The notes below the pieces were generated by a model. The model saw nothing but the letters and a program-made list of their open reading frames with translations, searched no databases and was not told the origin of the DNA. Below, piece after piece: positions 1 to 64,000 of a stretch of DNA of 64,000 nt. Source of the DNA: Sneathia sanguinegens (GTDB lineage: Bacteria > Fusobacteriota > Fusobacteriia > Fusobacteriales > Leptotrichiaceae); assembly GCF_001517935.1 (NCBI RefSeq), contig NZ_LOQF01000005.1:1-64000 (forward strand). The letters run 5' to 3'. Position 1 is the first letter of the stretch; every line of letters starts with the position of its first letter. Position numbers and translations under genes: made by a program.

Positions 1-45
<45 letters not shown>

Positions 46-112
46 ATTTTTTTCAAAATTTTTCATTTCTTTTTTCAAAAAATGTAGTATAATAATAAAG
101 GTAGGTGATTTT

Positions 113-823
113 ATGTTATCTAAGAATAGGCAAGATAAGATACTTGAAGTATTGAAAAAACAAGGCAGAGCGAGTTTTATAGAATTAGAAAAAATTTTAA
201 AAACTTCCTATGCTACAATTAGAAGAGATTGTGAAGTTCTTGAAACTATGAATTTAATAACTAGAATTTCTAAGGGTGTGGAAATAAATATAGTGAAAGA
301 TGATATAGACATAGAATATCGAGAAATAAAAAATATTTCACAAAAAAAGAGAATTGCTAAAAGGGCAGCACAATTTTTAAAAAGATCTAGCTTTATTTTT
401 CTTGATTCAGGAACCACTATTAATGAATTAATTCCTTATCTTAAAGATAAAGATATAGTAGTTGTTACTAATGGAACTATGCATCTAAAAAAATTGATGG
501 ATAATAGAATTGAAACAATAATAATAGGAGGAAGAGTTAAGAAAAAGACAAGATCTGTGGTTAGTCCTGAAGCAATTAAGCAAATAAAAAAATATAGATT
601 TGATAGTTGCTTTATGGGAGCAAATGCTATTAGTGAAGAACTAGGTTATATGACACCAAATACAGATGAGGCTGAAATAAAGACAACAGTTATTGCTTGT
701 TCAAAAAAAGCATATGTTTTGGCAGATAAATCAAAATTAAACAAAATATCAAATGTATGTTTTGCAAATTTTGAAAAATGTATTTATATAGGAGAAGATA
801 ATGATATACACAGTAACACTTAA
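113..823 (+). CDS. DeoR-family transcriptional regulator of the fructose operon
   Basis: A 236-residue DeoR-family repressor. The N-terminal winged helix-turn-helix (about residues 3-57) has the family pattern, including the recognition segment SYATIRRDCEVLE. The C-terminal DeoRC effector domain (about 70-230) contains FLDSGTTINELIPYL and the IIGGRVKK segment typical of sugar-phosphate sensors. The gene starts after a GGTAGGTGA Shine-Dalgarno, and a TATAAT -10 box sits at 88-93. Its 3' end overlaps fruK by 23 bp, so it is the first gene of a regulator-fruK-fruA operon and probably autoregulates it. Family knowledge suggests fructose 1-phosphate or tagatose phosphate as effector; the sequence cannot tell which. 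Confidence 0.88.
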   Translation: MLSKNRQDKILEVLKKQGRASFIELEKILKTSYATIRRDCEVLETMNLITRISKGVEINIVKDDIDIEYREIKNISQKKRIAKRAAQFLKRSSFIFLDSGTTINELIPYLKDKDIVVVTNGTMHLKKLMDNRIETIIIGGRVKKKTRSVVSPEAIKQIKKYRFDSCFMGANAISEELGYMTPNTDEAEIKTTVIACSKKAYVLADKSKLNKISNVCFANFEKCIYIGEDNDIHSNT

Positions 824-1718
824 TCCAGCTTTGGATTATGATATTTATTCGGAAAAATTTGAACTAAAAAAATTAAATGAAACAAAAAAAATTGAATTTA
901 GAGCTGGAGGTAAAGGAATAAATGTTTCAATAATGTTAAATAATTTAAATGTTGAAACTATAGCTTTAGGCTTTATTGGAGGCTTTACAGGAGAATATAT
1001 TTTAAAAAGTTTAAATAAGCAAAATATAATGAGTGATTTTATTGAAATCGAAGATACAAATAGAATTAATATCAAATTAAAAGTTGGAGAAAAAGAAGAA
1101 ACTGAAATTGCGGGTGTATCACCAGTGATTTCAAAAGAAAATTTAGAAAAATTAAAAGAAAAAATATCAAAATTAAGAGAAGAAGATATTTTAGTTTTGG
1201 CAGGCTCTATACCTACTTGTTTTTCAGAAAAGTTATACAAAGACTTGGCGAATATAACAAAGGCTAAAGTAGTTTTGGATACTAGAGGAGAACTATTATT
1301 AGAAAATATATCAAATAATCTTTTAATTAAGCCAAATAAAAAAGAATTAGAAGAAGCTTTTAATATAGAACTTAAGACTAATGAACAAATTTATGAAGTA
1401 TGTAAAAAGTTTTTAGAAAAGGGAGTAGAAAATGTTTTAGTTTCTTTAGGAAAAGATGGGGCTATTCTTGTTAAGAAAAATAAGATGTTAGTTGCCAAAG
1501 TACCTAAGGGAATAATGATAAATACTATAGGAGCAGGGGATTCAACAGTCGCAGGTTTTTTAACAGGATATACTCAAAAACTAACTGATGTAGAAATATT
1601 AAGATTAGCAGTAGCCTGTGGTAGTGCAACAGCATATTCTTATGGTATAGGTAAGAAGAAAATGGTATATGAATTAATAAAAAATATAGAATGTGAGGAA
1701 ATTAGTTATGGACATTAG
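801..1718 (+). CDS. fruK: 1-phosphofructokinase (PfkB family)
   Basis: A 305-residue PfkB/ribokinase-fold kinase that phosphorylates fructose 1-phosphate to the 1,6-bisphosphate in the cytoplasm. The N-terminal TLNPALDYD and GGKGINVS motifs and the C-terminal GAGDSTVAGF motif, with the catalytic base at about Asp247, are characteristic of FruK/LacC. Its position between a DeoR regulator and a fructose PTS supports FruK. The closely related LacC (tagatose-6-phosphate kinase) is the alternative, and is relevant because agaS and lacD lie just downstream on the other strand; one enzyme may serve both routes. It overlaps the regulator by 23 bp and fruA by 11 bp. Confidence 0.87.
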   Translation: MIYTVTLNPALDYDIYSEKFELKKLNETKKIEFRAGGKGINVSIMLNNLNVETIALGFIGGFTGEYILKSLNKQNIMSDFIEIEDTNRINIKLKVGEKEETEIAGVSPVISKENLEKLKEKISKLREEDILVLAGSIPTCFSEKLYKDLANITKAKVVLDTRGELLLENISNNLLIKPNKKELEEAFNIELKTNEQIYEVCKKFLEKGVENVLVSLGKDGAILVKKNKMLVAKVPKGIMINTIGAGDSTVAGFLTGYTQKLTDVEILRLAVACGSATAYSYGIGKKKMVYELIKNIECEEISYGH

Positions 1719-3567
1719 AAGTTTATTTGACAAGGATCTATTTATTAAAGAACTTGTGTCGTCAACAAAGGAAGAAGCTATTTGCGAAATGGTGGAAAAG
1801 CTATACAAAAATGGTGTTGTAAGTAATAAGGAAGCTTTTTTATCTGAAGTATTAGAAAGAGAAAATATTGCACATACAGCTTTTGATACTGGTGTTGCTA
1901 CACCGCATGCTAAAAGTAAATATGTAAAAGAAGCAAAAGTTTTAGTTGCAATAAAAAAAGAAGGAATAGACTTTAGTAATGGTGAAGAAAAAGAAGCTAA
2001 ATTATTTTTCTTAATTGCTGTTCCTGAAAATGAAGCTAATTTACATATAGACATATTGTCAAAATTAGCAGGTCTTATTGAAGATGAAAAAAAGATAGAA
2101 AAAATATTAGAAACACAAAATTATGAAAGCTTATTAAATAGTTTGGAAGAAAAAAAAGTAGTAAATATAAAAGATAAAAAAGGTTTTGTTGTAGCAGTTA
2201 CAGCTTGTCCTACAGGAATAGCACATACTTTTATGGCAAGAGATGCCTTGATTAAAGCAGCTAATGAAATGGGAGTGGACATAAAGGTTGAAACTAATGG
2301 AACTGATGGAAGAAAAAATGAAATAACAAAAGAAGATTTAGAAAAAGCTAAAGGAGTAATATTAGCGATAAATAAATCAGTTGACGAATCAAGATTTAAC
2401 GGATATAGAGTTATAAAAGTAGGGGCAAAAGAAGGTATAAGTAATGCTAAAAAATTAATACAAGATACACTTGATGAAAAAGGAAGTATTGCTAATTTCA
2501 AAGCTAGCCTACAAAGTGAAGGTGAAGTAAAAACTGAAGGTAAGAATATTTATAAGCATTTAATGAATGGTGTTTCATATATGTTACCGTTGGTAGTAAG
2601 TGGAGGTATATTAATAGCCTTAGCCTTCTTAGTTGATACATTAACAGGTCATGGTGGAGCAGGATCTGATTTTGGATCAGTTAATGCCTTAGCAAAAACT
2701 TTAAAAGAAATAGGTGGAGCAGCATTTGGTTTATTTGTTGCTGTACTAGCAGGGTACATAGCTTTCAGTATGGGACAAAAATCAGCCCTTGCTGCAGGAT
2801 TAGTAGCAGGTTCATTAGCAGTAAGTGGAGGTTCAGGTTTCCTAGGAGCATTAGCAGGTGGTCTAGTAGCAGGTTATATTGTTTCTAAAATGAATAACTA
2901 TATTTCTAAAATTTCTGATAAATTTAGAGGTCTATATTTAATATTAGTTATACCTGTTGTAAGTGTATTAATTACAGGTTTATTGATGATTTTTGTTTTA
3001 AATCCTATAGTAGGTGTTATTAATCATGCAATGACAAATTTCTTAAATAATATGAATTCAGGTTCAAGAATCTTATTTGGTTTCATAGTTGGTGCTATGA
3101 TGGCAGTAGATATGGGAGGACCAGTTAATAAGGCAGCATATGTATTTGGAACAGGGACTTTAGTAGCTTCACTTGCTACTGGTGGAAGTTCAACTATGGC
3201 TGCAGTAATGGCAGGAGGTATGGTACCACCTTTAGCAATAGCTTTTGCAACAACAATATTTAAGAATAAATATACAAAAGATGAAAGACAAGCAGGTATA
3301 TCAAACTATATTATGGGTCTATCATTTATTACAGAAGGTGCTATACCTTTTGCAGCAAGTAATCCATTAAGAGTAATACCAGCTTGTATAATAGGTTCAG
3401 GTCTTGCTGGAGCTTTAACAATGTTCTTTAATATAAAGATACCGGCACCACATGGAGGAATCTTAGTTATGTTTTTATCAAATCATATTTTCTTATACAT
3501 CTTATGTGTATTAATTGGAAGTATTGTAGCAGCATTAATATTGGGAATATTGAAAAAAAATAAATAA
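1708..3567 (+). CDS. fruA: PTS fructose transporter subunit IIABC
   Basis: A 619-residue three-domain permease that imports fructose as fructose 1-phosphate. The IIA domain (about 1-145) carries phosphorylated His67 in VATPHAKSK. The IIB domain (about 158-255) carries Cys167 in TACPTGIAHTFMA. The hydrophobic IIC domain (about 285-619) contains the AVDMGGPVNKAAY segment of the Fru family. The ATG at 1708 is preferred over an upstream in-frame GTG at 1693 because GAGG lies nine bases before it at 1695-1698. It overlaps fruK and ends just before a strong hairpin. Confidence 0.92.
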   Translation: MDIRSLFDKDLFIKELVSSTKEEAICEMVEKLYKNGVVSNKEAFLSEVLERENIAHTAFDTGVATPHAKSKYVKEAKVLVAIKKEGIDFSNGEEKEAKLFFLIAVPENEANLHIDILSKLAGLIEDEKKIEKILETQNYESLLNSLEEKKVVNIKDKKGFVVAVTACPTGIAHTFMARDALIKAANEMGVDIKVETNGTDGRKNEITKEDLEKAKGVILAINKSVDESRFNGYRVIKVGAKEGISNAKKLIQDTLDEKGSIANFKASLQSEGEVKTEGKNIYKHLMNGVSYMLPLVVSGGILIALAFLVDTLTGHGGAGSDFGSVNALAKTLKEIGGAAFGLFVAVLAGYIAFSMGQKSALAAGLVAGSLAVSGGSGFLGALAGGLVAGYIVSKMNNYISKISDKFRGLYLILVIPVVSVLITGLLMIFVLNPIVGVINHAMTNFLNNMNSGSRILFGFIVGAMMAVDMGGPVNKAAYVFGTGTLVASLATGGSSTMAAVMAGGMVPPLAIAFATTIFKNKYTKDERQAGISNYIMGLSFITEGAIPFAASNPLRVIPACIIGSGLAGALTMFFNIKIPAPHGGILVMFLSNHIFLYILCVLIGSIVAALILGILKKNK

Positions 3568-3570
3568 AAA

Positions 3571-3594
3571 AAGAGAGCAAATTTTTGCTCTCTT
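3571..3594. terminator. Bidirectional intrinsic terminator between fruA and lacD
   Basis: A perfect 10 bp stem (3571-3580 with 3585-3594) around an ATTT loop is preceded by A residues and followed by a T-rich stretch. It lies between convergent genes and can serve both strands. Confidence 0.85.
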
Positions 3595-3596
3595 AT

Positions 3597-4577
3597 TTAT
3601 TTTTCAAGTTTAAATTTCCAATTTGTTGCAGTATTATTTAATACCTTATTCAAAGAAAGAATATTTTTTTGACAAGTATTATTAATATGTTCTTCACAAG
3701 CTAGTGCTGATTCTTTTGCAAAATATTCAACTGAACTTTGCCAAGTTGCTCTACCACAAAGAACACCATTGAATTTTGCTTTAGCTTTTTTAGCAAGTGA
3801 AAGTGATTTTTCAAATATATCCATACTTACACCTCCACTTAAGAAAATGTATGGAAGATCTGTTGCATCTGATTGTTCTTTTAAGAATTTTATAGCATCT
3901 TGTTCAGTATAAACATATTCACCATCTTTTGAATATTCTTTAACGAAATTCATATCTATAGGCATTTCTACTTTTAAGACATCCACTTTATATTTTCCTT
4001 TACTGAATTCTTTCATTGTTGAAATAACTTTATGAGGTCTAACTTTTGCATATTCTTTTTTATCTAAACCTTTTTCAGAATAACATAATAATTCTAGAAA
4101 GAAAGGTATATCTTCACCAGCACATTCACTACCTAATCTTTCTATAAAAGCGTGCTTTACTTTATTAACTTCTTCTGAGCCATCTATATCATAGTAAAGT
4201 AAGAATTTAATTGCATCTGCTCCTTCATTTTTAAGTTTCACTACAGACCATTCATCTAATATATCAGGTAATCTATCTACTCTTGTGGCATCATAACCTG
4301 TTTTTTCATAAGCAAATAAAAGTCCGCAATTCTTGTCTTTTATTTGTGAAGCTTCTAAACCATATTCAGGATCTAATAAAATTGCAGAAGCAAAAGGACT
4401 TAAATTTTTTGAGATAAGTTTTTTGTATTCGACTATATCTGAATTTTCTACAGTATTTTTAAACTTAGACATCATCTTTTTTATAGACCCTCTTTGATCT
4501 ATTGCAAGAGCTCCAATAATTCCTTTTTCATTTGATAATTTTTCTAATTTTTCATATTTTTTTTCTGATATTTTCAT
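3597..4577 (-). CDS. lacD: Tagatose 1,6-bisphosphate aldolase, LacD type
   Basis: A 326-residue class I aldolase that would cleave tagatose 1,6-bisphosphate to dihydroxyacetone phosphate and glyceraldehyde 3-phosphate. The start GALAIDQRGSIKKM, the internal LLDPEYGLEAS and KFLLYYD segments, VDVLKVEMP (Schiff-base lysine region) and the FLSGGVS phosphate-binding segment match LacD; length equals the family norm. A good AGGTG Shine-Dalgarno precedes the start. It lies 13 bp downstream of agaS on the minus strand, forming a two-gene operon for amino-sugar phosphate breakdown. The kinase it needs could be the FruK/LacC-like protein at 801-1718. Confidence 0.9.
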   Translation of the reverse strand: MKISEKKYEKLEKLSNEKGIIGALAIDQRGSIKKMMSKFKNTVENSDIVEYKKLISKNLSPFASAILLDPEYGLEASQIKDKNCGLLFAYEKTGYDATRVDRLPDILDEWSVVKLKNEGADAIKFLLYYDIDGSEEVNKVKHAFIERLGSECAGEDIPFFLELLCYSEKGLDKKEYAKVRPHKVISTMKEFSKGKYKVDVLKVEMPIDMNFVKEYSKDGEYVYTEQDAIKFLKEQSDATDLPYIFLSGGVSMDIFEKSLSLAKKAKAKFNGVLCGRATWQSSVEYFAKESALACEEHINNTCQKNILSLNKVLNNTATNWKFKLEK

Positions 4578-4590
4578 ATAAACACCTCAT

Positions 4591-5658
4591 TTATTCATAA
4601 ATTTTGAATTTTTTAACAACTCTATTAACTTCTCCATGTGGGAAGGGATTATCTGTATTTAAATTAAAATGTCTAGACTTGAAGAAAGCAAACATTTGAC
4701 CATACATTAAATATGTGAAAATTGCTGTTATTAAATCTGTATCTTCAGAGTATAGATAAACATCCTCTGTAATCTTATCTTCTAATATTTCGTGATATAG
4801 GTCATTATCATAAAGACTAGCATGTTTTATAGGGTTTTTAAGAATGAAAACTATAGTATCCTTTGTTATTATAGATTTTGGACCATGTCTGAAACCAAGG
4901 GTACTATCAAATTTTGCTATACATTTACCAGCAGTCAATTCCATAACCTTAAGTGCTAATTCTTGAGATAAACCTTTAAAAGGACCTGAACCAAGAATAA
5001 CAATTCTATCATGTTCTTTATTCGCTAATTCTTTTATTCTATCAACAGAGTTTAGACAATATTTTCTTACATCTTCAATTTTTTGAAGAACATCTTTTGG
5101 CTTGTAGAAAATTAATATTGCAGTTAATAGCATACAACTTAGACTACTTGTCATTGCAAATCCTTTGTCATTTGTACCTGCAGGCATAAGGAAGGTAAAA
5201 GCATTTTCATTATTTTTTGCTTGTAGAGCAAGATGCCCATTTGGATTACAAGTTATATATAAATGATAAATATTTTTTACCAAAGAATTTGCTATATTTA
5301 CAGTTGCAACACTTTCAGGAGAATCTCCAGATCGTGCAAAAGATATTAATAAAGTTTTTTTGTCTTTATTTAAATACATTTCAGGATTAGTAACTATATC
5401 TGTTGTTGCAACAGATTTAAAGTTATATGTCTTAGTGCTATTCAAAAGAGGCATTAAAATATTACCTATAAATTCTGAACTTCCGGCACCTGTAAATATA
5501 ATATCGAAGGAGTTATCTAAATTAATTTTTTCAAAAAAAGCCCTTAAATCTTTTTCTTTTTGTAAATAATCTTGATAAAGTAACTTCCATTTATCGGGTT
5601 GAGAGCAAATTTCAAAAGAAGTATTGCATGCTACATTTTCATTTTCTAAAAAATTCAT
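4591..5658 (-). CDS. agaS: SIS-domain sugar isomerase/deaminase, AgaS-like
   Basis: A 355-residue protein with two SIS domains, of the AgaS group that deaminates and isomerises galactosamine 6-phosphate to tagatose 6-phosphate. The first SIS domain shows FTGAGSSEFIGN and FARSGDSPESVAT; the second shows ILGSGPFKGLSQELALK and the LGFRHGPKS segment. It lacks the glutamine amidotransferase domain of GlmS. It is the first gene of the agaS-lacD operon; its Shine-Dalgarno AGGTGATTTT lies at the edge of a duplicated regulatory region. No deacetylase gene (agaA/nagA) is nearby, so N-acetylated substrate would need an enzyme encoded elsewhere. Confidence 0.87.
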   Translation of the reverse strand: MNFLENENVACNTSFEICSQPDKWKLLYQDYLQKEKDLRAFFEKINLDNSFDIIFTGAGSSEFIGNILMPLLNSTKTYNFKSVATTDIVTNPEMYLNKDKKTLLISFARSGDSPESVATVNIANSLVKNIYHLYITCNPNGHLALQAKNNENAFTFLMPAGTNDKGFAMTSSLSCMLLTAILIFYKPKDVLQKIEDVRKYCLNSVDRIKELANKEHDRIVILGSGPFKGLSQELALKVMELTAGKCIAKFDSTLGFRHGPKSIITKDTIVFILKNPIKHASLYDNDLYHEILEDKITEDVYLYSEDTDLITAIFTYLMYGQMFAFFKSRHFNLNTDNPFPHGEVNRVVKKFKIYE

Positions 5659-5680
5659 AAAATCACCTCGTTTATTATTG

Positions 5681-5696
5681 AGTGGTATCTACCACT
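5681..5696. promoter_or_regulatory. Palindromic operator, NagR/HutC dre-like
   Basis: AGTGGTATCTACCACT is an inverted repeat with 7 bp arms around TC. It resembles the AGTGGTCTAGACCACT dre element bound by GntR/HutC regulators such as NagR/DasR. It lies just downstream of the minus-strand -10 box of agaS, suited to repression. The GntR protein at 24896-25618 is the candidate ligand. Confidence 0.7.
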
Positions 5697-5703
5697 TACT
5701 AAA

Positions 5704-5732
5704 AGTATATATCATTATTTTTCTAAAGTCAA
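5704..5732 (-). promoter_or_regulatory. Promoter of agaS-lacD
   Basis: On the minus strand TTGACT (5727-5732) is separated by 17 bases from TATACT (5704-5709). The operator at 5681-5696 immediately follows. In the second copy of this region the matching -10 has decayed to TCTTTT, consistent with only this copy still driving agaS. Confidence 0.75.
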
Positions 5733-5773
5733 CACTTGATATAATAAAAATCAAGATATATTACAAATATGAA

Positions 5774-5785
5774 TGGTAGATACCA
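5774..5785. promoter_or_regulatory. Second palindromic operator in copy 1
   Basis: TGGTAGATACCA, a palindrome with 5 bp arms, is the same half-site as at 5681-5696 and is identical to 11154-11165. With the first site it brackets the divergent promoters, so looping or double occupancy by one regulator is plausible. Confidence 0.6.
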
Positions 5786-5885
5786 GTTATAAGGCGAAGT
5801 GCCGATATATTTATACGGAAAACTATGGATAAAAAAAGTATAAAATTAAATTTTATAAATTAATATCAACTTTATTTAAAAAAAA

Positions 5886-5914
5886 TTGCAAAAAATGTCG
5901 AATGTGGGTATAAT
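5886..5914 (+). promoter_or_regulatory. Promoter of the autotransporter adhesin
   Basis: TTGCAA (5886-5891), 17 bases, then TATAAT (5909-5914), 35 bp upstream of the adhesin start. It lies outside the duplicated operator region, so the adhesin probably has its own expression signal. Confidence 0.75.
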
Positions 5915-5948
5915 ATTAGTGAAAATTAAATGATTTCGGAGGTTATGT

Positions 5949-8900
5949 ATGAAACATTTAGAATTAAAGGAATTAACAAGATACTTAAAAAAGAATTTGA
6001 AGAAAAAAATCTCAATATCAAAGGCTTTAGTAATTTCATATATCTTAACAGGATTAGTAGGAATTCAATCTATGGCTGACTATGATGTTGTCAAAGATGG
6101 AAAATATGTTGTTCGTGTGAATGAATATCATGTTTGGTTAGGAAAGGGTCATAAATTTTTAAGACATAATAACTCTAATGCTGAATATGTACTTATAGGT
6201 AAAGATTTGGAAGGAGATTTGTGGTCAGTTTCTACAGGTCTTTCAAATGTTACTGGTCAAAATTCAATAACCTATGGTAGGGCGCTTAGAAATCCTGGAC
6301 TATACTCTAGTTTAATAGGTACAGAAAGTACCATTGAAGGCGGGAATGTTAATTATACTATAGCATATGGGCATCAATTAAAGGCATCTAATACTGTAAA
6401 TGGAGTTTTAATGGTAAATAATGGAAAAATAACAAATGCTTCAAATGCTGTTATTGTGGGTACACAATTAGATACTGTATCTGCACAAAACGGAATTGTT
6501 TTAGGTAAAAAAGTTGATGCTGTTAATACTAATGGTGCTGTAATTATGGGATCAGATGATTCTGGTTATAATTCAGGGTTTGGTAAACGGTACCAAAGAA
6601 CAAAAGGTGAAGGTAATGGAGTAACTGCTATAGGAGCTCATACACAAGCTTTAGCCAATGCAGCGACTGCTGTGGGTGTTAGAGCTAAAGCTTCAGAGGG
6701 AGAAGCTGCAGCCTTTGGTTCTAATGCACAAGCTACTGCATCTAGAGCTGTATCTATAGGAGATAGAGCTAAAGCTACTTTAGAAAATTCAGTAGCACTT
6801 GGATCAGGTAGTGTTACAAAAGAATCAAGAAATCAAGGATATTTAATAGATGGAACATATGAAGAAAAAAATTATACAAGAGTAGCAGCCTTTGGAGGAA
6901 GAAGATTGCAAGATATATTAGCAGGTGCAGAAGATACAGATGCTGTTAATGTATTACAATTAAAAAATGCCTTAAAGAAAAAGATTAGTTTTGTTCCAGT
7001 ATATGAAACACCTAATAATCCTAACGTAAAAGAAGTAAGCTTAGACGGAAGTATTAAGATAGGTGTTGGAAATTGGAATCAAACAGATGCACAAACTCAA
7101 GAAGTGATAAGATTTGCAGGGGATAATTTATCTACAACTGCAACTAATGATGGAATAATGATAGCAATGAAAGAAAGTCCTAAATTTAAGAGCTTAAAAC
7201 TTGGTGAAGATGGGCAAGTAGATATAAAGTTAAAGGATAAAAATACACTATTATTAAATGATAAAGGTATTAGTGGACTAAATAAAGGAACAAATGATAA
7301 TGATGCCGTAAATTTAGCACAATTAAAAACAGGTGAAGATATAGATGTAAATAAGTGGACAGAAAAGTTAAAATTAAAAAATCTTGAATTAAATTTATTT
7401 GGTAATGTAGGAACTTCAAAAAAGACTACATTAGCTCAAGGTATAAAGTATAAATCACCTATACTTAAAATTGAAGCAAAAGAGAATGGAGAAGTACACT
7501 TTGAGTTAAATGAAGCTGGAGAAAATAAGATAAAACAATTAAGTAAAGCTAGTATAAGTTTGAAAGCAAAAGATAATGATCCTATAAAAGTGGAAGAAAG
7601 TAATGGAGCATATACTTTAAGCCTAGAAAAAGATAAATTAAAAAATTTAGTTGAAACACAAAATTTAGCAGGAAAAGATTTAGATAATTTAACAGATAAG
7701 GCTAAGGGGAATATTAAAAAATTATTAGAAGTTAAAGGTGATGATAAGGACATTAAGGTAGTAAAGTCTACTAGTGATGGTAAAGATGTATATACTGTAA
7801 GCTTAGAATCTACAATTAAAGATAAGATTGAAAAAATAGGAAAAGGTACTGTAGCTGACAATGATACTAATTTAGTCACTGGTGGTCAAGTTAATCAAGC
7901 TATAACTAATGTTAAAAATGAACTAATAAATAAAGAAATTCAATTTTCTGGTGATTCTGGAGATACAATAACTAAAAAATTAGGTGAAAAAATATCAATT
8001 CAAGGTGGAAAAACTTCAGATTTAACAGAGAATAACATTGGTGTAATAAATGAAAATGGTATAATGAAAATTAAACTTGCTAATAATATATCAGGTCTTA
8101 AAGCAATTAATTTAGGAGATGTTAAACTTTCTGATGAAGGTCTAGATGTTGGAAGTCACAAAATAACTAAGCTATCTGATGGTATAAATGATAACGATGC
8201 TGTTAATTTAAAACAATTAAGAGAAGTTTTAGACAAGACAGTAAATAAGGCAGTAATTAATGTGCAAGCCGATTCACCTATGGTTGTTGCTTTAAAACAT
8301 AAAGATGGTACATTAGAAAAAGTTGTAAAAGATCCTAATGATGGTAAGTACTACAAGATATCAGATATGGAAGGAACAAAGCATAAAAAAGATGCCACTC
8401 CAGTTTCGAAAGATAATGGTGATGACTTTGTTATAAGTACAATAGATGAAGATGGTGGATTAGCAGCAACTAAATCAATTAAGATAACAAAAGTTAAAGA
8501 TGGTGATATAACAAAAGAAAGTACTGATGCAATTAATGGTGGACAATTAGCAAAAATTTTAGGTATAGATGGAAAAACATATAAGATTGGTGATGATGGC
8601 AAAATTGTTAAAGTTGATGGTAACCCATTGTATGATACAATTAAGAGTAATCCAAGTACAACACCAAGCAATGCATTAGAAGCAACTAATGCAATAATTG
8701 CTGCAATTAATAAAGGAATTAAAATTAAAGCAGATGACGATGAAACAAAAGATAAGAATTTGGGTGATACTATAGCACTTATTCATAGTAAAGAAGAAAA
8801 AGATGGATATAGCGGTAAAAATTTAAAAACATATTTGACAGATAAGGGAGAATTTGCCCTATTATTCAATATGAAGCCTATATTTACAGAAGTTACAGTT

Positions 8901-10985
8901 GGTGATGATGCAAGCGGTAAAACTGTTTTAGGTAAAGATGGTTTAACTATTAAGGGAAAAGATGGAAAAGAAGGAAAAATTACCATAGATAATGAAGGTA
9001 AATTAGCAATTAAAAATGGTGATAAAACTTCAACTTTAGTAACAGAAGAAAGTGCAAAACAAAATCTTAAATTAAGCTACAAAGTTAATGATGAAACTGA
9101 TAGTAAATCTACTAGTCTTGAACAAGGTTTAACATTTAAGAGTTCTGATATAAAAATTTCATCTGAAGATAAGGGAGTTATTAATTTTAATATAGATAAG
9201 GCAAGCGATATAGATGATGCTAATAAGGATAAGTTAGTAACAGTAGATGTGATAAAGAAATATGTAGATAAACAAAAAGAAAGTGGAAACAAAGTTACAG
9301 GTGATAATTCTGATGGTACAGCCGAAGGTATCGATGATGGATTGAATGGAAAGACATTAACTGAAAAGATAAATGCACTAAGAAATGGTGAAGCAGGACC
9401 TATGGTATATACTGATAAAGATGGAAATAAGTTAAAAAGAGGTTCTGATGGTAAACTATATAAGCCTAGCGATTTAAATGATGATGGGACTGTAAAAGAT
9501 GGTAAAGAAGCAGTAAAAAATGTAGAATTAAAATTAAAAGGTGATGATCCTGTTGCTTTAAATAATGTAGCTAATGCAGTGGAAAAAGTGAGTGATTTAA
9601 CAGATAATGATGATTTAGTTGATGGTTATAAGGCGATTAATAAGAATGACTTACAAAAAGTTGTAAAAGCTGGTTTAAATATTAAAGGAAATAAAGGAGA
9701 AACACATCAAAATTTAGGATCAAGTTTAGAAATTAAAGGTGAAGGTAATATAGAAACTAGTGTTGAAGATGGAAAACTTACAATTACTATGAAAAAAGAA
9801 GCTTCATTTGAAGATGGTGTAAAACTTGGTAAAGGTAATATAGAACTTAATGCTGATGATGATGGAAATAAATTGACTCTAAAAGGAAAAGATCAAAAAA
9901 ATGTAATATTAGATGGAGTAAATGATGGAAAGATAGAAAAAGATTCAAAGGAAGCTATAAATGGTGGACAAATAAATAATATTTTATCTAATTTAGGAGT
10001 TAATAGTGAAGGTAAACCAATAGATGGTACAAATAAAAGTTTAATAACAAAAATATTAGATAAAGATGGAAAAGAAAGTTCAAAAGACCCTGAAACTTTA
10101 GTTGATGCTATAAATAGAACAATTGAAAGAGTAAATGATGTATTTACAATAAAAGACGATAATAATGGTGAAATGAAAAAGCATTTAGGTTCAGAAATTG
10201 TAATACAATCATTAAAAGGACAAGATTCTGATTTTAGTGGGGATAATGTTAAAGTTCAAGTTAGTGATGGTAAAATTGAAATAGGAATGAAAAAAAATCC
10301 AACATTTGAAAGTGTACAATTAGGTGATGGAGCAAATGCATTAGAACTTTCATATGAAAAAGATGGATTAATGATAAAACCATCTACTGGAGAAGCACAA
10401 AAAATATTAACTGATAAAAATGTTAATGAATTTGGTCCTATAAAGATAAATGAAGGTGTTGCAACAATAGATAGCCCAAATAAAGAGCCAGTAATTTTAA
10501 GAAATTTATCAGATGGGGTTGAATTAAATGATGCTGTTAATGTTAAACAATTAAAAGCAGTTAAAAGTACAGCTAATTTTGCACTAGGTGGTGTTGCAAA
10601 TGCAGTAGCTATGGCAAACTTATTACAAGTAAATTCATATTCAGATTATAGACGTAATATAGCGGTAGCATGTGGATATTATGGACATCAATATGCATTG
10701 GCTGTAGGATTTAGTGGAGTTAATGAAAAAAGAAGAGTAAACTATAGAATAAGTGGTTCAGTAAATACACAAGGAAATCTAGCACTTGGTGGAGGAATTG
10801 GAATTATGCTAGGTAAAAAGGAAGAAAGATATGCAGGTAAACTAGAAAAGCTAAATGTAGCTAAACTTCTTGATAGAATAGATGAATTAGAAAAAGATAA
10901 GATATCTGATAGAAAAGAAATTGAAAACTTGAAGAAAGAAAATCAAGAAATCAAAAAAATGTTAAAGAAGATATTGAAAAAGTAA
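5949..10985 (+). CDS. Trimeric autotransporter adhesin (YadA-like)
   Basis: A 1678-residue surface adhesin of the type Vc secretion family. The long, basic N-terminus with a hydrophobic segment (about 22-40) and AxA-like cleavage region is an extended signal peptide. A YadA-like head (about 120-290) has spaced repeats such as TAIGAHTQA, TAVGVRAKA and VSIGDRAKA. A very long stalk contains many neck-type motifs (NDNDAVNLAQLK, DAVNVKQLK) alternating with GDDG-rich and coiled-coil segments. The membrane anchor (about 1540-1630) includes ANFALGGVANAVAMANLLQ and the barrel strands. Unusually, a coiled coil of about 45 residues follows the barrel. A GGAGG Shine-Dalgarno at 5938-5942 fixes the start. 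It is monocistronic: own promoter, own terminator. Confidence 0.93.
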   Translation: MKHLELKELTRYLKKNLKKKISISKALVISYILTGLVGIQSMADYDVVKDGKYVVRVNEYHVWLGKGHKFLRHNNSNAEYVLIGKDLEGDLWSVSTGLSNVTGQNSITYGRALRNPGLYSSLIGTESTIEGGNVNYTIAYGHQLKASNTVNGVLMVNNGKITNASNAVIVGTQLDTVSAQNGIVLGKKVDAVNTNGAVIMGSDDSGYNSGFGKRYQRTKGEGNGVTAIGAHTQALANAATAVGVRAKASEGEAAAFGSNAQATASRAVSIGDRAKATLENSVALGSGSVTKESRNQGYLIDGTYEEKNYTRVAAFGGRRLQDILAGAEDTDAVNVLQLKNALKKKISFVPVYETPNNPNVKEVSLDGSIKIGVGNWNQTDAQTQEVIRFAGDNLSTTATNDGIMIAMKESPKFKSLKLGEDGQVDIKLKDKNTLLLNDKGISGLNKGTNDNDAVNLAQLKTGEDIDVNKWTEKLKLKNLELNLFGNVGTSKKTTLAQGIKYKSPILKIEAKENGEVHFELNEAGENKIKQLSKASISLKAKDNDPIKVEESNGAYTLSLEKDKLKNLVETQNLAGKDLDNLTDKAKGNIKKLLEVKGDDKDIKVVKSTSDGKDVYTVSLESTIKDKIEKIGKGTVADNDTNLVTGGQVNQAITNVKNELINKEIQFSGDSGDTITKKLGEKISIQGGKTSDLTENNIGVINENGIMKIKLANNISGLKAINLGDVKLSDEGLDVGSHKITKLSDGINDNDAVNLKQLREVLDKTVNKAVINVQADSPMVVALKHKDGTLEKVVKDPNDGKYYKISDMEGTKHKKDATPVSKDNGDDFVISTIDEDGGLAATKSIKITKVKDGDITKESTDAINGGQLAKILGIDGKTYKIGDDGKIVKVDGNPLYDTIKSNPSTTPSNALEATNAIIAAINKGIKIKADDDETKDKNLGDTIALIHSKEEKDGYSGKNLKTYLTDKGEFALLFNMKPIFTEVTVGDDASGKTVLGKDGLTIKGKDGKEGKITIDNEGKLAIKNGDKTSTLVTEESAKQNLKLSYKVNDETDSKSTSLEQGLTFKSSDIKISSEDKGVINFNIDKASDIDDANKDKLVTVDVIKKYVDKQKESGNKVTGDNSDGTAEGIDDGLNGKTLTEKINALRNGEAGPMVYTDKDGNKLKRGSDGKLYKPSDLNDDGTVKDGKEAVKNVELKLKGDDPVALNNVANAVEKVSDLTDNDDLVDGYKAINKNDLQKVVKAGLNIKGNKGETHQNLGSSLEIKGEGNIETSVEDGKLTITMKKEASFEDGVKLGKGNIELNADDDGNKLTLKGKDQKNVILDGVNDGKIEKDSKEAINGGQINNILSNLGVNSEGKPIDGTNKSLITKILDKDGKESSKDPETLVDAINRTIERVNDVFTIKDDNNGEMKKHLGSEIVIQSLKGQDSDFSGDNVKVQVSDGKIEIGMKKNPTFESVQLGDGANALELSYEKDGLMIKPSTGEAQKILTDKNVNEFGPIKINEGVATIDSPNKEPVILRNLSDGVELNDAVNVKQLKAVKSTANFALGGVANAVAMANLLQVNSYSDYRRNIAVACGYYGHQYALAVGFSGVNEKRRVNYRISGSVNTQGNLALGGGIGIMLGKKEERYAGKLEKLNVAKLLDRIDELEKDKISDRKEIENLKKENQEIKKMLKKILKK

Positions 10986-10991
10986 TGTAAG

Positions 10992-11018
10992 AGATCTCCC
11001 AGTAAAAATGGGGGATCT
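10992..11018 (+). terminator. Intrinsic terminator after the adhesin
   Basis: A 10 bp stem (10992-11001 with 11009-11018, one G-U pair) with a seven-base loop is followed by T residues. It ends adhesin transcription before the second regulatory copy. Confidence 0.82.
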
Positions 11019-11060
11019 TTTATTAATTAACAAAATTGTATAAAATCTTGTTTATTATTG

Positions 11061-11076
11061 AGTGGTACCTACCACT
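11061..11076. promoter_or_regulatory. Palindromic operator, dre-like (copy 2, upstream)
   Basis: AGTGGTACCTACCACT, with 7 bp arms and a CC centre, differs from the copy 1 site by a single base. It lies upstream of the plus-strand -35 of the PTS operon. Confidence 0.68.
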
Positions 11077-11114
11077 TATTAAAAAAGATATCATTATTTT
11101 TTTAAAGTTAATAC

Positions 11115-11142
11115 TTGACTTAATTAAAAATCAAGATATACT
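11115..11142 (+). promoter_or_regulatory. Promoter of the IIBCDA PTS operon
   Basis: TTGACT (11115-11120), 16 bases, TATACT (11137-11142). The operator at 11154-11165 covers the expected transcription start. Confidence 0.75.
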
Positions 11143-11153
11143 AAAAATATAAA

Positions 11154-11165
11154 TGGTAGATACCA
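11154..11165. promoter_or_regulatory. Operator at the PTS transcription start
   Basis: TGGTAGATACCA palindrome placed about 12 bp downstream of the -10 box, a classic repressor position. Identical to the site at 5774-5785. Confidence 0.65.
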
Positions 11166-11182
11166 GTTGTGGAGGTGGAGCT

Positions 11183-11656
11183 ATGCCTAATATATTGGCA
11201 GCAAGAATAGACAATAGATTAATACATGGTCAAGTCGGAATGACTTGGGTTAATAGCTTACAAGCTAATTTAATTTTAGTAGCAAATGATGAAGTATCAA
11301 AAGATACTGTCCAACAAAGTTTGATGGATATGGTAGTTCCTAGTGGAGTTCAAACAAGATATTTTTCAATTGAAAAAACAGCACAAGTAATTAATAAGGC
11401 AAGCGATAGACAAAAGATATTGCTTGTTGTAAAGACAATAGCTGATGTAGAAAGATTAACAAAATTAGGATTGAAATTAGACGAATGGATAGTTGGTAAT
11501 TTACATTTTTCTGAAGGAAAGAAACAAATAACTTCTACAGTTTCTGTAACAGAAGAAGAAGTAAATATTTTTAAAAATTTAATGAAACAAAACATTAGAT
11601 TCACTATTAAAGGTGTACCTAGTGATTCAGGGCAAGATATGTCTAAATTAATATGA
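11183..11656 (+). CDS. PTS mannose/fructose/sorbose-family IIB (AgaV/AgaB-like)
   Basis: A 157-residue cytoplasmic phosphocarrier that passes phosphate from IIA to the incoming sugar. The phosphorylated histidine is His15 in RIDNRLIHGQVG, and the following VNSLQANLILVANDEV and IKGVPSD segments fit the IIB Man fold. The start at 11183 follows GGAGGTGG (11171-11178); an upstream in-frame ATG at 11153 lies inside the operator and is unlikely. It opens a IIB-IIC-IID-IIA operon sharing operators with agaS-lacD, which suggests galactosamine/N-acetylgalactosamine as substrate (inference). Confidence 0.88.
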   Translation: MPNILAARIDNRLIHGQVGMTWVNSLQANLILVANDEVSKDTVQQSLMDMVVPSGVQTRYFSIEKTAQVINKASDRQKILLVVKTIADVERLTKLGLKLDEWIVGNLHFSEGKKQITSTVSVTEEEVNIFKNLMKQNIRFTIKGVPSDSGQDMSKLI

Positions 11657-11669
11657 GGAGGGCTTTTGT

Positions 11670-12431
11670 ATGTTATTACAAGCTATTTTAATCGCTATAT
11701 GGGCTGGGATTTGTGGAATAGATCAATTTGATGGTCTTGAATCAATTCATAGACCAATAGTATCTGGGTTAGTCATAGGATTAATACTAGGTGATGTAAA
11801 AACAGGTCTAATAGTTGGAGGAACATTAGAACTTGTTTGGATGGGCTTGGTTCCTTTAGCAGGAGCACAACCGCCTAACATAGTTGTAGGAGGTATAATA
11901 GGAGTATCACTTGCAATATTATCAGGATTAAATCCAACTGCTGCAGTAGGATTATCATTTCCATTTGCAGTAATTGCACAAATGTTGGTAACGCTTATGT
12001 TTACAATATTTACTCCATTAATGCATACAGCTGATAAATATGCTGAAGAAGCAAATACTAGAGGAATAGAACTTATAAACTATTCACAATTAGTTATTAG
12101 ATTTATATTTTGGGGCTTGATAGCATTTGTTGTTATATTCTTTGGTGCTGAAAAAACAGGTTATTTAGTAACATTAATGCCTGAAAAATTAATACAAGGT
12201 TTCTCAATAGCAGGTGGAATGATGCCGGCAGTAGGTTTCGCATTGCTACTTAATATTATGTTAAAGAAACAATATGTACCATTCTTGATTATTGGTTTTG
12301 TATTAGCAGCATATTTAAAATTAGACATATTAGCAATATCAGGATTAGGAGTTGCAATTGCCTTATTAGAATATTATAGAGAATCAGGTAAAGCTAGTGT
12401 TAAAGAGGAGGAATATGAAGATGGAATCTAA
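11670..12431 (+). CDS. PTS mannose-family IIC (AgaW/AgaC-like)
   Basis: A 253-residue integral membrane subunit that forms, with IID, the sugar channel. It is almost entirely hydrophobic and carries the conserved GLVIGLILGDVKTGLIVGG and WMGLVPLAGAQPP segments of the IIC family. It starts 13 bp after IIB behind GAGGAGGG and overlaps IID by 11 bp. The C-terminus EDGI followed by the IID start MESN is repeated exactly in the second PTS of this window (20260/20250), so the two systems are paralogues. Confidence 0.9.
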   Translation: MLLQAILIAIWAGICGIDQFDGLESIHRPIVSGLVIGLILGDVKTGLIVGGTLELVWMGLVPLAGAQPPNIVVGGIIGVSLAILSGLNPTAAVGLSFPFAVIAQMLVTLMFTIFTPLMHTADKYAEEANTRGIELINYSQLVIRFIFWGLIAFVVIFFGAEKTGYLVTLMPEKLIQGFSIAGGMMPAVGFALLLNIMLKKQYVPFLIIGFVLAAYLKLDILAISGLGVAIALLEYYRESGKASVKEEEYEDGI

Positions 12432-13242
12432 TGAAAATAAATATAAAGATACTGAAGTTAGAAAGGTTATAACACCATCATTATTAAATAAGATGATAAT
12501 TCGTTCATGTTTCTTACAATCTTCATTTAATTATGAAAGAATGCAAGCTTGTGGTTGGTTATTTAGCTTACTTCCAGGATTAAAAGCAATACATAAAGAT
12601 AAAGACGATTTGAAAAAATCTATGAAATTACATATGGAATTTTTCAATACTCACCCTTTCTTAGTTAATTTTATACAAGGTGTAGTATTGGCTATGGAAG
12701 AAAATAAAGAAGATATAAGTGCAATAAGAGGGTTTAAAGTAGCGACTATGGGACCTTTAGGTGGTATAGGAGATTCAATATTTTGGTTGACAGTTTTACC
12801 TATAGCAGCAGGTATAGGAGCAGCTTTTGCCATAGAAGGTCAAATAATAGGACCAATTTTCTTCTTGATCTTCTTTAATTTAATACAATTTGCATTAAGA
12901 TATTTCTTAATGTACTATGGATACAATAAAGGTGTTTCAACTATTACAAAATTAAAAGAAAATACTCAAAAATTTGCTAATGCAGCAACTATAGTTGGGG
13001 TTACAGTAGTTGGAGCTTTAGTTGCTCTATATATTAAAATTAATTTGGCTGTAGTTATACCAGCAGGTAAGGCAAAAGTAGAATTACAAGCTGGAGTTAT
13101 AGATAAGATTATGCCTGCATTTTTACCAGCAGTATATACAGCATTAATGTATTATTTAATTAAGAAAAAATTCTCACCTATATATCTTGTTGCAATAACA
13201 TTAATAATTTCAATAATTGGAAAATATATAGGAGTATTCTAA
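12421..13242 (+). CDS. PTS mannose-family IID (AgaE/AgaD-like)
   Basis: A 273-residue membrane subunit. It shows the IID hallmarks: FLQSSFNYERMQACGW near the N-terminus, FFNTHPFLVNFIQGVVLAMEE, and MGPLGGIGDSIFW. Two in-frame starts are possible; ATG 12421 is preferred because GAGGAGG (12405-12411) then lies nine bases away, whereas ATG 12415 would leave only three. The same MESN start occurs in the paralogue at 20250. Translation is probably coupled to IIC (11 bp overlap) and IIA (1 bp overlap). Confidence 0.9.
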   Translation: MESNENKYKDTEVRKVITPSLLNKMIIRSCFLQSSFNYERMQACGWLFSLLPGLKAIHKDKDDLKKSMKLHMEFFNTHPFLVNFIQGVVLAMEENKEDISAIRGFKVATMGPLGGIGDSIFWLTVLPIAAGIGAAFAIEGQIIGPIFFLIFFNLIQFALRYFLMYYGYNKGVSTITKLKENTQKFANAATIVGVTVVGALVALYIKINLAVVIPAGKAKVELQAGVIDKIMPAFLPAVYTALMYYLIKKKFSPIYLVAITLIISIIGKYIGVF

Positions 13243-13664
13243 TGACAACAGCACTTTTATTAACAGGGCACGGCTTATTTTCTCAAGGTTTATACTCATC
13301 ATTAAAAATGGTAATGGGAGTTAATGAAAATATTAAATACCAAAATTTTATTGAGGGAGAATCTTCAGAAAATTTAAAAAAGAATTTAAAAAATTTAATA
13401 GCTGACTTATTAAAAACAAATGATAGACTTATTTGTCTGACAGATATTAAAGGTGGAACACCTTTTAGATTGTGTTGTGAATTAGCAATAGAAAATCCAA
13501 AAATATCTGTTGTGTCAGGAGCTAATATGCCTTTGTTATTTCAACTAACAGAGCTTATGGAAGAAGATTTCAATTTAGAAGATACTATAAATGAAAGCTT
13601 AAAAGATATATTTTTATTTAAATATGTAGCTAGAAAAGAAGTAGAAGAAATAGATGGGATATAG
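13242..13664 (+). CDS. PTS mannose-family IIA (AgaF-like)
   Basis: A 140-residue cytoplasmic EIIA of the Man family, which receives phosphate from HPr on the histidine in LLLTGHGLFSQGL (about residue 9). The LTDIKGGTPFRLCCELA and VVSGANMPLLFQL segments are typical. It overlaps IID by one base (TAATG) and is the last gene before a terminator, completing a self-sufficient IIBCDA set. Confidence 0.88.
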   Translation: MTTALLLTGHGLFSQGLYSSLKMVMGVNENIKYQNFIEGESSENLKKNLKNLIADLLKTNDRLICLTDIKGGTPFRLCCELAIENPKISVVSGANMPLLFQLTELMEEDFNLEDTINESLKDIFLFKYVARKEVEEIDGI

Positions 13665-13668
13665 AGTT

Positions 13669-13692
13669 AAAGGGGGTTAATACCTCCTTTTT
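13669..13692 (+). terminator. Intrinsic terminator of the first Man-family PTS operon
   Basis: A 9 bp stem (13669-13677 with 13682-13690, one G-U pair), a four-base loop and a run of T residues. Confidence 0.8.
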
Positions 13693-13715
13693 CATTAAGA
13701 AGGATTTTTGTACTA

Positions 13716-13744
13716 TTGTATAAAAAAAATTAAAATGTTAGAAT
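13716..13744 (+). promoter_or_regulatory. Promoter of the LacI-family gene
   Basis: TTGTAT (13716-13721), 17 bases, TAGAAT (13739-13744) with a TGn extension at 13736-13738. No copy of the AAACCGGTTT operator is visible here. Confidence 0.55.
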
Positions 13745-13771
13745 AATAGAAAAAAGATATGAAGGTTAATT

Positions 13772-14779
13772 ATGAAAAAAATTACTATAAATGATATAGC
13801 TAAAATGGCTAAAACATCAAAAACTACTGTGTCATTTTACTTGAATAATAAATTTGATGCTATGTCGGAAGAAACTAAGAATAGAATAAAAAAAGTTATA
13901 GACGAAACTAATTATTCTCCAAGTCTAGTTGCGAGAAGCTTGAGTATGAGTAAGACGAATCTTATTGGTGTGATAATAGGAGATATTACAAATGTATTTT
14001 CTAATCAAATAGTTAAAGGAATAGAAGCATATCTTAATAAATATAATTATCAAATCATAATAGGAAATAGTAATTATGAATATGAAAGAGAAAGTAAATT
14101 AATAGATAAATTTATACAAATAGGTGTAGAGGGCTTTATAGTGCAACCTACGACTAATTTTTTACCTTTAATAGAAAAAATAAAAAGAAGTGGAAAACAA
14201 TTAGCATTTATTGATAGTAATCTTGAAAATGATGAGGTTGTTTCAATAAAATCTGATAACTATAATTCAGTATACAAGTGTATGGAAACAATTGTGAATA
14301 AGAATAAATATGATAGATATATTATGATAGGTGCAAGCCCAGCTGAACTTAGTACGAGAAGGGAGAGGGCGAAAGGCTTTATTGATAGCCTTGAAATGAA
14401 GAATATACCTTTTCATAATATTATTGTTACCAATGAACCTACAATAGAAGAAGTTAAAAGAAAATTATTAACTAAATTGCTTGATAATAAAAAGACTTTA
14501 ATATTTGTTCCTAATTGTTGGCTACTACCAATAGTTAACCAAGTTTTGGATATTTATAGGGATAAAATGCCAAAAAGTATAGGCTTAGTTGGTTTTGATA
14601 ATATAGAATGGTGTAAATTTGTATGCCCTAAGATCACGACTATAGTACAACCTGCATATGAAGAAGGATATTTGGTGGCAGAATATTTGGTAAATATGAT
14701 AGAAAAAAAAGAAGAAGTATTAGAAAAAAAAGTAACATTAATGTGTAATGTTAATTGGGAAAAATCAGTAGAATTATAG
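13772..14779 (+). CDS. LacI-family transcriptional regulator of the glycosaminoglycan operon
   Basis: A 335-residue LacI/GalR repressor. The N-terminal helix-turn-helix and hinge (about 1-55: TINDIAKMAKTSKTTVSFYLN, then YSPSLVARSL) are followed by a periplasmic-binding-protein-like effector domain (about 60-330) with IGVIIGDITNVFSNQIVKGIE and GLVGFDNIEW. It is transcribed toward the downstream operon, whose promoter carries two AAACCGGTTT-type palindromes, the usual LacI-family half-site symmetry. The likely effector is a KDG/KDPG-type pathway intermediate (inference). Confidence 0.9.
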   Translation: MKKITINDIAKMAKTSKTTVSFYLNNKFDAMSEETKNRIKKVIDETNYSPSLVARSLSMSKTNLIGVIIGDITNVFSNQIVKGIEAYLNKYNYQIIIGNSNYEYERESKLIDKFIQIGVEGFIVQPTTNFLPLIEKIKRSGKQLAFIDSNLENDEVVSIKSDNYNSVYKCMETIVNKNKYDRYIMIGASPAELSTRRERAKGFIDSLEMKNIPFHNIIVTNEPTIEEVKRKLLTKLLDNKKTLIFVPNCWLLPIVNQVLDIYRDKMPKSIGLVGFDNIEWCKFVCPKITTIVQPAYEEGYLVAEYLVNMIEKKEEVLEKKVTLMCNVNWEKSVEL

Positions 14780-14829
14780 GCTGGAGATAATTCAGTCTAT
14801 TTTATTCTTTAAAATTTTTTTTCTTTCTA

Positions 14830-14857
14830 TTGACAAACCGGTTTATCAAGTTATAAT
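14830..14857 (+). promoter_or_regulatory. Promoter of the hyaluronan/chondroitin operon
   Basis: Consensus TTGACA (14830-14835), 16 bases, TATAAT (14852-14857). The spacer is almost filled by an operator palindrome. Confidence 0.88.
14835..14844. promoter_or_regulatory. LacI-type operator O1
   Basis: AAACCGGTTT, a perfect 10 bp palindrome with a central CG, lies between the -35 and -10 boxes. Confidence 0.8.
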
Positions 14858-14860
14858 ATA

Positions 14861-14874
14861 CTAAACCGATTTAG
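14861..14874. promoter_or_regulatory. LacI-type operator O2
   Basis: CTAAACCGATTTAG, a 14 bp near-palindrome centred 28 bp from O1, covers the expected transcription start. Two sites on one helical face would allow cooperative repression. Confidence 0.75.
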
Positions 14875-14894
14875 TGGCTTAGAAAGAAGGAACA

Positions 14895-15875
14895 ATGAAC
14901 AAAAGTATTATTGAACGAATTTTTAATCTAGGGCTTATACCTATAGTTAAAATAGACGACATAGAAAAGGCAACTAAACTTTCAGCTTGCTTATATAAAG
15001 GAGGACTTGATTGTATAGAAGTTACATATAGAACAAAAAATGCAACTGAAGCAATAAAGAAGATCAATGAAATGGATGAAGATATTTTGGTCTGTGCAGG
15101 AACTGTATCTAATTTACAAGAAGCAAATGAAGCTATTAATGCAGGAGCTAAGGCTATATTTACTCCAGGTTTGAATGAAAAGCTTATAACTTGGTGTAAA
15201 GAAAAGAATATTTTGATTATACCCGGGGTTTCAACAGCAAGTGAAGTTGAAAAAGCAAGAGAATATGGACTTAATATATTGAAATTTTTCCCAGCAGAAG
15301 CTAGTGGAGGTGTAGAAAAGTTAAAAGCTTTATCAGCAGTATATAAAGATATAAAATTCATACCTACAGGAGGTATAAATGAAGAAAATATAAAATCTTA
15401 TCTAAATTTAGAAAATGTTGAAGCCTGTGGTGGAACATTTATGGTAGATGAAGAAAAGATTAAGGAAAATGATTGGGAAGGTATAGAAAAATCAGTAAAA
15501 GAAGCTATAAGAGTAATGTTAGACTATCAACTTATACATGTTGGTATAAATGAAACAAGTAAGGAAGATGCTCTTAGAGTAGCAAATATATTCTGCGATT
15601 TATTTGATTTCAAATTATATAACAAACCAAGAAGTTACTTCGGAGGTAGAGGCTTTGAAATAATGCATAAAAAAGGTTATGGTAAAAATGGACATATAGG
15701 TATTTATACTGCTTTTCCAGAAAAAGCAATATATCAATTGAAGAAAAAAGGAATAAAAGTTCTTGAAGAAACTGTAACAAGAAATAAGAAAACTAATAGA
15801 ATTAATTTAGCATATTTAGATTTAGAAATTTCAGGATTTGCAATACATTTGATAAATCCAGATGTTAAGATGTAG
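14895..15875 (+). CDS. eda: KDPG/KHG aldolase fused to a C-terminal VOC-like domain
   Basis: A 326-residue protein. Residues 1-210 are a complete class I KDPG aldolase that cleaves 2-keto-3-deoxy-6-phosphogluconate to pyruvate and glyceraldehyde 3-phosphate. Glu42, Arg46 and Schiff-base Lys130 (in ILKFFPAE) match the E. coli Eda triad in order and spacing, and PTGGINEENI binds phosphate. Residues about 212-326 form an extra domain beginning QLIHVGINETSKEDALRV that looks like a glyoxalase/VOC fold; typical Eda stops near 210. The first gene of the operon, with AAGGA eight bases before the ATG. The extra domain's role is unknown. Confidence 0.88.
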   Translation: MNKSIIERIFNLGLIPIVKIDDIEKATKLSACLYKGGLDCIEVTYRTKNATEAIKKINEMDEDILVCAGTVSNLQEANEAINAGAKAIFTPGLNEKLITWCKEKNILIIPGVSTASEVEKAREYGLNILKFFPAEASGGVEKLKALSAVYKDIKFIPTGGINEENIKSYLNLENVEACGGTFMVDEEKIKENDWEGIEKSVKEAIRVMLDYQLIHVGINETSKEDALRVANIFCDLFDFKLYNKPRSYFGGRGFEIMHKKGYGKNGHIGIYTAFPEKAIYQLKKKGIKVLEETVTRNKKTNRINLAYLDLEISGFAIHLINPDVKM

Positions 15876-15889
15876 AAAGGAAGAATAAA

Positions 15890-16531
15890 ATGAGAATAGC
15901 GTTAATAAATGAAAATTCACAAGCAAGTAAAAATGCATTAATTTACAAGGAATTATTAGCTGAAGCAACAAAAGCAGGGCATGTTGTAGATAATTATGGA
16001 ATGTTTTCACAAGAAGACAAGCATCAATTGACTTATGTACAAAATGGATTGTTAGCATCTATATTATTGACAACTAAGGCTGCAGACTTTGTTGTTACAG
16101 GTTGTGGAACAGGGCAAGGAGCTATGTTAGCTTGTAATTCATTTCCAAATGTAATATGTGGACATATAACAGATCCTACAGATGCATATATTTATACACA
16201 AGTTAATAATGGAAATGCAATTGCTATACCTTTTGCACAAAATTTTGGTTGGGGTGCTGAAATTAATCTTAGATATATATTTGAAAAATTGTTCTCTGAT
16301 GAATTTGGTGGAGGTTATCCAAAAGAAAGAGCAGTTCCTGAACAAAGAAATAAAAAAATATTAGATGGTGTTAAAAATATTACCTATAAACCACTAATTC
16401 AAGTATTAAAAGAAATAGATCAAGATTTTCTAAGAGAAACTGTAGATTACAAAGAATTCAAAGATTTATTCTTCAAAAATAGTAAAGATGAAGAAATAAG
16501 TTCATATTTAAGAAATTTACTTAAAATGTAG
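15890..16531 (+). CDS. dhuI: RpiB/LacAB-family isomerase, DhuI-like
   Basis: A 213-residue isomerase of the RpiB/LacA/LacB fold. Visible family marks are the N-terminal MRIALINENSQASKNALIYK, the TGCGTGQGAMLACNS active-site loop with its cysteine, and CGHITDPTDAYIYTQ. In streptococcal and lactobacillar glycosaminoglycan clusters this subfamily (DhuI) converts 4-deoxy-L-threo-5-hexosulose uronate to 3-deoxy-D-glycero-2,5-hexodiulosonate, replacing KduI. Its position between eda and an SDR, in an operon with unsaturated glucuronyl hydrolase, supports that role over pentose phosphate isomerisation. Strong AAAGGAAG Shine-Dalgarno. Confidence 0.82.
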   Translation: MRIALINENSQASKNALIYKELLAEATKAGHVVDNYGMFSQEDKHQLTYVQNGLLASILLTTKAADFVVTGCGTGQGAMLACNSFPNVICGHITDPTDAYIYTQVNNGNAIAIPFAQNFGWGAEINLRYIFEKLFSDEFGGGYPKERAVPEQRNKKILDGVKNITYKPLIQVLKEIDQDFLRETVDYKEFKDLFFKNSKDEEISSYLRNLLKM

Positions 16532-16551
16532 AATAGGAGGATTAAGAGAAG

Positions 16552-17340
16552 ATGTTCTCATTAAAAGATAAGGTAGCCTTAGTTACAGGGGCTTCATATG
16601 GTATAGGCTATGAAATTGCAAGCGCTTTTGCAAAGGCAGGAGCAAAAATAGTCTTTAATGATATTAATGAAAGTCTAGTAAAAAGAGGTTTGGAAAAATA
16701 TAAAGAAGATAACATATCTGTTAAGGGTTATGTATGTGATGTTACAGATGAAAAACAAGTACAAGAAATGCTTGAAAAAATAAAAAAAGAAGTAGGTTCA
16801 GTTGATATATTAGTTAATAATGCTGGGATAATAAAAAGAATAGAAATGACACAAATGTCAGCAGAAGATTTTAGAAAAGTAGTTGATATAGACTTAATAG
16901 GACCTTTTATAGTTTCTAAAGCAGTTATACCAGATATGATAAAAAAAGGAGGAGGTAAAATTATTAATATCTGCTCTATGATGTCTGAACTAGGCAGAGA
17001 AACTGTATCAGCCTATGCAGCAGCAAAAGGTGGCCTTAAAATGTTAACAAGAAATATTTGTTCAGAATATGGAAAGTATAATATTCAATGTAATGGAATA
17101 GGACCTGGATATATAGCAACTCCACAAACAGCTCCTTTAAGAGAAAGACAAGCAGATGGATCAAGACATCCATTCGATAAGTTTATTATTTCAAAAACAC
17201 CAGCACAAAGATGGGGATTAACCAAGGACTTAATAGGACCAGCTATATTTCTAGCTTCATCAGCTTCAGATTTTGTAAATGGTCATATTCTTTATGTAGA
17301 TGGAGGAATATTAGCATATATAGGAAAACAACCAGAATAA
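16552..17340 (+). CDS. dhuD: SDR reductase, KduD/DhuD-like
   Basis: A 262-residue classical short-chain dehydrogenase. The cofactor motif is TGASYGIGYEIA, the NNAG motif lies in ILVNNAGIIKR, and the active site comprises the serine in NICSMMSEL with Tyr and Lys in SAYAAAKGG. It would reduce 3-deoxy-D-glycero-2,5-hexodiulosonate to 2-keto-3-deoxygluconate, following DhuI. The family also contains gluconate 5-dehydrogenases; context decides the assignment. It lies 20 bp downstream of dhuI behind AGGAGG. Confidence 0.85.
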   Translation: MFSLKDKVALVTGASYGIGYEIASAFAKAGAKIVFNDINESLVKRGLEKYKEDNISVKGYVCDVTDEKQVQEMLEKIKKEVGSVDILVNNAGIIKRIEMTQMSAEDFRKVVDIDLIGPFIVSKAVIPDMIKKGGGKIINICSMMSELGRETVSAYAAAKGGLKMLTRNICSEYGKYNIQCNGIGPGYIATPQTAPLRERQADGSRHPFDKFIISKTPAQRWGLTKDLIGPAIFLASSASDFVNGHILYVDGGILAYIGKQPE

Positions 17341-17352
17341 AATGGAGGGAAA

Positions 17353-17778
17353 ATGTACGGAGTTATAGTTACAGCACATGGAAGCCTAGCAACAGGTTTA
17401 GAAAGTGCATTAAAACTTGTAAATGGTGAAATGAAAAATGTTAAATATTGTAATTTTTTAGAAACATATACGAGTGAAGATATTAAAGAAAAGATAAAAA
17501 AAGCAATACAGGAATTAGAGGATTATGAAGGAATTTTCATATTAACAGATATTATGGGAGGAACTCCATCTAATCAAGCTGTCCTTCTAAGTCAAAATGA
17601 AAAAAATATAAAAGTATTAGGTGGAGTTAATTTCAGTATGCTATATGCAGCAGCTAATGCTGAAGGAAATATGGAAGTTGCCCTTAAGGACATATTAGAA
17701 GAATCTAAAGAAGTTATAGGCTACTTTGGGCAAGAAGAAAAGTCTAGTGAACAAGCTTTATTTTCTGATGGAATTTAG
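17353..17778 (+). CDS. PTS mannose-family IIA, glycosaminoglycan disaccharide system
   Basis: A 141-residue Man-family EIIA with the phospho-histidine in VTAHGSLATGLESAL (about residue 9) and the LTDIMGGTPSNQAV segment. Placed directly before the glucuronyl hydrolase, as in streptococcal hyaluronan clusters, it would feed phosphate to the IIB at 18986. GGAGGG precedes the ATG. Confidence 0.88.
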   Translation: MYGVIVTAHGSLATGLESALKLVNGEMKNVKYCNFLETYTSEDIKEKIKKAIQELEDYEGIFILTDIMGGTPSNQAVLLSQNEKNIKVLGGVNFSMLYAAANAEGNMEVALKDILEESKEVIGYFGQEEKSSEQALFSDGI

Positions 17779-17787
17779 GGAGGAATA

Positions 17788-18972
17788 ATGCGAAAAATTA
17801 ATGTAGAAACTATAAAAAATGATAATATATTAAAAAATAAAAATGTAACTAAAGAACAAATTGAAGAAGCCATAAATCAAGTTATAACTCAGATTGATAT
17901 TAATTTAGCTTATTTTAAACAAGATTTTCCAACACCTGCAACTAAAGATAACATATATATGGTTATGGATAATACAGAATGGACTAATGGCTTTTATACA
18001 GGAATGTTATGGTTAGCATATGATTATACAAAAAATGATAAGTATAAAAAGATAGCAGAACTTCAAGTTAATAATTTCTATAATCGTATACAAAAACAAA
18101 TAGAAGTAGAACATCATGATTTAGGCTTTTTATACACTCCTTCCTGCGTTGCAGCTTATAAAGAAGTAGGAAGTGAAATTGGAAAAGAAGCAGCCTTATT
18201 AGCAGCTGATAAATTAATTACTAGATATCAAGCTGTAGGGAAATTTATACAAGCTTGGGGACCTTTAAATGAAGAAGCATATTATAGATTTATAATAGAT
18301 TGCATGTTAAATATTCCTTTATTATACTGGGCAACTGAGCAAACAGGTAAAAATATTTATAAATTAATAGCAGATAATCACTTTAATACAAGTTTGGAAA
18401 ATGTAATAAGAGAAGATGCAAGTACTTATCATACATTCTATATGAATCCAAAAACAGGTGAAGCTGTTAAAGGTGCAACAAGACAAGGATATAGTGACAG
18501 TTCATCATGGGCAAGAGGACAAGTTTGGGGGATTTATGGTGTAGCCTTGAATTATAGACATACAAAAAAAGCAGAATGTATAGAATATTATAATGCTTTA
18601 ACAAATTACTTCATAAATAGATTACCAAAAGACGATGTATGTTATTGGGATTTAATTTTTAAAGATGGTGATAAGCAATATAAAGATAGTTCAGCAGCTG
18701 CAATAGCTATTTGCGGTATATTAGAAATGCAAAAATACTTACCAGAAACTTATAAGGATAAGAAATTACATCAAAATGCTGCAAATAGAATGATGCTAAG
18801 CTTGATAGAAAATTATATGAATAAAGATTTTAAAAAAGGATCTTGTTTATTAAAACATGGTGTTTATTCATGGCATTCAGGAAAAGGTTGCGATGAAGGT
18901 AATATATGGGGAGATTATTTCTATTTTGAAGCTTTAATGAGATATTATAAAGATTTAAAAATTTATTGGTAA
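17788..18972 (+). CDS. ugl: Unsaturated glucuronyl hydrolase (GH88)
   Basis: A 394-residue cytoplasmic alpha6/alpha6-barrel hydrolase that splits unsaturated glycosaminoglycan disaccharides into 4-deoxy-5-keto uronate and amino sugar. Asp111 (in EHHDLGF) and Asp171 (in RFIIDCMLN) lie exactly 60 apart, the same spacing as the two essential aspartates of characterised streptococcal UGL. WTNGFYTGMLWLAYD, GATRQGYSDSSSWARGQVWGIYG and DSSAAAIAICGILE are GH88 hallmarks. There is no signal peptide, consistent with action after PTS uptake. Immediately followed by PTS IIB. Confidence 0.93.
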   Translation: MRKINVETIKNDNILKNKNVTKEQIEEAINQVITQIDINLAYFKQDFPTPATKDNIYMVMDNTEWTNGFYTGMLWLAYDYTKNDKYKKIAELQVNNFYNRIQKQIEVEHHDLGFLYTPSCVAAYKEVGSEIGKEAALLAADKLITRYQAVGKFIQAWGPLNEEAYYRFIIDCMLNIPLLYWATEQTGKNIYKLIADNHFNTSLENVIREDASTYHTFYMNPKTGEAVKGATRQGYSDSSSWARGQVWGIYGVALNYRHTKKAECIEYYNALTNYFINRLPKDDVCYWDLIFKDGDKQYKDSSAAAIAICGILEMQKYLPETYKDKKLHQNAANRMMLSLIENYMNKDFKKGSCLLKHGVYSWHSGKGCDEGNIWGDYFYFEALMRYYKDLKIYW

Positions 18973-18985
18973 ATAGGGAGGAAGA

Positions 18986-19477
18986 ATGGAAAATGTTAAT
19001 ATCGTTATGACTAGAATAGATGAAAGATTATTACATGGACAAGGACAATTATGGCTAAGATATATAGGAGCTAATACAATTCTTGTTGTTAATGATGAAG
19101 TAGCTAAAGATAATATTCAACAAAGCCTTATGAAAATGATAATTTCAAAAGAAATAGCTGTAAGATTTTTTACAGTTCAAAAAACAATAGATATAATTTC
19201 TAAGGCTTCACCTAAACAAAAAATATTTATTATAGTAAAAGATTGTAAGGACGCATTGAAATTAATAGAAGGTGGTGTTCCTATAAAAGAAATTAATATA
19301 GGAAATATACATAATGCAGAAGGAAAAGAAAAAGTTACAAGATCAATATTTTTAGGAGCTGAAGATAAAAAAGCCTTAAAAGAAATGATAGAAAAATACA
19401 ATATTAGTTTTAATACTAAAACAACACCTAGTGGGGATGATGGGACTTTACAAGTAGATATAAAAAAATATATATAG
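18986..19477 (+). CDS. PTS mannose-family IIB, glycosaminoglycan disaccharide system
   Basis: A 163-residue IIB with phospho-histidine at about His17 in RIDERLLHGQGQLW. It is paralogous to the IIB at 11183 (shared VNDEVAKDNIQQSLM-type segment) but separated from its IIA by ugl. Strong GGGAGG Shine-Dalgarno. Confidence 0.9.
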   Translation: MENVNIVMTRIDERLLHGQGQLWLRYIGANTILVVNDEVAKDNIQQSLMKMIISKEIAVRFFTVQKTIDIISKASPKQKIFIIVKDCKDALKLIEGGVPIKEINIGNIHNAEGKEKVTRSIFLGAEDKKALKEMIEKYNISFNTKTTPSGDDGTLQVDIKKYI

Positions 19478-19489
19478 GAGGATAAATAT

Positions 19490-20260
19490 ATGCATTTAAC
19501 AATGTTACAAATTGTTTTAATAGGTCTTTGGACAGGTATATGTTGGACAGGTATGCTACTTGGAACATATACATTTAGATCTATAATTTTAGCAACAGGT
19601 GTGGGAGTAATTTTGGGTGATATCCAAACAGGACTTGCAGTTGGTGCCATATCAGAATTAGCATTTATGGGATTTGGAGTAGGTGCTGGAGGAACAGTTC
19701 CACCTTCACCATTAGGACCTGGAATAGTTGGAGCTTTAATTGCAATAACAACTAAAACTTCACCAGTAGTTGCCTTTACATTATCTATACCTTTTGCAAT
19801 AGCCTTTCAATTTTTACAAACAGCTTTATATGTTGTTATGTCTGGAATTGCTGAAGCAGCAAAAAGAGCTATTCAAGAAGGAAAATTTGCTAAATTTAGA
19901 TTATATTCAAATTCAACATTCATATTATTTTTCGTTTGTGGAACAATTTTAGGTATGTTGTGTGCTGGAGCAAGTTCAACTGTTAAAGTATTAGTTGATG
20001 CACTACCTCCATTAATAGTACATTCATTGAAATTAGCAGGAAACTTATTGCCAGCCATAGGTTTTGCAACAATATTGTCAGTTATGACTAAAAAAGAATT
20101 AATGCCATATATGATAATAGGGTATGTAGCAATTGCTTATCTAGAATTACCTATAATGGCAGTTGCTTTTATAGGGTTGGTAGCAGCAATGTTTTACTTT
20201 TTCAAAAAAGATACTAATGTAAAAAAAGAAGATGCGGGGGAATTCGAAGATGGAATCTAA
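19490..20260 (+). CDS. PTS mannose-family IIC, glycosaminoglycan disaccharide system
   Basis: A 256-residue multi-spanning IIC. The GVGVILGDIQTGLAVGAISE and FMGFGVGAGGTVPPSP segments match the family. It ends with EDGI and overlaps IID by 11 bp, the same junction as in the first PTS set. AGGAGG precedes the ATG. Confidence 0.9.
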   Translation: MHLTMLQIVLIGLWTGICWTGMLLGTYTFRSIILATGVGVILGDIQTGLAVGAISELAFMGFGVGAGGTVPPSPLGPGIVGALIAITTKTSPVVAFTLSIPFAIAFQFLQTALYVVMSGIAEAAKRAIQEGKFAKFRLYSNSTFILFFVCGTILGMLCAGASSTVKVLVDALPPLIVHSLKLAGNLLPAIGFATILSVMTKKELMPYMIIGYVAIAYLELPIMAVAFIGLVAAMFYFFKKDTNVKKEDAGEFEDGI

Positions 20261-21056
20261 TAATAAATTAACAAAAAAAGATTATTTGAATACAACTTTA
20301 AGAGCATATTTATTACAAAATGCTTTTAATTATTCAAATTATCAAGGTGTTGGTTATGCAAATATTTTGTACCCAGCATTAAGAAAAATGTACAAAGATG
20401 ATGAACAACTAAAAAAAGCTTTAATAGACAATATTGAATTTTATAACACAAATCCTCATTTTGTACCATTTGTATCAAATTTACAATTGGTAATGCTTGA
20501 AAATGGAAGACCTATAGAAGAAGGAAGAAGTATGAAAATGGCTCTTATGGGACCTTTAGCAGGTATAGGAGATTCATTGTCACAATTCTTATTAGCACCT
20601 TTATTTTCAACTATATGTGCTACTATGGCCTTACAAGGACATATTTCAGGGCCTATAATTTTCTTACTAGGCTTAAATATAATTTTATTAGTAATAAAAT
20701 TAGTAAGTGGAAATTATGGATATAAATTAGGAACTAATATAATAGAAACTGTTAGTGAAAAAATGAATAAATTTACTTATGCTGCAAGTATAGTTGGTGT
20801 AACAGTTATTAGTGCCTTAGCTACCAAAATGGTAAAATTGTCATTGCCATTTACTTATACTCAAATGATAGAGGGAAAAGAACAAATTGTACAAGTACAA
20901 AAAATGATAGATGGTATAGCACCTGCTTTATTACCAATTTGTTATACAGCTTTAATCTATTATTTACTTAAAAAGAAAAAATGGAATACATATTATTTAG
21001 TAATATTTACAATAGTATTATCAGTAGTTGCAACATTCTTTAAGATATTTGTATAA
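20250..21056 (+). CDS. PTS mannose-family IID, glycosaminoglycan disaccharide system
   Basis: A 268-residue IID with LLQNAFNYSNYQGVGY, FYNTNPHFVPFVSNL and MGPLAGIGDSLSQF. The ATG at 20250 is chosen over an upstream in-frame ATG (20232) because GGGGG at 20236-20240 lies nine bases before it and the MESN start matches the paralogue at 12421. It completes the IIA-ugl-IIB-IIC-IID block; a hairpin follows before the lyase genes. Confidence 0.9.
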   Translation: MESNNKLTKKDYLNTTLRAYLLQNAFNYSNYQGVGYANILYPALRKMYKDDEQLKKALIDNIEFYNTNPHFVPFVSNLQLVMLENGRPIEEGRSMKMALMGPLAGIGDSLSQFLLAPLFSTICATMALQGHISGPIIFLLGLNIILLVIKLVSGNYGYKLGTNIIETVSEKMNKFTYAASIVGVTVISALATKMVKLSLPFTYTQMIEGKEQIVQVQKMIDGIAPALLPICYTALIYYLLKKKKWNTYYLVIFTIVLSVVATFFKIFV

Positions 21057-21060
21057 ATGT

Positions 21061-21088
21061 GAGCTGTAGTTAATACAGCTCATTTTTT
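21061..21088 (+). terminator. Hairpin with T tract inside the glycosaminoglycan operon
   Basis: A perfect 8 bp stem (21061-21068 with 21074-21081), a five-base loop and six T residues. It sits between PTS IID and the heparinase-like gene, only 12 bp before the latter's ATG, and no new promoter is visible. It may reduce, not abolish, expression of the two lyases. Confidence 0.7.
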
Positions 21089-21099
21089 AAAGGAGAATA

Positions 21100-22854
21100 A
21101 TGGACAAATTTAAATTTCAAGCAAAATTAATCATGGAAAATAAGCTGAATTTTATACATCCTTGGGATATGGAAAGATGCGATGAAATATATGATATACC
21201 AAAAGATTGGAATATTAGTCCTAATGGGGATGATGAATGGGTGTATATGAGAAGTAGAATGGGTTATTTTGATGGACTTATTTTGCTTTATGAAGAAACA
21301 AAAGATATTAAATATATCGATAAAATAAAAGAAATAATTTTAGACTTTATTAATCAACATAAAAAATTAAAAAGTGAAAAAAGTACAAGAACCTTAGATT
21401 CAGGTATAAGAATAGTTAATATTTTGAGAATTTTAATATATTTAGAAGATAAGGACCTAGAGTATGATAAAAATATTTTGAAACATTTGTCAGAAACTTG
21501 TACTTATCTATTTTCTAATTATATATCAAAATATGATCAAAGCAATTGGGGCTTTATACAAATGGCTGGAGTATATACTTTTTCTATATATTTTGAAGAA
21601 AATGAAAAGGCTAAAAAAGCTCTTAAATATTTAAAAATGCAATTAAAGACACAGATTTTAGAAGATGGCTTACATTGGGAAAAATCTCTTACTTATCATT
21701 ATCAAATGATAATATATTTGATTTTTATAATATATGTTCAAAAAAGAAAAAATATAAAAAGTAATTTGAATTTTTTCAAAAGTTATCTTAATAAAATGAC
21801 AAAAGCTGCTAAAAAATTACATTATCCTGATAAAACACAAATAAATTTTGGGGATAGTGATGATAATGAAATAGAAAGTATATTAGCTTTAAGTGATTAT
21901 ATTTTATCTAAAGAAAGTGAATATAAGCTTACAGATATTTCAAGCTTATTTATAAAAGAAGCTAAAGTAAAAAAAATGGAAGTAAAAAAAGGGTTAGAAG
22001 AAAGTCTATTTCAACAAAGTGGATATTATCATATAAAAAATGAAGATTTTTCCTTCTCAACTTATTGTACGCCTATGTCTTCTTCGCATACACATATAGA
22101 TTATTTGCATTTTAATTACTATAATAAACAAAAAATATTTGTAGATAGTGGAAGATATACCTATAGAGAAAGTAAACAAAGAAAATATTTAAAAAGTATA
22201 AAAGCCCATAATAGTATATTAATAGATGATAATGAAGTATCTGAAATAAAAGGTTCTTGGGAGTATGAAGGTTATCCTATAATATTTCCTATAACAGTAT
22301 ATTCAACAAAGATAGCTAGAATAGTAAAAACAGCTATATTTGATACGAAAAATCAGGCAGTTATAAAAAGAACCTATATTATATTAAAAGAAAATATTTT
22401 AGTAATAAATCAGGTTTTTTGTAAGGGAAAACATAAAATAAAATTCTTTTATCATCTTTATCCTAATACAGATATTAAAGAAACAAAATCAGGAATTTTA
22501 TTGAATAATGTTGTAAAATTTTTGATAAATTCGTACAATATACAAAATAGTACTTATAGTCCTTACTATAATTGTCTTGTAATAAATAAAGAAATAGTTA
22601 AAGAAGCAGACTTTTTAGATAATTATTTTGAAATTAATGCAATATTGAATAAAGATGTACAAATTAAACAAGTAGCAGTTTATCAAAAAGAAAAAAAGGT
22701 AGAAGATGATATTGCACTTGCATATGAAATTAAAATTCAAGATATTACATATACTATATTTATAAAAAATAAAGAAGTATATAAGGGACAAAAGGTGTTT
22801 CATGTTAAGGGAAGACCTTTTTATGAAGAAATAAAAATTGTTAAAGATAGGTGA
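21100..22854 (+). CDS. Heparinase II/III-family polysaccharide lyase, cytoplasmic
   Basis: A 584-residue lyase without signal peptide. The N-terminal half is an alpha/alpha toroid (WNISPNGDDEWVYMRSR; QSNWGFIQMAGVYTFS). The C-terminal half has the family signature SSSHTHIDYLHFNYY, FVDSGRYTY and KAHNSIL, which carry the metal-binding and active-site His/Tyr residues. It would act on imported or oligomeric unsaturated uronates, in the same operon as PTS and UGL. Substrate (heparin, hyaluronan or chondroitin oligosaccharide) is not decided by sequence. AAAGGAG Shine-Dalgarno. Confidence 0.85.
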   Translation: MDKFKFQAKLIMENKLNFIHPWDMERCDEIYDIPKDWNISPNGDDEWVYMRSRMGYFDGLILLYEETKDIKYIDKIKEIILDFINQHKKLKSEKSTRTLDSGIRIVNILRILIYLEDKDLEYDKNILKHLSETCTYLFSNYISKYDQSNWGFIQMAGVYTFSIYFEENEKAKKALKYLKMQLKTQILEDGLHWEKSLTYHYQMIIYLIFIIYVQKRKNIKSNLNFFKSYLNKMTKAAKKLHYPDKTQINFGDSDDNEIESILALSDYILSKESEYKLTDISSLFIKEAKVKKMEVKKGLEESLFQQSGYYHIKNEDFSFSTYCTPMSSSHTHIDYLHFNYYNKQKIFVDSGRYTYRESKQRKYLKSIKAHNSILIDDNEVSEIKGSWEYEGYPIIFPITVYSTKIARIVKTAIFDTKNQAVIKRTYIILKENILVINQVFCKGKHKIKFFYHLYPNTDIKETKSGILLNNVVKFLINSYNIQNSTYSPYYNCLVINKEIVKEADFLDNYFEINAILNKDVQIKQVAVYQKEKKVEDDIALAYEIKIQDITYTIFIKNKEVYKGQKVFHVKGRPFYEEIKIVKDR

Positions 22855-22858
22855 AATT

Positions 22859-24826
22859 ATGAAAAAATTAGTATTGCTTAGTATGATGCTTGCTACTTTT
22901 AGTATGTCAGCAAATAATAAGGTTATTTTGAATTTAGAAGCTAAGCAAAATGTAGAAAATTTTGTAAAAAAAGATAATTTTGAGAAGATAATAGACCAAT
23001 GGAAGGATATTTTAATAGGTTATAAATATTTTGATAACTCTACGCAAATGAAGGATTTACAAAAAAAACAAGATGAAAAAACCTTAAAAATTTGGAATTC
23101 TTTAAATAAAGAAGAAAATAGAAAATATTTGTGGGAATTTAAAAATTATGATTCAGCAAGTATCACAAAAAGTTATAGAAATATTGAAGTTTTAGCTATC
23201 TCAGTAATGAATCCAAAATCTAAATATTATCTAAATCAAGCTTTACTAAATGATGTAATAGCTGCATTGAATTGGATGAAAGAAAATAGATATAATGAAA
23301 ATTTAAAAGCTGATGGTAATTGGTGGGATTATGAAATAGGTACACCTAGAGCAATTAATGATATTTTTGTTATGCTTTATCCAGTATTAGAAAAAGAGTA
23401 TATAAAAGATTATCTTAAGGTTATAACTCATTTTGTACCAGATGCTAATAAAAATAGAGGAAGTGTAAATCCAAATTTAGTAGTTGAAGCAACTGGGGCA
23501 AATCAAATAGATATTAGTAAGGTGAAGATACTTCAAAGTGCCTTATTGAAGGATGAAAAGGGATTGATTTATGCTAAAAATTGTCTTAATAAGGTATTTC
23601 CTTTTGTAGAAAAAGGAGATGGATTTTATAAAGATGGTTCATTTATACAACATGATAGTGTTGCTTATACTGGAGCATATGGTAATGTTTTAATAGATGG
23701 CTTATCACAATTAATGACTTTGCTTGAAAATACAAAATATAATTTTGGTAAAGCTAATGTTGAAAGAATAGACTTTTGGATAAAGGAAGCTTTTTCACCT
23801 ATAATGTATCAAGGTTTAACTATGAGCATGGTAAAGGGAAGATCTATAACTAGAAAAAAAGTATATTTAAGTTCATCAGAAATAGTAAGAGCAATAATTC
23901 GTTTAGCCTATGTAGAAAATAATGTATATTATAAACAGTTAGCTAAAAGCTATATTCAATCAAATACTTTATATGACTATATTGAAAATTTGAATAGCTA
24001 TAGAGATATATATTTGGCAAAGAAAATAATGCAAGACAAAAAAATTAAGGCCTTAGATTTGAGCGAAAATATTTTGAAATTTTATAAAAATATGGATAGG
24101 GTAGTATATAAAAATAAAAAGAATAATTTTGCTATAGGTCTTAGTATGTCGTCAAATAAAATAAAATATTATGAAGCAATGAATGGAGAAAACGAAAGGG
24201 GTTGGTATACTGGAGATGGAATGTTATACTTATATAATGGTGATATAAGACAATTTAATGATGAATTTTGGTCAACAGTAGATCCTTATAGATTGCCTGG
24301 AATTACAGTAGATAAAGCAAAAAGAGAAGATGCTAGTGGTTCTGTTGAGGCAAAAAATTCTAGTGTAAGTGGCAAGGTTATAAATAATAAAAAAGGTATA
24401 TTTAAAATGCACATTAGTAATTATCTAGGGACTTTGAGCCTTGATAAAAAATGGACAATTTTGAATGATAAAATAAGAATAGAAGCTAAAAATATTAAAT
24501 TTAAAAAAAATAGTATTATAGAAAGTATAATAGAAAATAGAAAATTAAATGATGATACAAATTATATTATTTATATAAATAATAAAGAAATTAATTTAAA
24601 TGAAAATGAACAAAGAAGTTATGCTGATGTCAAAGAAGTTTTATTGAAATCAGATAAGAAAAATGAAACAATAAAATATGTATTTAAAAAACCTCAAAAA
24701 ATATATGTTATGTTGGAAAAAAGATGTAGTCAAAGTGATAAGAAAATAAAAAGAAAGTATTTTACTATGTGGTTAAGACATGAAAAACAAAATGATACTT
24801 TTGAATATGAAATTTACCCACTTTAA
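22859..24826 (+). CDS. Polysaccharide lyase family 8, hyaluronate/chondroitin lyase
   Basis: A 655-residue exported lyase. The start at 22859 gives a clean signal peptide (about 1-18, MKKLVLLSMMLATF, SMSA end) and follows AGGTGA; an upstream in-frame start at 22838 does not. The catalytic residues are visible: Asn215 in ATGANQIDIS, His265 in SFIQHDS and Tyr274 in TGAYG. Their spacings (50 and 9) equal those of Asn349/His399/Tyr408 of pneumococcal hyaluronate lyase. WWDYEIGTPRAIND is also typical. It is shorter than streptococcal enzymes and has no wall anchor, as expected for a periplasmic or secreted Gram-negative form. Last gene of the operon. Confidence 0.92.
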   Translation: MKKLVLLSMMLATFSMSANNKVILNLEAKQNVENFVKKDNFEKIIDQWKDILIGYKYFDNSTQMKDLQKKQDEKTLKIWNSLNKEENRKYLWEFKNYDSASITKSYRNIEVLAISVMNPKSKYYLNQALLNDVIAALNWMKENRYNENLKADGNWWDYEIGTPRAINDIFVMLYPVLEKEYIKDYLKVITHFVPDANKNRGSVNPNLVVEATGANQIDISKVKILQSALLKDEKGLIYAKNCLNKVFPFVEKGDGFYKDGSFIQHDSVAYTGAYGNVLIDGLSQLMTLLENTKYNFGKANVERIDFWIKEAFSPIMYQGLTMSMVKGRSITRKKVYLSSSEIVRAIIRLAYVENNVYYKQLAKSYIQSNTLYDYIENLNSYRDIYLAKKIMQDKKIKALDLSENILKFYKNMDRVVYKNKKNNFAIGLSMSSNKIKYYEAMNGENERGWYTGDGMLYLYNGDIRQFNDEFWSTVDPYRLPGITVDKAKREDASGSVEAKNSSVSGKVINNKKGIFKMHISNYLGTLSLDKKWTILNDKIRIEAKNIKFKKNSIIESIIENRKLNDDTNYIIYINNKEINLNENEQRSYADVKEVLLKSDKKNETIKYVFKKPQKIYVMLEKRCSQSDKKIKRKYFTMWLRHEKQNDTFEYEIYPL

Positions 24827-24833
24827 TTTGTTA

Positions 24834-24861
24834 TTTACAAAAAAAAAATTTCTGCTAAAAT
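24834..24861 (+). promoter_or_regulatory. Promoter of the GntR-family gene
   Basis: TTTACA (24834-24839), 16 bases, TAAAAT (24856-24861) with a TGC extension at 24853-24855, so the regulator can be expressed independently of the lyase operon. Confidence 0.65.
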
Positions 24862-24895
24862 ATATATTGAAATAAGAAAAAGGAAGAATAATTAA

Positions 24896-25618
24896 ATGGT
24901 AAAAAATGCAGCTGTATATTATAGTATTTATCTTGAAATTAAAGATAAAATAGAAGGTGGTAAATTTAAAATAGGTCAAAAATTACCATCAGAAAGAGAG
25001 CTTGAGAAGATTTATTCTGTTAGTAGAACAACTATAAGACAAGCTTTATTAAAGTTGGAAAATAATAATTATATACATAAAATAAGAGGTAGAGGAAATT
25101 TTGTGTCAGAAAATATTATAAAACAAGAACTTAATAATTTTTATAGTTTTAATGATAAAATGATATCTTTAGGTAAAAAGCCTTCCTCAAAATTGATAGA
25201 CTATAAAGTTATAAAATGTACAAAATTTTTTTCTGAATTATTCAAAATACCTGAAAATTCTAATATATATTCAATAAAAAGATTGAGATTAGTAAATGAT
25301 CTTCCAGCAATGTTTGAAAATACTTTTTTGCCAGAATATAGATTTAAAGATTTAGACTTTAAAAAATTAAATAAAACTCCAATGTATGAAATTTTTGAAA
25401 AGGATTATGGGACATTTTTAGAAAAGGCAATAGAAACATTTAAACCTATAAAAATAGAGGAAAAAGAAGAACTTAAATATCTTGAAATACCTAAAGATTC
25501 TATAGCTATGGAAATTATTAGAACCACTTATGAATATGACAGAGTCATAGAATATACTATTTCACATGTTAGAAATAATATGTTTGAGTATACTATAGTT
25601 TTAAATAGATTAGTATAA
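24896..25618 (+). CDS. GntR/HutC-family regulator (NagR-like)
   Basis: A 240-residue regulator. The winged helix at about 5-70 carries GQKLPSERELEKIYSVSRTT and LENNNYIHKIRGRGNFV. The C-terminal UTRA ligand-binding domain (about 90-235) has IYSIKRLRLVNDLPAMFE and the EIIRTTYEYDRVIEYTISHVR core, as in NagR/YvoA sugar-phosphate sensors. The four TGGTA-type palindromes near 5.7 kb and 11.1 kb look like dre sites of this subfamily, so it probably represses agaS-lacD and the first PTS operon (inference). It is separated from the lyase gene by its own promoter. Confidence 0.85.
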   Translation: MVKNAAVYYSIYLEIKDKIEGGKFKIGQKLPSERELEKIYSVSRTTIRQALLKLENNNYIHKIRGRGNFVSENIIKQELNNFYSFNDKMISLGKKPSSKLIDYKVIKCTKFFSELFKIPENSNIYSIKRLRLVNDLPAMFENTFLPEYRFKDLDFKKLNKTPMYEIFEKDYGTFLEKAIETFKPIKIEEKEELKYLEIPKDSIAMEIIRTTYEYDRVIEYTISHVRNNMFEYTIVLNRLV

Positions 25619-25626
25619 AAAAATTC

Positions 25627-25655
25627 TTTACTTTTAAAAAAAAATATATTATAAT
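25627..25655 (+). promoter_or_regulatory. Promoter of the uracil permease leader
   Basis: TTTACT (25627-25632), 17 bases, TATAAT (25650-25655), about 30 bp before a leader peptide ATG. Confidence 0.72.
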
Positions 25656-25685
25656 AAAAAAAGTAAAAAAAAGAGAGGTGGTAAT

Positions 25686-25745
25686 ATGAATATTATAAAA
25701 AAACGTCACAAATATTATTTTACCTCTTTTGTAGTTAAGAAATAA
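25686..25745 (+). CDS. Leader peptide of the uracil permease transcript
   Basis: A 19-codon reading frame (MNIIKKRHKYYFTSFVVKK) with a strong GAGAGGTGG Shine-Dalgarno. Its stop codon lies inside the 5' arm of the following terminator hairpin, so a ribosome finishing it would block the hairpin. The RNA between the leader start and the hairpin is U-rich. This arrangement is like the E. coli pyrBI leader, where slow transcription at low UTP lets the ribosome catch up. Confidence 0.6.
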   Translation: MNIIKKRHKYYFTSFVVKK

Positions 25746-25769
25746 CAATTTTGTTATTTCTTTTTTTTT
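25737..25769 (+). terminator. Attenuator hairpin before the uracil permease
   Basis: A perfect 10 bp stem (25737-25746 with 25753-25762), a six-base loop and nine T residues. It lies about 20 bp before the permease ATG, so it must be read through for expression. It overlaps the leader peptide stop codon. Confidence 0.85.
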
Positions 25770-25788
25770 AGATTTTTAAGGAGGAAGT

Positions 25789-27051
25789 ATGTCAAAAAAA
25801 ATTATTGGAGTTAGCGAAAAAGTTCCAGCAGCACTTTTATTACCTTTAAGTTTACAACATACCTTTGCTATGTTTGGAGCATCGGTGTTAGTACCAATAT
25901 TATTCAATGTAAATCCAAGTATTGTATTATTGATGAATGGAATAGGAACCTTACTTTTTATATTAATCACTAAGGCTAAAGCACCAGCATATTTAGGTTC
26001 AAGTTTTGCATTTATAGGAGTTGGGCAATTAATTATTTCAACTATGGGCTTTAAATATGCAATAGGAGCATTTGCAACTACTGGATTTTTAGGTTGTATT
26101 TTAGCATTTCTAATTTTTAAATTTAAAACGAAATGGATAGATGTTGTTCTACCACCTGCAGCTATGGGAGCAGTTGTTTCATTAATAGGTTTTGAATTAG
26201 CTGGTGTAACAATAAGAGGTGGAAAAATAGGTGCAAATATTTTAACAGAAACAGCTACTAAAGCTGATGTAATAGTATTTTTAATAACTTTATCAACAGC
26301 AATTATAGGTTCTGTATTATTTAGAAAATTCTTTGCAACTATTCCTATATTAATTGCAATAGTAGTCGGGTATATATCAGCATTATTCTTTGGAATGATA
26401 GATTTCACTCCAGTAATAACTTCTAAAATTTTCACAATTCCTCAATTCACAAGTCCAATTTTTTCATTAAAGGCATCATTAATAATGCTACCAGTTTTAT
26501 TAGTTATCACATCAGAACATATAAGTCATCAAGTTGTTACAAGTAATATAATAGGAACTAATTTATTAGAAGAACCAGGATTACATAGAAGTATTTTTGC
26601 TGATAATTTTTCAACTATGTTATCAGGTTTAGTTGGGGGTGTACCTACAACTACTTATGGAGAAAATATAGGTGTAATGGCAATAACTAAAGTTTATTCA
26701 GTTTATGTAATAGCAGGAGCTGCAATAATATCAATATGTATGGCATTTATAGGGCCTATTAATATGCTAATACAAACTATACCTGGAAATGTTATAGGGG
26801 GAGTAACATTTTTATTATATGGTATGATAGGGACATCAGGAATTAGATTATTAGTTGATCAAAAAGTTGATTATTCAAAGACAAGAAATTTAATTTTAAC
26901 ATCGGTAGTATTTATATCAGGTTTAAGTGGTTTAGAGCTTAATTTCTTTGGTATTCAATTAAGAGGTATGGTCTTAGCAAGTGTAGTAGCAGTTGTGATA
27001 AGCTTAATCTTCTATGTACTTGAAAAATTAAATTTAACAAATGGAAATTAA
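25789..27051 (+). CDS. uraA: Uracil/xanthine permease (NCS2 family)
   Basis: A 420-residue inner-membrane symporter with about 14 hydrophobic segments. LSLQHTFAMFGASVLVPIL, YLGSSFAFIGV, the SEHISHQVV segment and the GGVPTTTYGENIGVMA signature place it in the UraA branch of NCS2, which imports uracil with protons. AAGGAGG precedes the ATG. The leader peptide and attenuator upstream suggest control by the pyrimidine nucleotide pool. Terminated by a hairpin. Confidence 0.92.
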   Translation: MSKKIIGVSEKVPAALLLPLSLQHTFAMFGASVLVPILFNVNPSIVLLMNGIGTLLFILITKAKAPAYLGSSFAFIGVGQLIISTMGFKYAIGAFATTGFLGCILAFLIFKFKTKWIDVVLPPAAMGAVVSLIGFELAGVTIRGGKIGANILTETATKADVIVFLITLSTAIIGSVLFRKFFATIPILIAIVVGYISALFFGMIDFTPVITSKIFTIPQFTSPIFSLKASLIMLPVLLVITSEHISHQVVTSNIIGTNLLEEPGLHRSIFADNFSTMLSGLVGGVPTTTYGENIGVMAITKVYSVYVIAGAAIISICMAFIGPINMLIQTIPGNVIGGVTFLLYGMIGTSGIRLLVDQKVDYSKTRNLILTSVVFISGLSGLELNFFGIQLRGMVLASVVAVVISLIFYVLEKLNLTNGN

Positions 27052-27060
27052 TAAAAAAAA

Positions 27061-27084
27061 ATGCTACATTGTAGCGTTTTTTTT
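27061..27084. terminator. Terminator between uraA and lemA
   Basis: A 7 bp stem (27061-27067 with 27071-27077, one G-U pair) extended by an A run before and a T run after, giving function in both directions between convergent genes. Confidence 0.8.
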
Positions 27085-27090
27085 ATTTAC

Positions 27091-27654
27091 CTAAAATTCT
27101 ACCTTAGGAACCTTATTTACTTCTTCTGTTGTTTCAAATAAATCTGCTTTTCTAAATTTAAGTAGATTGAAAAATAAAGAATTTGGAAATTTTTGAACAA
27201 AGATATTAAGAGTTCTACAAGTAGCATTATAATATTTTCTAGTTGCTAAAATTTCATTCTCTATATCAGCTAACTCTTTTTGTAAATTTAAGAAAGCTTC
27301 ATTTGCTTTTAATTCAGGATAAGCTTCATGTAGCATCATTAGGCTTCTCAAAGATTGAGTTAATAAATTTTCATTTTTAATTATTTCATTAATATTTTGT
27401 ATATTAGACATATCTATATTAATTAAATTAGAACGAGCTTTTATTACAGAATCAAGTGTATTTTTTTCATGACTTGCATATCCTTTTACAGTATTTACTA
27501 AATTAGGTATTAAATCTAATCTTTTTTGTAGATATATTTTAACATTGCTCCAAGCTTCTTGATTGAAATTATCTAAAGTAACATATCTATTTTTTATATA
27601 AAGTATGTACAAAAGTATAAGTAGGATTAGCAATAAAAAGACTATTAAAAACAT
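27091..27654 (-). CDS. lemA: LemA family protein
   Basis: A 187-residue membrane-anchored protein. One N-terminal transmembrane segment (MFLIVFLLLILLILLYILYI) is followed by helical bundles with the LemA signatures WSNVKIYLQKRLDLIPNLV and LMMLHEAYPELKANEAF, ending with FPNSLFFNLLKF. The start at 27654 is chosen because AAAGGAAG lies just upstream; an earlier in-frame start at 27693 overlaps the promoter. LemA function is not well defined; it is widespread and envelope-linked. Usual length. Confidence 0.88.
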   Translation of the reverse strand: MFLIVFLLLILLILLYILYIKNRYVTLDNFNQEAWSNVKIYLQKRLDLIPNLVNTVKGYASHEKNTLDSVIKARSNLINIDMSNIQNINEIIKNENLLTQSLRSLMMLHEAYPELKANEAFLNLQKELADIENEILATRKYYNATCRTLNIFVQKFPNSLFFNLLKFRKADLFETTEEVNKVPKVEF

Positions 27655-27683
27655 AGTATTCTTCCTTTCAAATTTTATTATAA

Positions 27684-27712
27684 ATTTTATCACGAGAAAA
27701 ATTTAATGTCAA
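27684..27712 (-). promoter_or_regulatory. Promoter of lemA
   Basis: On the minus strand TTGACA (27707-27712), 17 bases, TAAAAT (27684-27689) with a TGn extension. Confidence 0.75.
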
Positions 27713-27722
27713 ACTATATAGC

Positions 27723-27751
27723 TTGATTTTTCTTTGTATTTGCTTTATACT
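27723..27751 (+). promoter_or_regulatory. Promoter of the ruvC operon
   Basis: TTGATT (27723-27728), 17 bases, TATACT (27746-27751), back to back with the lemA promoter. Confidence 0.7.
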
Positions 27752-27773
27752 TAGTGTGATACGAGGTGATTTT

Positions 27774-28337
27774 ATGCGGGTTATGGGAATAGATCCAGGA
27801 ACTGCTATTGTAGGTTATTCTATCGTAGATATAGAAAAAGGCAAATATCATTTAATAGACTATGGTTGTATTTTTACAGAGCAAGACTTAGCTATGCCTA
27901 GAAGATTAGAAATAATATTTCAAAGATTAGATACAATAATAAAACTATATAAGCCAACGGAAGTTGCTATAGAAGAATTGTATTTTTTTAAAAATCAAAA
28001 AACAGTTATTAAGGTTGGTCAAGCAAGGGGAGTAATAGTTTTGGTTTGCCAATTGAATGGCTTAGAAATATTTGATTATACACCATTACAAGTTAAAATG
28101 GGAGTAGCTTCTTATGGAAGGGCTACAAAAAAACAAATACAAGAAATGGTTAAATTAATATTAAATTTGGACGAAATACCTAAGCCAGATGATGCAGCTG
28201 ATGCTATTGCTATAGCTATTAATCATATAAATAATAGAAATATACCAACAAATAATGTTGGAAAAATAAGAAAAAATACAATAAAAATGGGAACAAAAAT
28301 AAGTATAGAAGAGTATAAAAAATTAATAAATAAGTAG
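27774..28337 (+). CDS. ruvC: Crossover junction endodeoxyribonuclease RuvC
   Basis: A 187-residue Holliday junction resolvase. Acidic catalytic residues are visible in MGIDPGTAIVGYS (Asp6), VAIEELYFFKNQ (Glu) and KPDDAADAIAIAI (Asp pair). The start at 27774 follows GAGGTGA; the earlier in-frame start at 27723 overlaps the -35 box and adds a non-homologous hydrophobic stretch. The basic tail after about residue 160 is slightly longer than usual. Operon with trmL and metG. Confidence 0.92.
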   Translation: MRVMGIDPGTAIVGYSIVDIEKGKYHLIDYGCIFTEQDLAMPRRLEIIFQRLDTIIKLYKPTEVAIEELYFFKNQKTVIKVGQARGVIVLVCQLNGLEIFDYTPLQVKMGVASYGRATKKQIQEMVKLILNLDEIPKPDDAADAIAIAINHINNRNIPTNNVGKIRKNTIKMGTKISIEEYKKLINK

Positions 28338-28349
28338 TAGGGGTGAAAA

Positions 28350-28808
28350 ATGAAAGTCGTTTTATATGAACCTGAAATACCATATAATACAGGAAACATT
28401 GGTAGAACTTGTGTTTTGACCAATACAGAATTACATTTGATAAAACCTTTGGGTTTTGATATATCAGAAAAAGCAGTTAAAAGAGCAGGACTTGATTATT
28501 GGAAGAATGTTAAATTATTTGTTTGGGATAGCTATGAACAATTCATGGAAGCACATAAGGGAGCAAGAATATTTTATGCTACAACTAAAACAAAAAATAG
28601 ATATACAGATGTAAAATTTGAAAAAGATGATTATATAATGTTTGGACCAGAATCAAGAGGTATACCTGAAACTATATTAAAGGAAAATATAGATAAGTGT
28701 ATAACTGTACCTATGTTGCCACTGGGTAGATCACTTAATTTATCTAATTCAGTAGCTATAGTATTATATGAAACATATAGACAAATAGATTTTAATTTTA
28801 ATGATTGA
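28350..28808 (+). CDS. trmL: tRNA (cytidine/uridine-34 2'-O)-methyltransferase
   Basis: A 152-residue SPOUT methyltransferase that modifies the wobble base of tRNA-Leu. VLYEPEIPYNTGNIGRTC is the N-terminal signature; the SAM-binding trefoil knot is formed by MFGPESRGIPE and LPLGRSLNLSNSVAIVLYE. Length is standard. It lies 12 bp after ruvC and its end closely precedes metG. Confidence 0.92.
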   Translation: MKVVLYEPEIPYNTGNIGRTCVLTNTELHLIKPLGFDISEKAVKRAGLDYWKNVKLFVWDSYEQFMEAHKGARIFYATTKTKNRYTDVKFEKDDYIMFGPESRGIPETILKENIDKCITVPMLPLGRSLNLSNSVAIVLYETYRQIDFNFND

Positions 28809-28819
28809 AGGGAGAAATT

Positions 28820-30691
28820 ATGAAATATATAACTACACCTATATATTATCCTAATGCAAAGGCACATATAGGAACTGCATATACTACAATTTTGTGTGAT
28901 GCTTTAGCAAGATATGAAAGATTATTTGGTGAAGAAGTTAAATTTTTGACAGGTTTAGATGAACATGGTCAAAAAATACAAGAATCAGCAGAAAAAAATG
29001 GGGTTAGTCCTCAAGAATGGGTAGATAGAATGACTGTTGATTTTAAAAAATTATGGAAAGATTTAAAAATTTCAAATGATGATTTTATTAGAACAACAGA
29101 ACAAAGACACATTGATACAGTACAAAAAATATTGCAAAAAGTTTATGATAATGGAGACATATACTTAGGAGAATATAAGGGAAAATATTGTGTATCTGAA
29201 GAAACTTTTGTTACAGAAAGTCAGTTAGTGGATGGAAAATATATGGGTAAAGAAGTAATTGAGGTTTCAGAACCTTCATATTTCTTTAGATTATCAAAAT
29301 ATGCAGATAAAATTTTAAAATATTATGAAGAACATCCGGATTTTATAATACCAAAACAAAGAAAAAATGAATTGATTTCATTTATAAATCAAGGTTTACA
29401 AGATTTATCAATTTCAAGAACAACTTTTGAATGGGGAATACCTATATCATTAGATGAAAATAAAGGTCATATAGTTTATGTGTGGTTTGATGCCTTAACA
29501 AATTATATTACAGCTGCAAAATATGGAAAAGATGAAAAAGAATTTGATCATATTTGGAATAAAGGAACAGTATATCATTTTGTAGGTAAGGATATTTTAA
29601 GATTTCACGCAATAATATGGCCAGCTATGCTTATGTCAGCAGGTATTGCTTTGCCTGATCATATTGTAGCTCATGGTTGGTGGACAGTTAATGGTGAAAA
29701 AATGAGTAAATCTTTAGGAAATGTCGTTGATCCTTTAGAAGAAGTTGAAAAATATGGTTTAGATTCATTTAAATATTTCCTATTAAGAGAATCTACTCTA
29801 GGTCAAGATGCGGATTATTCAGAAAATCAAATGATTCTAAGAATAAATTCAGATTTAGCAAATGATTTAGGTAATTTATTGAATAGAACTTTGGGAATGC
29901 AAAAGAAATATTTTGGAGATATTGTTGAAAAAGCTGGACTTAAAACTTCACTAGAAGAAGAAATCTATGAACAATATTCTAATTTATTAAAAGAAGTTAG
30001 AGAAAAAGTTGAAGAAGCTAATTTTTCTAAGGCATTAGAAAGTATTTGGAAATTAGTTTCAAGAATGAATAAGTATATAGATGAAACTATGCCTTGGAAA
30101 TTATCTAAAGAAAATGATGAAGAAAGATTGTCTACAGTGATGTATACCTTATTAGATATGATTTATAAGATTGCATATTTAGTATCACCAATTTTGGTAG
30201 ATTCAAGTAAGAAAATTTTAAATCAATTAGGTATAGAAGAAATAAAGAATAATATATATGAAATTGGAGACTATCCATTAAAAACAAAAATAAATAAGGC
30301 AGAACCTGTATTTCCTAGAATAGAAAAAGAAAAAAAAGAATTTTGCACTGATTTAAAAATAAATAATGCTATAAATATAGAAGATTTTTCAAAGATAAAA
30401 ATAGGGGTTGTAGAATTATTAAAGGTAGAACCTGTAGAAAAATCTAATAAATTATTAAAATTTATTGTTGATACTGGAAGCGAAAAAAGACAAATTTTAT
30501 CTGGAATAGCAGAATATTATAAAAATTATGAAGATTTAGTAGGTAAAAAAGTTCTAGCAGTGCTTAATTTGGAACCAATTAAGTTGGTTGGAGAAATATC
30601 TCAAGGTATGTTATTAACAACCGAAGAAAAGAAAAAAGTTAAATTAATAACTATATCTAATGAAGTAAAAAATGGAGCAAAAGTTAGATGA
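28820..30691 (+). CDS. metG: Methionyl-tRNA synthetase
   Basis: A 623-residue class I synthetase. The HIGH motif is HIGT in NAKAHIGTAYT, and KMSKS appears in GEKMSKSLGNV. The C-terminal EMAP/Trbp111-like tRNA-binding domain (about 520-623: GVVELLKVEPVEKSNKLLK, QILSGIAEYY) is fused, giving a dimerising form. ATG 28820 is chosen over an upstream in-frame TTG (28805), because AAGGGAG lies between. Cotranscribed with ruvC and trmL; its stop overlaps the next start by four bases. Confidence 0.95.
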   Translation: MKYITTPIYYPNAKAHIGTAYTTILCDALARYERLFGEEVKFLTGLDEHGQKIQESAEKNGVSPQEWVDRMTVDFKKLWKDLKISNDDFIRTTEQRHIDTVQKILQKVYDNGDIYLGEYKGKYCVSEETFVTESQLVDGKYMGKEVIEVSEPSYFFRLSKYADKILKYYEEHPDFIIPKQRKNELISFINQGLQDLSISRTTFEWGIPISLDENKGHIVYVWFDALTNYITAAKYGKDEKEFDHIWNKGTVYHFVGKDILRFHAIIWPAMLMSAGIALPDHIVAHGWWTVNGEKMSKSLGNVVDPLEEVEKYGLDSFKYFLLRESTLGQDADYSENQMILRINSDLANDLGNLLNRTLGMQKKYFGDIVEKAGLKTSLEEEIYEQYSNLLKEVREKVEEANFSKALESIWKLVSRMNKYIDETMPWKLSKENDEERLSTVMYTLLDMIYKIAYLVSPILVDSSKKILNQLGIEEIKNNIYEIGDYPLKTKINKAEPVFPRIEKEKKEFCTDLKINNAINIEDFSKIKIGVVELLKVEPVEKSNKLLKFIVDTGSEKRQILSGIAEYYKNYEDLVGKKVLAVLNLEPIKLVGEISQGMLLTTEEKKKVKLITISNEVKNGAKVR

Positions 30692-31926
30692 TAAAAAAAA
30701 TATTTTTTTTACTTAGTATTATATTTTTCACACAAGCTTGTGCCTTATTTAAAACAAGTGAGGAAAAATATTTGGACTATATTGAAGAAGGTATAGTATC
30801 TTTATATAATGGCGATAATGATTATATGAAATATTTCGAAAAAGCATATAAGCAAAAACCGAAGGATGATTTATTATATCAAATAATTAATTCTGAATTA
30901 GAGTATAAAGATCTTAGTAAATTCTATGAAAAAAATAAAAATAAATGTAAGGGTTATGATTATTATTTTAATGGAGAACTTGCTAAAGCTCATAGTGAAG
31001 GTAATTTAGATGCTTCTCGTGCCTTATATATAAGCTATTATTATAGTTTTCAATATAAGAAGGCTTTTAATATTATGGAAACAACGGATATTTCTGATTC
31101 TACTGACATATATACTGATTTAAAGAATAATAAGGATTTATTTTTCAAAATTGAGGATATATATAACAAATTGAAAAATAATAAGGCAAGTGAAGATGAA
31201 AAAGAATTATTTAAAAAATTTGTGGTTAATTATCCTGTTGATGTTAATTTAGTATATGATGTTTTGAAAAGTGAGGTAGAAAAAAAAGATAATACAGCTT
31301 TGTTTATAAAATATTTAACACTTGATGAGGATGATGCAATAGCTCTGAAGATATTAGAGTATTTATTTAAAAATAATTATGGACCAGCAATTTATGAATA
31401 TGTTGGAAAAAATAAAATAAGTGACCCAAGTGATGAATTGCTTGATAAAATAGATAAATATTCAAAGCAAACTTATGCTCTATTATTAAATAACATGGTA
31501 GAAAGTGGAGATATTGGGAAAATAGAGCAAATTTTAAAAAAAATACCGGATAAAGAAGGGTATTATTCTGCTCTTGCAGAATTTAATTATTATTATAAAG
31601 ATTTGAATAAGTCATATTCATATTTTGTAAAAGCATATCAATGTGAGCCTAATAGTGATTATACAGTATATAGATTAGCGAATATTTCTAAAAAATTACA
31701 TAAGGAAAAAGAATTTTTGAAATTAACAAAAAATTATAAGGGTGAATATGAAGATTTGATTTTAAATATGAAATATGAAGAAAAAATCAGCAAGGTAGTC
31801 AAAAAAAGAATAGCTTTAAATATGTGGATAAAGAATAAAAATATGGGTGCAAGTTATCTTTTAAGCTTAACCAAGGATAAAAAGAAGGTAGCGTGTTATA
31901 CAGAAGTCTTAAAAATGTATAAATAG
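30688..31926 (+). CDS. Lipoprotein with TPR-like helical repeats
   Basis: A 412-residue lipoprotein. The signal peptide ends in a lipobox with the lipidated Cys18 in FFTQAC. The rest is rich in helical pairs resembling tetratricopeptide repeats (for example YMKYFEKAYKQKPKDD and SYSYFVKAYQCEPNSD). No enzymatic motif is visible. It is translationally coupled to metG (ATGA overlap) and followed by a thioredoxin-like protein, so both may act in the envelope. Function unknown; a structural or assembly role is only a guess. Confidence 0.75.
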   Translation: MIKKIFFLLSIIFFTQACALFKTSEEKYLDYIEEGIVSLYNGDNDYMKYFEKAYKQKPKDDLLYQIINSELEYKDLSKFYEKNKNKCKGYDYYFNGELAKAHSEGNLDASRALYISYYYSFQYKKAFNIMETTDISDSTDIYTDLKNNKDLFFKIEDIYNKLKNNKASEDEKELFKKFVVNYPVDVNLVYDVLKSEVEKKDNTALFIKYLTLDEDDAIALKILEYLFKNNYGPAIYEYVGKNKISDPSDELLDKIDKYSKQTYALLLNNMVESGDIGKIEQILKKIPDKEGYYSALAEFNYYYKDLNKSYSYFVKAYQCEPNSDYTVYRLANISKKLHKEKEFLKLTKNYKGEYEDLILNMKYEEKISKVVKKRIALNMWIKNKNMGASYLLSLTKDKKKVACYTEVLKMYK

Positions 31927-31935
31927 GAGGGCTTT

Positions 31936-32598
31936 ATGAAAAAAATATTAGTTGCTATGCTATTTTTTACATCTTTTACTTTTGCAAATAAATTAAAAGT
32001 AGTAGAATTAGATAATTTAGCAAATAAATATGTGGTGTATAGTTCTATAAATTGTTCAGCTTGTAGGGAAGAATTTAAAGAAATACAAAAAATTTATAAT
32101 AAATACAAGGAAATGGCAAACATAGCAGTAGTTCTATATCCCAGTGATGAAAATGAAGTTAATTATAAATTTATAAAAGATAATAATTATACTTTTGAAG
32201 TATATTATGACCAAGATCATAAAATCGATAAATTATTGAAGATAGAATATGTTCCAACAATATATAAATATGAGAAGGGTATTTTTAAAAAGAGTGCTGA
32301 TGAATTTCTTACAGAAGAAAATTTCTATAAAAATGAAAAGAAAAATATAGATAAAAAATTAAGAAAAAAACTTAAAGAAATTATTGTTGAAGATATAAAA
32401 GGGAAAAAATTTAATTTACTTAAATTATTAGAAAAAAATGACTATATATCTTACTTGTCTGGAGAAATTAAAAACAAGAAAGCCGTAATATTGGTAGATG
32501 ATAAAAAATACTTAACAAAAGATAATTATTTTATAGAAAAAAATAAATTAGATAAGGGAATTATTGAGATTGTTTCCTCATATATTAAACCATATTAA
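31936..32598 (+). CDS. Exported thioredoxin-fold protein with a CxxC motif
   Basis: A 220-residue protein with a signal peptide (about 1-17, ending TFANK). The thioredoxin-like active site Cys40-Ser-Ala-Cys43 sits in INCSACREEF after a beta-strand, as in DsbC/DsbG-like or thiol-disulfide oxidoreductases; YVPTIYKYEKG supplies the cis-proline segment (VPT). The C-terminal half (about 120-220) is lysine-rich and not recognised. It probably reduces or shuffles disulfides in the periplasm. Last gene before a terminator. Confidence 0.75.
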   Translation: MKKILVAMLFFTSFTFANKLKVVELDNLANKYVVYSSINCSACREEFKEIQKIYNKYKEMANIAVVLYPSDENEVNYKFIKDNNYTFEVYYDQDHKIDKLLKIEYVPTIYKYEKGIFKKSADEFLTEENFYKNEKKNIDKKLRKKLKEIIVEDIKGKKFNLLKLLEKNDYISYLSGEIKNKKAVILVDDKKYLTKDNYFIEKNKLDKGIIEIVSSYIKPY

Positions 32599-32621
32599 GC
32601 TGCCTATTTTGGCAGTTTTTT
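32597..32621 (+). terminator. Terminator of the ruvC-metG operon
   Basis: Stem of about 8 bp (32597-32604 with 32611-32618, one G-U pair), loop TATTTT, then T residues. Confidence 0.78.
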
Positions 32622-32735
32622 ATATTCCATTTTGGTTAAAAAACTATCGCAAGTAAAAACAACGAAGATAGACTATAAAGAAAAAAAGTGAATTTTAAAA
32701 GGGAAAAAGAATTAGGAAAAAAAGTGATTGTGGTA

Positions 32736-32789
32736 TATAATAAAGATATATTGTGGTTTAAGTGCTTTTGTAGCACAAGATATATGGTA
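32736..32789 (+). promoter_or_regulatory. nrdD upstream region with NrdR-box-like sites
   Basis: A TATAAT at 32736-32741 is followed by two inverted similar boxes at about 32741-32755 and 32775-32789. Each matches the NrdR consensus (ACACWATATATWGTG) at roughly 11 of 15 positions. Their centres are about 34 bp apart, slightly more than the usual three helical turns. NrdR regulation is therefore possible but unproven. Confidence 0.35.
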
Positions 32790-32801
32790 AAGGAGTGAAT
32801 A

Positions 32802-34928
32802 ATGATAGTTATAAAAAGAGACGGAAGAGAAGTCGAATATGATAAAAGTAAAATAATTAATGCAATAAATAAGGCTAATGCTGAAGTAGTACTAAAAGAC
32901 AAAGTTAGTGTAGAACAAATTGATGAAATTATAACATCATTAGAGAAAAAAATTAATAAAAAAATTACTGTTGAATCTATACAAGATTTTATAGAAACTA
33001 AGCTTATGGAATATGATAAATATGAATTAGCAAAGAAATATATAATATATAGATATACAAGGGCCTTAGTTAGAAAGGCTAACACAACAGATGATTCAAT
33101 TTTAAGTTTAATTAGTAATAAAAATAAGGAAGTTGGGGAAGAAAATTCTAATAAAAATGCAAGTGTAGCTTCAACACAAAGAGATTTAATAGCGGGAGAA
33201 GTGTCTAAAGATATAAGCAGAAGAATTTTAATACCTGAAAAGTTGAGAAAAGCACATGATGATGGTGTGCTACATTTCCATGATATGGACTATTTTTTAC
33301 AACCCATCTTTAATTGTTGCCTTGTAAATATTAAGGATATGCTAGAAAATGGTACAGTGATGAATGGTAAATTGATTGAAAGTCCTAAAAGTTTTCAAGT
33401 AGCTTGTACTATTGTTACACAAATTATTGCTGCAGTTGCTAGTAGTCAATATGGAGGGCAATCGGTTAATATTAAACATCTTGGGAAATATCTAAGACGA
33501 AGTAGGGAAAAATATTATAATATAACTAAAGAAAAATTTGGAAACCAATTGAATGAAGATTTATTAAATAAAATAGTTGATGATAGATTAAAAGATGAAT
33601 TAAGATCAGGAGTTCAAACAATACAATATCAAATTAATACATTAATGACTACAAATGGTCAATCACCCTTTGTTACCTTATTTCTTGAAATAGATGAAAA
33701 AGATCCATATATAAATGAAGTTGCTATGATAATAGAAGAAATATTAAAACAAAGATATGAAGGTATAAAAAATGAAAAAGGTGTATATATTACACCAGCC
33801 TTTCCTAAATTAGTCTATGTACTAGATGAATGTAATGCACTAAAAGGTGGAAAATATGACTACTTGACAAAACTGGCAGTTAAATGTAGTAGTAAAAGAA
33901 TGTATCCAGATTATATAAGTGCAAAAAAAATGAGAGAAAATTATGAAGGAAATGTATTTAGTCCTATGGGGTGTAGATCATTTTTATCACCATATAAAAA
34001 TGCTGAAGGGAAATATATATTTGAAGGAAGATTTAATCAAGGAGTTGTTAGTTTGAATTTAGCTCAAATAGGAATCTTGGCAGCAAATGATGAAAAAAAA
34101 TATATGGAATTATTAGATGAAAGATTACAATTAGCATATGAAGGACTTATGTTAAGACATAATAGATTAATGGGAACTCCATCAGACATTTCGCCTATAC
34201 ATTGGCAATACGGAGCTATAGCTAGATTAAAAAAGGGAGAAAAGATTGATAAATATCTAATGAATGGATATTCAACAATATCATTAGGTTATATAGGACT
34301 ATACGAAGCAACAAAATTAGTAGTTGGAGAAAGCCATACAACAGAAAAAGGTTCAAAATTTGCCCTAAAAGTTATGCATAGATTAAGAGAAGCTTGTGAT
34401 AAGTGGAAAAAAGAAACAGGAATAGGCTTTGGTTTATATGGAACACCAGCTGAATCATTATGTTACAGATTTGCAAAAATAGATAAAAATAGATTTGGAA
34501 GTATAAAAGATATTACAGATAAGGGTTACTATACTAATTCATATCATGTAGATGTTAGAGAAAAAATTGATGCTATGAGTAAATTTATATTTGAATCACA
34601 ATTTCAATCTATATCAAATGGAGGAGCAATTTCTTATGTTGAAATACCTAATTTAACCAAGAATTTAGAAGCAATAGAAGAAGTTGTTAAATTTATGTAT
34701 GATCATATACAATATGCTGAATTTAATACTAAATCTGATTATTGCCATGTTTGTGCATATGATGGAGAAATAATAATAAATTCAGATGGAGATTGGGAAT
34801 GCCCTCAATGCCATAATAAGGATCACAATAAAATGAATGTAACTAGAAGAACCTGTGGATATTTGGGAGAAAATTTCTGGAATGAAGGAAAAACAAAAGA
34901 AATAAGTAAAAGAGTCTTGCATCTATGA
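32802..34928 (+). CDS. nrdD: Anaerobic (class III) ribonucleoside-triphosphate reductase
   Basis: A 708-residue glycyl-radical enzyme that makes dNTPs without oxygen. An N-terminal ATP-cone (about 1-90: VIKRDGREVEYDKSKIINAINKA) gives allosteric control. The catalytic barrel includes the SPMGCRSFLSP cysteine region. The C-terminus has a zinc-binding set (CHVC and CPQC) and the radical-site segment TCGYLGENFWN. Usual length. Overlaps nrdG by four bases. Its presence agrees with an anaerobic or microaerophilic life. Confidence 0.96.
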   Translation: MIVIKRDGREVEYDKSKIINAINKANAEVVLKDKVSVEQIDEIITSLEKKINKKITVESIQDFIETKLMEYDKYELAKKYIIYRYTRALVRKANTTDDSILSLISNKNKEVGEENSNKNASVASTQRDLIAGEVSKDISRRILIPEKLRKAHDDGVLHFHDMDYFLQPIFNCCLVNIKDMLENGTVMNGKLIESPKSFQVACTIVTQIIAAVASSQYGGQSVNIKHLGKYLRRSREKYYNITKEKFGNQLNEDLLNKIVDDRLKDELRSGVQTIQYQINTLMTTNGQSPFVTLFLEIDEKDPYINEVAMIIEEILKQRYEGIKNEKGVYITPAFPKLVYVLDECNALKGGKYDYLTKLAVKCSSKRMYPDYISAKKMRENYEGNVFSPMGCRSFLSPYKNAEGKYIFEGRFNQGVVSLNLAQIGILAANDEKKYMELLDERLQLAYEGLMLRHNRLMGTPSDISPIHWQYGAIARLKKGEKIDKYLMNGYSTISLGYIGLYEATKLVVGESHTTEKGSKFALKVMHRLREACDKWKKETGIGFGLYGTPAESLCYRFAKIDKNRFGSIKDITDKGYYTNSYHVDVREKIDAMSKFIFESQFQSISNGGAISYVEIPNLTKNLEAIEEVVKFMYDHIQYAEFNTKSDYCHVCAYDGEIIINSDGDWECPQCHNKDHNKMNVTRRTCGYLGENFWNEGKTKEISKRVLHL

Positions 34929-35491
34929 AATATTCACTTATTAAAGAAATGGATGTTGCAAATGGTCCGGGTATAAGAACTTCTTTATTCGTTAGTGGTT
35001 GTAAACATAAGTGTAAGGGCTGTTTTAATGAGAGTATTTGGGATTTTAATATAGGAAAAGAATTTACTCAAGAAACAATAGATCATATTATTAATTTATT
35101 GAAAAGAGAATATATAAAGGGTTTAACTTTATTAGGTGGAGAACCTTTGGATCCAGACAATCAAGAATGTGTATATGAATTGGTAAAACAAGTTAGAGAA
35201 CAACTTCCTAATAAGAGTATCTGGTGTTATACAGGCTACACATATGAATTTATTGTGGGTTATATGTATAAAAAATTACCCTATGCAAAGAAAATATTAG
35301 ATTCTGTAGATGTTCTAGTTGATGGTAAATTTATTTTAGATTTATTAGATTTAAAATTACAATTTAGAGGCTCTGCAAATCAGAGGGTTATAAATTTAAG
35401 ACAAACTGAAAAGGAGCATAAAATAATTTGGGCTTTAGGTAAGGAAGAAGAGGCAAAGTATATAAAAAGAGTACAAAGAAATAATATTTAA
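34925..35491 (+). CDS. nrdG: Anaerobic ribonucleotide reductase-activating protein
   Basis: A 188-residue radical SAM activase that installs the glycyl radical on NrdD. The 4Fe-4S motif CKHKCKGC (CxxxCxxC) follows GPGIRTSLFVSG; LTLLGGEPLD binds SAM. Coupled to nrdD by an ATGA overlap. Confidence 0.95.
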   Translation: MKYSLIKEMDVANGPGIRTSLFVSGCKHKCKGCFNESIWDFNIGKEFTQETIDHIINLLKREYIKGLTLLGGEPLDPDNQECVYELVKQVREQLPNKSIWCYTGYTYEFIVGYMYKKLPYAKKILDSVDVLVDGKFILDLLDLKLQFRGSANQRVINLRQTEKEHKIIWALGKEEEAKYIKRVQRNNI

Positions 35492-35493
35492 AT

Positions 35494-35522
35494 TTGTCTA
35501 AAAGGTATGCTTATGCTATAAT
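35494..35522 (+). promoter_or_regulatory. Strong promoter of the asp23-guaA operon
   Basis: TTGTCT (35494-35499), 17 bases, TATAAT (35517-35522) with a TGC extension at 35514-35516. It lies just after nrdG, so the following six genes form a separate operon. Confidence 0.8.
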
Positions 35523-35542
35523 TATCTGAAGGAGGAGTATTT

Positions 35543-35887
35543 ATGGATGAATTAGGAAAAATAACCATATCTTCAACAGTAATAAAGGATATTATAGTTG
35601 AAGTCTTAAAAGATGTAGAAAATGTTGTTGGTGTTAGTGAAGATGAAGTTAAAACAAAATTTACAAGTCTATTTAAGAATGATGATAAAAAGAGTCTTGA
35701 AGTTGAAATGGGAGAAACAGAATGTGTTATTGATCTATCAATTTCAGTTGTGTATGGTTGTAAAATAAAAGAAGTTGCAAAAAAAGTACAAAATGATATA
35801 AAAAATAAAGTAGAAGAATTAACAGGTGTTAATGTTAAAGAAATTAATATAGTTATTGCAAAAGTAGTCAAAAAGGAAGATGAATAA
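35543..35887 (+). CDS. Asp23/Gls24 family envelope stress protein
   Basis: A 114-residue Asp23/DUF322 protein. GKITISSTVIKDIIVEVLKDVENVVGV at its start and the VIDLSISVVYGCKIKEVAKKVQ and LTGVNVKEINIVI segments are typical. In Firmicutes Asp23 is held at the membrane by AmaP, and the next gene looks like that partner. GGAGGAG precedes the ATG. The family is more typical of monoderms, but this type of gene next to nusB is also widespread elsewhere. Confidence 0.88.
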   Translation: MDELGKITISSTVIKDIIVEVLKDVENVVGVSEDEVKTKFTSLFKNDDKKSLEVEMGETECVIDLSISVVYGCKIKEVAKKVQNDIKNKVEELTGVNVKEINIVIAKVVKKEDE

Positions 35888-35898
35888 GGGGGTATACA

Positions 35899-36486
35899 AT
35901 GTTTAAAATACTAGTAAGGATAATAAATTATATCTTTTTAATTTTGTTAGCCCTTTGTTTATATTTTCTAGTAGTAGATCCAAATTTTATTGCTAATATT
36001 TTAGATGAATTTTCAATGCTATTATCTACAAATAATTTAGTTAAATTTGTTTCACAAATAGTTATAATAATATATTTTGTATTTATTATTTTTTCATTAT
36101 TGGAAAATTTATTTAAAAAACCAAAAAAAATAAAGGTAAGTAGTGAAAATGGAGAAATAGAAGTAACACTTAAAACTATAGAAGAAATATCAAAGAATTT
36201 TTTAGAATCAAAAGATATTGTTAATGTTGCAAAAGTTTCTGTTAAATATACTCATAAAGGACCTATTATTAATGCAAATATTGAAAATTTTAAGACAGAT
36301 GAAATGAATACAAAGTTAGCAAATATAGCTACAGAACTTACAAAATATATAAAAAATATGTTGGGTGTAACTGTAAAAAAGGTTAATTTAAATATAAATA
36401 AAATAAATACGAGTCAAGTTATAGAAGAAAATATTGAAACAGAAAAAGTTGAAGAAATTAATGATGATGTAGTAGAAATAGATTAG
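35899..36486 (+). CDS. AmaP-like membrane anchor for Asp23
   Basis: A 195-residue protein with two N-terminal transmembrane segments (about 5-27 and 50-68) and a cytoplasmic Asp23-like domain (about 75-175: VSSENGEIEVTLKTIEEISKN, GVTVKKVNLNINKI). This is the layout of the alkaline-shock membrane anchor AmaP. Located 11 bp after the Asp23 gene. The glutamate-rich tail is not conserved in families I know. Confidence 0.78.
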   Translation: MFKILVRIINYIFLILLALCLYFLVVDPNFIANILDEFSMLLSTNNLVKFVSQIVIIIYFVFIIFSLLENLFKKPKKIKVSSENGEIEVTLKTIEEISKNFLESKDIVNVAKVSVKYTHKGPIINANIENFKTDEMNTKLANIATELTKYIKNMLGVTVKKVNLNINKINTSQVIEENIETEKVEEINDDVVEID

Positions 36487-36494
36487 GAATAGTT

Positions 36495-36893
36495 ATGGAA
36501 CAAAGAAAAATAAGAGAAGAAATTTTTAAAATATTATTTGAGCATGAATTAGTATCTTCTAATATTTTTGAAAGAACAAAACAATTTTTAGAAGAAAATA
36601 AACTTAGTAATTCAAAAGAAGAATTTATAAATCGTTTCATGAAAGAATATAGTGAAAATGAACAAGAGCTAGTAACTGGCTTGAAAAAGTATCTTAAAAC
36701 ATGGTCTTTTGAAAGATTAGGAGTAGTTGAAAAAGTTCTTTTAAAAATGTCATACTATGAAATTGTTTTGAAAAAAGAGGAATATGAAATTGTAATAAAT
36801 GAAGCAGTTGAGCTTGCAAAAATATATGGAGATGTAAAAACTAGACAATTTATAAATGGTGTATTAGCTGATTTAGTTAAAGAAATGAGATAA
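36495..36893 (+). CDS. nusB: Transcription antitermination factor NusB
   Basis: A 132-residue all-helical RNA-binding protein acting with NusE in rRNA antitermination. The N-terminal REEIFKILFEHELV and the C-terminal LKMSYYEIVLKKEEYEIVINEAVELAKIYG with RQFINGVLADLV are the family signatures. The Asp23-NusB neighbourhood is a common one. Confidence 0.9.
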   Translation: MEQRKIREEIFKILFEHELVSSNIFERTKQFLEENKLSNSKEEFINRFMKEYSENEQELVTGLKKYLKTWSFERLGVVEKVLLKMSYYEIVLKKEEYEIVINEAVELAKIYGDVKTRQFINGVLADLVKEMR

Positions 36894-36894
36894 T

Positions 36895-38277
36895 ATGGAA
36901 AAGGTAATTGTATTTTCAAACAAAGAGAAAACTTTAATTGAAATAAAAAAATCAACTTCATATGAGAATATTATTTTAGACTTAGGGGATTTAGATATAG
37001 ATCCCCCATTCTTAAATTATATACTAAAAATTTTTAGATTATTAAAAAGTAATAAGCAGAAAGTTGTCTTTATTTCAAAAAAAGGTCTTAATAATGAAAT
37101 GAATAAATATTTTAGATTTTTTCAAAGTCTAGATGAATATAGAAAAATGAAGATATTTACAAATTTTACAATTAAGATCTACTTATCCAATACCTATTTA
37201 AGAGATTTATTAAGAGATACCTTTGTATCCAATGGCTTCTTAACTAAGGAAAGAGAAGAATTAAAATTTTTAAATAAGGAACATGATTCTAAGGATAGGG
37301 ATATATATATTATAAATTTTGAAAAATATCAAAGTGAAAAATTAAATGAAATAAAAAAAATAAAGGCAAAGAATCAAAATTGCAAAATAGTCCTATTAAT
37401 AGATAAACAAATGGCATATAGGGCATTGAGAACTGTAAAATTAGGTGTGGATAGTATAATAGAAAAACCTGTAAATATAGATGAAATTTTAGCTACTGTG
37501 AAAAATTTAGCTATGCAAAGTAGGTTACAAAAAGAAAATGAAGAATTGAATAGAAAAATAGAAAAAGAATTAGCCTTGGCAAGTGATATACAAAAGAATT
37601 TATTACCTGAAAAAAATATAGAATTTAATGGCTATAGGGTAGAGTATTTATTTCAACCATCTCAAAAAATTGGTGGAGATTTTTGTGATGTTTTAAAGCT
37701 AGATGAAAATAGACTTGCAATAATTTTTGCAGATATTTCAGGACATGGAATCCCAGCAGCCTTATTATCAACTATGCTTAAAAGTCTAGTAGTTACTGAA
37801 ATAAAGAAATATATGAAAACTAATGAATTATTAGAAAAATTAAATGAAAGAATTATAAATATTTTTCCTGATGGAAAATTTGTTAGCCTATTTTATTTGA
37901 TTATAGATAGTGCAAAAAATACTTTTACTTATTGTAAAGGTTCACAAGAACCCGCCTTATTATTAAGAAATAATAAAGTGGAAAAATTGGAAACTGAAGG
38001 ACAAGTTTTAGGAATATTTTCAAAGAAAAATTTTCCAGATCTAGTTAATTTTGAAGAAAAAAGTATGGAATTTAAGAAGGATGATGTTATTTTACTCTAT
38101 ACAGATGGTATAACAGAAGCACATAATGAAAATGGCTATTATGGAGATGAACATTTAGAAAAAGTATTTTTAAAAGAAAAACAGGATATATATAAAATAA
38201 AGGAAAGTTTAAATGAATATATTTTAGAAGATGATTTAACCTTACTTACAATTTGGAGAGATAATGAAAATATATAA
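36895..38277 (+). CDS. SpoIIE/RsbU-type serine phosphatase with STAS-like and receiver-like domains
   Basis: A 460-residue protein. Residues about 1-110 look like a STAS domain (NIILDLGDLDIDPPFLNYIL, KVVFISKKG). Residues about 125-205 resemble a response-regulator receiver (DIYIINFEKY, CKIVLLIDKQMAYRALRTVKLGVDSIIEKPV) but the phospho-acceptor Asp is not clear. A coiled coil (about 205-235) leads into a PP2C phosphatase (about 240-455) with metal-binding GGDFCDVL, FADISGHGIPAALL and LYTDGITEAHN. It likely dephosphorylates an anti-sigma-antagonist type partner. No anti-sigma kinase is adjacent. Starts two bases after nusB. Confidence 0.83.
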   Translation: MEKVIVFSNKEKTLIEIKKSTSYENIILDLGDLDIDPPFLNYILKIFRLLKSNKQKVVFISKKGLNNEMNKYFRFFQSLDEYRKMKIFTNFTIKIYLSNTYLRDLLRDTFVSNGFLTKEREELKFLNKEHDSKDRDIYIINFEKYQSEKLNEIKKIKAKNQNCKIVLLIDKQMAYRALRTVKLGVDSIIEKPVNIDEILATVKNLAMQSRLQKENEELNRKIEKELALASDIQKNLLPEKNIEFNGYRVEYLFQPSQKIGGDFCDVLKLDENRLAIIFADISGHGIPAALLSTMLKSLVVTEIKKYMKTNELLEKLNERIINIFPDGKFVSLFYLIIDSAKNTFTYCKGSQEPALLLRNNKVEKLETEGQVLGIFSKKNFPDLVNFEEKSMEFKKDDVILLYTDGITEAHNENGYYGDEHLEKVFLKEKQDIYKIKESLNEYILEDDLTLLTIWRDNENI

Positions 38278-40264
38278 GGTAATTGGCATGAGTTGTAAGG
38301 CTTGTGCAGTAAAAATAGAAGAAAATTTGGAAAAAAATGGTGTAAAATTCAAGCTAAATTTTATTGCAGAAAAGCTTGTTATAGAAAATAAAAATGGTAT
38401 AGATGTAGTAAAAGTTGTAGAAAATTTAGGCTATAAATTAGTTGAAGATACTGAAAAAGTGGAGGAAAAAGAAGTAAATTTAGGTCTTGTTGGAGTACTT
38501 TCTATTATATCAATGAGTTTAGCAATGTCTTCAATAAAAAATAGTGGATATTTTCAATTACTTCTAAGTTTAATTGTAATATTTTTATCAAAAGACATAT
38601 TATTTCTTGGTATAAAGAGTATAATTAAGTTGACCTTTACTATGTATTCATTAATTAGTTTGGGAGTACTAATTTCTTTTGTATATAGTGTATACAATTT
38701 AATTATTTTAAAAACTAATCTAATATATTTTGATAGTACCTGTATGATTTTATTCGTGGTGCTATTAGGAAAAAAGATAGAAAAGAAATTAAAGAAAAAT
38801 ACAAATAAGGCTATAGAAAATTTAACTAGTATCATTCCTGATAAAGGAGAGGTTAAAATAGGAGATATATTAACCTTGAATAAGGATTCTATTGCGAGCT
38901 TTGATGGGAAAATATTAGAAGGTTTTGGTATATTTGATGAAAAATTAATAACAGGTGAAAGTAAACAAAAGATAAAAAGAAAAAATGATAGAGTTTATGC
39001 AGGTTGTAAATTAATAGATGGGAATATAAAATATATTATAGATTTAAAAAAAGAAGATATGGTGATTTATAGAATAAAAAATATGCTAGAATTAGCTTGT
39101 AAAATACAGTCACCACTTACTAATTTTACAGATAAATTAACAAAAGTATTTGTTCCAATAGTAATATTAATATCTTTTTTTACCTATGTAATAGGTAGAA
39201 ATATTAATAATGCAATATGTGTTCTTTTAATTTCTTGCCCTTGTGCAATAGGCCTATCTATACCTATTTGTTTGATAGTAATAGTTGGTAGTTTAGCTAA
39301 AAAAAATATATTAATTAAAGATGGAAGTGCAATATTAAATTCAATTAAAATAGATAAAATAGTATTTGATAAAACAGGGACTTTAACAAAAGGGAAACCT
39401 ATTGTAAAAGATATTTCAATAAATGCTGAAGATATAGAGTATGTATATAATATGGAGAAAAATTTATCACATCCTATAGCAAAATCAATTAAGGAATATT
39501 TAAAGAAAAATTATGTAGTAGAAGATAAGGATATTAATGTTAGAAATTATCAAGGCCTTGGTGTGGGATATTCAGATTATCTTGTAGGTAGCATAAATCT
39601 TATGCTAAGGAAGGGCATAGATGTAAGTAAAATAAATAATAAATATAAGGACTTGTCAAAAGAGGGTAAAACTGTTATACTAATATCTAAATACAAAGAA
39701 ATTAGAGGTTTAATTACATTAATAGATGATATTAATGATAATGCCCCTTTATTTATTAATTATTGTAAAAAAAACAATATAGATATGAGTATACTAAGTG
39801 GAGATAATAGGTATACTACAAAATATATTGCAGATAAATTAGGTATAGAAAAATATAATTTTGAGGTTTTACCTTATGAAAAGAGTAAATATATCGAAGA
39901 TATTCTTGAAAAAGATAAAGTTGTAGCTATGGTGGGCGATGGAATAAATGATATCGTAGCAATCAATAATGCAAATATAGGGATAGCTATTAATAAGGGA
40001 GCTATACCAACTTTGGAAACTAGCGATGTTGTAATAAATGACTTAATGGATATTACTATATTACAAAAATATAGCAAACTTTGTCTTAGATATATTAAAG
40101 AAAATCTTTTTTTTACAGTGATATATAATATATTTGGGATAATGATAGCAACAGGTATATTGGGTATTCAATTGACACCAATGATAGCCTCTATATGTAT
40201 GATGTTAAGTTCAATATCAGTTTTGTTAAATACATTAAGATTAAAAAGGAGTTGTAATAGATGA
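38264..40264 (+). CDS. copA: Copper-translocating P1B-type ATPase
   Basis: A 666-residue heavy-metal ATPase. One N-terminal metal-binding domain has [15 protein letters not shown] (CxxC). The membrane CPC motif is in [13 protein letters not shown], and [15 protein letters not shown] near the C-terminus is the Cu(I)-type MxxSS helix. Actuator TGES (LITGESKQK), phosphorylation site DKTGTLTKG, the conserved HP dipeptide in NLSHPIAKS and hinge [10 protein letters not shown] are all present. It probably exports Cu(I). It overlaps the phosphatase by 14 bp and guaA by four bases. Confidence 0.9.
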
Positions 40265-41796
40265 GAGAAAAAATATTAATTATTGATTATGGTTCACAAT
40301 ATAGCCAATTAATTGCAAGAAGAATTAGAGAAATGGAAGTGTACTGTGAAATCACATCAAGAGTTGATGTTAATAAGATAGGAAACGATGTAAAGGGAAT
40401 AATTTTTTCAGGAGGACCAGCTTCAGTATATGAAGAAAATTCACCTAGTGTAGATAAAAAAATATTTGATTTAAATATACCAATATTAGGTATATGTTAT
40501 GGTATGCAATTAATAACATATTTAAATGGTGGAATGGTTGAAAAATCAAATAAAAGAGAATTTGGTAAAGCAACATTAGAAATTATAGAAGAAGGAAATC
40601 CTTTATTTAAAGGTGTACCTAAAGAATCTTTAGTTTGGATGAGTCATGGAGATCATATTACAAAAATGGCAAAAGGATTTAGAACTATTGCTAAAACAAG
40701 TTCATCTAATGCTGCAGTTTGTAATGATAATAAGGTATACGCTCTACAATTTCATCCTGAAGTTCTTCATTCACAATATGGTAAGAATATGATAGAAAAT
40801 TTCATATTTGACATATGTAAAATAGAAAAGAATTGGAAAATGGGAGATGTAATAAAGGAAAAAATAGAAGATATTAAGAAAAAAACTAAGGGAGAAAAAG
40901 TTTTATTAGGTTTATCTGGAGGAGTTGATTCATCTGTTGCAGCATTATTGATTAATAAGGCAATAGGAGATAAATTAGTTTGTGTCTTTGTGGATACAGG
41001 CTTATTAAGAAAAGATGAAGCAATAAAAGTTAAAAAGCAATATGAGAGCATAGATAGCTTTAATATAGTTTTTGTAGATGCTAAAAAGAGATTCTTAGAA
41101 AAATTAAAAGGTGTAGTAGACCCTGAAGAAAAAAGAAAGATAATAGGTAAAGAATTTATAGAAGTATTCAATGAACAAGCTAAAAAATTACAAGAAGAAA
41201 AAGAAATTAAATTTTTAGCACAAGGAACTATATATCCAGATGTAATAGAATCTGCTAGTGAAGATGGCTTATCACATACTATTAAGTCACACCATAATGT
41301 TGGAGGGCTACCAAAAGATTGTAAATTTGAATTGATAGAACCACTAAGAAACTTATTTAAAGATGAAGTAAGAAAGTTAGGTAAAAATTTAGGTTTATGT
41401 GATGATTTGATAAAAAGACATCCTTTCCCAGGACCTGGTTTAGGTATTAGAGTAATAGAAGAGGTTACTGAAGAAAAAGTTAAACTATTACAAGAAGCAG
41501 ATGATATATTTATAGAAGAATTAATAAAAAATGGACTATATGATAAGGTAAGTCAAGCTTTTGTAGTGCTATTACCTGTTAAAACAGTAGGTGTTATGGG
41601 AGATGTTAGAACATATGAATATGTAGTTGCAATAAGGGCAGTAAATACTATTGATTTTATGACAGCAACATTCTCAAAATTACCTTATGAATTTTTAGAA
41701 ATAGTTTCAAATAGAATAGTTAATGAAGTTAGAGGCGTAAATAGAGTAGTTTATGATATTTCATCTAAGCCTGCAGCAACAATTGAGTGGGAGTAA
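40261..41796 (+). CDS. guaA: GMP synthase (glutamine-hydrolysing)
   Basis: A 511-residue two-domain enzyme converting XMP to GMP. The glutaminase domain (1-190) has the nucleophilic cysteine in [10 protein letters not shown] and His/Glu in [10 protein letters not shown]. The ATP pyrophosphatase domain has [12 protein letters not shown], and the C-terminal dimerisation domain ends with the canonical KPAATIEWE. Last gene of the asp23 operon. Its 3' end is the boundary of a decayed accessory region; guaA 3' ends are known integration targets in other bacteria. Confidence 0.96.
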
Positions 41797-42336
41797 TCGC
41801 AAAAAATCATAGAAATGGCTTAAAACAAGGCTTTTGAGCTTATTGAAACGAGCGACTGGGACAAAATTGGGTAAAGATTTCAAAAGTAATAAATTGAGTA
41901 ATAGCTCCCAGTGGCTTTACAAGAAAATACAAAAGACCGTAGCTTAGTTGTTACGGTCTTTTTGTTCTATAACCCATAAACTTGAAATTGTCTGTAAATT
42001 AAAATGAATAATCGTACCTAACACCAATACTACATTTTCTATTATCATAATCCCTTTTTTTAAAACTATGTTAGATGTACAAAACACGGTCATTATTATC
42101 AGAATAATATATTCAAGTGCCTTATCAAGCAATAGTGTTATACCAATTACTTAGACTGCTATTGTGATTGTTCATTTATAGTTTTTTAGCAATGTTTTTC
42201 ATTCATTCCCAACTATTATTTCAAATTTTGAGCATAAAACAATTGAATTTATTGCTTATCCGTTAAATTGAATTATTAATAATACTTTATTTTAAGTTTT
42301 CATTCATTAGAAACATCTTTATATCTACTTTTGTAC
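41797..42336. other. Intergenic stretch after guaA, start of the accessory island
   Basis: About 540 bp with no recognisable gene. It contains an ACTGGGAC motif (41855-41862) that also begins the island repeats at 46.28 and 48.40 kb, and a terminator hairpin at 41931-41962. A 62-codon hydrophobic frame on the minus strand (41944-42132) overlaps the hairpin and has no recognised homology; I do not call it a gene. Confidence 0.6.
41931..41962 (+). terminator. Strong terminator downstream of guaA
   Basis: An 11 bp perfect stem (41931-41941 with 41952-41962) with a ten-base loop and T residues, 135 bp after guaA. Confidence 0.8.
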
Positions 42337-42900
42337 TTATATGATTCTATTTAATAATTTTATTCGCTTCAACTCTATAATTAATTTTCGAGTTTGAGCT
42401 GCATATTTATCTTTTCTATTAAAGTAAATATATATTTTTATTATTACGATTACAATGAAAACAAGTATTAAAACTGCTGTTGCTATTGCATATATTTTAA
42501 CTCCATTTTGAATTAATTTTTTATCTATTAAACTACAAGCAATAATTCCTAATATCAAAAAAAACAAATTTGCTCCAAATGATGATATCGAGTTTAATAT
42601 TGGATATTCTTTATGTAATTCATTTATAGGCTCCAATTTCAACTTAAAATACTCAATAACGTTAGTAATCTTTTGAGAGTCAACATTATTTTCAATTAAT
42701 ATTTCACATATTTCATTATCTCTCATTCTAATCATTTCATTTCGATAGTTTTCTAATTTATCCATATTTTTGAACAGAAAAAATATGGTAATAAGTACTA
42801 ATATGCTCCAATAAATAATCACAGGTATACTGTTCTCAAAAGAGCAAGGGGCTTTACATTCATTATTGCTGAAGCGGAAGAAGTAATTTGTTGGATACAA
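42337..42900 (-). CDS. Putative membrane protein, unrecognised
   Basis: A 187-codon frame whose product has about three hydrophobic segments (near 27-43, 106-124 and 133-157), with a charged stretch between the first two (NMDKLENYRNEMIRMRDNE). It begins with TTG and has only a weak Shine-Dalgarno, so the start is uncertain and it may be a fragment. No family recognised. Opposite strand to the neighbouring modules. Confidence 0.45.
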   Translation of the reverse strand: MYPTNYFFRFSNNECKAPCSFENSIPVIIYWSILVLITIFFLFKNMDKLENYRNEMIRMRDNEICEILIENNVDSQKITNVIEYFKLKLEPINELHKEYPILNSISSFGANLFFLILGIIACSLIDKKLIQNGVKIYAIATAVLILVFIVIVIIKIYIYFNRKDKYAAQTRKLIIELKRIKLLNRII

Positions 42901-42997
42901 AAATAAAGTTCTTTCAAAATTTAGCTCTTAAAAAATATAGTAAAAATGCTATAATATATAAAATAACTTCATAAACGTATAATTAAGGAGTGAAAAT

Positions 42998-43207
42998 ATG
43001 AAAGTCAGTTATAATGAATTGTGAAAAGTTTTAATAGACAAAAATATGAATAAAAAAGCTTTAGCAAATGCTTGTGAATTATCTCCTGCAACTATATCCA
43101 AAATGGGCAGAGGAGAGTTTGTTAGCATGGATGTTTTATATCGTATCGGAACCAAATTAGGTGTTGATTTTGGAGATATGGTTTCAATTATAGAGCAAAA
43201 GAAATAA
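42998..43207 (+). pseudogene. XRE-family antitoxin/repressor-like gene with early nonsense codon (module A)
   Basis: A 69-codon HTH_XRE gene with a good AAGGAG Shine-Dalgarno. After MKVSYNEL a TGA stands at 43022-43024 where related proteins have Trp (typically ...YxxLWKxLIDKxM). The rest is intact: NKKALANACELSPATISKMG with the RGEFVSMDVLYRIG segment. Reinitiation at ATG 43046 would give a 53-residue product still holding most of the helix-turn-helix. It stands 43 bp before the ORF6N gene; two shorter relics of the same pair occur at 48.7 and 49.1 kb. Confidence 0.75.
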
Positions 43208-43249
43208 ACAAAACTTGAGGTGACAAAATGGAATCTCAAGTTCTAAAAG

Positions 43250-44155
43250 ATGGAGGTATTTATCTCAGAAGATAAAAATCTCGTCATTGTTGACAATAAA
43301 GAAATACAGAATATTATTTATACCATTAGAGGCAAAAAGGTAATGGTTGATAGTGATCTCGCAGAATTATATAAAGTTACTACTGGCAATTTAAATAAAG
43401 CGATGAAAAAAAATTTATCAAGATTTCCAGAACACTTTTGTTTTCAATTAAAGGAACTTGAATATGAAAACTTGAGATTCCAAAATGGAAGCTCAAATTT
43501 CAATAATAATTATGGTGGCAGAAGATATATGCCATATGTATTTACAGAACAAGGTATCGCCATGCTTTTTGCTGTTCTTAAAAGTGATGTAGCAGTCGAA
43601 GTCAGTATTAAAATTATGAATAGCTTTGTGGAGATGAGAAGATTTTTGATTTCCAATCAAGAGCTGTTTTCAAGATTGGATAGGATTGAGTTAAAGCAAT
43701 TGGAAACAGATAAGAAGCTGGAAGAAGTATTTAATTATTTAGCTACCAATACTGAGGTTAAGTAAAATATCTTTTTCGATGGGCAAATTTATGATGCGTT
43801 TAGCTTTATTGTAGGACTTGTTAAAAAGGCTAATTAAGAAATAATTTTGATTGACAACTATGTAGATGTCAACACCTTAAATATTTTTTGCAAGAAGAAT
43901 AAGAGTGTAGATGTTGTAATTATGACAGCAGGAAAAGGAAATCTATCAACAAAAGATATAACGAAATTTAATGCTCAATATACAAAGCTATCAGTTAAAA
44001 CTACAACAGATTTTCACGATAGATTTTTAATCATAGATAAAGTAGAAGTTTATCATATTGGAGCTTCTATCAAAGATGCTGGTAAAAAGAGCTTTGGAAT
44101 TACAAAGATAGAAGATGAAGATTTAGTTAATAGTTTGGTAAATAAAGTGAGGTAG
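43250..44155 (+). pseudogene. ORF6N/PLD-like protein, broken copy (module A)
   Basis: Relative of the intact copy at 49267-50160, colinear over its whole length. The N-terminal ORF6N domain (phage antirepressor type: RGKKVMVDSDLAELYKV, NLSRFPEHFCFQL, GGRRYMPYVFTEQGIAML) is followed by a PLD-like segment (TTTDFHDRFLIIDK, YHIGASIKDAGKK). Lesions seen: the normal ATG (49267 in copy C) is ATC here, a TAA at 43763-43765 replaces CAA, and a second TAA lies near 43836. The frame resumes to 44155. It is probably inactive. Confidence 0.82.
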
Positions 44156-44334
44156 AGTATGGCGAATTTATATAATAAAAATTTTCAAAAAAGAAGTATA
44201 ATTGTTCTGGTAATTTTAATGATATGATACGACTTGTTTTGAGATAAGCAAAACAATAGGATATGATAAGAGAAAATTAAGATCAAAGATGAGTGTAGTT
44301 GAGGTTAAATAATGTTAGAAAAGAGGTTGAATCG

Positions 44335-46269
44335 ATGGATTCACAGTATATTGGAGCGAAGTTTTATAGCAAATCGGATTTGAGTATTGGATGGAACTTG
44401 GAAAAAGCTGAAAAAATAATTAATGTTTTTGATGAAACCAATACGGGATATACAATAAACAATATTTTGGAAATGTATAATATTTGTTTATTATTTGATT
44501 CTAAGGTTATGTTGCAGTCATGGAGTGAAGAGTACTATAGGAAATTAACCTCAGTGGCAAATAGTTTCAGACCCATAATAGGAAGATTTTTTTCTGACAT
44601 TGATTACTTAGGTATTAAAACTTTTTATCCTGAAATTAGCATTCACTATAGGAATTCTTTTTGGGATGTGTTTGAGACATATAAAATTTATAAAAATATA
44701 TCTTCTGAAGAATTTATAAGTTTGTTAGAAATATTTAATGTTCCACTTTATATAATCTTAGAGCATAAGGACATAGTTCAATATTATAATAATGAAATTA
44801 GTGATTATATGAAGCAATCTAAGTCTAGTGCTGAGATTTTGATTTCGCATCATCTAACAAGTAAAGAAAGAAACCATAAGATATATTATATTCCAAGTGC
44901 ATTACAAACAAATCGGAGAATCGAAATAATAGAAAAGTATATTGATAGAGAGGATGCTAACCAGAATTATTTATTTCTACTTTCTAAATCTCGAGGGACA
45001 AAAGAGTTTCCTATTAGTGATAAAATTCGATTAAAGTCAAAAAGACAACATGAAAGAATTGTTGAAAAAAGCTTTGAATCTGGCACAGGATTTTCATTTG
45101 GAGCTATTGTGGGCTTTTCTAATAACAAAGAAGAGATTGATGTTTCTTATGAAGATGAATTGAATCCCAAAATTATATATAGTCGTTTATGGTTAGAAGA
45201 AAATTTAGATAATCCAACACTACTAAATAATTTCATATATCTTTTTGGATATGTAGATCGTTTTTTCAGATCAACTTTTCCATCAAATAAAAATCACATT
45301 GGAAGTCTTGAAAGATTAGTTGGCGTAAAAGGAAATAGAGAGTACGCGATTGGAGTATCCTTTATGCTTAAAGAAATGATATCTAGTATGCAAATTAGAG
45401 CATATTATTATGAACTTCATAAATTAGACAAAAGATTGGAAAATATTTTCAAGTGGTTTTTTGAAGAATACCTTAATAAAGAGTTCAAAGCAGAAGGTTT
45501 TTCTCTATTAATACCAAGTTCGGAATCATCTTTTTTAGAAAAAATGAGAACAATGTGTTCCGAGTTGGATTCAATTTTAAGACAATTTATGCTTTTTGTT
45601 AATAATGGGGAGATAGATATGGAATTATTAGAAATATCAAGAAACTCACCATTAATAGAAGATATTCCGAGTTTTTTTGAAAAAAAATATGGATACATAG
45701 TCGATACAGAATTATTAAATATTTCGTACTTATTGTTTTCGGATCAATCCGAACTAGCTTATGTTGAAAGCAAGAAAGATTATAATAATTTTGCAGATTT
45801 AATAAAGAATGAGGATATGTTATTTTCAGATTTCTTTGAGTATCAGGTTTTAAGCCTAAACTGGCTAAAAGATAAAAATATTATTCATGAAGATAAACAT
45901 GGATATATACGTTTTAGAATGGAAATAGTAAGAATTTTAGAGGATTTTTATAATAATGATGTGATATGCTTATCCTATTACAAAAATAGGGATTTATTAG
46001 ACGAGTTAATCACTAATAAAAAAGTTATATTTGAATCTACACTTTTTTCCAAACCAGAGCAGGATTATTTAAACTATATTCTTAATGACAGGCAATTTGA
46101 TAATGGACCTGCTATTAGAAATAAGTATTCACATGGTAATAACACTCAACGCATAGAAGTACATGAAAGTGATTATTATCAATTGTTAAAGATTTTTGCT
46201 TTAATGGTTATCAAAATTAATGAAGAGTTTTGCTTAAAAGATGATTTGACAAACGATGATAATTTATAA
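44335..46269 (+). CDS. Large HEPN-like protein, candidate defence gene
   Basis: A 644-residue, predicted soluble protein of no family I can name with certainty. The C-terminus (about 570-635) reads FSKPEQDYLNYILNDR, then AIRNKYSHG: Arg595 and His600 make an Rx4H motif, the signature of HEPN ribonuclease domains, followed by a helix as in that fold. The first 560 residues are mostly helical. The start at 44335 follows GAGG at 44323-44326. Codon use differs from core genes (many CGA/CGT/CGG/CGC arginines), so it was probably acquired. It lies between two ORF6N modules without a partner gene. A toxin-like or abortive-infection role is inference. Confidence 0.65.
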   Translation: MDSQYIGAKFYSKSDLSIGWNLEKAEKIINVFDETNTGYTINNILEMYNICLLFDSKVMLQSWSEEYYRKLTSVANSFRPIIGRFFSDIDYLGIKTFYPEISIHYRNSFWDVFETYKIYKNISSEEFISLLEIFNVPLYIILEHKDIVQYYNNEISDYMKQSKSSAEILISHHLTSKERNHKIYYIPSALQTNRRIEIIEKYIDREDANQNYLFLLSKSRGTKEFPISDKIRLKSKRQHERIVEKSFESGTGFSFGAIVGFSNNKEEIDVSYEDELNPKIIYSRLWLEENLDNPTLLNNFIYLFGYVDRFFRSTFPSNKNHIGSLERLVGVKGNREYAIGVSFMLKEMISSMQIRAYYYELHKLDKRLENIFKWFFEEYLNKEFKAEGFSLLIPSSESSFLEKMRTMCSELDSILRQFMLFVNNGEIDMELLEISRNSPLIEDIPSFFEKKYGYIVDTELLNISYLLFSDQSELAYVESKKDYNNFADLIKNEDMLFSDFFEYQVLSLNWLKDKNIIHEDKHGYIRFRMEIVRILEDFYNNDVICLSYYKNRDLLDELITNKKVIFESTLFSKPEQDYLNYILNDRQFDNGPAIRNKYSHGNNTQRIEVHESDYYQLLKIFALMVIKINEEFCLKDDLTNDDNL

Positions 46270-46277
46270 ATTTATCT

Positions 46278-46417
46278 GGAACTGGGACTGGGACGGGACT
46301 AAAATTTTGAAAATGTCCTATAATTAGATGGATTTGGTGATACTCTAAAAAAATAGAACCTAGTATTTTGAATGGTTTGGGATGTATCGGACGTTTGGAA
46401 AAGAAGAATGGGAATAG
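46278..46417. repeat. Island repeat R, copy 1
   Basis: About 140 bp closely similar to 48395-48533. Begins with ACTGGGACTGGGAC; the second half encodes a relic (PSILNGLG, then RLEKKNGN) in the same frame in both copies. Each copy lies just downstream of a gene or cassette. Confidence 0.8.
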
Positions 46418-46444
46418 TCCTGTGAAGAAAAATGTGTATTAGGG

Positions 46445-46603
46445 GAAGAAATTTATATAGTAGACCTTAACTAGATTGCAAAAGCAACTAATACAACTGG
46501 GGTTATTTATAAAAATAAAATTGAATCAATGAATAAACAGATAGAAAAATTATCAAGAGAAATATGGCAGATTCACGCCCTTTTATTAAACAGAACAGAA
46601 TAG
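46445..46603 (+). pseudogene. Unrecognised coding relic
   Basis: A 52-codon frame with an internal TAG; the second part (KATNTTGVIYKNKIESMNKQ, then IEKLSREIWQIHALL) looks like real protein, helical and amphipathic. No start codon or Shine-Dalgarno. I do not recognise the family. Confidence 0.35.
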
Positions 46604-46657
46604 CTTCCTTAAAACATTTTAAACCTGTAAGAAGTTTTGAAAATATAATTAATTGAA

Positions 46658-46834
46658 ATGCTTATTTTTAAAATAGACCAGGTTTTAGAAGTAAAAAATA
46701 TAAGCAAAAACAAATTAGAAAAAAAAGCAAACCTTCAAAGGACACAACTTAATTCTTATTGTAATAACAAGGTTAAAAGAATTTACTTAGAAACTATAGC
46801 AAAGATTTGTTATTCAAAACTGGATGAGAAATAG
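46658..46834 (+). pseudogene. Small XRE/Cro-type HTH protein, C-terminus shifted
   Basis: A 58-codon frame with the HTH_26 pattern: FKIDQVLEVKNISKNKLEKK, then LQRTQLNSYCNNKVKRIYLE and TIAKICY. Related proteins continue with a short acidic tail; here the tail (EIEILSNL) is found in another frame, suggesting a frameshift near 46812. No clear Shine-Dalgarno. Confidence 0.55.
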
Positions 46835-46892
46835 AAATACTCTCGAATTTATAGGCTTACGGTAAGTTTTAAATAATCCGAATTTTAACCGT

Positions 46893-47354
46893 GTGCAATT
46901 CGACACGTTTAGAAATAGGAAATATTTAAATATTTTATCAAAATATGGAGGTGTCATAACACCAGATTATAGCTTATATCGTGATATGCCACTATCTATG
47001 CAAATATGGAATATATTTAGGAGTAGAGCCTTAGGTTCTTATCTACAATCTAACGGAATAAAAGTTGTACCAAATGTTAGATTTTCAGATGAAAGAACTT
47101 ATGATATAGCTTGTGCAGGGGTAAAGAAAAATTCAACAATTTCACTTAGTACATATGGATTAATGAAGATAAAAAAAGAAAAAGAAATCTTTAAAAAAGG
47201 ATTAGATTATGTAATTAGAAAATTAACTCCTAAAACATTAATAATATATGGAACTACTCCATATGATGTATTTGGAAAATACAAATTACAAAGAATAGAA
47301 ATATTGTCCTATGAAAGCAAAATTTCTAAAATCCACAAAATGGAGGTTAATTAA
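46893..47354 (+). CDS. DUF4417 domain protein, probably 5'-truncated
   Basis: A 153-codon frame with the core of DUF4417, a family found mostly in phage-like and conjugative elements: GGVITPDYSLYRDMPLSMQI, WNIFRSRALGSYLQSNGIKVVP and the ISLSTYGLMK / LTPKTLIIYGTTPYDVF part. It begins at GTG without Shine-Dalgarno, and the in-frame coding extends only about 10 codons upstream to a stop, while full relatives have a further N-terminal segment. Its stop codon overlaps the next start. Function unknown. Confidence 0.65.
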   Translation: MQFDTFRNRKYLNILSKYGGVITPDYSLYRDMPLSMQIWNIFRSRALGSYLQSNGIKVVPNVRFSDERTYDIACAGVKKNSTISLSTYGLMKIKKEKEIFKKGLDYVIRKLTPKTLIIYGTTPYDVFGKYKLQRIEILSYESKISKIHKMEVN

Positions 47355-47756
47355 TGGGTAGTGGAAATTTTGGGGGATTTAAAAATACTAAAGGATCATT
47401 AAAGCCTGAACATCTTATGGAAGAATTAAGAAATAGTGGAGTTAAATTTACTGAAGAAGACATTGTAATGATTGCCAAACAAAAAAAAGGCGAGCTTTTA
47501 TGGCTTGAAAGAGGAAATAAAGTAGCAGGATTAATACACATTGAAGAAGGTCATTCTGAAAATTTAAAATCTGCATTTGGAGTGAATGAAAACTCCATAC
47601 CTTCATTTATAAAGAATGTTATAGAACAAGGAGGAAATAGTTTCTAATGTTAAAAAAGGTAAAAAAATACCAGAATATATGATTTCGGTGGTAAACATTA
47701 TGTACTATGTGCACTTGGAACAAACGGATTTATTGTTTCAGTTTATCCAAGATAGG
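47354..47756 (+). pseudogene. Polymorphic-toxin-like C-terminal domain, frameshifted
   Basis: The first 97 codons (GSGNFGGFKNTKGSLKPEHL, then ELLWLERGNKVAGLIHIEEGH and AFGVNENSIPSFIKNVIE) resemble stand-alone C-terminal nuclease domains of contact-dependent or phage-head-linked toxins, perhaps of the BECR fold. After the TAA at 47645 the homology goes on in two other frames: SNVKKGKKIPEY, then YDFGGKHYVLCALGTNGFIV ending SVYPR at 47756. So two frameshifts have broken the end of the domain. It lies directly before a likely immunity gene. Precise toxin type is uncertain. Confidence 0.6.
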
Positions 47757-47763
47757 AGGTTAT

Positions 47764-48096
47764 ATGAAAAAATTAAAACTCATGCTAGATTTTGGAGGAG
47801 GTCCAATATGGACTGAATATTTTGATAAAGAGAAAGGAAGATTATTAACAGGAATTGAAAAAGTAGACAATGATAAAGAATTATGGGATATAAATGAAAC
47901 AATTCAAGAATTATTTACATCTTACTACCACTTTGATTATAATGATCAGGCTTGCTTTTTCGATGAAGAACAAGAGAAAAAAGACAAATATAAAATGCTT
48001 GCATTATTAGAGAAATTAAAAAAAAGACTATATGAAATAAATGATGGCTCTTTTGAAATTGATGATAGAGAAACTGAAAGGGTTAAAAATTTATAA
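47764..48096 (+). CDS. Probable immunity protein
   Basis: A 110-residue acidic protein, MKKLKLMLDFGGGPIWTEYF followed by helical ELWDINETIQELFTSYYHFD and a lysine/glutamate-rich C-terminal helix pair. The ATG at 47764 follows AGGAGG at the very end of the toxin relic. Small, acidic and placed directly after a toxin domain is the usual immunity gene arrangement. The gene is intact although its toxin is broken, as expected if it still protects against kin. Confidence 0.6.
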   Translation: MKKLKLMLDFGGGPIWTEYFDKEKGRLLTGIEKVDNDKELWDINETIQELFTSYYHFDYNDQACFFDEEQEKKDKYKMLALLEKLKKRLYEINDGSFEIDDRETERVKNL

Positions 48097-48232
48097 TGAA
48101 AGAATTAGATATTGTAGAATTGAAAAAGGATTACAAAAAAATTGTTAAGTTGAGTTTTTTGATAAAGATGGAGATACCATAGATGTAGTCATGACTCCTT
48201 TAAATAAATTAGAATTTATAGAGTCATTCTAA
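48096..48232 (+). pseudogene. DUF4926 protein with internal deletion
   Basis: Starts MKELDIVELKKDYKKIVK and ends, in a different frame, VEFFDKDGDTIDVVMTPLNK then LEFIESF. These are the two ends of the DUF4926 family; the roughly 20 residues between are missing and the frame is broken. The start overlaps the immunity gene stop by one base, so this was a translationally coupled partner. Confidence 0.6.
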
Positions 48233-48250
48233 TATAATTTAAACTTTTAT

Positions 48251-48292
48251 AAATAGAGCTTGTAAAAAATGAATCATACAAGCTCTATTTTT
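48251..48292 (+). terminator. Terminator of the toxin/immunity cassette
   Basis: A perfect 14 bp stem (48251-48264 with 48277-48290), a twelve-base loop and T residues. Confidence 0.82.
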
Positions 48293-48394
48293 ATATCCAT
48301 TTGAATAAATTATAAAGGATAGGGTAAATTTATCAAGAGGATTATGTAAATCTAGTTTTTCAATAAATACGTCTCTGAAATCACATTTAATTCC

Positions 48395-48533
48395 GGTACT
48401 GGGACTGGGACGGAACTAAAAATTTGAAAATGTCCTATAATTAGGTGAATTTAATGGTGTTAGAAAGAATAAAACCTAGCATTTTGAATGGTTTGGGATA
48501 TATTGTACGTTTGGAAAAGAAGAATGGGAATAG
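48395..48533. repeat. Island repeat R, copy 2
   Basis: Second copy of the repeat at 46278-46417. In this copy the relic frame runs on (IKPSILNGLGYIVRLEKKNG, then NRACFLINSLKSRIVAVEKS) to a stop near 48620, so R is part of an older gene. The stretch 48534-48687 otherwise holds only a TATAAT-bearing segment shared with 42.95 kb. Confidence 0.78.
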
Positions 48534-48687
48534 AGCGTGTTTTCTCATAAATAGTTTAAAATCAAGGATTGTAGCTGTTGAAAAAAGTGGGTATTTTACT
48601 TTTCAGACAAACATTATTTAAATCTTTAAAAATCACAGTGGTAATGTTATAATATATAAAATAACTTCGTAAACTTATAATTATAAA

Positions 48688-48803
48688 ATATAAATAAAAA
48701 AGATTTGGTGAATGTTTGTAAATTATCTTCTGCAACTATATCTAAAATGGGCAAGTTTGTAAGCATGGATATTTTATATCGTATCGGAATCAAATTAAAA
48801 GAT
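48688..48803 (+). pseudogene. XRE relic (module B)
   Basis: Lacks the N-terminus present in module A. The remaining LVNVCKLSSATISKMGKFVS, then MDILYRIGIKLKDEG, lacks the RGE triplet of module A, a deletion shared with module C. It runs directly into the ORF6N start of module B. Confidence 0.65.
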
Positions 48804-48813
48804 GAAGGTATTT

Positions 48814-49122
48814 ATGATAGAAGATAAGAATCTTGTCATTGTTGATAATAGAGAAATACAGAATATGATTTATATGTTTAAAGGTAGGCAAGTGATGATA
48901 GATAGGGATTTAGCTTATCTTTATAATGTTGAAACTAAAGTGTTGAATCAAGCAGTAAAAAGAAATTTAAATAGATTTCCAGAACATTTTCATTTTCAAT
49001 TAACAGAAGAAGAATATGAAAACTTGAGGCCACAATTTGTGACCTCAAGCGAAAATACACATGGTGGTAGAAGATATATGCCATATGTATTTACAGAACT
49101 GGGAATGTTACAAAATAGATAA
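48814..49122 (+). pseudogene. Truncated ORF6N protein (module B)
   Basis: A 102-codon frame from ATG 48814 that matches ORF6N (FKGRQVMIDRDLAYLYNVE, LNQAVKRNLNRFPEHFHFQL, GGRRYMPYVFTE) but breaks off at VFTE and ends LGMLQNR. The next bases encode the IDKNMNKKD part of the module C XRE gene, so a deletion fused B to C. Sequence differs from A and C (RPQFVTSSENTHGG), showing B is an older branch. Confidence 0.72.
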
Positions 49123-49254
49123 AAATATGAATAAAAAAGATTTGGTGAATGCTTGTGAATTATCTCCTGCAACTATATCTAAAATGGGCAAGTTTGTAAG
49201 CATAGATGTTTTATATCATATCAGAACCAAATATGGAATCTCAAGTTTTAAAAG
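49112..49254 (+). pseudogene. XRE relic (module C)
   Basis: Encodes IDKNMNKKDLVNACELSPAT, then ISKMGKFVSIDVLYHIRTKY, with the same RGE deletion as module B and no proper C-terminus. It reads into the 5' leader of the intact ORF6N gene, which it no longer accompanies as a full partner. Confidence 0.65.
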
Positions 49255-49266
49255 ATGGAGGTATTT

Positions 49267-50160
49267 ATGTCAGAAGATAAAAATCTTGTCATTGTCGATA
49301 ATAGAGAAATACAGAATATGATTTATACATTTAGAGGTAAGCAAGTAATGGTAGATAGTGACCTTGCAGAGTTATATAAAGTTTCTACCGGTAATTTAAA
49401 TAAAGCGATGAAAAGAAATTCATCAAGGTTTCCAGAACATTTTTGTTTTCAATTAACTAAACTTGAATATGAAAACTTGAGATTCCAAAATGGAACCTCA
49501 AGTTCAAATAATAATTATGGCGGTAGAAGATATATGCCATATGTATTTACAGAACAAGGTATTGCTATGCTTTCTGCTGTGCTTAAAAGTGACGTGGCAG
49601 TGGAAGTTAGCATTAAAATTATGAATAGTTTTGTGGAAATGAGAAGATTTATCCTTTCAAACAAAGAGATGTTCGCTCGTCTTGACAGAGTGGAGTTAAA
49701 ACAATTGGAAACAGATAAGAAACTGGAGGAAGTCTTCAACTATATAGCTGCCAATACTGAGGTTAAGCAAAATATATTTTTCGATGGGCAAATATATGAT
49801 GCATTTAGCTTTATTGTGGGACTTGTTAAAAAGGCTAAAAAAGAAATAATCCTAATTGACAACTATGTGGATATCAATACCTTAAATATTCTGTGTAAGA
49901 AAAATAAAGGAATTAATGTTGTTATTGCTACATCAGGAAAAGGAAGCGTATCAGCAAAAGATATAGCAAAATTTAATGCTCAATATCCAAAGCTATCGGT
50001 TAAAACTACTACAGATTTTCACGATAGATTTCTAATATTAGATAAATCTGAAGTTTATCATATTGGAGCTTCTATAAAAGATGCTGGTAAAAAAAGCTTT
50101 GGAATTACGAAGATAGAAGATAAAGACTTAGTTAAGAGTCTTATAAATAAAGTGATGTAA
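49267..50160 (+). CDS. ORF6N domain protein with C-terminal PLD-like domain (module C, intact)
   Basis: A 297-residue protein. Residues about 8-110 form an ORF6N domain, DNA-binding in phage antirepressors (FRGKQVMVDSDLAELYKV, SSRFPEHFCFQL, GGRRYMPYVFTEQGIAML, VEVSIKIMNSFVEMRRF). A coiled-coil linker (about 125-150) leads to a C-terminal region (about 160-297) with IILIDNYVDINTLNIL, FHDRFLILDKSEVYHIGAS and KDAGKKSFGI. This looks like half of a phospholipase D-type fold, but the usual HxK is HDR and probably inactive. ATG 49267 follows GGAGG. The only intact copy of three. Confidence 0.8.
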   Translation: MSEDKNLVIVDNREIQNMIYTFRGKQVMVDSDLAELYKVSTGNLNKAMKRNSSRFPEHFCFQLTKLEYENLRFQNGTSSSNNNYGGRRYMPYVFTEQGIAMLSAVLKSDVAVEVSIKIMNSFVEMRRFILSNKEMFARLDRVELKQLETDKKLEEVFNYIAANTEVKQNIFFDGQIYDAFSFIVGLVKKAKKEIILIDNYVDINTLNILCKKNKGINVVIATSGKGSVSAKDIAKFNAQYPKLSVKTTTDFHDRFLILDKSEVYHIGASIKDAGKKSFGITKIEDKDLVKSLINKVM

Positions 50161-50289
50161 AGTATGGCAAAAATTATAATTAAGATATCCTTCATTAAAA
50201 GAAGTTAATTATATGGCTTTTTGAGAAACTATAGAAAATAAGAATGGAAATAGAGTAAAAAAAATAAATAAAAAGTAGGGTGAAGTAAA

Positions 50290-51171
50290 ATGAAAAAAAT
50301 TTTTATGATAATATTGTTATTAACAAGTTTAATAACTTTTTCAAATATAGATATATATGATACAAATAATCAAGCATATAATCAAGTAATGAAGGTACTT
50401 GCATCCAAAAAAACAAATAAAGAAAAAATTGAAAACTTAAAGTATTTGGATAAAGCAGGAAATAATACTTTTTTTTCAGAAAGTGCTTTAGTAGCTTTAT
50501 ATAAGATTGAAAATAAAGATGATAAAGTTAATGGAATCATGAATAAAATTAATAAATTGAATAATGAAGAATTAAAAGATAATTTCAATTTATTAGTAGC
50601 AAAATATTTGATGTTAGATTTGGATAGAAAAGAAGATTCAGTAGAAATTTTAAATGATTTGATATTGTCAAAGTTTAATTATATCAGATCTAAAGCGTAT
50701 ATATTGTATTATGAATATTGTGAATATAATAGTGATCTTGAAAATATGTTGTTATGTTTAAAAGAAGCTAGTAAAGATAAAGATAATTATTTAATGATTT
50801 CAAATAAATATGCACAAATATATGAATTTGAAAAAGATCTTTATCAATTTTTAAAAGAAAATTGTTTAAATGCAACTGATGAAGAAACTATGAAAATTAT
50901 TCTTACTTTTTCAATATTGAATAAAGATAAAATAGTAACAGATAAAATTATAAAAAGATTAAATAAAAAGAAAATAGACTTCAAATCAGATGTAAATGCT
51001 GCTAAAAAAATATTGAATGTTAATCAAGTTTTAGATGAATCAGAAAAATATTCTAAATTAGCTCTTTTAAATAATGAAAAAAATGCATATGTAACATTAG
51101 CATTGATTACATATTATAGGGGAAATATTGATGAAGCAATACAATATTTAAAAGAGGCAAAAAAAAAATAA
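50290..51171 (+). CDS. Exported helical-repeat protein ending in a poly-A tract
   Basis: A 293-residue protein with a signal peptide (about 1-19) and helical pairs reminiscent of tetratricopeptide repeats (ENMLLCLKEASKDKDN, AYVTLALITYYRGNIDEAIQ). The reading frame ends AKKK-stop inside a run of ten A residues (51159-51168). With nine A residues the frame would run on for 19 codons (NNVSGADDLIKLYKDLKK) to a natural TAA. So the true end may lie further downstream, or the tract may vary. Function not recognised; marks the return to core sequence. Confidence 0.65.
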   Translation: MKKIFMIILLLTSLITFSNIDIYDTNNQAYNQVMKVLASKKTNKEKIENLKYLDKAGNNTFFSESALVALYKIENKDDKVNGIMNKINKLNNEELKDNFNLLVAKYLMLDLDRKEDSVEILNDLILSKFNYIRSKAYILYYEYCEYNSDLENMLLCLKEASKDKDNYLMISNKYAQIYEFEKDLYQFLKENCLNATDEETMKIILTFSILNKDKIVTDKIIKRLNKKKIDFKSDVNAAKKILNVNQVLDESEKYSKLALLNNEKNAYVTLALITYYRGNIDEAIQYLKEAKKK

Positions 51172-51249
51172 TGTTAGTGGTGCAGATGATTTAATAAAAT
51201 TATACAAGGATTTAAAAAAGTAAATTTAAGATATTATGGTAAAAGATAG

Positions 51250-51282
51250 AGGTACTTTGTAAATAATGCAAAGTACCTTTTT
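51250..51282 (+). terminator. Terminator before the Ula-type operon
   Basis: A 10 bp perfect stem (51250-51259 with 51269-51278), a nine-base loop and T residues. Confidence 0.82.
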
Positions 51283-51312
51283 ATTACATTAATAAGTGCA
51301 ATATATTGAAAA

Positions 51313-51340
51313 TTTACTTTAAATTATTATTAGGTATACT
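51313..51340 (+). promoter_or_regulatory. Promoter of the PRD regulator/Ula-type operon
   Basis: TTTACT (51313-51318), 16 bases, TATACT (51335-51340). Confidence 0.6.
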
Positions 51341-51357
51341 TACTATAGGTGATGAAC

Positions 51358-53259
51358 ATGTTAAGAACCAAAGAAAAAGATATATTAAATTTGCTGATGT
51401 TTAATGAAAAAGATTTAAAATATATCTTAAAAAAAACAAGCATAAGTAAGAGAACTTTTCAATATTATTTAAAAAGCATCAATTATCTATTGATGAAAGA
51501 AGGAATGGAAAAGATACATCTTAAAGATGATAAAATAATATATAAAAAAGAAGATATAAAATTAATTTTAGAAAAGTATGTTAGTGATGATGAATTTTCT
51601 AAAAAAGATTTAAAAGATATTGTGAAGCTCTATGCTATTTTTTCAGTACAAGGTTTAAATATTACAAAATTAGCAGAAGAATTACTTATTTCAAGAAATA
51701 CAATAAAATCAATAATAAAAGAAAATGATTTTGAATTTATTAATGGGAAATTTCAGAATTTAGTTTTAATAGATAGAACAAATATGTTAAAAGATATTTT
51801 ATTAAATAAGAATATAAAAAAATATGTTTTGAAAATTATAGATATATCTTTGATATATAAAATAAAACAATTCATTACTGAAATTTCAAAAGAGATTAAA
51901 TTGAATTTGACTGATGTTGTATATTTTAATCTTATTTCATATATTTATTGTTATAAAAAATTTGAAAAAAAGGATGCTACAACTTCTTTTGTTTCATATG
52001 AAGAATATGAAATTATAGAAAGAATATATAAGAAATACTTCAATAAACAATTTGGAATAAATGCAATAACTGATGTATTAATAGGTTTATCTCTAATACA
52101 GGACATTGATGTTTGGATAAATCAAGAGTTTTTATTAGGTAAATTAATATATTCTGTTAGTAATAAAATTGGTATAGATTTAACAAGAGATGAGATATTA
52201 TATGATTTCCTATATCCACATTTGAAAATAGCTATTTATAGATTGAAAAAAAATATGAAATTAAATGAAATAAATTATGCTGATTTTATCGATAAAAATA
52301 GTTTGATATTTCAAATTTTAAAAGATGAAATAAAAGAAATAGAAAAAATATATAATATAAAATTTACAGAGATAGAATTATCACTATTAGCTTTTCATTT
52401 TGAAGGTAGTATAAATAGAATGCAAAAAAAAGTTAGAAAAAGAGTTATTTTAGTTTGCGGTCTGGGTTATGGTAGTTCAAAGATATTAGAATATAATCTA
52501 AAAGAAAATTTTGAAATAGATATAATTGATGTTCTTCCAATGTATATGATAAATGAAAATATTTTGAAAAATAAAAATGTAGACTATATCCTGACTACAA
52601 CAGATTTACATATAAATTCAATAAAAATAAATCCTTTATTAAAAGAAGAAGATTGTGAAAAATTAATAAATTTAGGAATAAAAAGAAAAAATAACAAATT
52701 AGGTTTAGAAGAATTTTTGCAAGACATGGTGGATAAATTTGATGTAGGGAAAAAGGACTTAAAAGATCATTTATTGAATAAATATTCTAATTATTTTTAT
52801 ACAAATGATAAAAGTAGTGATTTAATGAACCTATTAGAAAGTCATAAGATAAAAATAATAGATGAGGTTAAAGATTTAGAAGAAGCTATAAGAGAAGTAG
52901 GAAGAATTTTAATAAAAAATAAGGCATGTACAGCAAAATATGTAGAATCTATGGTTGAAAATTATAGAAAATTTGGAACATATATAGTAATAGAAGATGG
53001 AGTAGCTATACCACATACCAATTTAGAAACTGAAGCTATTAAAACAGATGTAGCAATTTTAATTTTGAAGAAAACTTTAGAGTGTAATGGAAAAAAAGTT
53101 AATGTTTTATTGAGCTATAGTAGTGAGAATAACAAGCAACATCTAAAATTTTTAAAAGAATTCTATAATCTTTTAATGAAAGATAGCTTTATAACTGAAT
53201 TAAAAAATAAGGATAGTGAAGAAGAAATAATGGATTATTTAAGAAAGGAGTTAAGCTAA
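51358..53259 (+). CDS. PRD-containing transcriptional activator (BglG/MtlR type) with EIIB and EIIA domains
   Basis: A 633-residue PTS-controlled regulator. Two helix-turn-helix regions (about 1-60 and 85-130: NITKLAEELLISRNTIKSII) precede PRD domains (about 155-360). An EIIB-like domain follows with its cysteine in VILVCGLGYGSSKILE, then a C-terminal EIIA domain with the phospho-histidine in DGVAIPHTNLE. This layout matches MtlR/LicR activators, regulated by phosphorylation from the PTS. It is the first gene of a regulator-IIA-IIB-IIC-transaldolase operon and probably activates it. Of three clustered start codons, ATG 51358 is best spaced from AGGTGA. Confidence 0.87.
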   Translation: MLRTKEKDILNLLMFNEKDLKYILKKTSISKRTFQYYLKSINYLLMKEGMEKIHLKDDKIIYKKEDIKLILEKYVSDDEFSKKDLKDIVKLYAIFSVQGLNITKLAEELLISRNTIKSIIKENDFEFINGKFQNLVLIDRTNMLKDILLNKNIKKYVLKIIDISLIYKIKQFITEISKEIKLNLTDVVYFNLISYIYCYKKFEKKDATTSFVSYEEYEIIERIYKKYFNKQFGINAITDVLIGLSLIQDIDVWINQEFLLGKLIYSVSNKIGIDLTRDEILYDFLYPHLKIAIYRLKKNMKLNEINYADFIDKNSLIFQILKDEIKEIEKIYNIKFTEIELSLLAFHFEGSINRMQKKVRKRVILVCGLGYGSSKILEYNLKENFEIDIIDVLPMYMINENILKNKNVDYILTTTDLHINSIKINPLLKEEDCEKLINLGIKRKNNKLGLEEFLQDMVDKFDVGKKDLKDHLLNKYSNYFYTNDKSSDLMNLLESHKIKIIDEVKDLEEAIREVGRILIKNKACTAKYVESMVENYRKFGTYIVIEDGVAIPHTNLETEAIKTDVAILILKKTLECNGKKVNVLLSYSSENNKQHLKFLKEFYNLLMKDSFITELKNKDSEEEIMDYLRKELS

Positions 53260-53260
53260 T

Positions 53261-53692
53261 ATGTTTAATGAAAAAAATGTTAGGTGTATACAAAGAGTTT
53301 TCAATTGGGAAGCTGCTATAAAAGAAGCTGCACAACCTTTAATAAATAATGGAGATATAGCTGATATTTATGTTGAAAAAATAATAGAAAATACGAAAAA
53401 AATGGGTTTTTATATGGTCTTAGATGATTATATTGCAATGCCACATGCAAGACCTGAAGATGGTGTGAAAAATACAAGTATAGCATTTTTGAAGCTTAAT
53501 GAAGCAGTTAATTTTGGAACTGAAAAAGTTTACTTAATATTCTTAGTGGCAGCTAAAGATGCAAATACACATATAGATATATTGAAAGGCTTAATGTTCA
53601 TTTTTCAAAATGAAGAATTAAAGAAAAAATTAATTGAAGCAAAGACAAAAGAAGAATTATTAGAAATATTAAAAGGAGTTGATGTTAAATGA
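53261..53692 (+). CDS. ulaC: PTS IIA, ascorbate/fructose type (UlaC-like)
   Basis: A 143-residue EIIA with phospho-histidine His62 in YIAMPHARPEDGV. LIFLVAAKDANTHIDILKGL is typical of the mannitol/fructose/ascorbate IIA fold. It passes phosphate to the following IIB. AAAGGAG precedes the ATG and it begins one base after the regulator stop. Confidence 0.82.
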   Translation: MFNEKNVRCIQRVFNWEAAIKEAAQPLINNGDIADIYVEKIIENTKKMGFYMVLDDYIAMPHARPEDGVKNTSIAFLKLNEAVNFGTEKVYLIFLVAAKDANTHIDILKGLMFIFQNEELKKKLIEAKTKEELLEILKGVDVK

Positions 53693-53970
53693 AAATTGTA
53701 ACAATATGTGGAAACGGTATAGGTAGTTCATTAATGTGCAGAATGAAAATAGAAGAAATATTAGAAGAAGAAAATATTTCAGGGTGTACAGTTGAATCAG
53801 CTGATTTTAATTCAGCCTTATCTAAAGGAGCTGATCTATATGTTTCAGTAGAAGAATTAATAAGTCAACTACCTAATGATGTTGAAAAAGTAGTTATCAG
53901 AAGTTATGTTAATAAGAAAAAAATAAAAGAAGATGTATTAGAAAAAATAAGAAGTTTAATTAATAAATAG
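53689..53970 (+). CDS. ulaB: PTS IIB, ascorbate type (UlaB-like)
   Basis: A 93-residue IIB of the lactose/ascorbate fold with phospho-cysteine Cys7 in TICGNGIGSSLMCRMKIE. It overlaps IIA by four bases. Family knowledge links this length and motif to UlaB/SgaB. Confidence 0.85.
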   Translation: MKIVTICGNGIGSSLMCRMKIEEILEEENISGCTVESADFNSALSKGADLYVSVEELISQLPNDVEKVVIRSYVNKKKIKEDVLEKIRSLINK

Positions 53971-53982
53971 GAGGAGTAGAAA

Positions 53983-55350
53983 ATGGATCATGTGTTAAGT
54001 TTTTTAAGAGATGTTTTAAAAGAACCTGCATTATTACTAGGTATTGTATCTTGCATTGGTTTAATATCATTAAAAGCAAAATGGCATAAAGTATTAGTTG
54101 GAACATTGGGACCTATATTAGGGTATATAATGTTAGGGATAGGTGCAAGTGCTATTGTTTCAAGTTTGGAACCTTTAGGACAATTAATAGAACATGGATT
54201 TAAAATTACGGGAGTTATACCAAATAATGAAGCAGTAGTTGCTACAGCACAAAAATTATTAGGTATAGAAACAATGTCTATATTAGTAGTAGGTTTGATC
54301 ATAAATGTCCTTATAGCAAGATTTACAAAATATAAATATGTTTTCTTAACAGGACATCATAGTTTCTTTATGGCTTGTTTATTATCAGCTGTATTAGGTG
54401 CTTTAGGTTTTAAAAATTATGCACTTATTGTTTTAGGAGGATTCTTTTTAGGAGCATGGTCAGCTATTTCTCCAGCTATAGGACAAAAGTATACTTTGAA
54501 GGTGACAGATTATGATGATATAGCTATGGGACATTTTGGAAGTATAGGTTACTATTTGTCTGCATGGATAGGAAGTAAAGTTGGAAATCCAGAAGATAGT
54601 GCTGAAAAAATAAAGATACCTGAACAATTTGGTTTTTTGAGAAATACAACAATTTCTACAGCTATAACAATGTTATTCTTTTATCTATTATGTGGTTTGG
54701 TAGCAGGTTTCGATTTTGTTCAAACTTTATCAGATGGGCAATCAGCCTTAGTATTTTTAGTAATGACATCATTTAAATTTGCTGTTGGAGTAACAGTTGT
54801 ATATTCAGGTGTTAGAATGATATTATCAGATTTAATACCAGCTTTCCAAGGAATTGCTAGAAAAGTAATACCTAATGCTATACCAGCAGTAGATTGTGCA
54901 GTATTTTTCACTTATGCACAAACTTCAGTAATTATAGGATTCATATTTAGTTTCATTGGTGGAATAGTAGGTATGCTAATATTAGGATTTTCAGGTGCAA
55001 TATTAATAATACCAGGTTTAGTTCCTCATTTCTTCTGTGGTGCAACTGCAGGAATATATGGGAATGCAACAGGTGGTAAAAAGGGAGCTATTATAGGTTC
55101 ATTCTTTAATGGTTTATTAATTACTTTTTTACCAGCCTTATTACTACCTGTATTAGGGAAATTAGGATTTGCAAATACTACTTTTGGTGATGCAGATTTT
55201 GGTATTTTAGGTATTATACTTGGTAAAATAGGAACATATGGAGAAATAGGTATATATATAATTTGTTTGATAGTGTTATTAGTATTAATTATTCCTAATT
55301 TTATACAAACAAAAACAAATGTAATTAATAACGAAGAAGAAGGTAAGTAG
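53983..55350 (+). CDS. ulaA: PTS IIC, ascorbate-type (UlaA-like)
   Basis: A 455-residue membrane permease of the UlaA/SgaT family with about 11 hydrophobic segments. Characteristic parts are GPILGYIMLGIGASAIVSSL, FLTGHHSFFMACLL, DYDDIAMGHFGSIGYYLSAW and the GIYGNATGGKKGA region. It imports L-ascorbate or a related sugar acid as the phosphate. The neighbours lack UlaD/E/F/G enzymes, so another ketose-type substrate is possible. GGAGGAG Shine-Dalgarno. Confidence 0.87.
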   Translation: MDHVLSFLRDVLKEPALLLGIVSCIGLISLKAKWHKVLVGTLGPILGYIMLGIGASAIVSSLEPLGQLIEHGFKITGVIPNNEAVVATAQKLLGIETMSILVVGLIINVLIARFTKYKYVFLTGHHSFFMACLLSAVLGALGFKNYALIVLGGFFLGAWSAISPAIGQKYTLKVTDYDDIAMGHFGSIGYYLSAWIGSKVGNPEDSAEKIKIPEQFGFLRNTTISTAITMLFFYLLCGLVAGFDFVQTLSDGQSALVFLVMTSFKFAVGVTVVYSGVRMILSDLIPAFQGIARKVIPNAIPAVDCAVFFTYAQTSVIIGFIFSFIGGIVGMLILGFSGAILIIPGLVPHFFCGATAGIYGNATGGKKGAIIGSFFNGLLITFLPALLLPVLGKLGFANTTFGDADFGILGIILGKIGTYGEIGIYIICLIVLLVLIIPNFIQTKTNVINNEEEGK

Positions 55351-55351
55351 A

Positions 55352-56059
55352 ATGAGTATTAATATTTATGCTGATGGAGCAGTTTTAGAAGATATGCTAG
55401 AATTATATAAAAACTTTCCCTTTATTAAAGGTTTTACGACTAATCCTAGTTTGATGAAAAAAGCAGGGATTACTAATTATAATGAATTTGCAAAAAAGGT
55501 ATTGGGAACTATTAAAGATTTACCAATATCATTTGAAGTATTTTCTGATGATTTTGAAGAAATGAAAAAAGAAGCAGAAATTATATCTTCTTGGGGCGAA
55601 AATGTTTATGTAAAAATACCTATTACTAATTCTAAAGGTGTATATACAGAAGAAGTAGTGAGATATTTGAGTAATAAAGATATAAAATTGAATATTACAG
55701 CTATATTAACCGTAAAACAAGTTGAAGATGCTCTTTCATGGTTAAAAAAAGGAAGTTCTAATATAATATCAGTATTTGCAGGAAGAATATCTGATTCTGG
55801 TAGAGATGCAACAGTATATATGAAAAAAGCAGTTGAATTATGCCATTCTAAGGAAAATGTAAAACTTTTATGGGCTAGTCCTAGGGAAGCATATAATATA
55901 GTGCAAGCTGATGAAATAGGAGTCGATATAATAACAGTAACTAAACCTTTGATTGAAAAATATGTAAAATTTGGAAAAGATTTAGATAAGATTTCATTAG
56001 AAACAGTTCAAATGTTTTTGGAAGATGCAAAAAAATTAGGCTATAAAATAGAAATATGA
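55352..56059 (+). CDS. Transaldolase-family protein (TalC/FSA-like)
   Basis: A 235-residue small transaldolase or fructose-6-phosphate aldolase. GFTTNPSLMKKAGI at the N-terminus, VYVKIPITNSKG with the Schiff-base lysine, ITAILTVKQV and FAGRISDSGRD are the signatures. It starts two bases after the IIC stop, so it is cotranscribed with the PTS and probably acts on its product. Length is slightly above the 220 residues of bacterial FSA. Confidence 0.85.
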   Translation: MSINIYADGAVLEDMLELYKNFPFIKGFTTNPSLMKKAGITNYNEFAKKVLGTIKDLPISFEVFSDDFEEMKKEAEIISSWGENVYVKIPITNSKGVYTEEVVRYLSNKDIKLNITAILTVKQVEDALSWLKKGSSNIISVFAGRISDSGRDATVYMKKAVELCHSKENVKLLWASPREAYNIVQADEIGVDIITVTKPLIEKYVKFGKDLDKISLETVQMFLEDAKKLGYKIEI

Positions 56060-56066
56060 AAGAAAT

Positions 56067-56624
56067 TTGTTGTTGAAAGCATGTGAATGCTATTCCCAAA
56101 TAATGTATGCTAAATATATTTATAAAACAGCTATTATTTATTATGAATTATATAAGAAATATGATGAATATTTTAGTATTAAACAAAAGTATTATGATAA
56201 TTATGAAGATTGTCAGGAAAAATTTTTAGATGAAGCATTGTATAATTTTAAAAAAATTTCAGATTATAAAAAATCTAAAGCTATGATAGTTAGAATTAAA
56301 ATGGATAAAAAAAATAGTGTTAATTTTAATTATAATAAATTTGTAGGATATTATGATGTGTATTCTGATTTACCATATCCAAATTTGGAAATAAGAAAAG
56401 ATAAAAAAGGAAATTATTAGTTACTTGATTATGGGAAAATAGGTGAAAGTATTTTTGCTAAGGATAATACTATATATTTGCAAAAATTGAAAAAAAATAA
56501 TTGTAAGTTATATAGTAATTTTGGATAAGCGTTTTATTTTAGCAATAAAAAATTGATTTATATTTGGACAAATCTTGGTGAAAAACAAGTTTATGTTTTG
56601 AAAAAATCAAATTTAAAAAAATAA
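56067..56624 (+). pseudogene. Unrecognised gene relic with two stop codons
   Basis: One reading frame continues for about 185 codons but is cut by TAG at 56418-56420 and TAA at 56527-56529, with no clear ATG or Shine-Dalgarno. The first part has helical repeats (IYKTAIIYYELYKKYDEYF, EALYNFKKISDYKKSKAM), the end looks like beta-strand repeats (LLDYGKIGESIFAKDNTIYL). The two halves suggest a larger surface or periplasmic protein. Family not recognised. Confidence 0.55.
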
Positions 56625-56711
56625 AAAAATTAAAAAGATTTTTAAAGGAATGCGAAACCAAATTTGAAAAATAATGACTTATACTAATAAAAAATAGTAT
56701 TTTTAATAATT

Positions 56712-56752
56712 AAGGCTACAAGACTCTATTTTATAGAGCTTATAGCCTTTTA
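56712..56752 (+). terminator. Terminator after the transaldolase region
   Basis: Nested stems: AAGGCTA/TAGCCTT (56712-56718 with 56743-56749) outside, CTCTA/TAGAG inside, then T residues. Confidence 0.72.
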
Positions 56753-56790
56753 CTTTTAATTGTAAAAAAAAAGGTATATAATGAATACAA

Positions 56791-56910
56791 ATGGGCTTAA
56801 AAAATTCTGCTGTAGGATTCAGTTATACAACAGCATATTGGGGGTTAATTATTCCATTAATTAGACTTGGTATAGAAATATGTATTCTTTTATTCAAAAT
56901 AATTATTTAA
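56791..56910 (+). pseudogene. Fragment of a small membrane protein (GFSYTT type)
   Basis: A 39-codon frame whose product has GLKNSAVGFSYTTAYWGLII then PLIRLGIEI. It resembles the GFSWTT...PLFRGD motif of small, widespread membrane proteins, cut off after the first hydrophobic part. Poor Shine-Dalgarno. Most likely a relic. Confidence 0.4.
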
Positions 56911-56918
56911 TGTATGGA

Positions 56919-57047
56919 ATGGTGATTATAATAAAAATATTTTTAGGGACTTCAATTGAGGATTATCTATTAAGAAATATATATTATGCTAGAAGAGGAC
57001 ATATTTTCGCAGATGCTGGTTACAAAACAACTGTAAAATTAATGTAG
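56919..57047 (+). pseudogene. YARHG-domain relic
   Basis: A 42-codon frame ending with TSIEDYLLRNIYYARRGHIF then ADAGYKTTVK. The LRNxIYARxGxxF pattern is the YARHG domain of exported proteins. Only this piece is left, next to the GFSYTT fragment and downstream of the broken gene at 56067; the intervening 56625-56790 shows nothing else but the terminator. Confidence 0.5.
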
Positions 57048-57060
57048 AAAAGGTAAAAAA

Positions 57061-58461
57061 ATGTGGAAAGATAGATTTGAAAAAAAGATTTTGGATAGAG
57101 GTTATAGATACTATTTTTTGAAAAAGGTTGAATTACTTAAAGAAAAAGATGAAATAATAGAATTTAAAGTTAGAGGTACAAAAGAATATACTGTTATAAT
57201 AGACAAATATAATAGAAAAAGTAGCTGTAATTGTCCTTATGCACTTGGTGGTAAAAATTGCAAACATATGGTTGCAAGTATATATGAATATAATACAAGT
57301 GGTGATAAAAAGATAAGTAAATATGATCTTGAAGAAAGCAAATGGATAATAGAAAACATATTGAAAATATGGAATGTTGAAGAATCCATAGCTAAGTTTA
57401 TGGAATTTTTAGATGATGTTAAAGAAAATATTTATAATGATTTTAATAGCTTAGCAGAAAATATTTTAATATTTTCATTTGTAGAATTCGCATTTCATGT
57501 AGATAAATATAAAATAAACGATTTGATTATGGTAACAAGTAATATAATGAAATTACTTAGATTAAGTTTAGAAGATAGAAAATATAATTTACAAGTAAAG
57601 ATATTATATAAGCTATATAATAAAATAAAAAAAATATACATTAAAAATCCAATGGTTCTTTTATTTTATCTACATTTAGAAAAAACCTTTATTAATTGTA
57701 GAGAAGAAATTAAGGTGATATTGTTAGAAAATGTTAATAAAAATGAAGATATGTTTCTTGAATTACTTTTTGATCTATATAGTAAATTCCACTACGATGA
57801 TGATTTATTGAAATTAGCTGAAAAATTCAGTGATAAAGAAATAAGTTATAAGTATCTAATAGAAATGGAAGAAAGAAAAGAAAATTATTCTAAAGTTATA
57901 GAATATTGTGAGAAGGCTTTAAAAATATGCGAAGATAGTTCGTATTTTATAGAATATATATTAAAGATAACAAGAAATGTTGATAAATATTTTGATAAAT
58001 TTTATAAATATGTATTGTTAAAATTTGAAAATAATCGTGAAATATTATACGAAGATTATTCAATAATTTGTGAAAAATTATCTAAGGATAAATTGGAAAA
58101 TTTTAAAAAAAATATACTAGATAATCATCTAAAAATGGGAGAATATATAAGAATATTATTTCATGAAAAAATGTATGAAAAAATTTTAAAACAAGTGTTA
58201 AATAATATATTCGCCTTTGATTATATAGCAAAATATATGATAGAAAATTATGGAGATATAATATATTCAAAAATATGTAATGAAATTATACAATTAGTAA
58301 AAAATTCAAGTTCAATTAGTGATTATGAAAATATAGCAAATGTTGTGGATTATATAAATAAATTTAAAGATGGGAATGAAAGAAGAGCAAAATTTGAAAA
58401 AGAGTTATTTGAAATGTTCCCAAATAAAAAAAGATTAAAAAAAATATTGAGTTATGTATAA
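57061..58461 (+). CDS. SWIM zinc-finger protein
   Basis: A 466-residue protein. Residues about 1-80 contain a SWIM domain with CNCPYALGGKNCKHM (CxCx7CxH), a zinc-binding DNA- or protein-interaction module. The rest (about 90-466) is almost entirely helical, rich in Lys/Glu/Ile, like the helical repeats that follow SWIM domains in stand-alone bacterial proteins. No catalytic motif is visible and no Snf2 helicase is adjacent. Monocistronic; function unknown. Confidence 0.8.
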   Translation: MWKDRFEKKILDRGYRYYFLKKVELLKEKDEIIEFKVRGTKEYTVIIDKYNRKSSCNCPYALGGKNCKHMVASIYEYNTSGDKKISKYDLEESKWIIENILKIWNVEESIAKFMEFLDDVKENIYNDFNSLAENILIFSFVEFAFHVDKYKINDLIMVTSNIMKLLRLSLEDRKYNLQVKILYKLYNKIKKIYIKNPMVLLFYLHLEKTFINCREEIKVILLENVNKNEDMFLELLFDLYSKFHYDDDLLKLAEKFSDKEISYKYLIEMEERKENYSKVIEYCEKALKICEDSSYFIEYILKITRNVDKYFDKFYKYVLLKFENNREILYEDYSIICEKLSKDKLENFKKNILDNHLKMGEYIRILFHEKMYEKILKQVLNNIFAFDYIAKYMIENYGDIIYSKICNEIIQLVKNSSSISDYENIANVVDYINKFKDGNERRAKFEKELFEMFPNKKRLKKILSYV

Positions 58462-58482
58462 GTGCACTATAGTTATGCACTT
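58460..58482. terminator. Weak hairpin between convergent SWIM gene and dusB
   Basis: A 7 bp perfect stem (58460-58466 with 58476-58482) with a nine-base loop that includes the dusB stop codon. No long T run on either side, so termination may be weak. Confidence 0.4.
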
Positions 58483-59357
58483 TGTACTAACTCAATTTTT
58501 TTCTCAAAGTCTTGTTCAAGAATAATCTTATTAACATCTACATTAAAATCTTTGAAATAAGCTTCTAAAAATTTATTAATTTCTATACTAGCCTTTTTTA
58601 TTCCTTTATCTTCTAAAATATAGTTCATATGACTAATAACAATTTCTTTGACTTCTTGTAAAGATGGGCTATATTTTTTCCCTTCCTTTATTTCTTTAAT
58701 AAGCCAAGGTCTACCTATAACACCTCTTGCAAGCATTATTCCATCAATATTTTCATTTTGCAATTTTTTATAATCTTCTAAGGAATAAATACCTCCATTA
58801 GCAATAAAGTCAAAATTTCTATCTACTTTTGCAAGTTTGTGTATTAATGTGAAATCAGCTTCATTTTCAAACTTTTCTTCCTTTGTTCTAGAATGTAAAC
58901 AAAGATAAGGTATTTCATATTTATTAGCAAGTTCAAAAAAGTTTATAATATTTTTACAATTTCTTAATTTGAGAGAAATTCTTATATCCTTTTTATTTAA
59001 TGAAGCTAGTAAATATTCAATTTCATCAATTTTATCTAAAAGAGTTGCCCCACAACCTCTTTTAGTTATTTTATGTTGGGGGCAACCCATATTTAATAAT
59101 AGATTTGTATATCCTAATTCGTGTAATTTTGAAAAATTTTGTATAAGTTCATCCATATCGGAACCAAATAATTGAATTCCAGTTTTTTCGTCCGTAGACA
59201 TTTTCATAATAGTATTCAAAGTTTTTTTATGTTCTTTAATAAATAAATTTGAGTTTACCATTTCAGCATACATTAAATCAGGCTTATATTGTTTTAATAT
59301 TTGTCTAAAGGCATAATCTGTAACTCCTGCCATTGGAGCAATATATAGTTTTTTCAT
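58473..59357 (-). CDS. dusB: tRNA-dihydrouridine synthase
   Basis: A 294-residue FMN-dependent enzyme that reduces uridines in the tRNA D-loop. IAPMAGVTDYAFRQIL, the MGCPQHKITKRGCGATLLD segment with the catalytic cysteine, LKLRNCKN and IANGGIYSLEDYKK (FMN phosphate) are present. Shorter than E. coli DusB but usual for this group; the exact Dus subtype is uncertain. Start overlaps the psuG stop by one base (TAATG), last gene of a psuK-psuG-dusB operon. Confidence 0.9.
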   Translation of the reverse strand: MKKLYIAPMAGVTDYAFRQILKQYKPDLMYAEMVNSNLFIKEHKKTLNTIMKMSTDEKTGIQLFGSDMDELIQNFSKLHELGYTNLLLNMGCPQHKITKRGCGATLLDKIDEIEYLLASLNKKDIRISLKLRNCKNIINFFELANKYEIPYLCLHSRTKEEKFENEADFTLIHKLAKVDRNFDFIANGGIYSLEDYKKLQNENIDGIMLARGVIGRPWLIKEIKEGKKYSPSLQEVKEIVISHMNYILEDKGIKKASIEINKFLEAYFKDFNVDVNKIILEQDFEKKIELVQSA

Positions 59358-60268
59358 TACATATTCTTTGCTATTTCACAAGCTAATTTAACATTGTTAT
59401 ATACAAGATGTATATTAGCTTCTAATGAATTACCAGAAGTAACTTTTTGGATTTCATCTAGTAAGAATGGTGTAGTGTCTTTACCTTTTATACCTAAGCT
59501 ATTAGCTTTTTCAATTGCTTTTTCTATTACATCTTCAATTAACTTAGGATCCATTTCAAATTCGTGAGGAATTGGATTTGCTATAACAACCCCACCGTTA
59601 ATTCCTAAGCTCCATTTTGTATTTAATAAATCAGCGATTTGTTTTGCACTTTCCATCTTATAATCTAAGTTAAGTCCAGATTTACTTGTGAAGAATGCAG
59701 GTAATTCTTTTGTCTTATATCCTAATACAGGAACACCTTTAGTTTCAAGATATTCTAAAGTTAATCTTAAATCTAGTATTGATTTTGCACCAGCACAGAT
59801 AACAGCAACATTAGTTCTTGATAATTCTTCTAAGTCAGCAGATATATCCATTGTTGTTTCAGCACCTCTATGAACACCACCTATACCACCTGTTGCAAAG
59901 ATTTTAATACCTGCAAGGCTTGCTGCTATCATAGTACCAGCAACAGTAGTAGCACCATTTAATTTGTTTGATACAACATAAGGAATATCTCTTCTACTTA
60001 CTTTTGTAACTTTTAAACCTTCCTTAGCTAATATTTGTATTTCATCTTTAGTTAAACCAATCTTTAATTTTCCATTTATAATTCCAATTGTAGCTGGTAC
60101 ACAACCAGCATTCTTTATTATTTCTTCTACATGAAGTGCAGTTTCCATATTTTTTGGATAAGGCATACCATGTGAAATTATTGTTGATTCTAATGCTACG
60201 ACTGGTTTGTTTGAGTCTAGTGCTTCCTTTACTATTGGGTTAATTTCTAAAAAGTTTTTAAAATTCAT
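59357..60268 (-). CDS. psuG: Pseudouridine-5'-phosphate glycosidase
   Basis: A 303-residue enzyme that splits pseudouridine 5'-phosphate into uracil and ribose 5-phosphate. VALESTIISHGMPYPKNMETA (active-site Glu and surrounding), GATTVAGTMIAASLAGI, FATGGIGGVHRGAETTMDIS and NGGVVIANPIP are family marks. An upstream in-frame ATG (60277) touches AGGAG directly, so the ATG at 60268, nine bases away, is the likely start. Overlaps psuK by 11 bp. Its product uracil fits with the uraA gene of this window. Confidence 0.93.
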   Translation of the reverse strand: MNFKNFLEINPIVKEALDSNKPVVALESTIISHGMPYPKNMETALHVEEIIKNAGCVPATIGIINGKLKIGLTKDEIQILAKEGLKVTKVSRRDIPYVVSNKLNGATTVAGTMIAASLAGIKIFATGGIGGVHRGAETTMDISADLEELSRTNVAVICAGAKSILDLRLTLEYLETKGVPVLGYKTKELPAFFTSKSGLNLDYKMESAKQIADLLNTKWSLGINGGVVIANPIPHEFEMDPKLIEDVIEKAIEKANSLGIKGKDTTPFLLDEIQKVTSGNSLEANIHLVYNNVKLACEIAKNM

Positions 60269-61391
60269 CTTGTTCATCTCCTACGAAAATTGTTTCATTG
60301 TATAATTTTTTAACTTGTTCATTTAAAATATCAAATGAGAAGTTTTCAGGTACTGTACCATGTTGAGCTATCTTAATAGTTGAAGCTGCTTGTGAAACCT
60401 TAGCAGTTTTAGAAAGAGATAGTTCATTTTTAGTACAGAATACTAATGTGGCTGTAAAGATATCACCAGCTCCAGTAACATCTACGACATTTTTAATTAA
60501 TGGTAGAGGTAACTTAAGTGATTTTTTAGAATTCATTGCAAGCACACCTTCGTGTCCTAAAGTTAAGTAAATATTCTTAACTCCTTTTGCAATTAATTCT
60601 CTCATAGCTTGTCTAATTTCTTTCTTATTTCTAAATGTTCTGTCAAATAAAGCTTCAATTTCTAATTTGTTAGTTTTTAAAACATCAATTTTATCTAATA
60701 TATTAGATATTTTAGCTGCTTTTTTAATTGAAACAGTATCAACAATTAATTTTTGCTTACCATGTTTTAAATTAGCGATATATTCTATACTTTCCCTAGG
60801 TATATTAGTATCAATAACTATAATTTCAGAATTTTTAATAAGTTCTTCTTTTGTCTTTAAAAATTCTGGTGTAAGGTAACGCAAAATATTCATATCTGAA
60901 ACGCCAGCTAACATTTCACCGTTTTCATCTAAAATAGATAGATACATTGAAATTGAGTCATCAGGAACTCTTAATATATCTGAAGTATTTATTCTTTTAA
61001 TATTTAAATCATCTAATATTTTATTACTGTAAAAATTTTCCCCTAATACAGTAATGAAATTAACATTGCTCATTAATTTTTTTAAATTAACAGCTATATT
61101 TCTACCAACTCCACCAAGTCCAACATTAATTTTACCTATATTTGAATCGTGAAATTTTAAATTTTCATTAGGAATACCTTGCAAATCTAAATTACAAGCA
61201 CCTATAACTAATATAGATGGGTCACTCTTAATTAAATATTGTCTTCCAAGAATGAAGCCTTTTTGTATTATGTGTGTTATATGTACGGCTACAGAAGCTC
61301 TAGAAATTTTAAGCTCTTTTGCTATTTGATTTTGTGTAATACTAGGTTTAGACTTGATTAATTCATAAATTTGTCTTTCCCTTTTTGTCAT
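60258..61391 (-). CDS. psuK: Pseudouridine kinase with N-terminal HTH (PsuK-like)
   Basis: A 377-residue fusion. Residues about 1-60 form a winged helix (TKRERQIYELIKSKPSITQN, then QIAKELKISRASVAVHI); residues about 65-370 are a PfkB kinase with GLGGVGRNIAVNL and DVTGAGDIFTATLVF (catalytic Asp). It phosphorylates pseudouridine for PsuG and may also control its own operon through the HTH, as known for such YeiI-type proteins. ATG 61391 follows AGGAGG; the upstream in-frame ATG at 61412 lies before the Shine-Dalgarno. Confidence 0.88.
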   Translation of the reverse strand: MTKRERQIYELIKSKPSITQNQIAKELKISRASVAVHITHIIQKGFILGRQYLIKSDPSILVIGACNLDLQGIPNENLKFHDSNIGKINVGLGGVGRNIAVNLKKLMSNVNFITVLGENFYSNKILDDLNIKRINTSDILRVPDDSISMYLSILDENGEMLAGVSDMNILRYLTPEFLKTKEELIKNSEIIVIDTNIPRESIEYIANLKHGKQKLIVDTVSIKKAAKISNILDKIDVLKTNKLEIEALFDRTFRNKKEIRQAMRELIAKGVKNIYLTLGHEGVLAMNSKKSLKLPLPLIKNVVDVTGAGDIFTATLVFCTKNELSLSKTAKVSQAASTIKIAQHGTVPENFSFDILNEQVKKLYNETIFVGDEQDEF

Positions 61392-61431
61392 ATTTTTATA
61401 CCTCCTATACAATCAATAATTTACATAATCA

Positions 61432-61459
61432 ATTATAACTGTTTTTTAAAAAAAGTCAA
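61432..61459 (-). promoter_or_regulatory. Promoter of the psuK-psuG-dusB operon
   Basis: On the minus strand TTGACT (61454-61459), 16 bases, TATAAT (61432-61437). Confidence 0.75.
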
Positions 61460-61632
61460 CAGATATTAAAAAAAATCAAAAGAAATTAATAACTTGCCAG
61501 ATAATTCTAAGGAAAAACAAAGAAAAAAATATTAAAAATTTTTAAAAGGTACCTTAATGTATCCTAAAATATAAAACACTAGATATTTTTAAAAAGAAGT
61601 GATATAATTTAAACAAAAAAATGGGAGTAAAT

Positions 61633-62484
61633 ATGCAAATTGAAAGATATATAGCCCATGATGGAAAGAATATAGAATATTTAAAATATGAACATAATAA
61701 TGGGGATAATTGTAAAAAAATAGTATTGTTACATGGAATGTTTGAGAGCATAGAGTTATATACTGATTTTGCACAATATTTTTTTTATGCAGGTTATGAT
61801 GTATATATTCCAGAATATAGAGGAAATGGGAAATTAAGAGAAAAAGAATATACAGATTTTGGAGAAGATAGAATTGACGGAGTTTTAGAAGATCTTAATA
61901 TTTTTATACATGATATTTTTGCCAATGTGAATTATAGAGATATAATATTAATTGGACAAGGAATAGGAGCTTTGTTGGTAACATATTTGAGTATAAATAA
62001 TAAGTTTAAAAATATATTATTATCATCAATGTTTATGGAAAGTAGAATAGTTTTGAATATGAATTTAGCTATTGCAAAAATAGAAGCTAAATTTAATAAA
62101 GCTGAAAGTAAATTAAATTCATATTATAAGCTTAACTTTAATAAAATAACTAATGATCCGTCTGTTATAAAAAAGCTTAAGGAAAATAAAGAATATAATA
62201 GACTTGCTAGCCCAAAGTACTATATAGATATATTTAGATTATTGAAGTATATTAAAAAGAATATGAAGAAAATAAGAGAAGATATTAATATATTGATGGT
62301 TTATGGTGGTAGCGATGAAGATATTAATAATGAAAAATTAAAAAAATATCTTACAACTATTAATAATAAGCTAAGAGATATAAAGATATTAAAGAATGAA
62401 AAAGGAAGAAAAAATAATTTGCTAGAAATAAATAAAAAGCAAGTATATAATAAGATAGAAAACTGGCTAAAAAATATAAAATGA
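61633..62484 (+). CDS. Alpha/beta-hydrolase-fold protein lacking the catalytic Ser (pseudoenzyme)
   Basis: A 283-residue protein of the S33/monoacylglycerol-lipase type. The fold marks are clear: oxyanion segment VLLHGMFES (about 31-39), DVYIPEYRGNGKL and the nucleophile elbow region. But the elbow reads IGQGIGALL, so Gly110 stands where GxSxG needs Ser. The C-terminal segment GRKNNLLE replaces the usual GRHEILNE, so the His is missing too. Unlikely to hydrolyse esters. ATG 61633 follows GGGAG; a TATAAT with TGn extension is at 61603-61608. Overlaps or nearly abuts gapN, so it is cotranscribed with it. Confidence 0.78.
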   Translation: MQIERYIAHDGKNIEYLKYEHNNGDNCKKIVLLHGMFESIELYTDFAQYFFYAGYDVYIPEYRGNGKLREKEYTDFGEDRIDGVLEDLNIFIHDIFANVNYRDIILIGQGIGALLVTYLSINNKFKNILLSSMFMESRIVLNMNLAIAKIEAKFNKAESKLNSYYKLNFNKITNDPSVIKKLKENKEYNRLASPKYYIDIFRLLKYIKKNMKKIREDINILMVYGGSDEDINNEKLKKYLTTINNKLRDIKILKNEKGRKNNLLEINKKQVYNKIENWLKNIK

Positions 62485-62495
62485 GGATAGGGTCA

Positions 62496-63863
62496 ATGGA
62501 TAAGATACAGATTTATTCACCTATAGATGGAAAACTATTAGGTGAAGTTGAAGCGATGACAAAAGAAGAAATAGAAGAAAAAATACAAAAATTGAAAAAA
62601 GCATATAAAACATTTTCTGAGCTAGATATATTAAAAAGAGCTAACTATTTAAGAAAAGCTAGCGAATTGATAAAAAATCGAGCAGAAGATTTAGCAAAAT
62701 TAATGACAGTTGAAATATCAAAACCATATAAAGATAGTTTAACAGAAGTCTTAAGATCAGTTGAAATGATGGATTATACTATAGAAGAGGCACTTAGAAT
62801 ACAAAATGAAGTCTATAGTGGTGAAAGTTTTGGAAGTAAGGATAAGGTATGTCTTAGTTTAAGACAAGCCTTAGGTATAATTTTATGTATAGCACCTTTT
62901 AATTATCCTATTAATCTTTCATTATCTAAAATAGTTCCAGCATTAATAATGGGAAATGTTGTATTATTTAAACCACCTACACAAGGGTCTTTAGTTTGTA
63001 GTGAAATGGTAAAAATTTTAAATGAAGTTTTACCAGAAGATGTTTTAACTATAGCTACAGGTAGAGGAAGTGTAATAGGGGACTATATTAACACTCATAA
63101 AGATATAGCCTTTATTAATTTTACAGGAAGTACACAGATAGGTAAAAGAATTTCAAATCAAGCAGATTTAAAAGGTTTGATGATGGAATTAGGTGGAAAA
63201 GATGCTGCTATAGTATTAAAAGATGCAGATCTTTCTAAGGCTGCAAGTGAAATAGTTAAAGGAGCTTTTAGCTATTCAGGGCAAAGATGCACTGCAATTA
63301 AAAGAGTATTAGTTGATAAAGAAGTTAAAGAAGAGTTAGTTTCTAAAATATGTGATTTAGTGGATAAGCTAAAAGTTGGGCATCCTATGGATAATGCAGA
63401 TATTACACCTTTGATAGATGGTAAGAGTGCAGATTTTGTGCAAAGTTTAATAGATGATGCAATAGATAAAAATGCAAAGGTATTAAGAGGAAATAAAAGA
63501 AAACAAAATTTAATATATCCATGTATACTCGATAATGTTACATTAGATATGAAGGTTGCATTTGAAGAACCATTTGGACCTGTTTTGCCAATAATTACTG
63601 TAGCTAATGTAGATGAAGCAATAGAAATAGCTAATATGTCAAATTATGGTTTGCAAAGTGCAATATTTACAAAGGATATTACAAAAGCCTTTGAAATAGC
63701 TAAAAAATTAGAAGTAGGGACAGTACATATAAATAATAAAACACAAAGAGGACCTGATAATTTTCCATTTTTAGGAATAAAAGATAGTGGAATTGGAGTA
63801 CAAGGTATAAGATATAGTATATTAAGTATGACAAGATTGAAAAATATAGTATTTGATATGTAG
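62496..63863 (+). CDS. gapN: NADP-dependent non-phosphorylating glyceraldehyde-3-phosphate dehydrogenase
   Basis: A 455-residue aldehyde dehydrogenase that oxidises glyceraldehyde 3-phosphate to 3-phosphoglycerate and yields NADPH. Asn136 (PFNYP), Glu231 (MELGGKDA) and Cys265 (SGQRCTAIKR) match the catalytic set of streptococcal GapN with constant offset. The GQRCTAIKR and TQRGPDNFPFLGIKDSG segments are GapN-specific. ATG 62496 is preferred to an upstream in-frame ATG (62481), because GAGG lies between them. It gives NADPH in a fermenter that may lack the oxidative pentose phosphate route. Confidence 0.92.
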   Translation: MDKIQIYSPIDGKLLGEVEAMTKEEIEEKIQKLKKAYKTFSELDILKRANYLRKASELIKNRAEDLAKLMTVEISKPYKDSLTEVLRSVEMMDYTIEEALRIQNEVYSGESFGSKDKVCLSLRQALGIILCIAPFNYPINLSLSKIVPALIMGNVVLFKPPTQGSLVCSEMVKILNEVLPEDVLTIATGRGSVIGDYINTHKDIAFINFTGSTQIGKRISNQADLKGLMMELGGKDAAIVLKDADLSKAASEIVKGAFSYSGQRCTAIKRVLVDKEVKEELVSKICDLVDKLKVGHPMDNADITPLIDGKSADFVQSLIDDAIDKNAKVLRGNKRKQNLIYPCILDNVTLDMKVAFEEPFGPVLPIITVANVDEAIEIANMSNYGLQSAIFTKDITKAFEIAKKLEVGTVHINNKTQRGPDNFPFLGIKDSGIGVQGIRYSILSMTRLKNIVFDM

Positions 63864-63874
63864 GAGATAATAAA

Positions 63875-64000
63875 ATGAAATATTATGGTGGTATTGATTT
63901 AGGAGGAACTAATACAAAAATAGGTTTACTAGATGAAAAAGGGACACTAATATTTAAAGCAAATATTAAAACTACTTCGGAAGAAGGATATAAGACTACT
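63875..64000 (+). CDS. ROK-family sugar kinase (glucokinase-like), 5' part
   Basis: The first 42 codons of a ROK protein, cut by the window end. GGIDLGGTNTKIGLLDEKG is the N-terminal phosphate-binding motif of glucokinases and related kinases. TAGGAG precedes the ATG and the gene starts 11 bp after gapN, so the two form an operon. Confidence 0.85.
   Translation, partial: MKYYGGIDLGGTNTKIGLLDEKGTLIFKANIKTTSEEGYKTT

What the first reader, a model, noticed from the sequence alone, without database searches (positions are those of the whole stretch)
25650..25790. Leader peptide and terminator forming a pyrBI-like attenuator before a uracil permease
A consensus promoter is followed by a 19-residue leader with a strong Shine-Dalgarno. 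Its stop codon lies inside the 5' arm of a perfect 10 bp terminator hairpin with nine T residues just before uraA. A ribosome close behind the polymerase would prevent hairpin formation. The leader RNA is U-rich, so transcription would slow at low UTP. No PyrR binding loop is visible. This is the E. coli pyrBI logic in a fusobacterial permease gene. A second pairing may cover the leader Shine-Dalgarno (AGAGGT at 25673-25678 with ACCTCT near 25722-25727).
Basis: partly seen in the sequence, partly recalled or inferred. Interest (0 to 1): 0.66.

Follow-up and report, generated by a model that had tools for sequence, protein, structure and literature searches.

The report
Leader-peptide attenuator before uracil permease
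A short translated leader that runs into a transcription terminator sits before a uracil-uptake gene, apparently so that slow RNA synthesis when UTP is scarce lets a ribosome catch up and switch the gene on; the same layout precedes pyrimidine genes across this bacterium's relatives, in phyla where RNA polymerase is thought to outrun the ribosome.

Summary
Promoter, strong Shine-Dalgarno (SD), 19-codon leader, a terminator hairpin containing the leader's stop codon, a T-run, then a uracil permease are all at the stated place. The layout recurs with different leader sequences before uraA in the sister species, another genus of the family and six Parvimonas-type genomes. It also precedes pyrB in Parvimonas and in 20 of 26 loci of the order's other main family, and carA in at least 14 of 20 loci. 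In four sampled genomes it is rare elsewhere. PyrR is absent from 93 of 96 genomes of the order; in the one genus that has it, the pyrB locus read lacks the leader. The window genome lacks pyrB and carA but keeps upp, so imported pyrimidine is probably essential. Best reading: pyrBI-like UTP-sensing attenuation, part of a regulon I found no report of in the searchable papers. Two points stand out: the leader's SD is buried by its own U-rich second half more strongly than in any of 42 control genes (a subset of members share this), and these phyla are classed as 'runaway transcription' phyla, so conditional coupling would be informative. Translation, pausing and response to UTP are inferred; no expression data were available.

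The parts
25627..25655 (+). promoter: TTTACT, 17 bp, TATAAT
   Evidence: sequence; TTTACA-17-TATAGT in L002 and TTTACT-17-TATAAT in Parvimonas at the same relative place
25673..25681 (+). Shine-Dalgarno sequence of the leader
   Evidence: GAGAGGTGG
25671..25687 (+). 5' strand of the SD-burying hairpin
   Evidence: opening cost 12.3 kcal/mol against at most 8.8 in 42 control genes
25686..25745 (+). leader ORF, 19 codons, stop TAA 25743-25745
   Evidence: same layout in L002, L087, L138-L143
25713..25736 (+). U-rich zone, presumed pause region
   Evidence: 62% U, top 0.4% of coding windows
25712..25730 (+). 3' strand of the SD-burying hairpin, within the U-rich zone
25737..25769 (+). intrinsic terminator: hairpin 25737-25762 and T-run to 25769
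   Evidence: hairpin -9.2 kcal/mol, fold
25789..27051 (+). uraA, uracil permease
   Evidence: NCBIfam NF007995, 599 bits; PF00860

Best explanation
It is a UTP-sensing transcription attenuator that works like E. coli pyrBI. When UTP is plentiful, RNA polymerase crosses the U-rich second half of the leader quickly; the leader SD pairs with that segment, the ribosome lags, the terminator hairpin forms and transcription stops before uraA. When UTP is scarce the polymerase dwells in the U-rich segment, the SD stays free long enough for a ribosome to load, and that ribosome runs to the stop codon inside the hairpin's 5' arm, blocks the hairpin and lets transcription continue into uraA. Shown: the anatomy, its recurrence in relatives, its concentration at pyrimidine genes, the absence of PyrR, the predicted SD burial. 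Inferred: leader translation, polymerase pausing, UTP as the signal, ribosome block of the hairpin, and the timing role of SD burial.
For: Same layout, different sequences, before uraA in L002, L087 and six Parvimonas-type genomes, before pyrB in Parvimonas and 20 of 26 loci of the order's other main family, before carA in G050 and at least 14 of 20 further loci. Frames open to the hairpin beyond shuffles over 20 representatives, Fisher P 3e-11, relatedness not corrected. Second halves U-rich, 54% against 37% in first halves, Wilcoxon P 7e-5. The layout is rare elsewhere in stretches of four genomes. PyrR over cut-off in 3 of 96 genomes of the order, all one genus, and in none of ten genomes of the Parvimonas family tested, six of them Parvimonas-type. 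Window genome and its sister lack pyrB and carA but have upp. No structure competes with the terminator in the predicted fold. Published: tight coupling across pyrL prevents its terminator (PMC5021804); a stop codon a few bases before a terminator represses it, and pausing sites allow this in the short pyrBI leader (PMC4824070).
Against: No expression data. The peptide is not conserved between genera, and pN/pS of Parvimonas leaders (0.56-0.85 at uraA, 1.0 and 2.5 at pyrB) gives little sign of selection on amino acids. Stop-to-terminator overlap is common in this genome. Fusobacteria are classed as runaway transcribers (PMC13323073), where the ribosome may never catch up. Some close uraA relatives lack the leader: G002 and g11. 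SD burial is not seen in L002, Parvimonas uraA or the G050 carA leader beyond shuffles.
Confidence: 0.72

Rival explanations
1. The leader is an ordinary tiny gene with its own terminator, and uraA is fed by constant readthrough; nothing is regulated.
For: Terminators overlapping or just after stop codons are normal in this genome; the single frame is not significant by itself.
Against: Only 19 nt separate the T-run from the uraA start, too little for a promoter, so uraA needs readthrough from upstream. The same layout with unrelated peptides recurs at uraA, pyrB and carA, and is rare elsewhere.
Confidence: 0.1
2. Classical amino-acid attenuation: charging of tRNA for Phe, Tyr or similar is sensed by ribosome stalling in the leader.
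For: Leaders are rich in Phe, Tyr, Ile and Leu; the window has Tyr-Tyr-Phe.
Against: No alternative hairpin competes with the terminator; no codon run is kept among genera; the genes are pyrimidine genes; U-rich RNA encodes these residues anyway.
Confidence: 0.05
3. PyrR, another RNA-binding protein or a riboswitch acts on the leader RNA.
For: PyrR elements are common in related Bacillota, and sub-threshold PyrR matches precede pyrB in other genomes of the Parvimonas family.
Against: No PyrR gene over cut-off in the window genome, its family or Parvimonas; no Rfam match at this place; no sequence shared among leaders beyond the architecture.
Confidence: 0.06
4. UTP is sensed without translation: termination efficiency or slippage varies with UTP at the U-run or at initiation.
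For: There is an A-run just after the -10 box and a long T-run at the terminator.
Against: This does not explain strong SDs, open frames up to 86 codons and stops placed at the hairpin; the initial run is A, not U.
Confidence: 0.07

Closest known systems
E. coli pyrBI attenuator (pyrL leader)
   Same: Leader ORF with strong SD, U-rich stretch, intrinsic terminator before a pyrimidine gene, no regulatory protein; SD also fairly buried (12.7 kcal/mol, p 0.10).
   Different: Host phylum; target is a permease (with pyrB and carA in relatives); leader of 19 codons against 44; stop lies inside the 5' arm rather than beyond the hairpin; AT-only hairpin stem core; host class thought to transcribe ahead of the ribosome.
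Bacillota PyrR attenuation (RF00515)
   Same: Controls the same kinds of gene by premature termination.
   Different: Needs PyrR and its RNA loop; neither is found here.
Amino-acid leader-peptide attenuators (trp, his type)
   Same: A leader peptide controls a terminator.
   Different: No competing antiterminator hairpin and no kept run of control codons.

Membership tests
pyrBI-type attenuator | short ORF with SD that reaches the terminator hairpin | tested here: met
pyrBI-type attenuator | intrinsic terminator between leader start and structural gene | tested here: met
pyrBI-type attenuator | U-rich stretch upstream of the hairpin | tested here: met
   62% U over 24 nt, top 0.4% of coding windows
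pyrBI-type attenuator | no competing antiterminator structure | tested here: met
   SD hairpin and terminator coexist in the predicted fold
pyrBI-type attenuator | downstream gene belongs to pyrimidine metabolism | tested here: met
   pyrB and carA in relatives
pyrBI-type attenuator | leader is translated | tested here: inconclusive
   frames open beyond chance as a group, but pN/pS uninformative
pyrBI-type attenuator | polymerase pauses at low UTP and readthrough rises | not testable with these tools
   needs transcription assays
PyrR attenuation | pyrR gene in the genome | tested here: not met
   none over cut-off in G000 or its family
PyrR attenuation | PyrR RNA element (RF00515) | tested here: not met
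   no match at gathering score in the window or in leader loci L001, L002, L087, L115, L116, L138, L141, L202
Amino-acid leader-peptide attenuator | alternative antiterminator and kept control codons | tested here: not met

The most novel reading that the evidence does not exclude
A PyrR-independent pyrimidine regulon of leader-peptide attenuators, wide in this order and in Parvimonas, in phyla assigned to runaway transcription, in which burial of the leader SD by its own U-rich segment sets a UTP-dependent time window for ribosome loading, so that coupling is switched on only when UTP is low.
Probability: 0.35. Interest if true: 0.8.

Novelty: new variant of a known kind. Interest (0 to 1): 0.62.

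Why it matters
Pyrimidine control in these bacteria appears to rest on RNA polymerase speed and a ribosome rather than on a repressor or PyrR. Fusobacteria and Bacillota are classed, at phylum level, as transcribing ahead of their ribosomes; natural attenuators that can only work if a ribosome sometimes catches up make conditional coupling in such species directly testable. It would also assign control of uracil uptake in a probable pyrimidine auxotroph.

Tried and rejected
A first search with strict SD and distance rules missed many leaders; a relaxed rule and reading by eye recovered them. Conservation of the peptide as evidence: rejected, it is not conserved between genera. Stop codon inside the hairpin as evidence in itself: rejected, common at gene ends here. 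A leader at upp: none found. The GntR gene upstream as regulator of uraA: considered unlikely, it closes a PTS and polysaccharide-lyase cluster. Rfam search of the leader loci: only a fluoride riboswitch downstream of uraA in L002 and unrelated RNAs. Literature searches found no report of leader-peptide pyrimidine attenuation in Fusobacteria in the held library; the premature-terminator survey PMC2965389 and the F. nucleatum transcriptome paper PMC11005410 do not mention it in their main text. Subscription literature was not searchable.

Full report
Observation. The stop codon is inside the 5' arm. The permease is the NCBIfam uracil permease equivalog.

Is it more than chance? Taken alone, the open frame is not improbable (34% of dinucleotide shuffles), and stops near terminators are normal in this genome (median 4.5 nt over 60 genes). 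But in 444 kb of this genome, of 44 gene-like starts with an upstream terminator only one other had an SD-led short frame ending at it, a 69-codon frame.

Relatives, uraA. The sister genome G001 has a 19-codon leader with a different sequence (MIKKKRNKNLLEFFTLYRN) ending 9 nt before the hairpin. G020, another genus of the family, has a 23-codon leader ending at the hairpin. Five Parvimonas genomes have a 41-codon leader without indels, and a sixth, more distant genome has a 36-codon leader with a different hairpin and the stop inside it. UraA of the window and its sister groups with Parvimonas (100/100 support) apart from other members of its family, so the gene has probably crossed between phyla, perhaps with its leader. 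No leader precedes uraA in G002 and the four g11 genomes or in the other genomes of the Parvimonas family that were read.

Relatives, other pyrimidine genes. In Parvimonas the ATCase gene pyrB has leaders of 64-86 codons that end inside a hairpin closely resembling the window's (AGGAAATAAC..GTTATTTCCT). In the other main family of the order (f2), 20 of 26 pyrB loci read have a leader frame running into a terminator: 14 found automatically and 6 by reading. Of the other six, three have pyrB directly behind what looks like the end of carB, inside an operon, and one belongs to the PyrR genus. A leader also precedes carA in G050 and at least 14 of 20 further carA loci. Over 20 representatives the frames are open to the hairpin more often than shuffles allow, Fisher P 3e-11; relatedness of genomes is not corrected for. 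Second halves are U-rich, 54% against 37% in first halves. In sampled stretches of four genomes the only hits with a -10-like box in Parvimonas G197 were pyrB and uraA, and in G001 uraA alone. In G050 they included pyrB and carA, what looks like secG, a metK leader (probably a riboswitch, not tested) and a few weaker frames.

Who senses? PyrR is over its cut-off in 3 of 96 genomes of the order, all in genus g14; in the one pyrB locus of that genus that was read, pyrB follows pyrR and has no leader. It is absent from the six Parvimonas-type genomes tested. Other genomes of the Parvimonas family show sub-threshold PyrR elements before pyrB. G000 and G001 lack pyrB and carA but keep upp, so they probably depend on imported pyrimidines.

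The SD hairpin. Residues 25671-25687 pair with the U-rich segment, -13.9 kcal/mol. Opening SD to start codon costs 12.3 kcal/mol, against a mean of 3.6 and a maximum of 8.8 in 42 genes of the window. Against shuffles of the leader the window gives p 0.046; 22 leaders combined give Fisher P 1.6e-8, again uncorrected for relatedness, and not all share it: L002, Parvimonas uraA and the G050 carA leader do not. E. coli pyrL gives 12.7, p 0.10. It may be a second, timing-based element in a subset.

Mechanism. Published work shows that tight coupling across pyrL prevents its terminator from forming (PMC5021804), that a stop codon a few bases from a terminator represses it, and that terminators within the first 100 bp of a coding region can work unless pausing couples the ribosome, as at pyrBI (PMC4824070). 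The window's hairpin begins 51 nt after the start codon, so a pause is needed; the U-rich zone is the natural candidate. Fusobacteria and Bacillota are classed at phylum level as runaway transcribers (PMC13323073, citing Johnson et al. 2020). That fits termination by default and makes slowing by low UTP a plausible switch, but it is also the strongest reason for doubt.

Novelty. It works like pyrBI and meets the anatomical features that could be tested; translation is inconclusive and the UTP response is untestable here. The host phylum, the extension to uraA and carA, the stop inside the 5' arm and the SD burial are differences. No paper in the searched library reports it in these bacteria; subscription literature was not available.

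Noticed in passing
19490-25618: Glycosaminoglycan-type cluster: sorbose/mannose-family PTS IIC and IID, heparinase II/III-like protein, polysaccharide lyase family 8, GntR/UTRA regulator.
   Followed up: partly
L083-L086, just upstream of uraA: Four g11 genomes share a short inverted repeat ATTACAGTGAATTCTAAGTAAGACTGTAAT between promoter and uraA SD, with no leader; a different, unidentified control element.
   Followed up: no
L002 1375-1446 (-): Fluoride riboswitch (RF01734, 47.9 bits) downstream of uraA in the sister genome.
   Followed up: no
L391 and L392 (G074): Two carA genes in one genome; only one has the leader, perhaps a pyrimidine-specific and an arginine-specific copy.
   Followed up: no
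25789-27051: UraA groups with Parvimonas (another phylum) at 79-81% identity rather than with other family members at 67-70%: probable horizontal transfer.
   Followed up: yes
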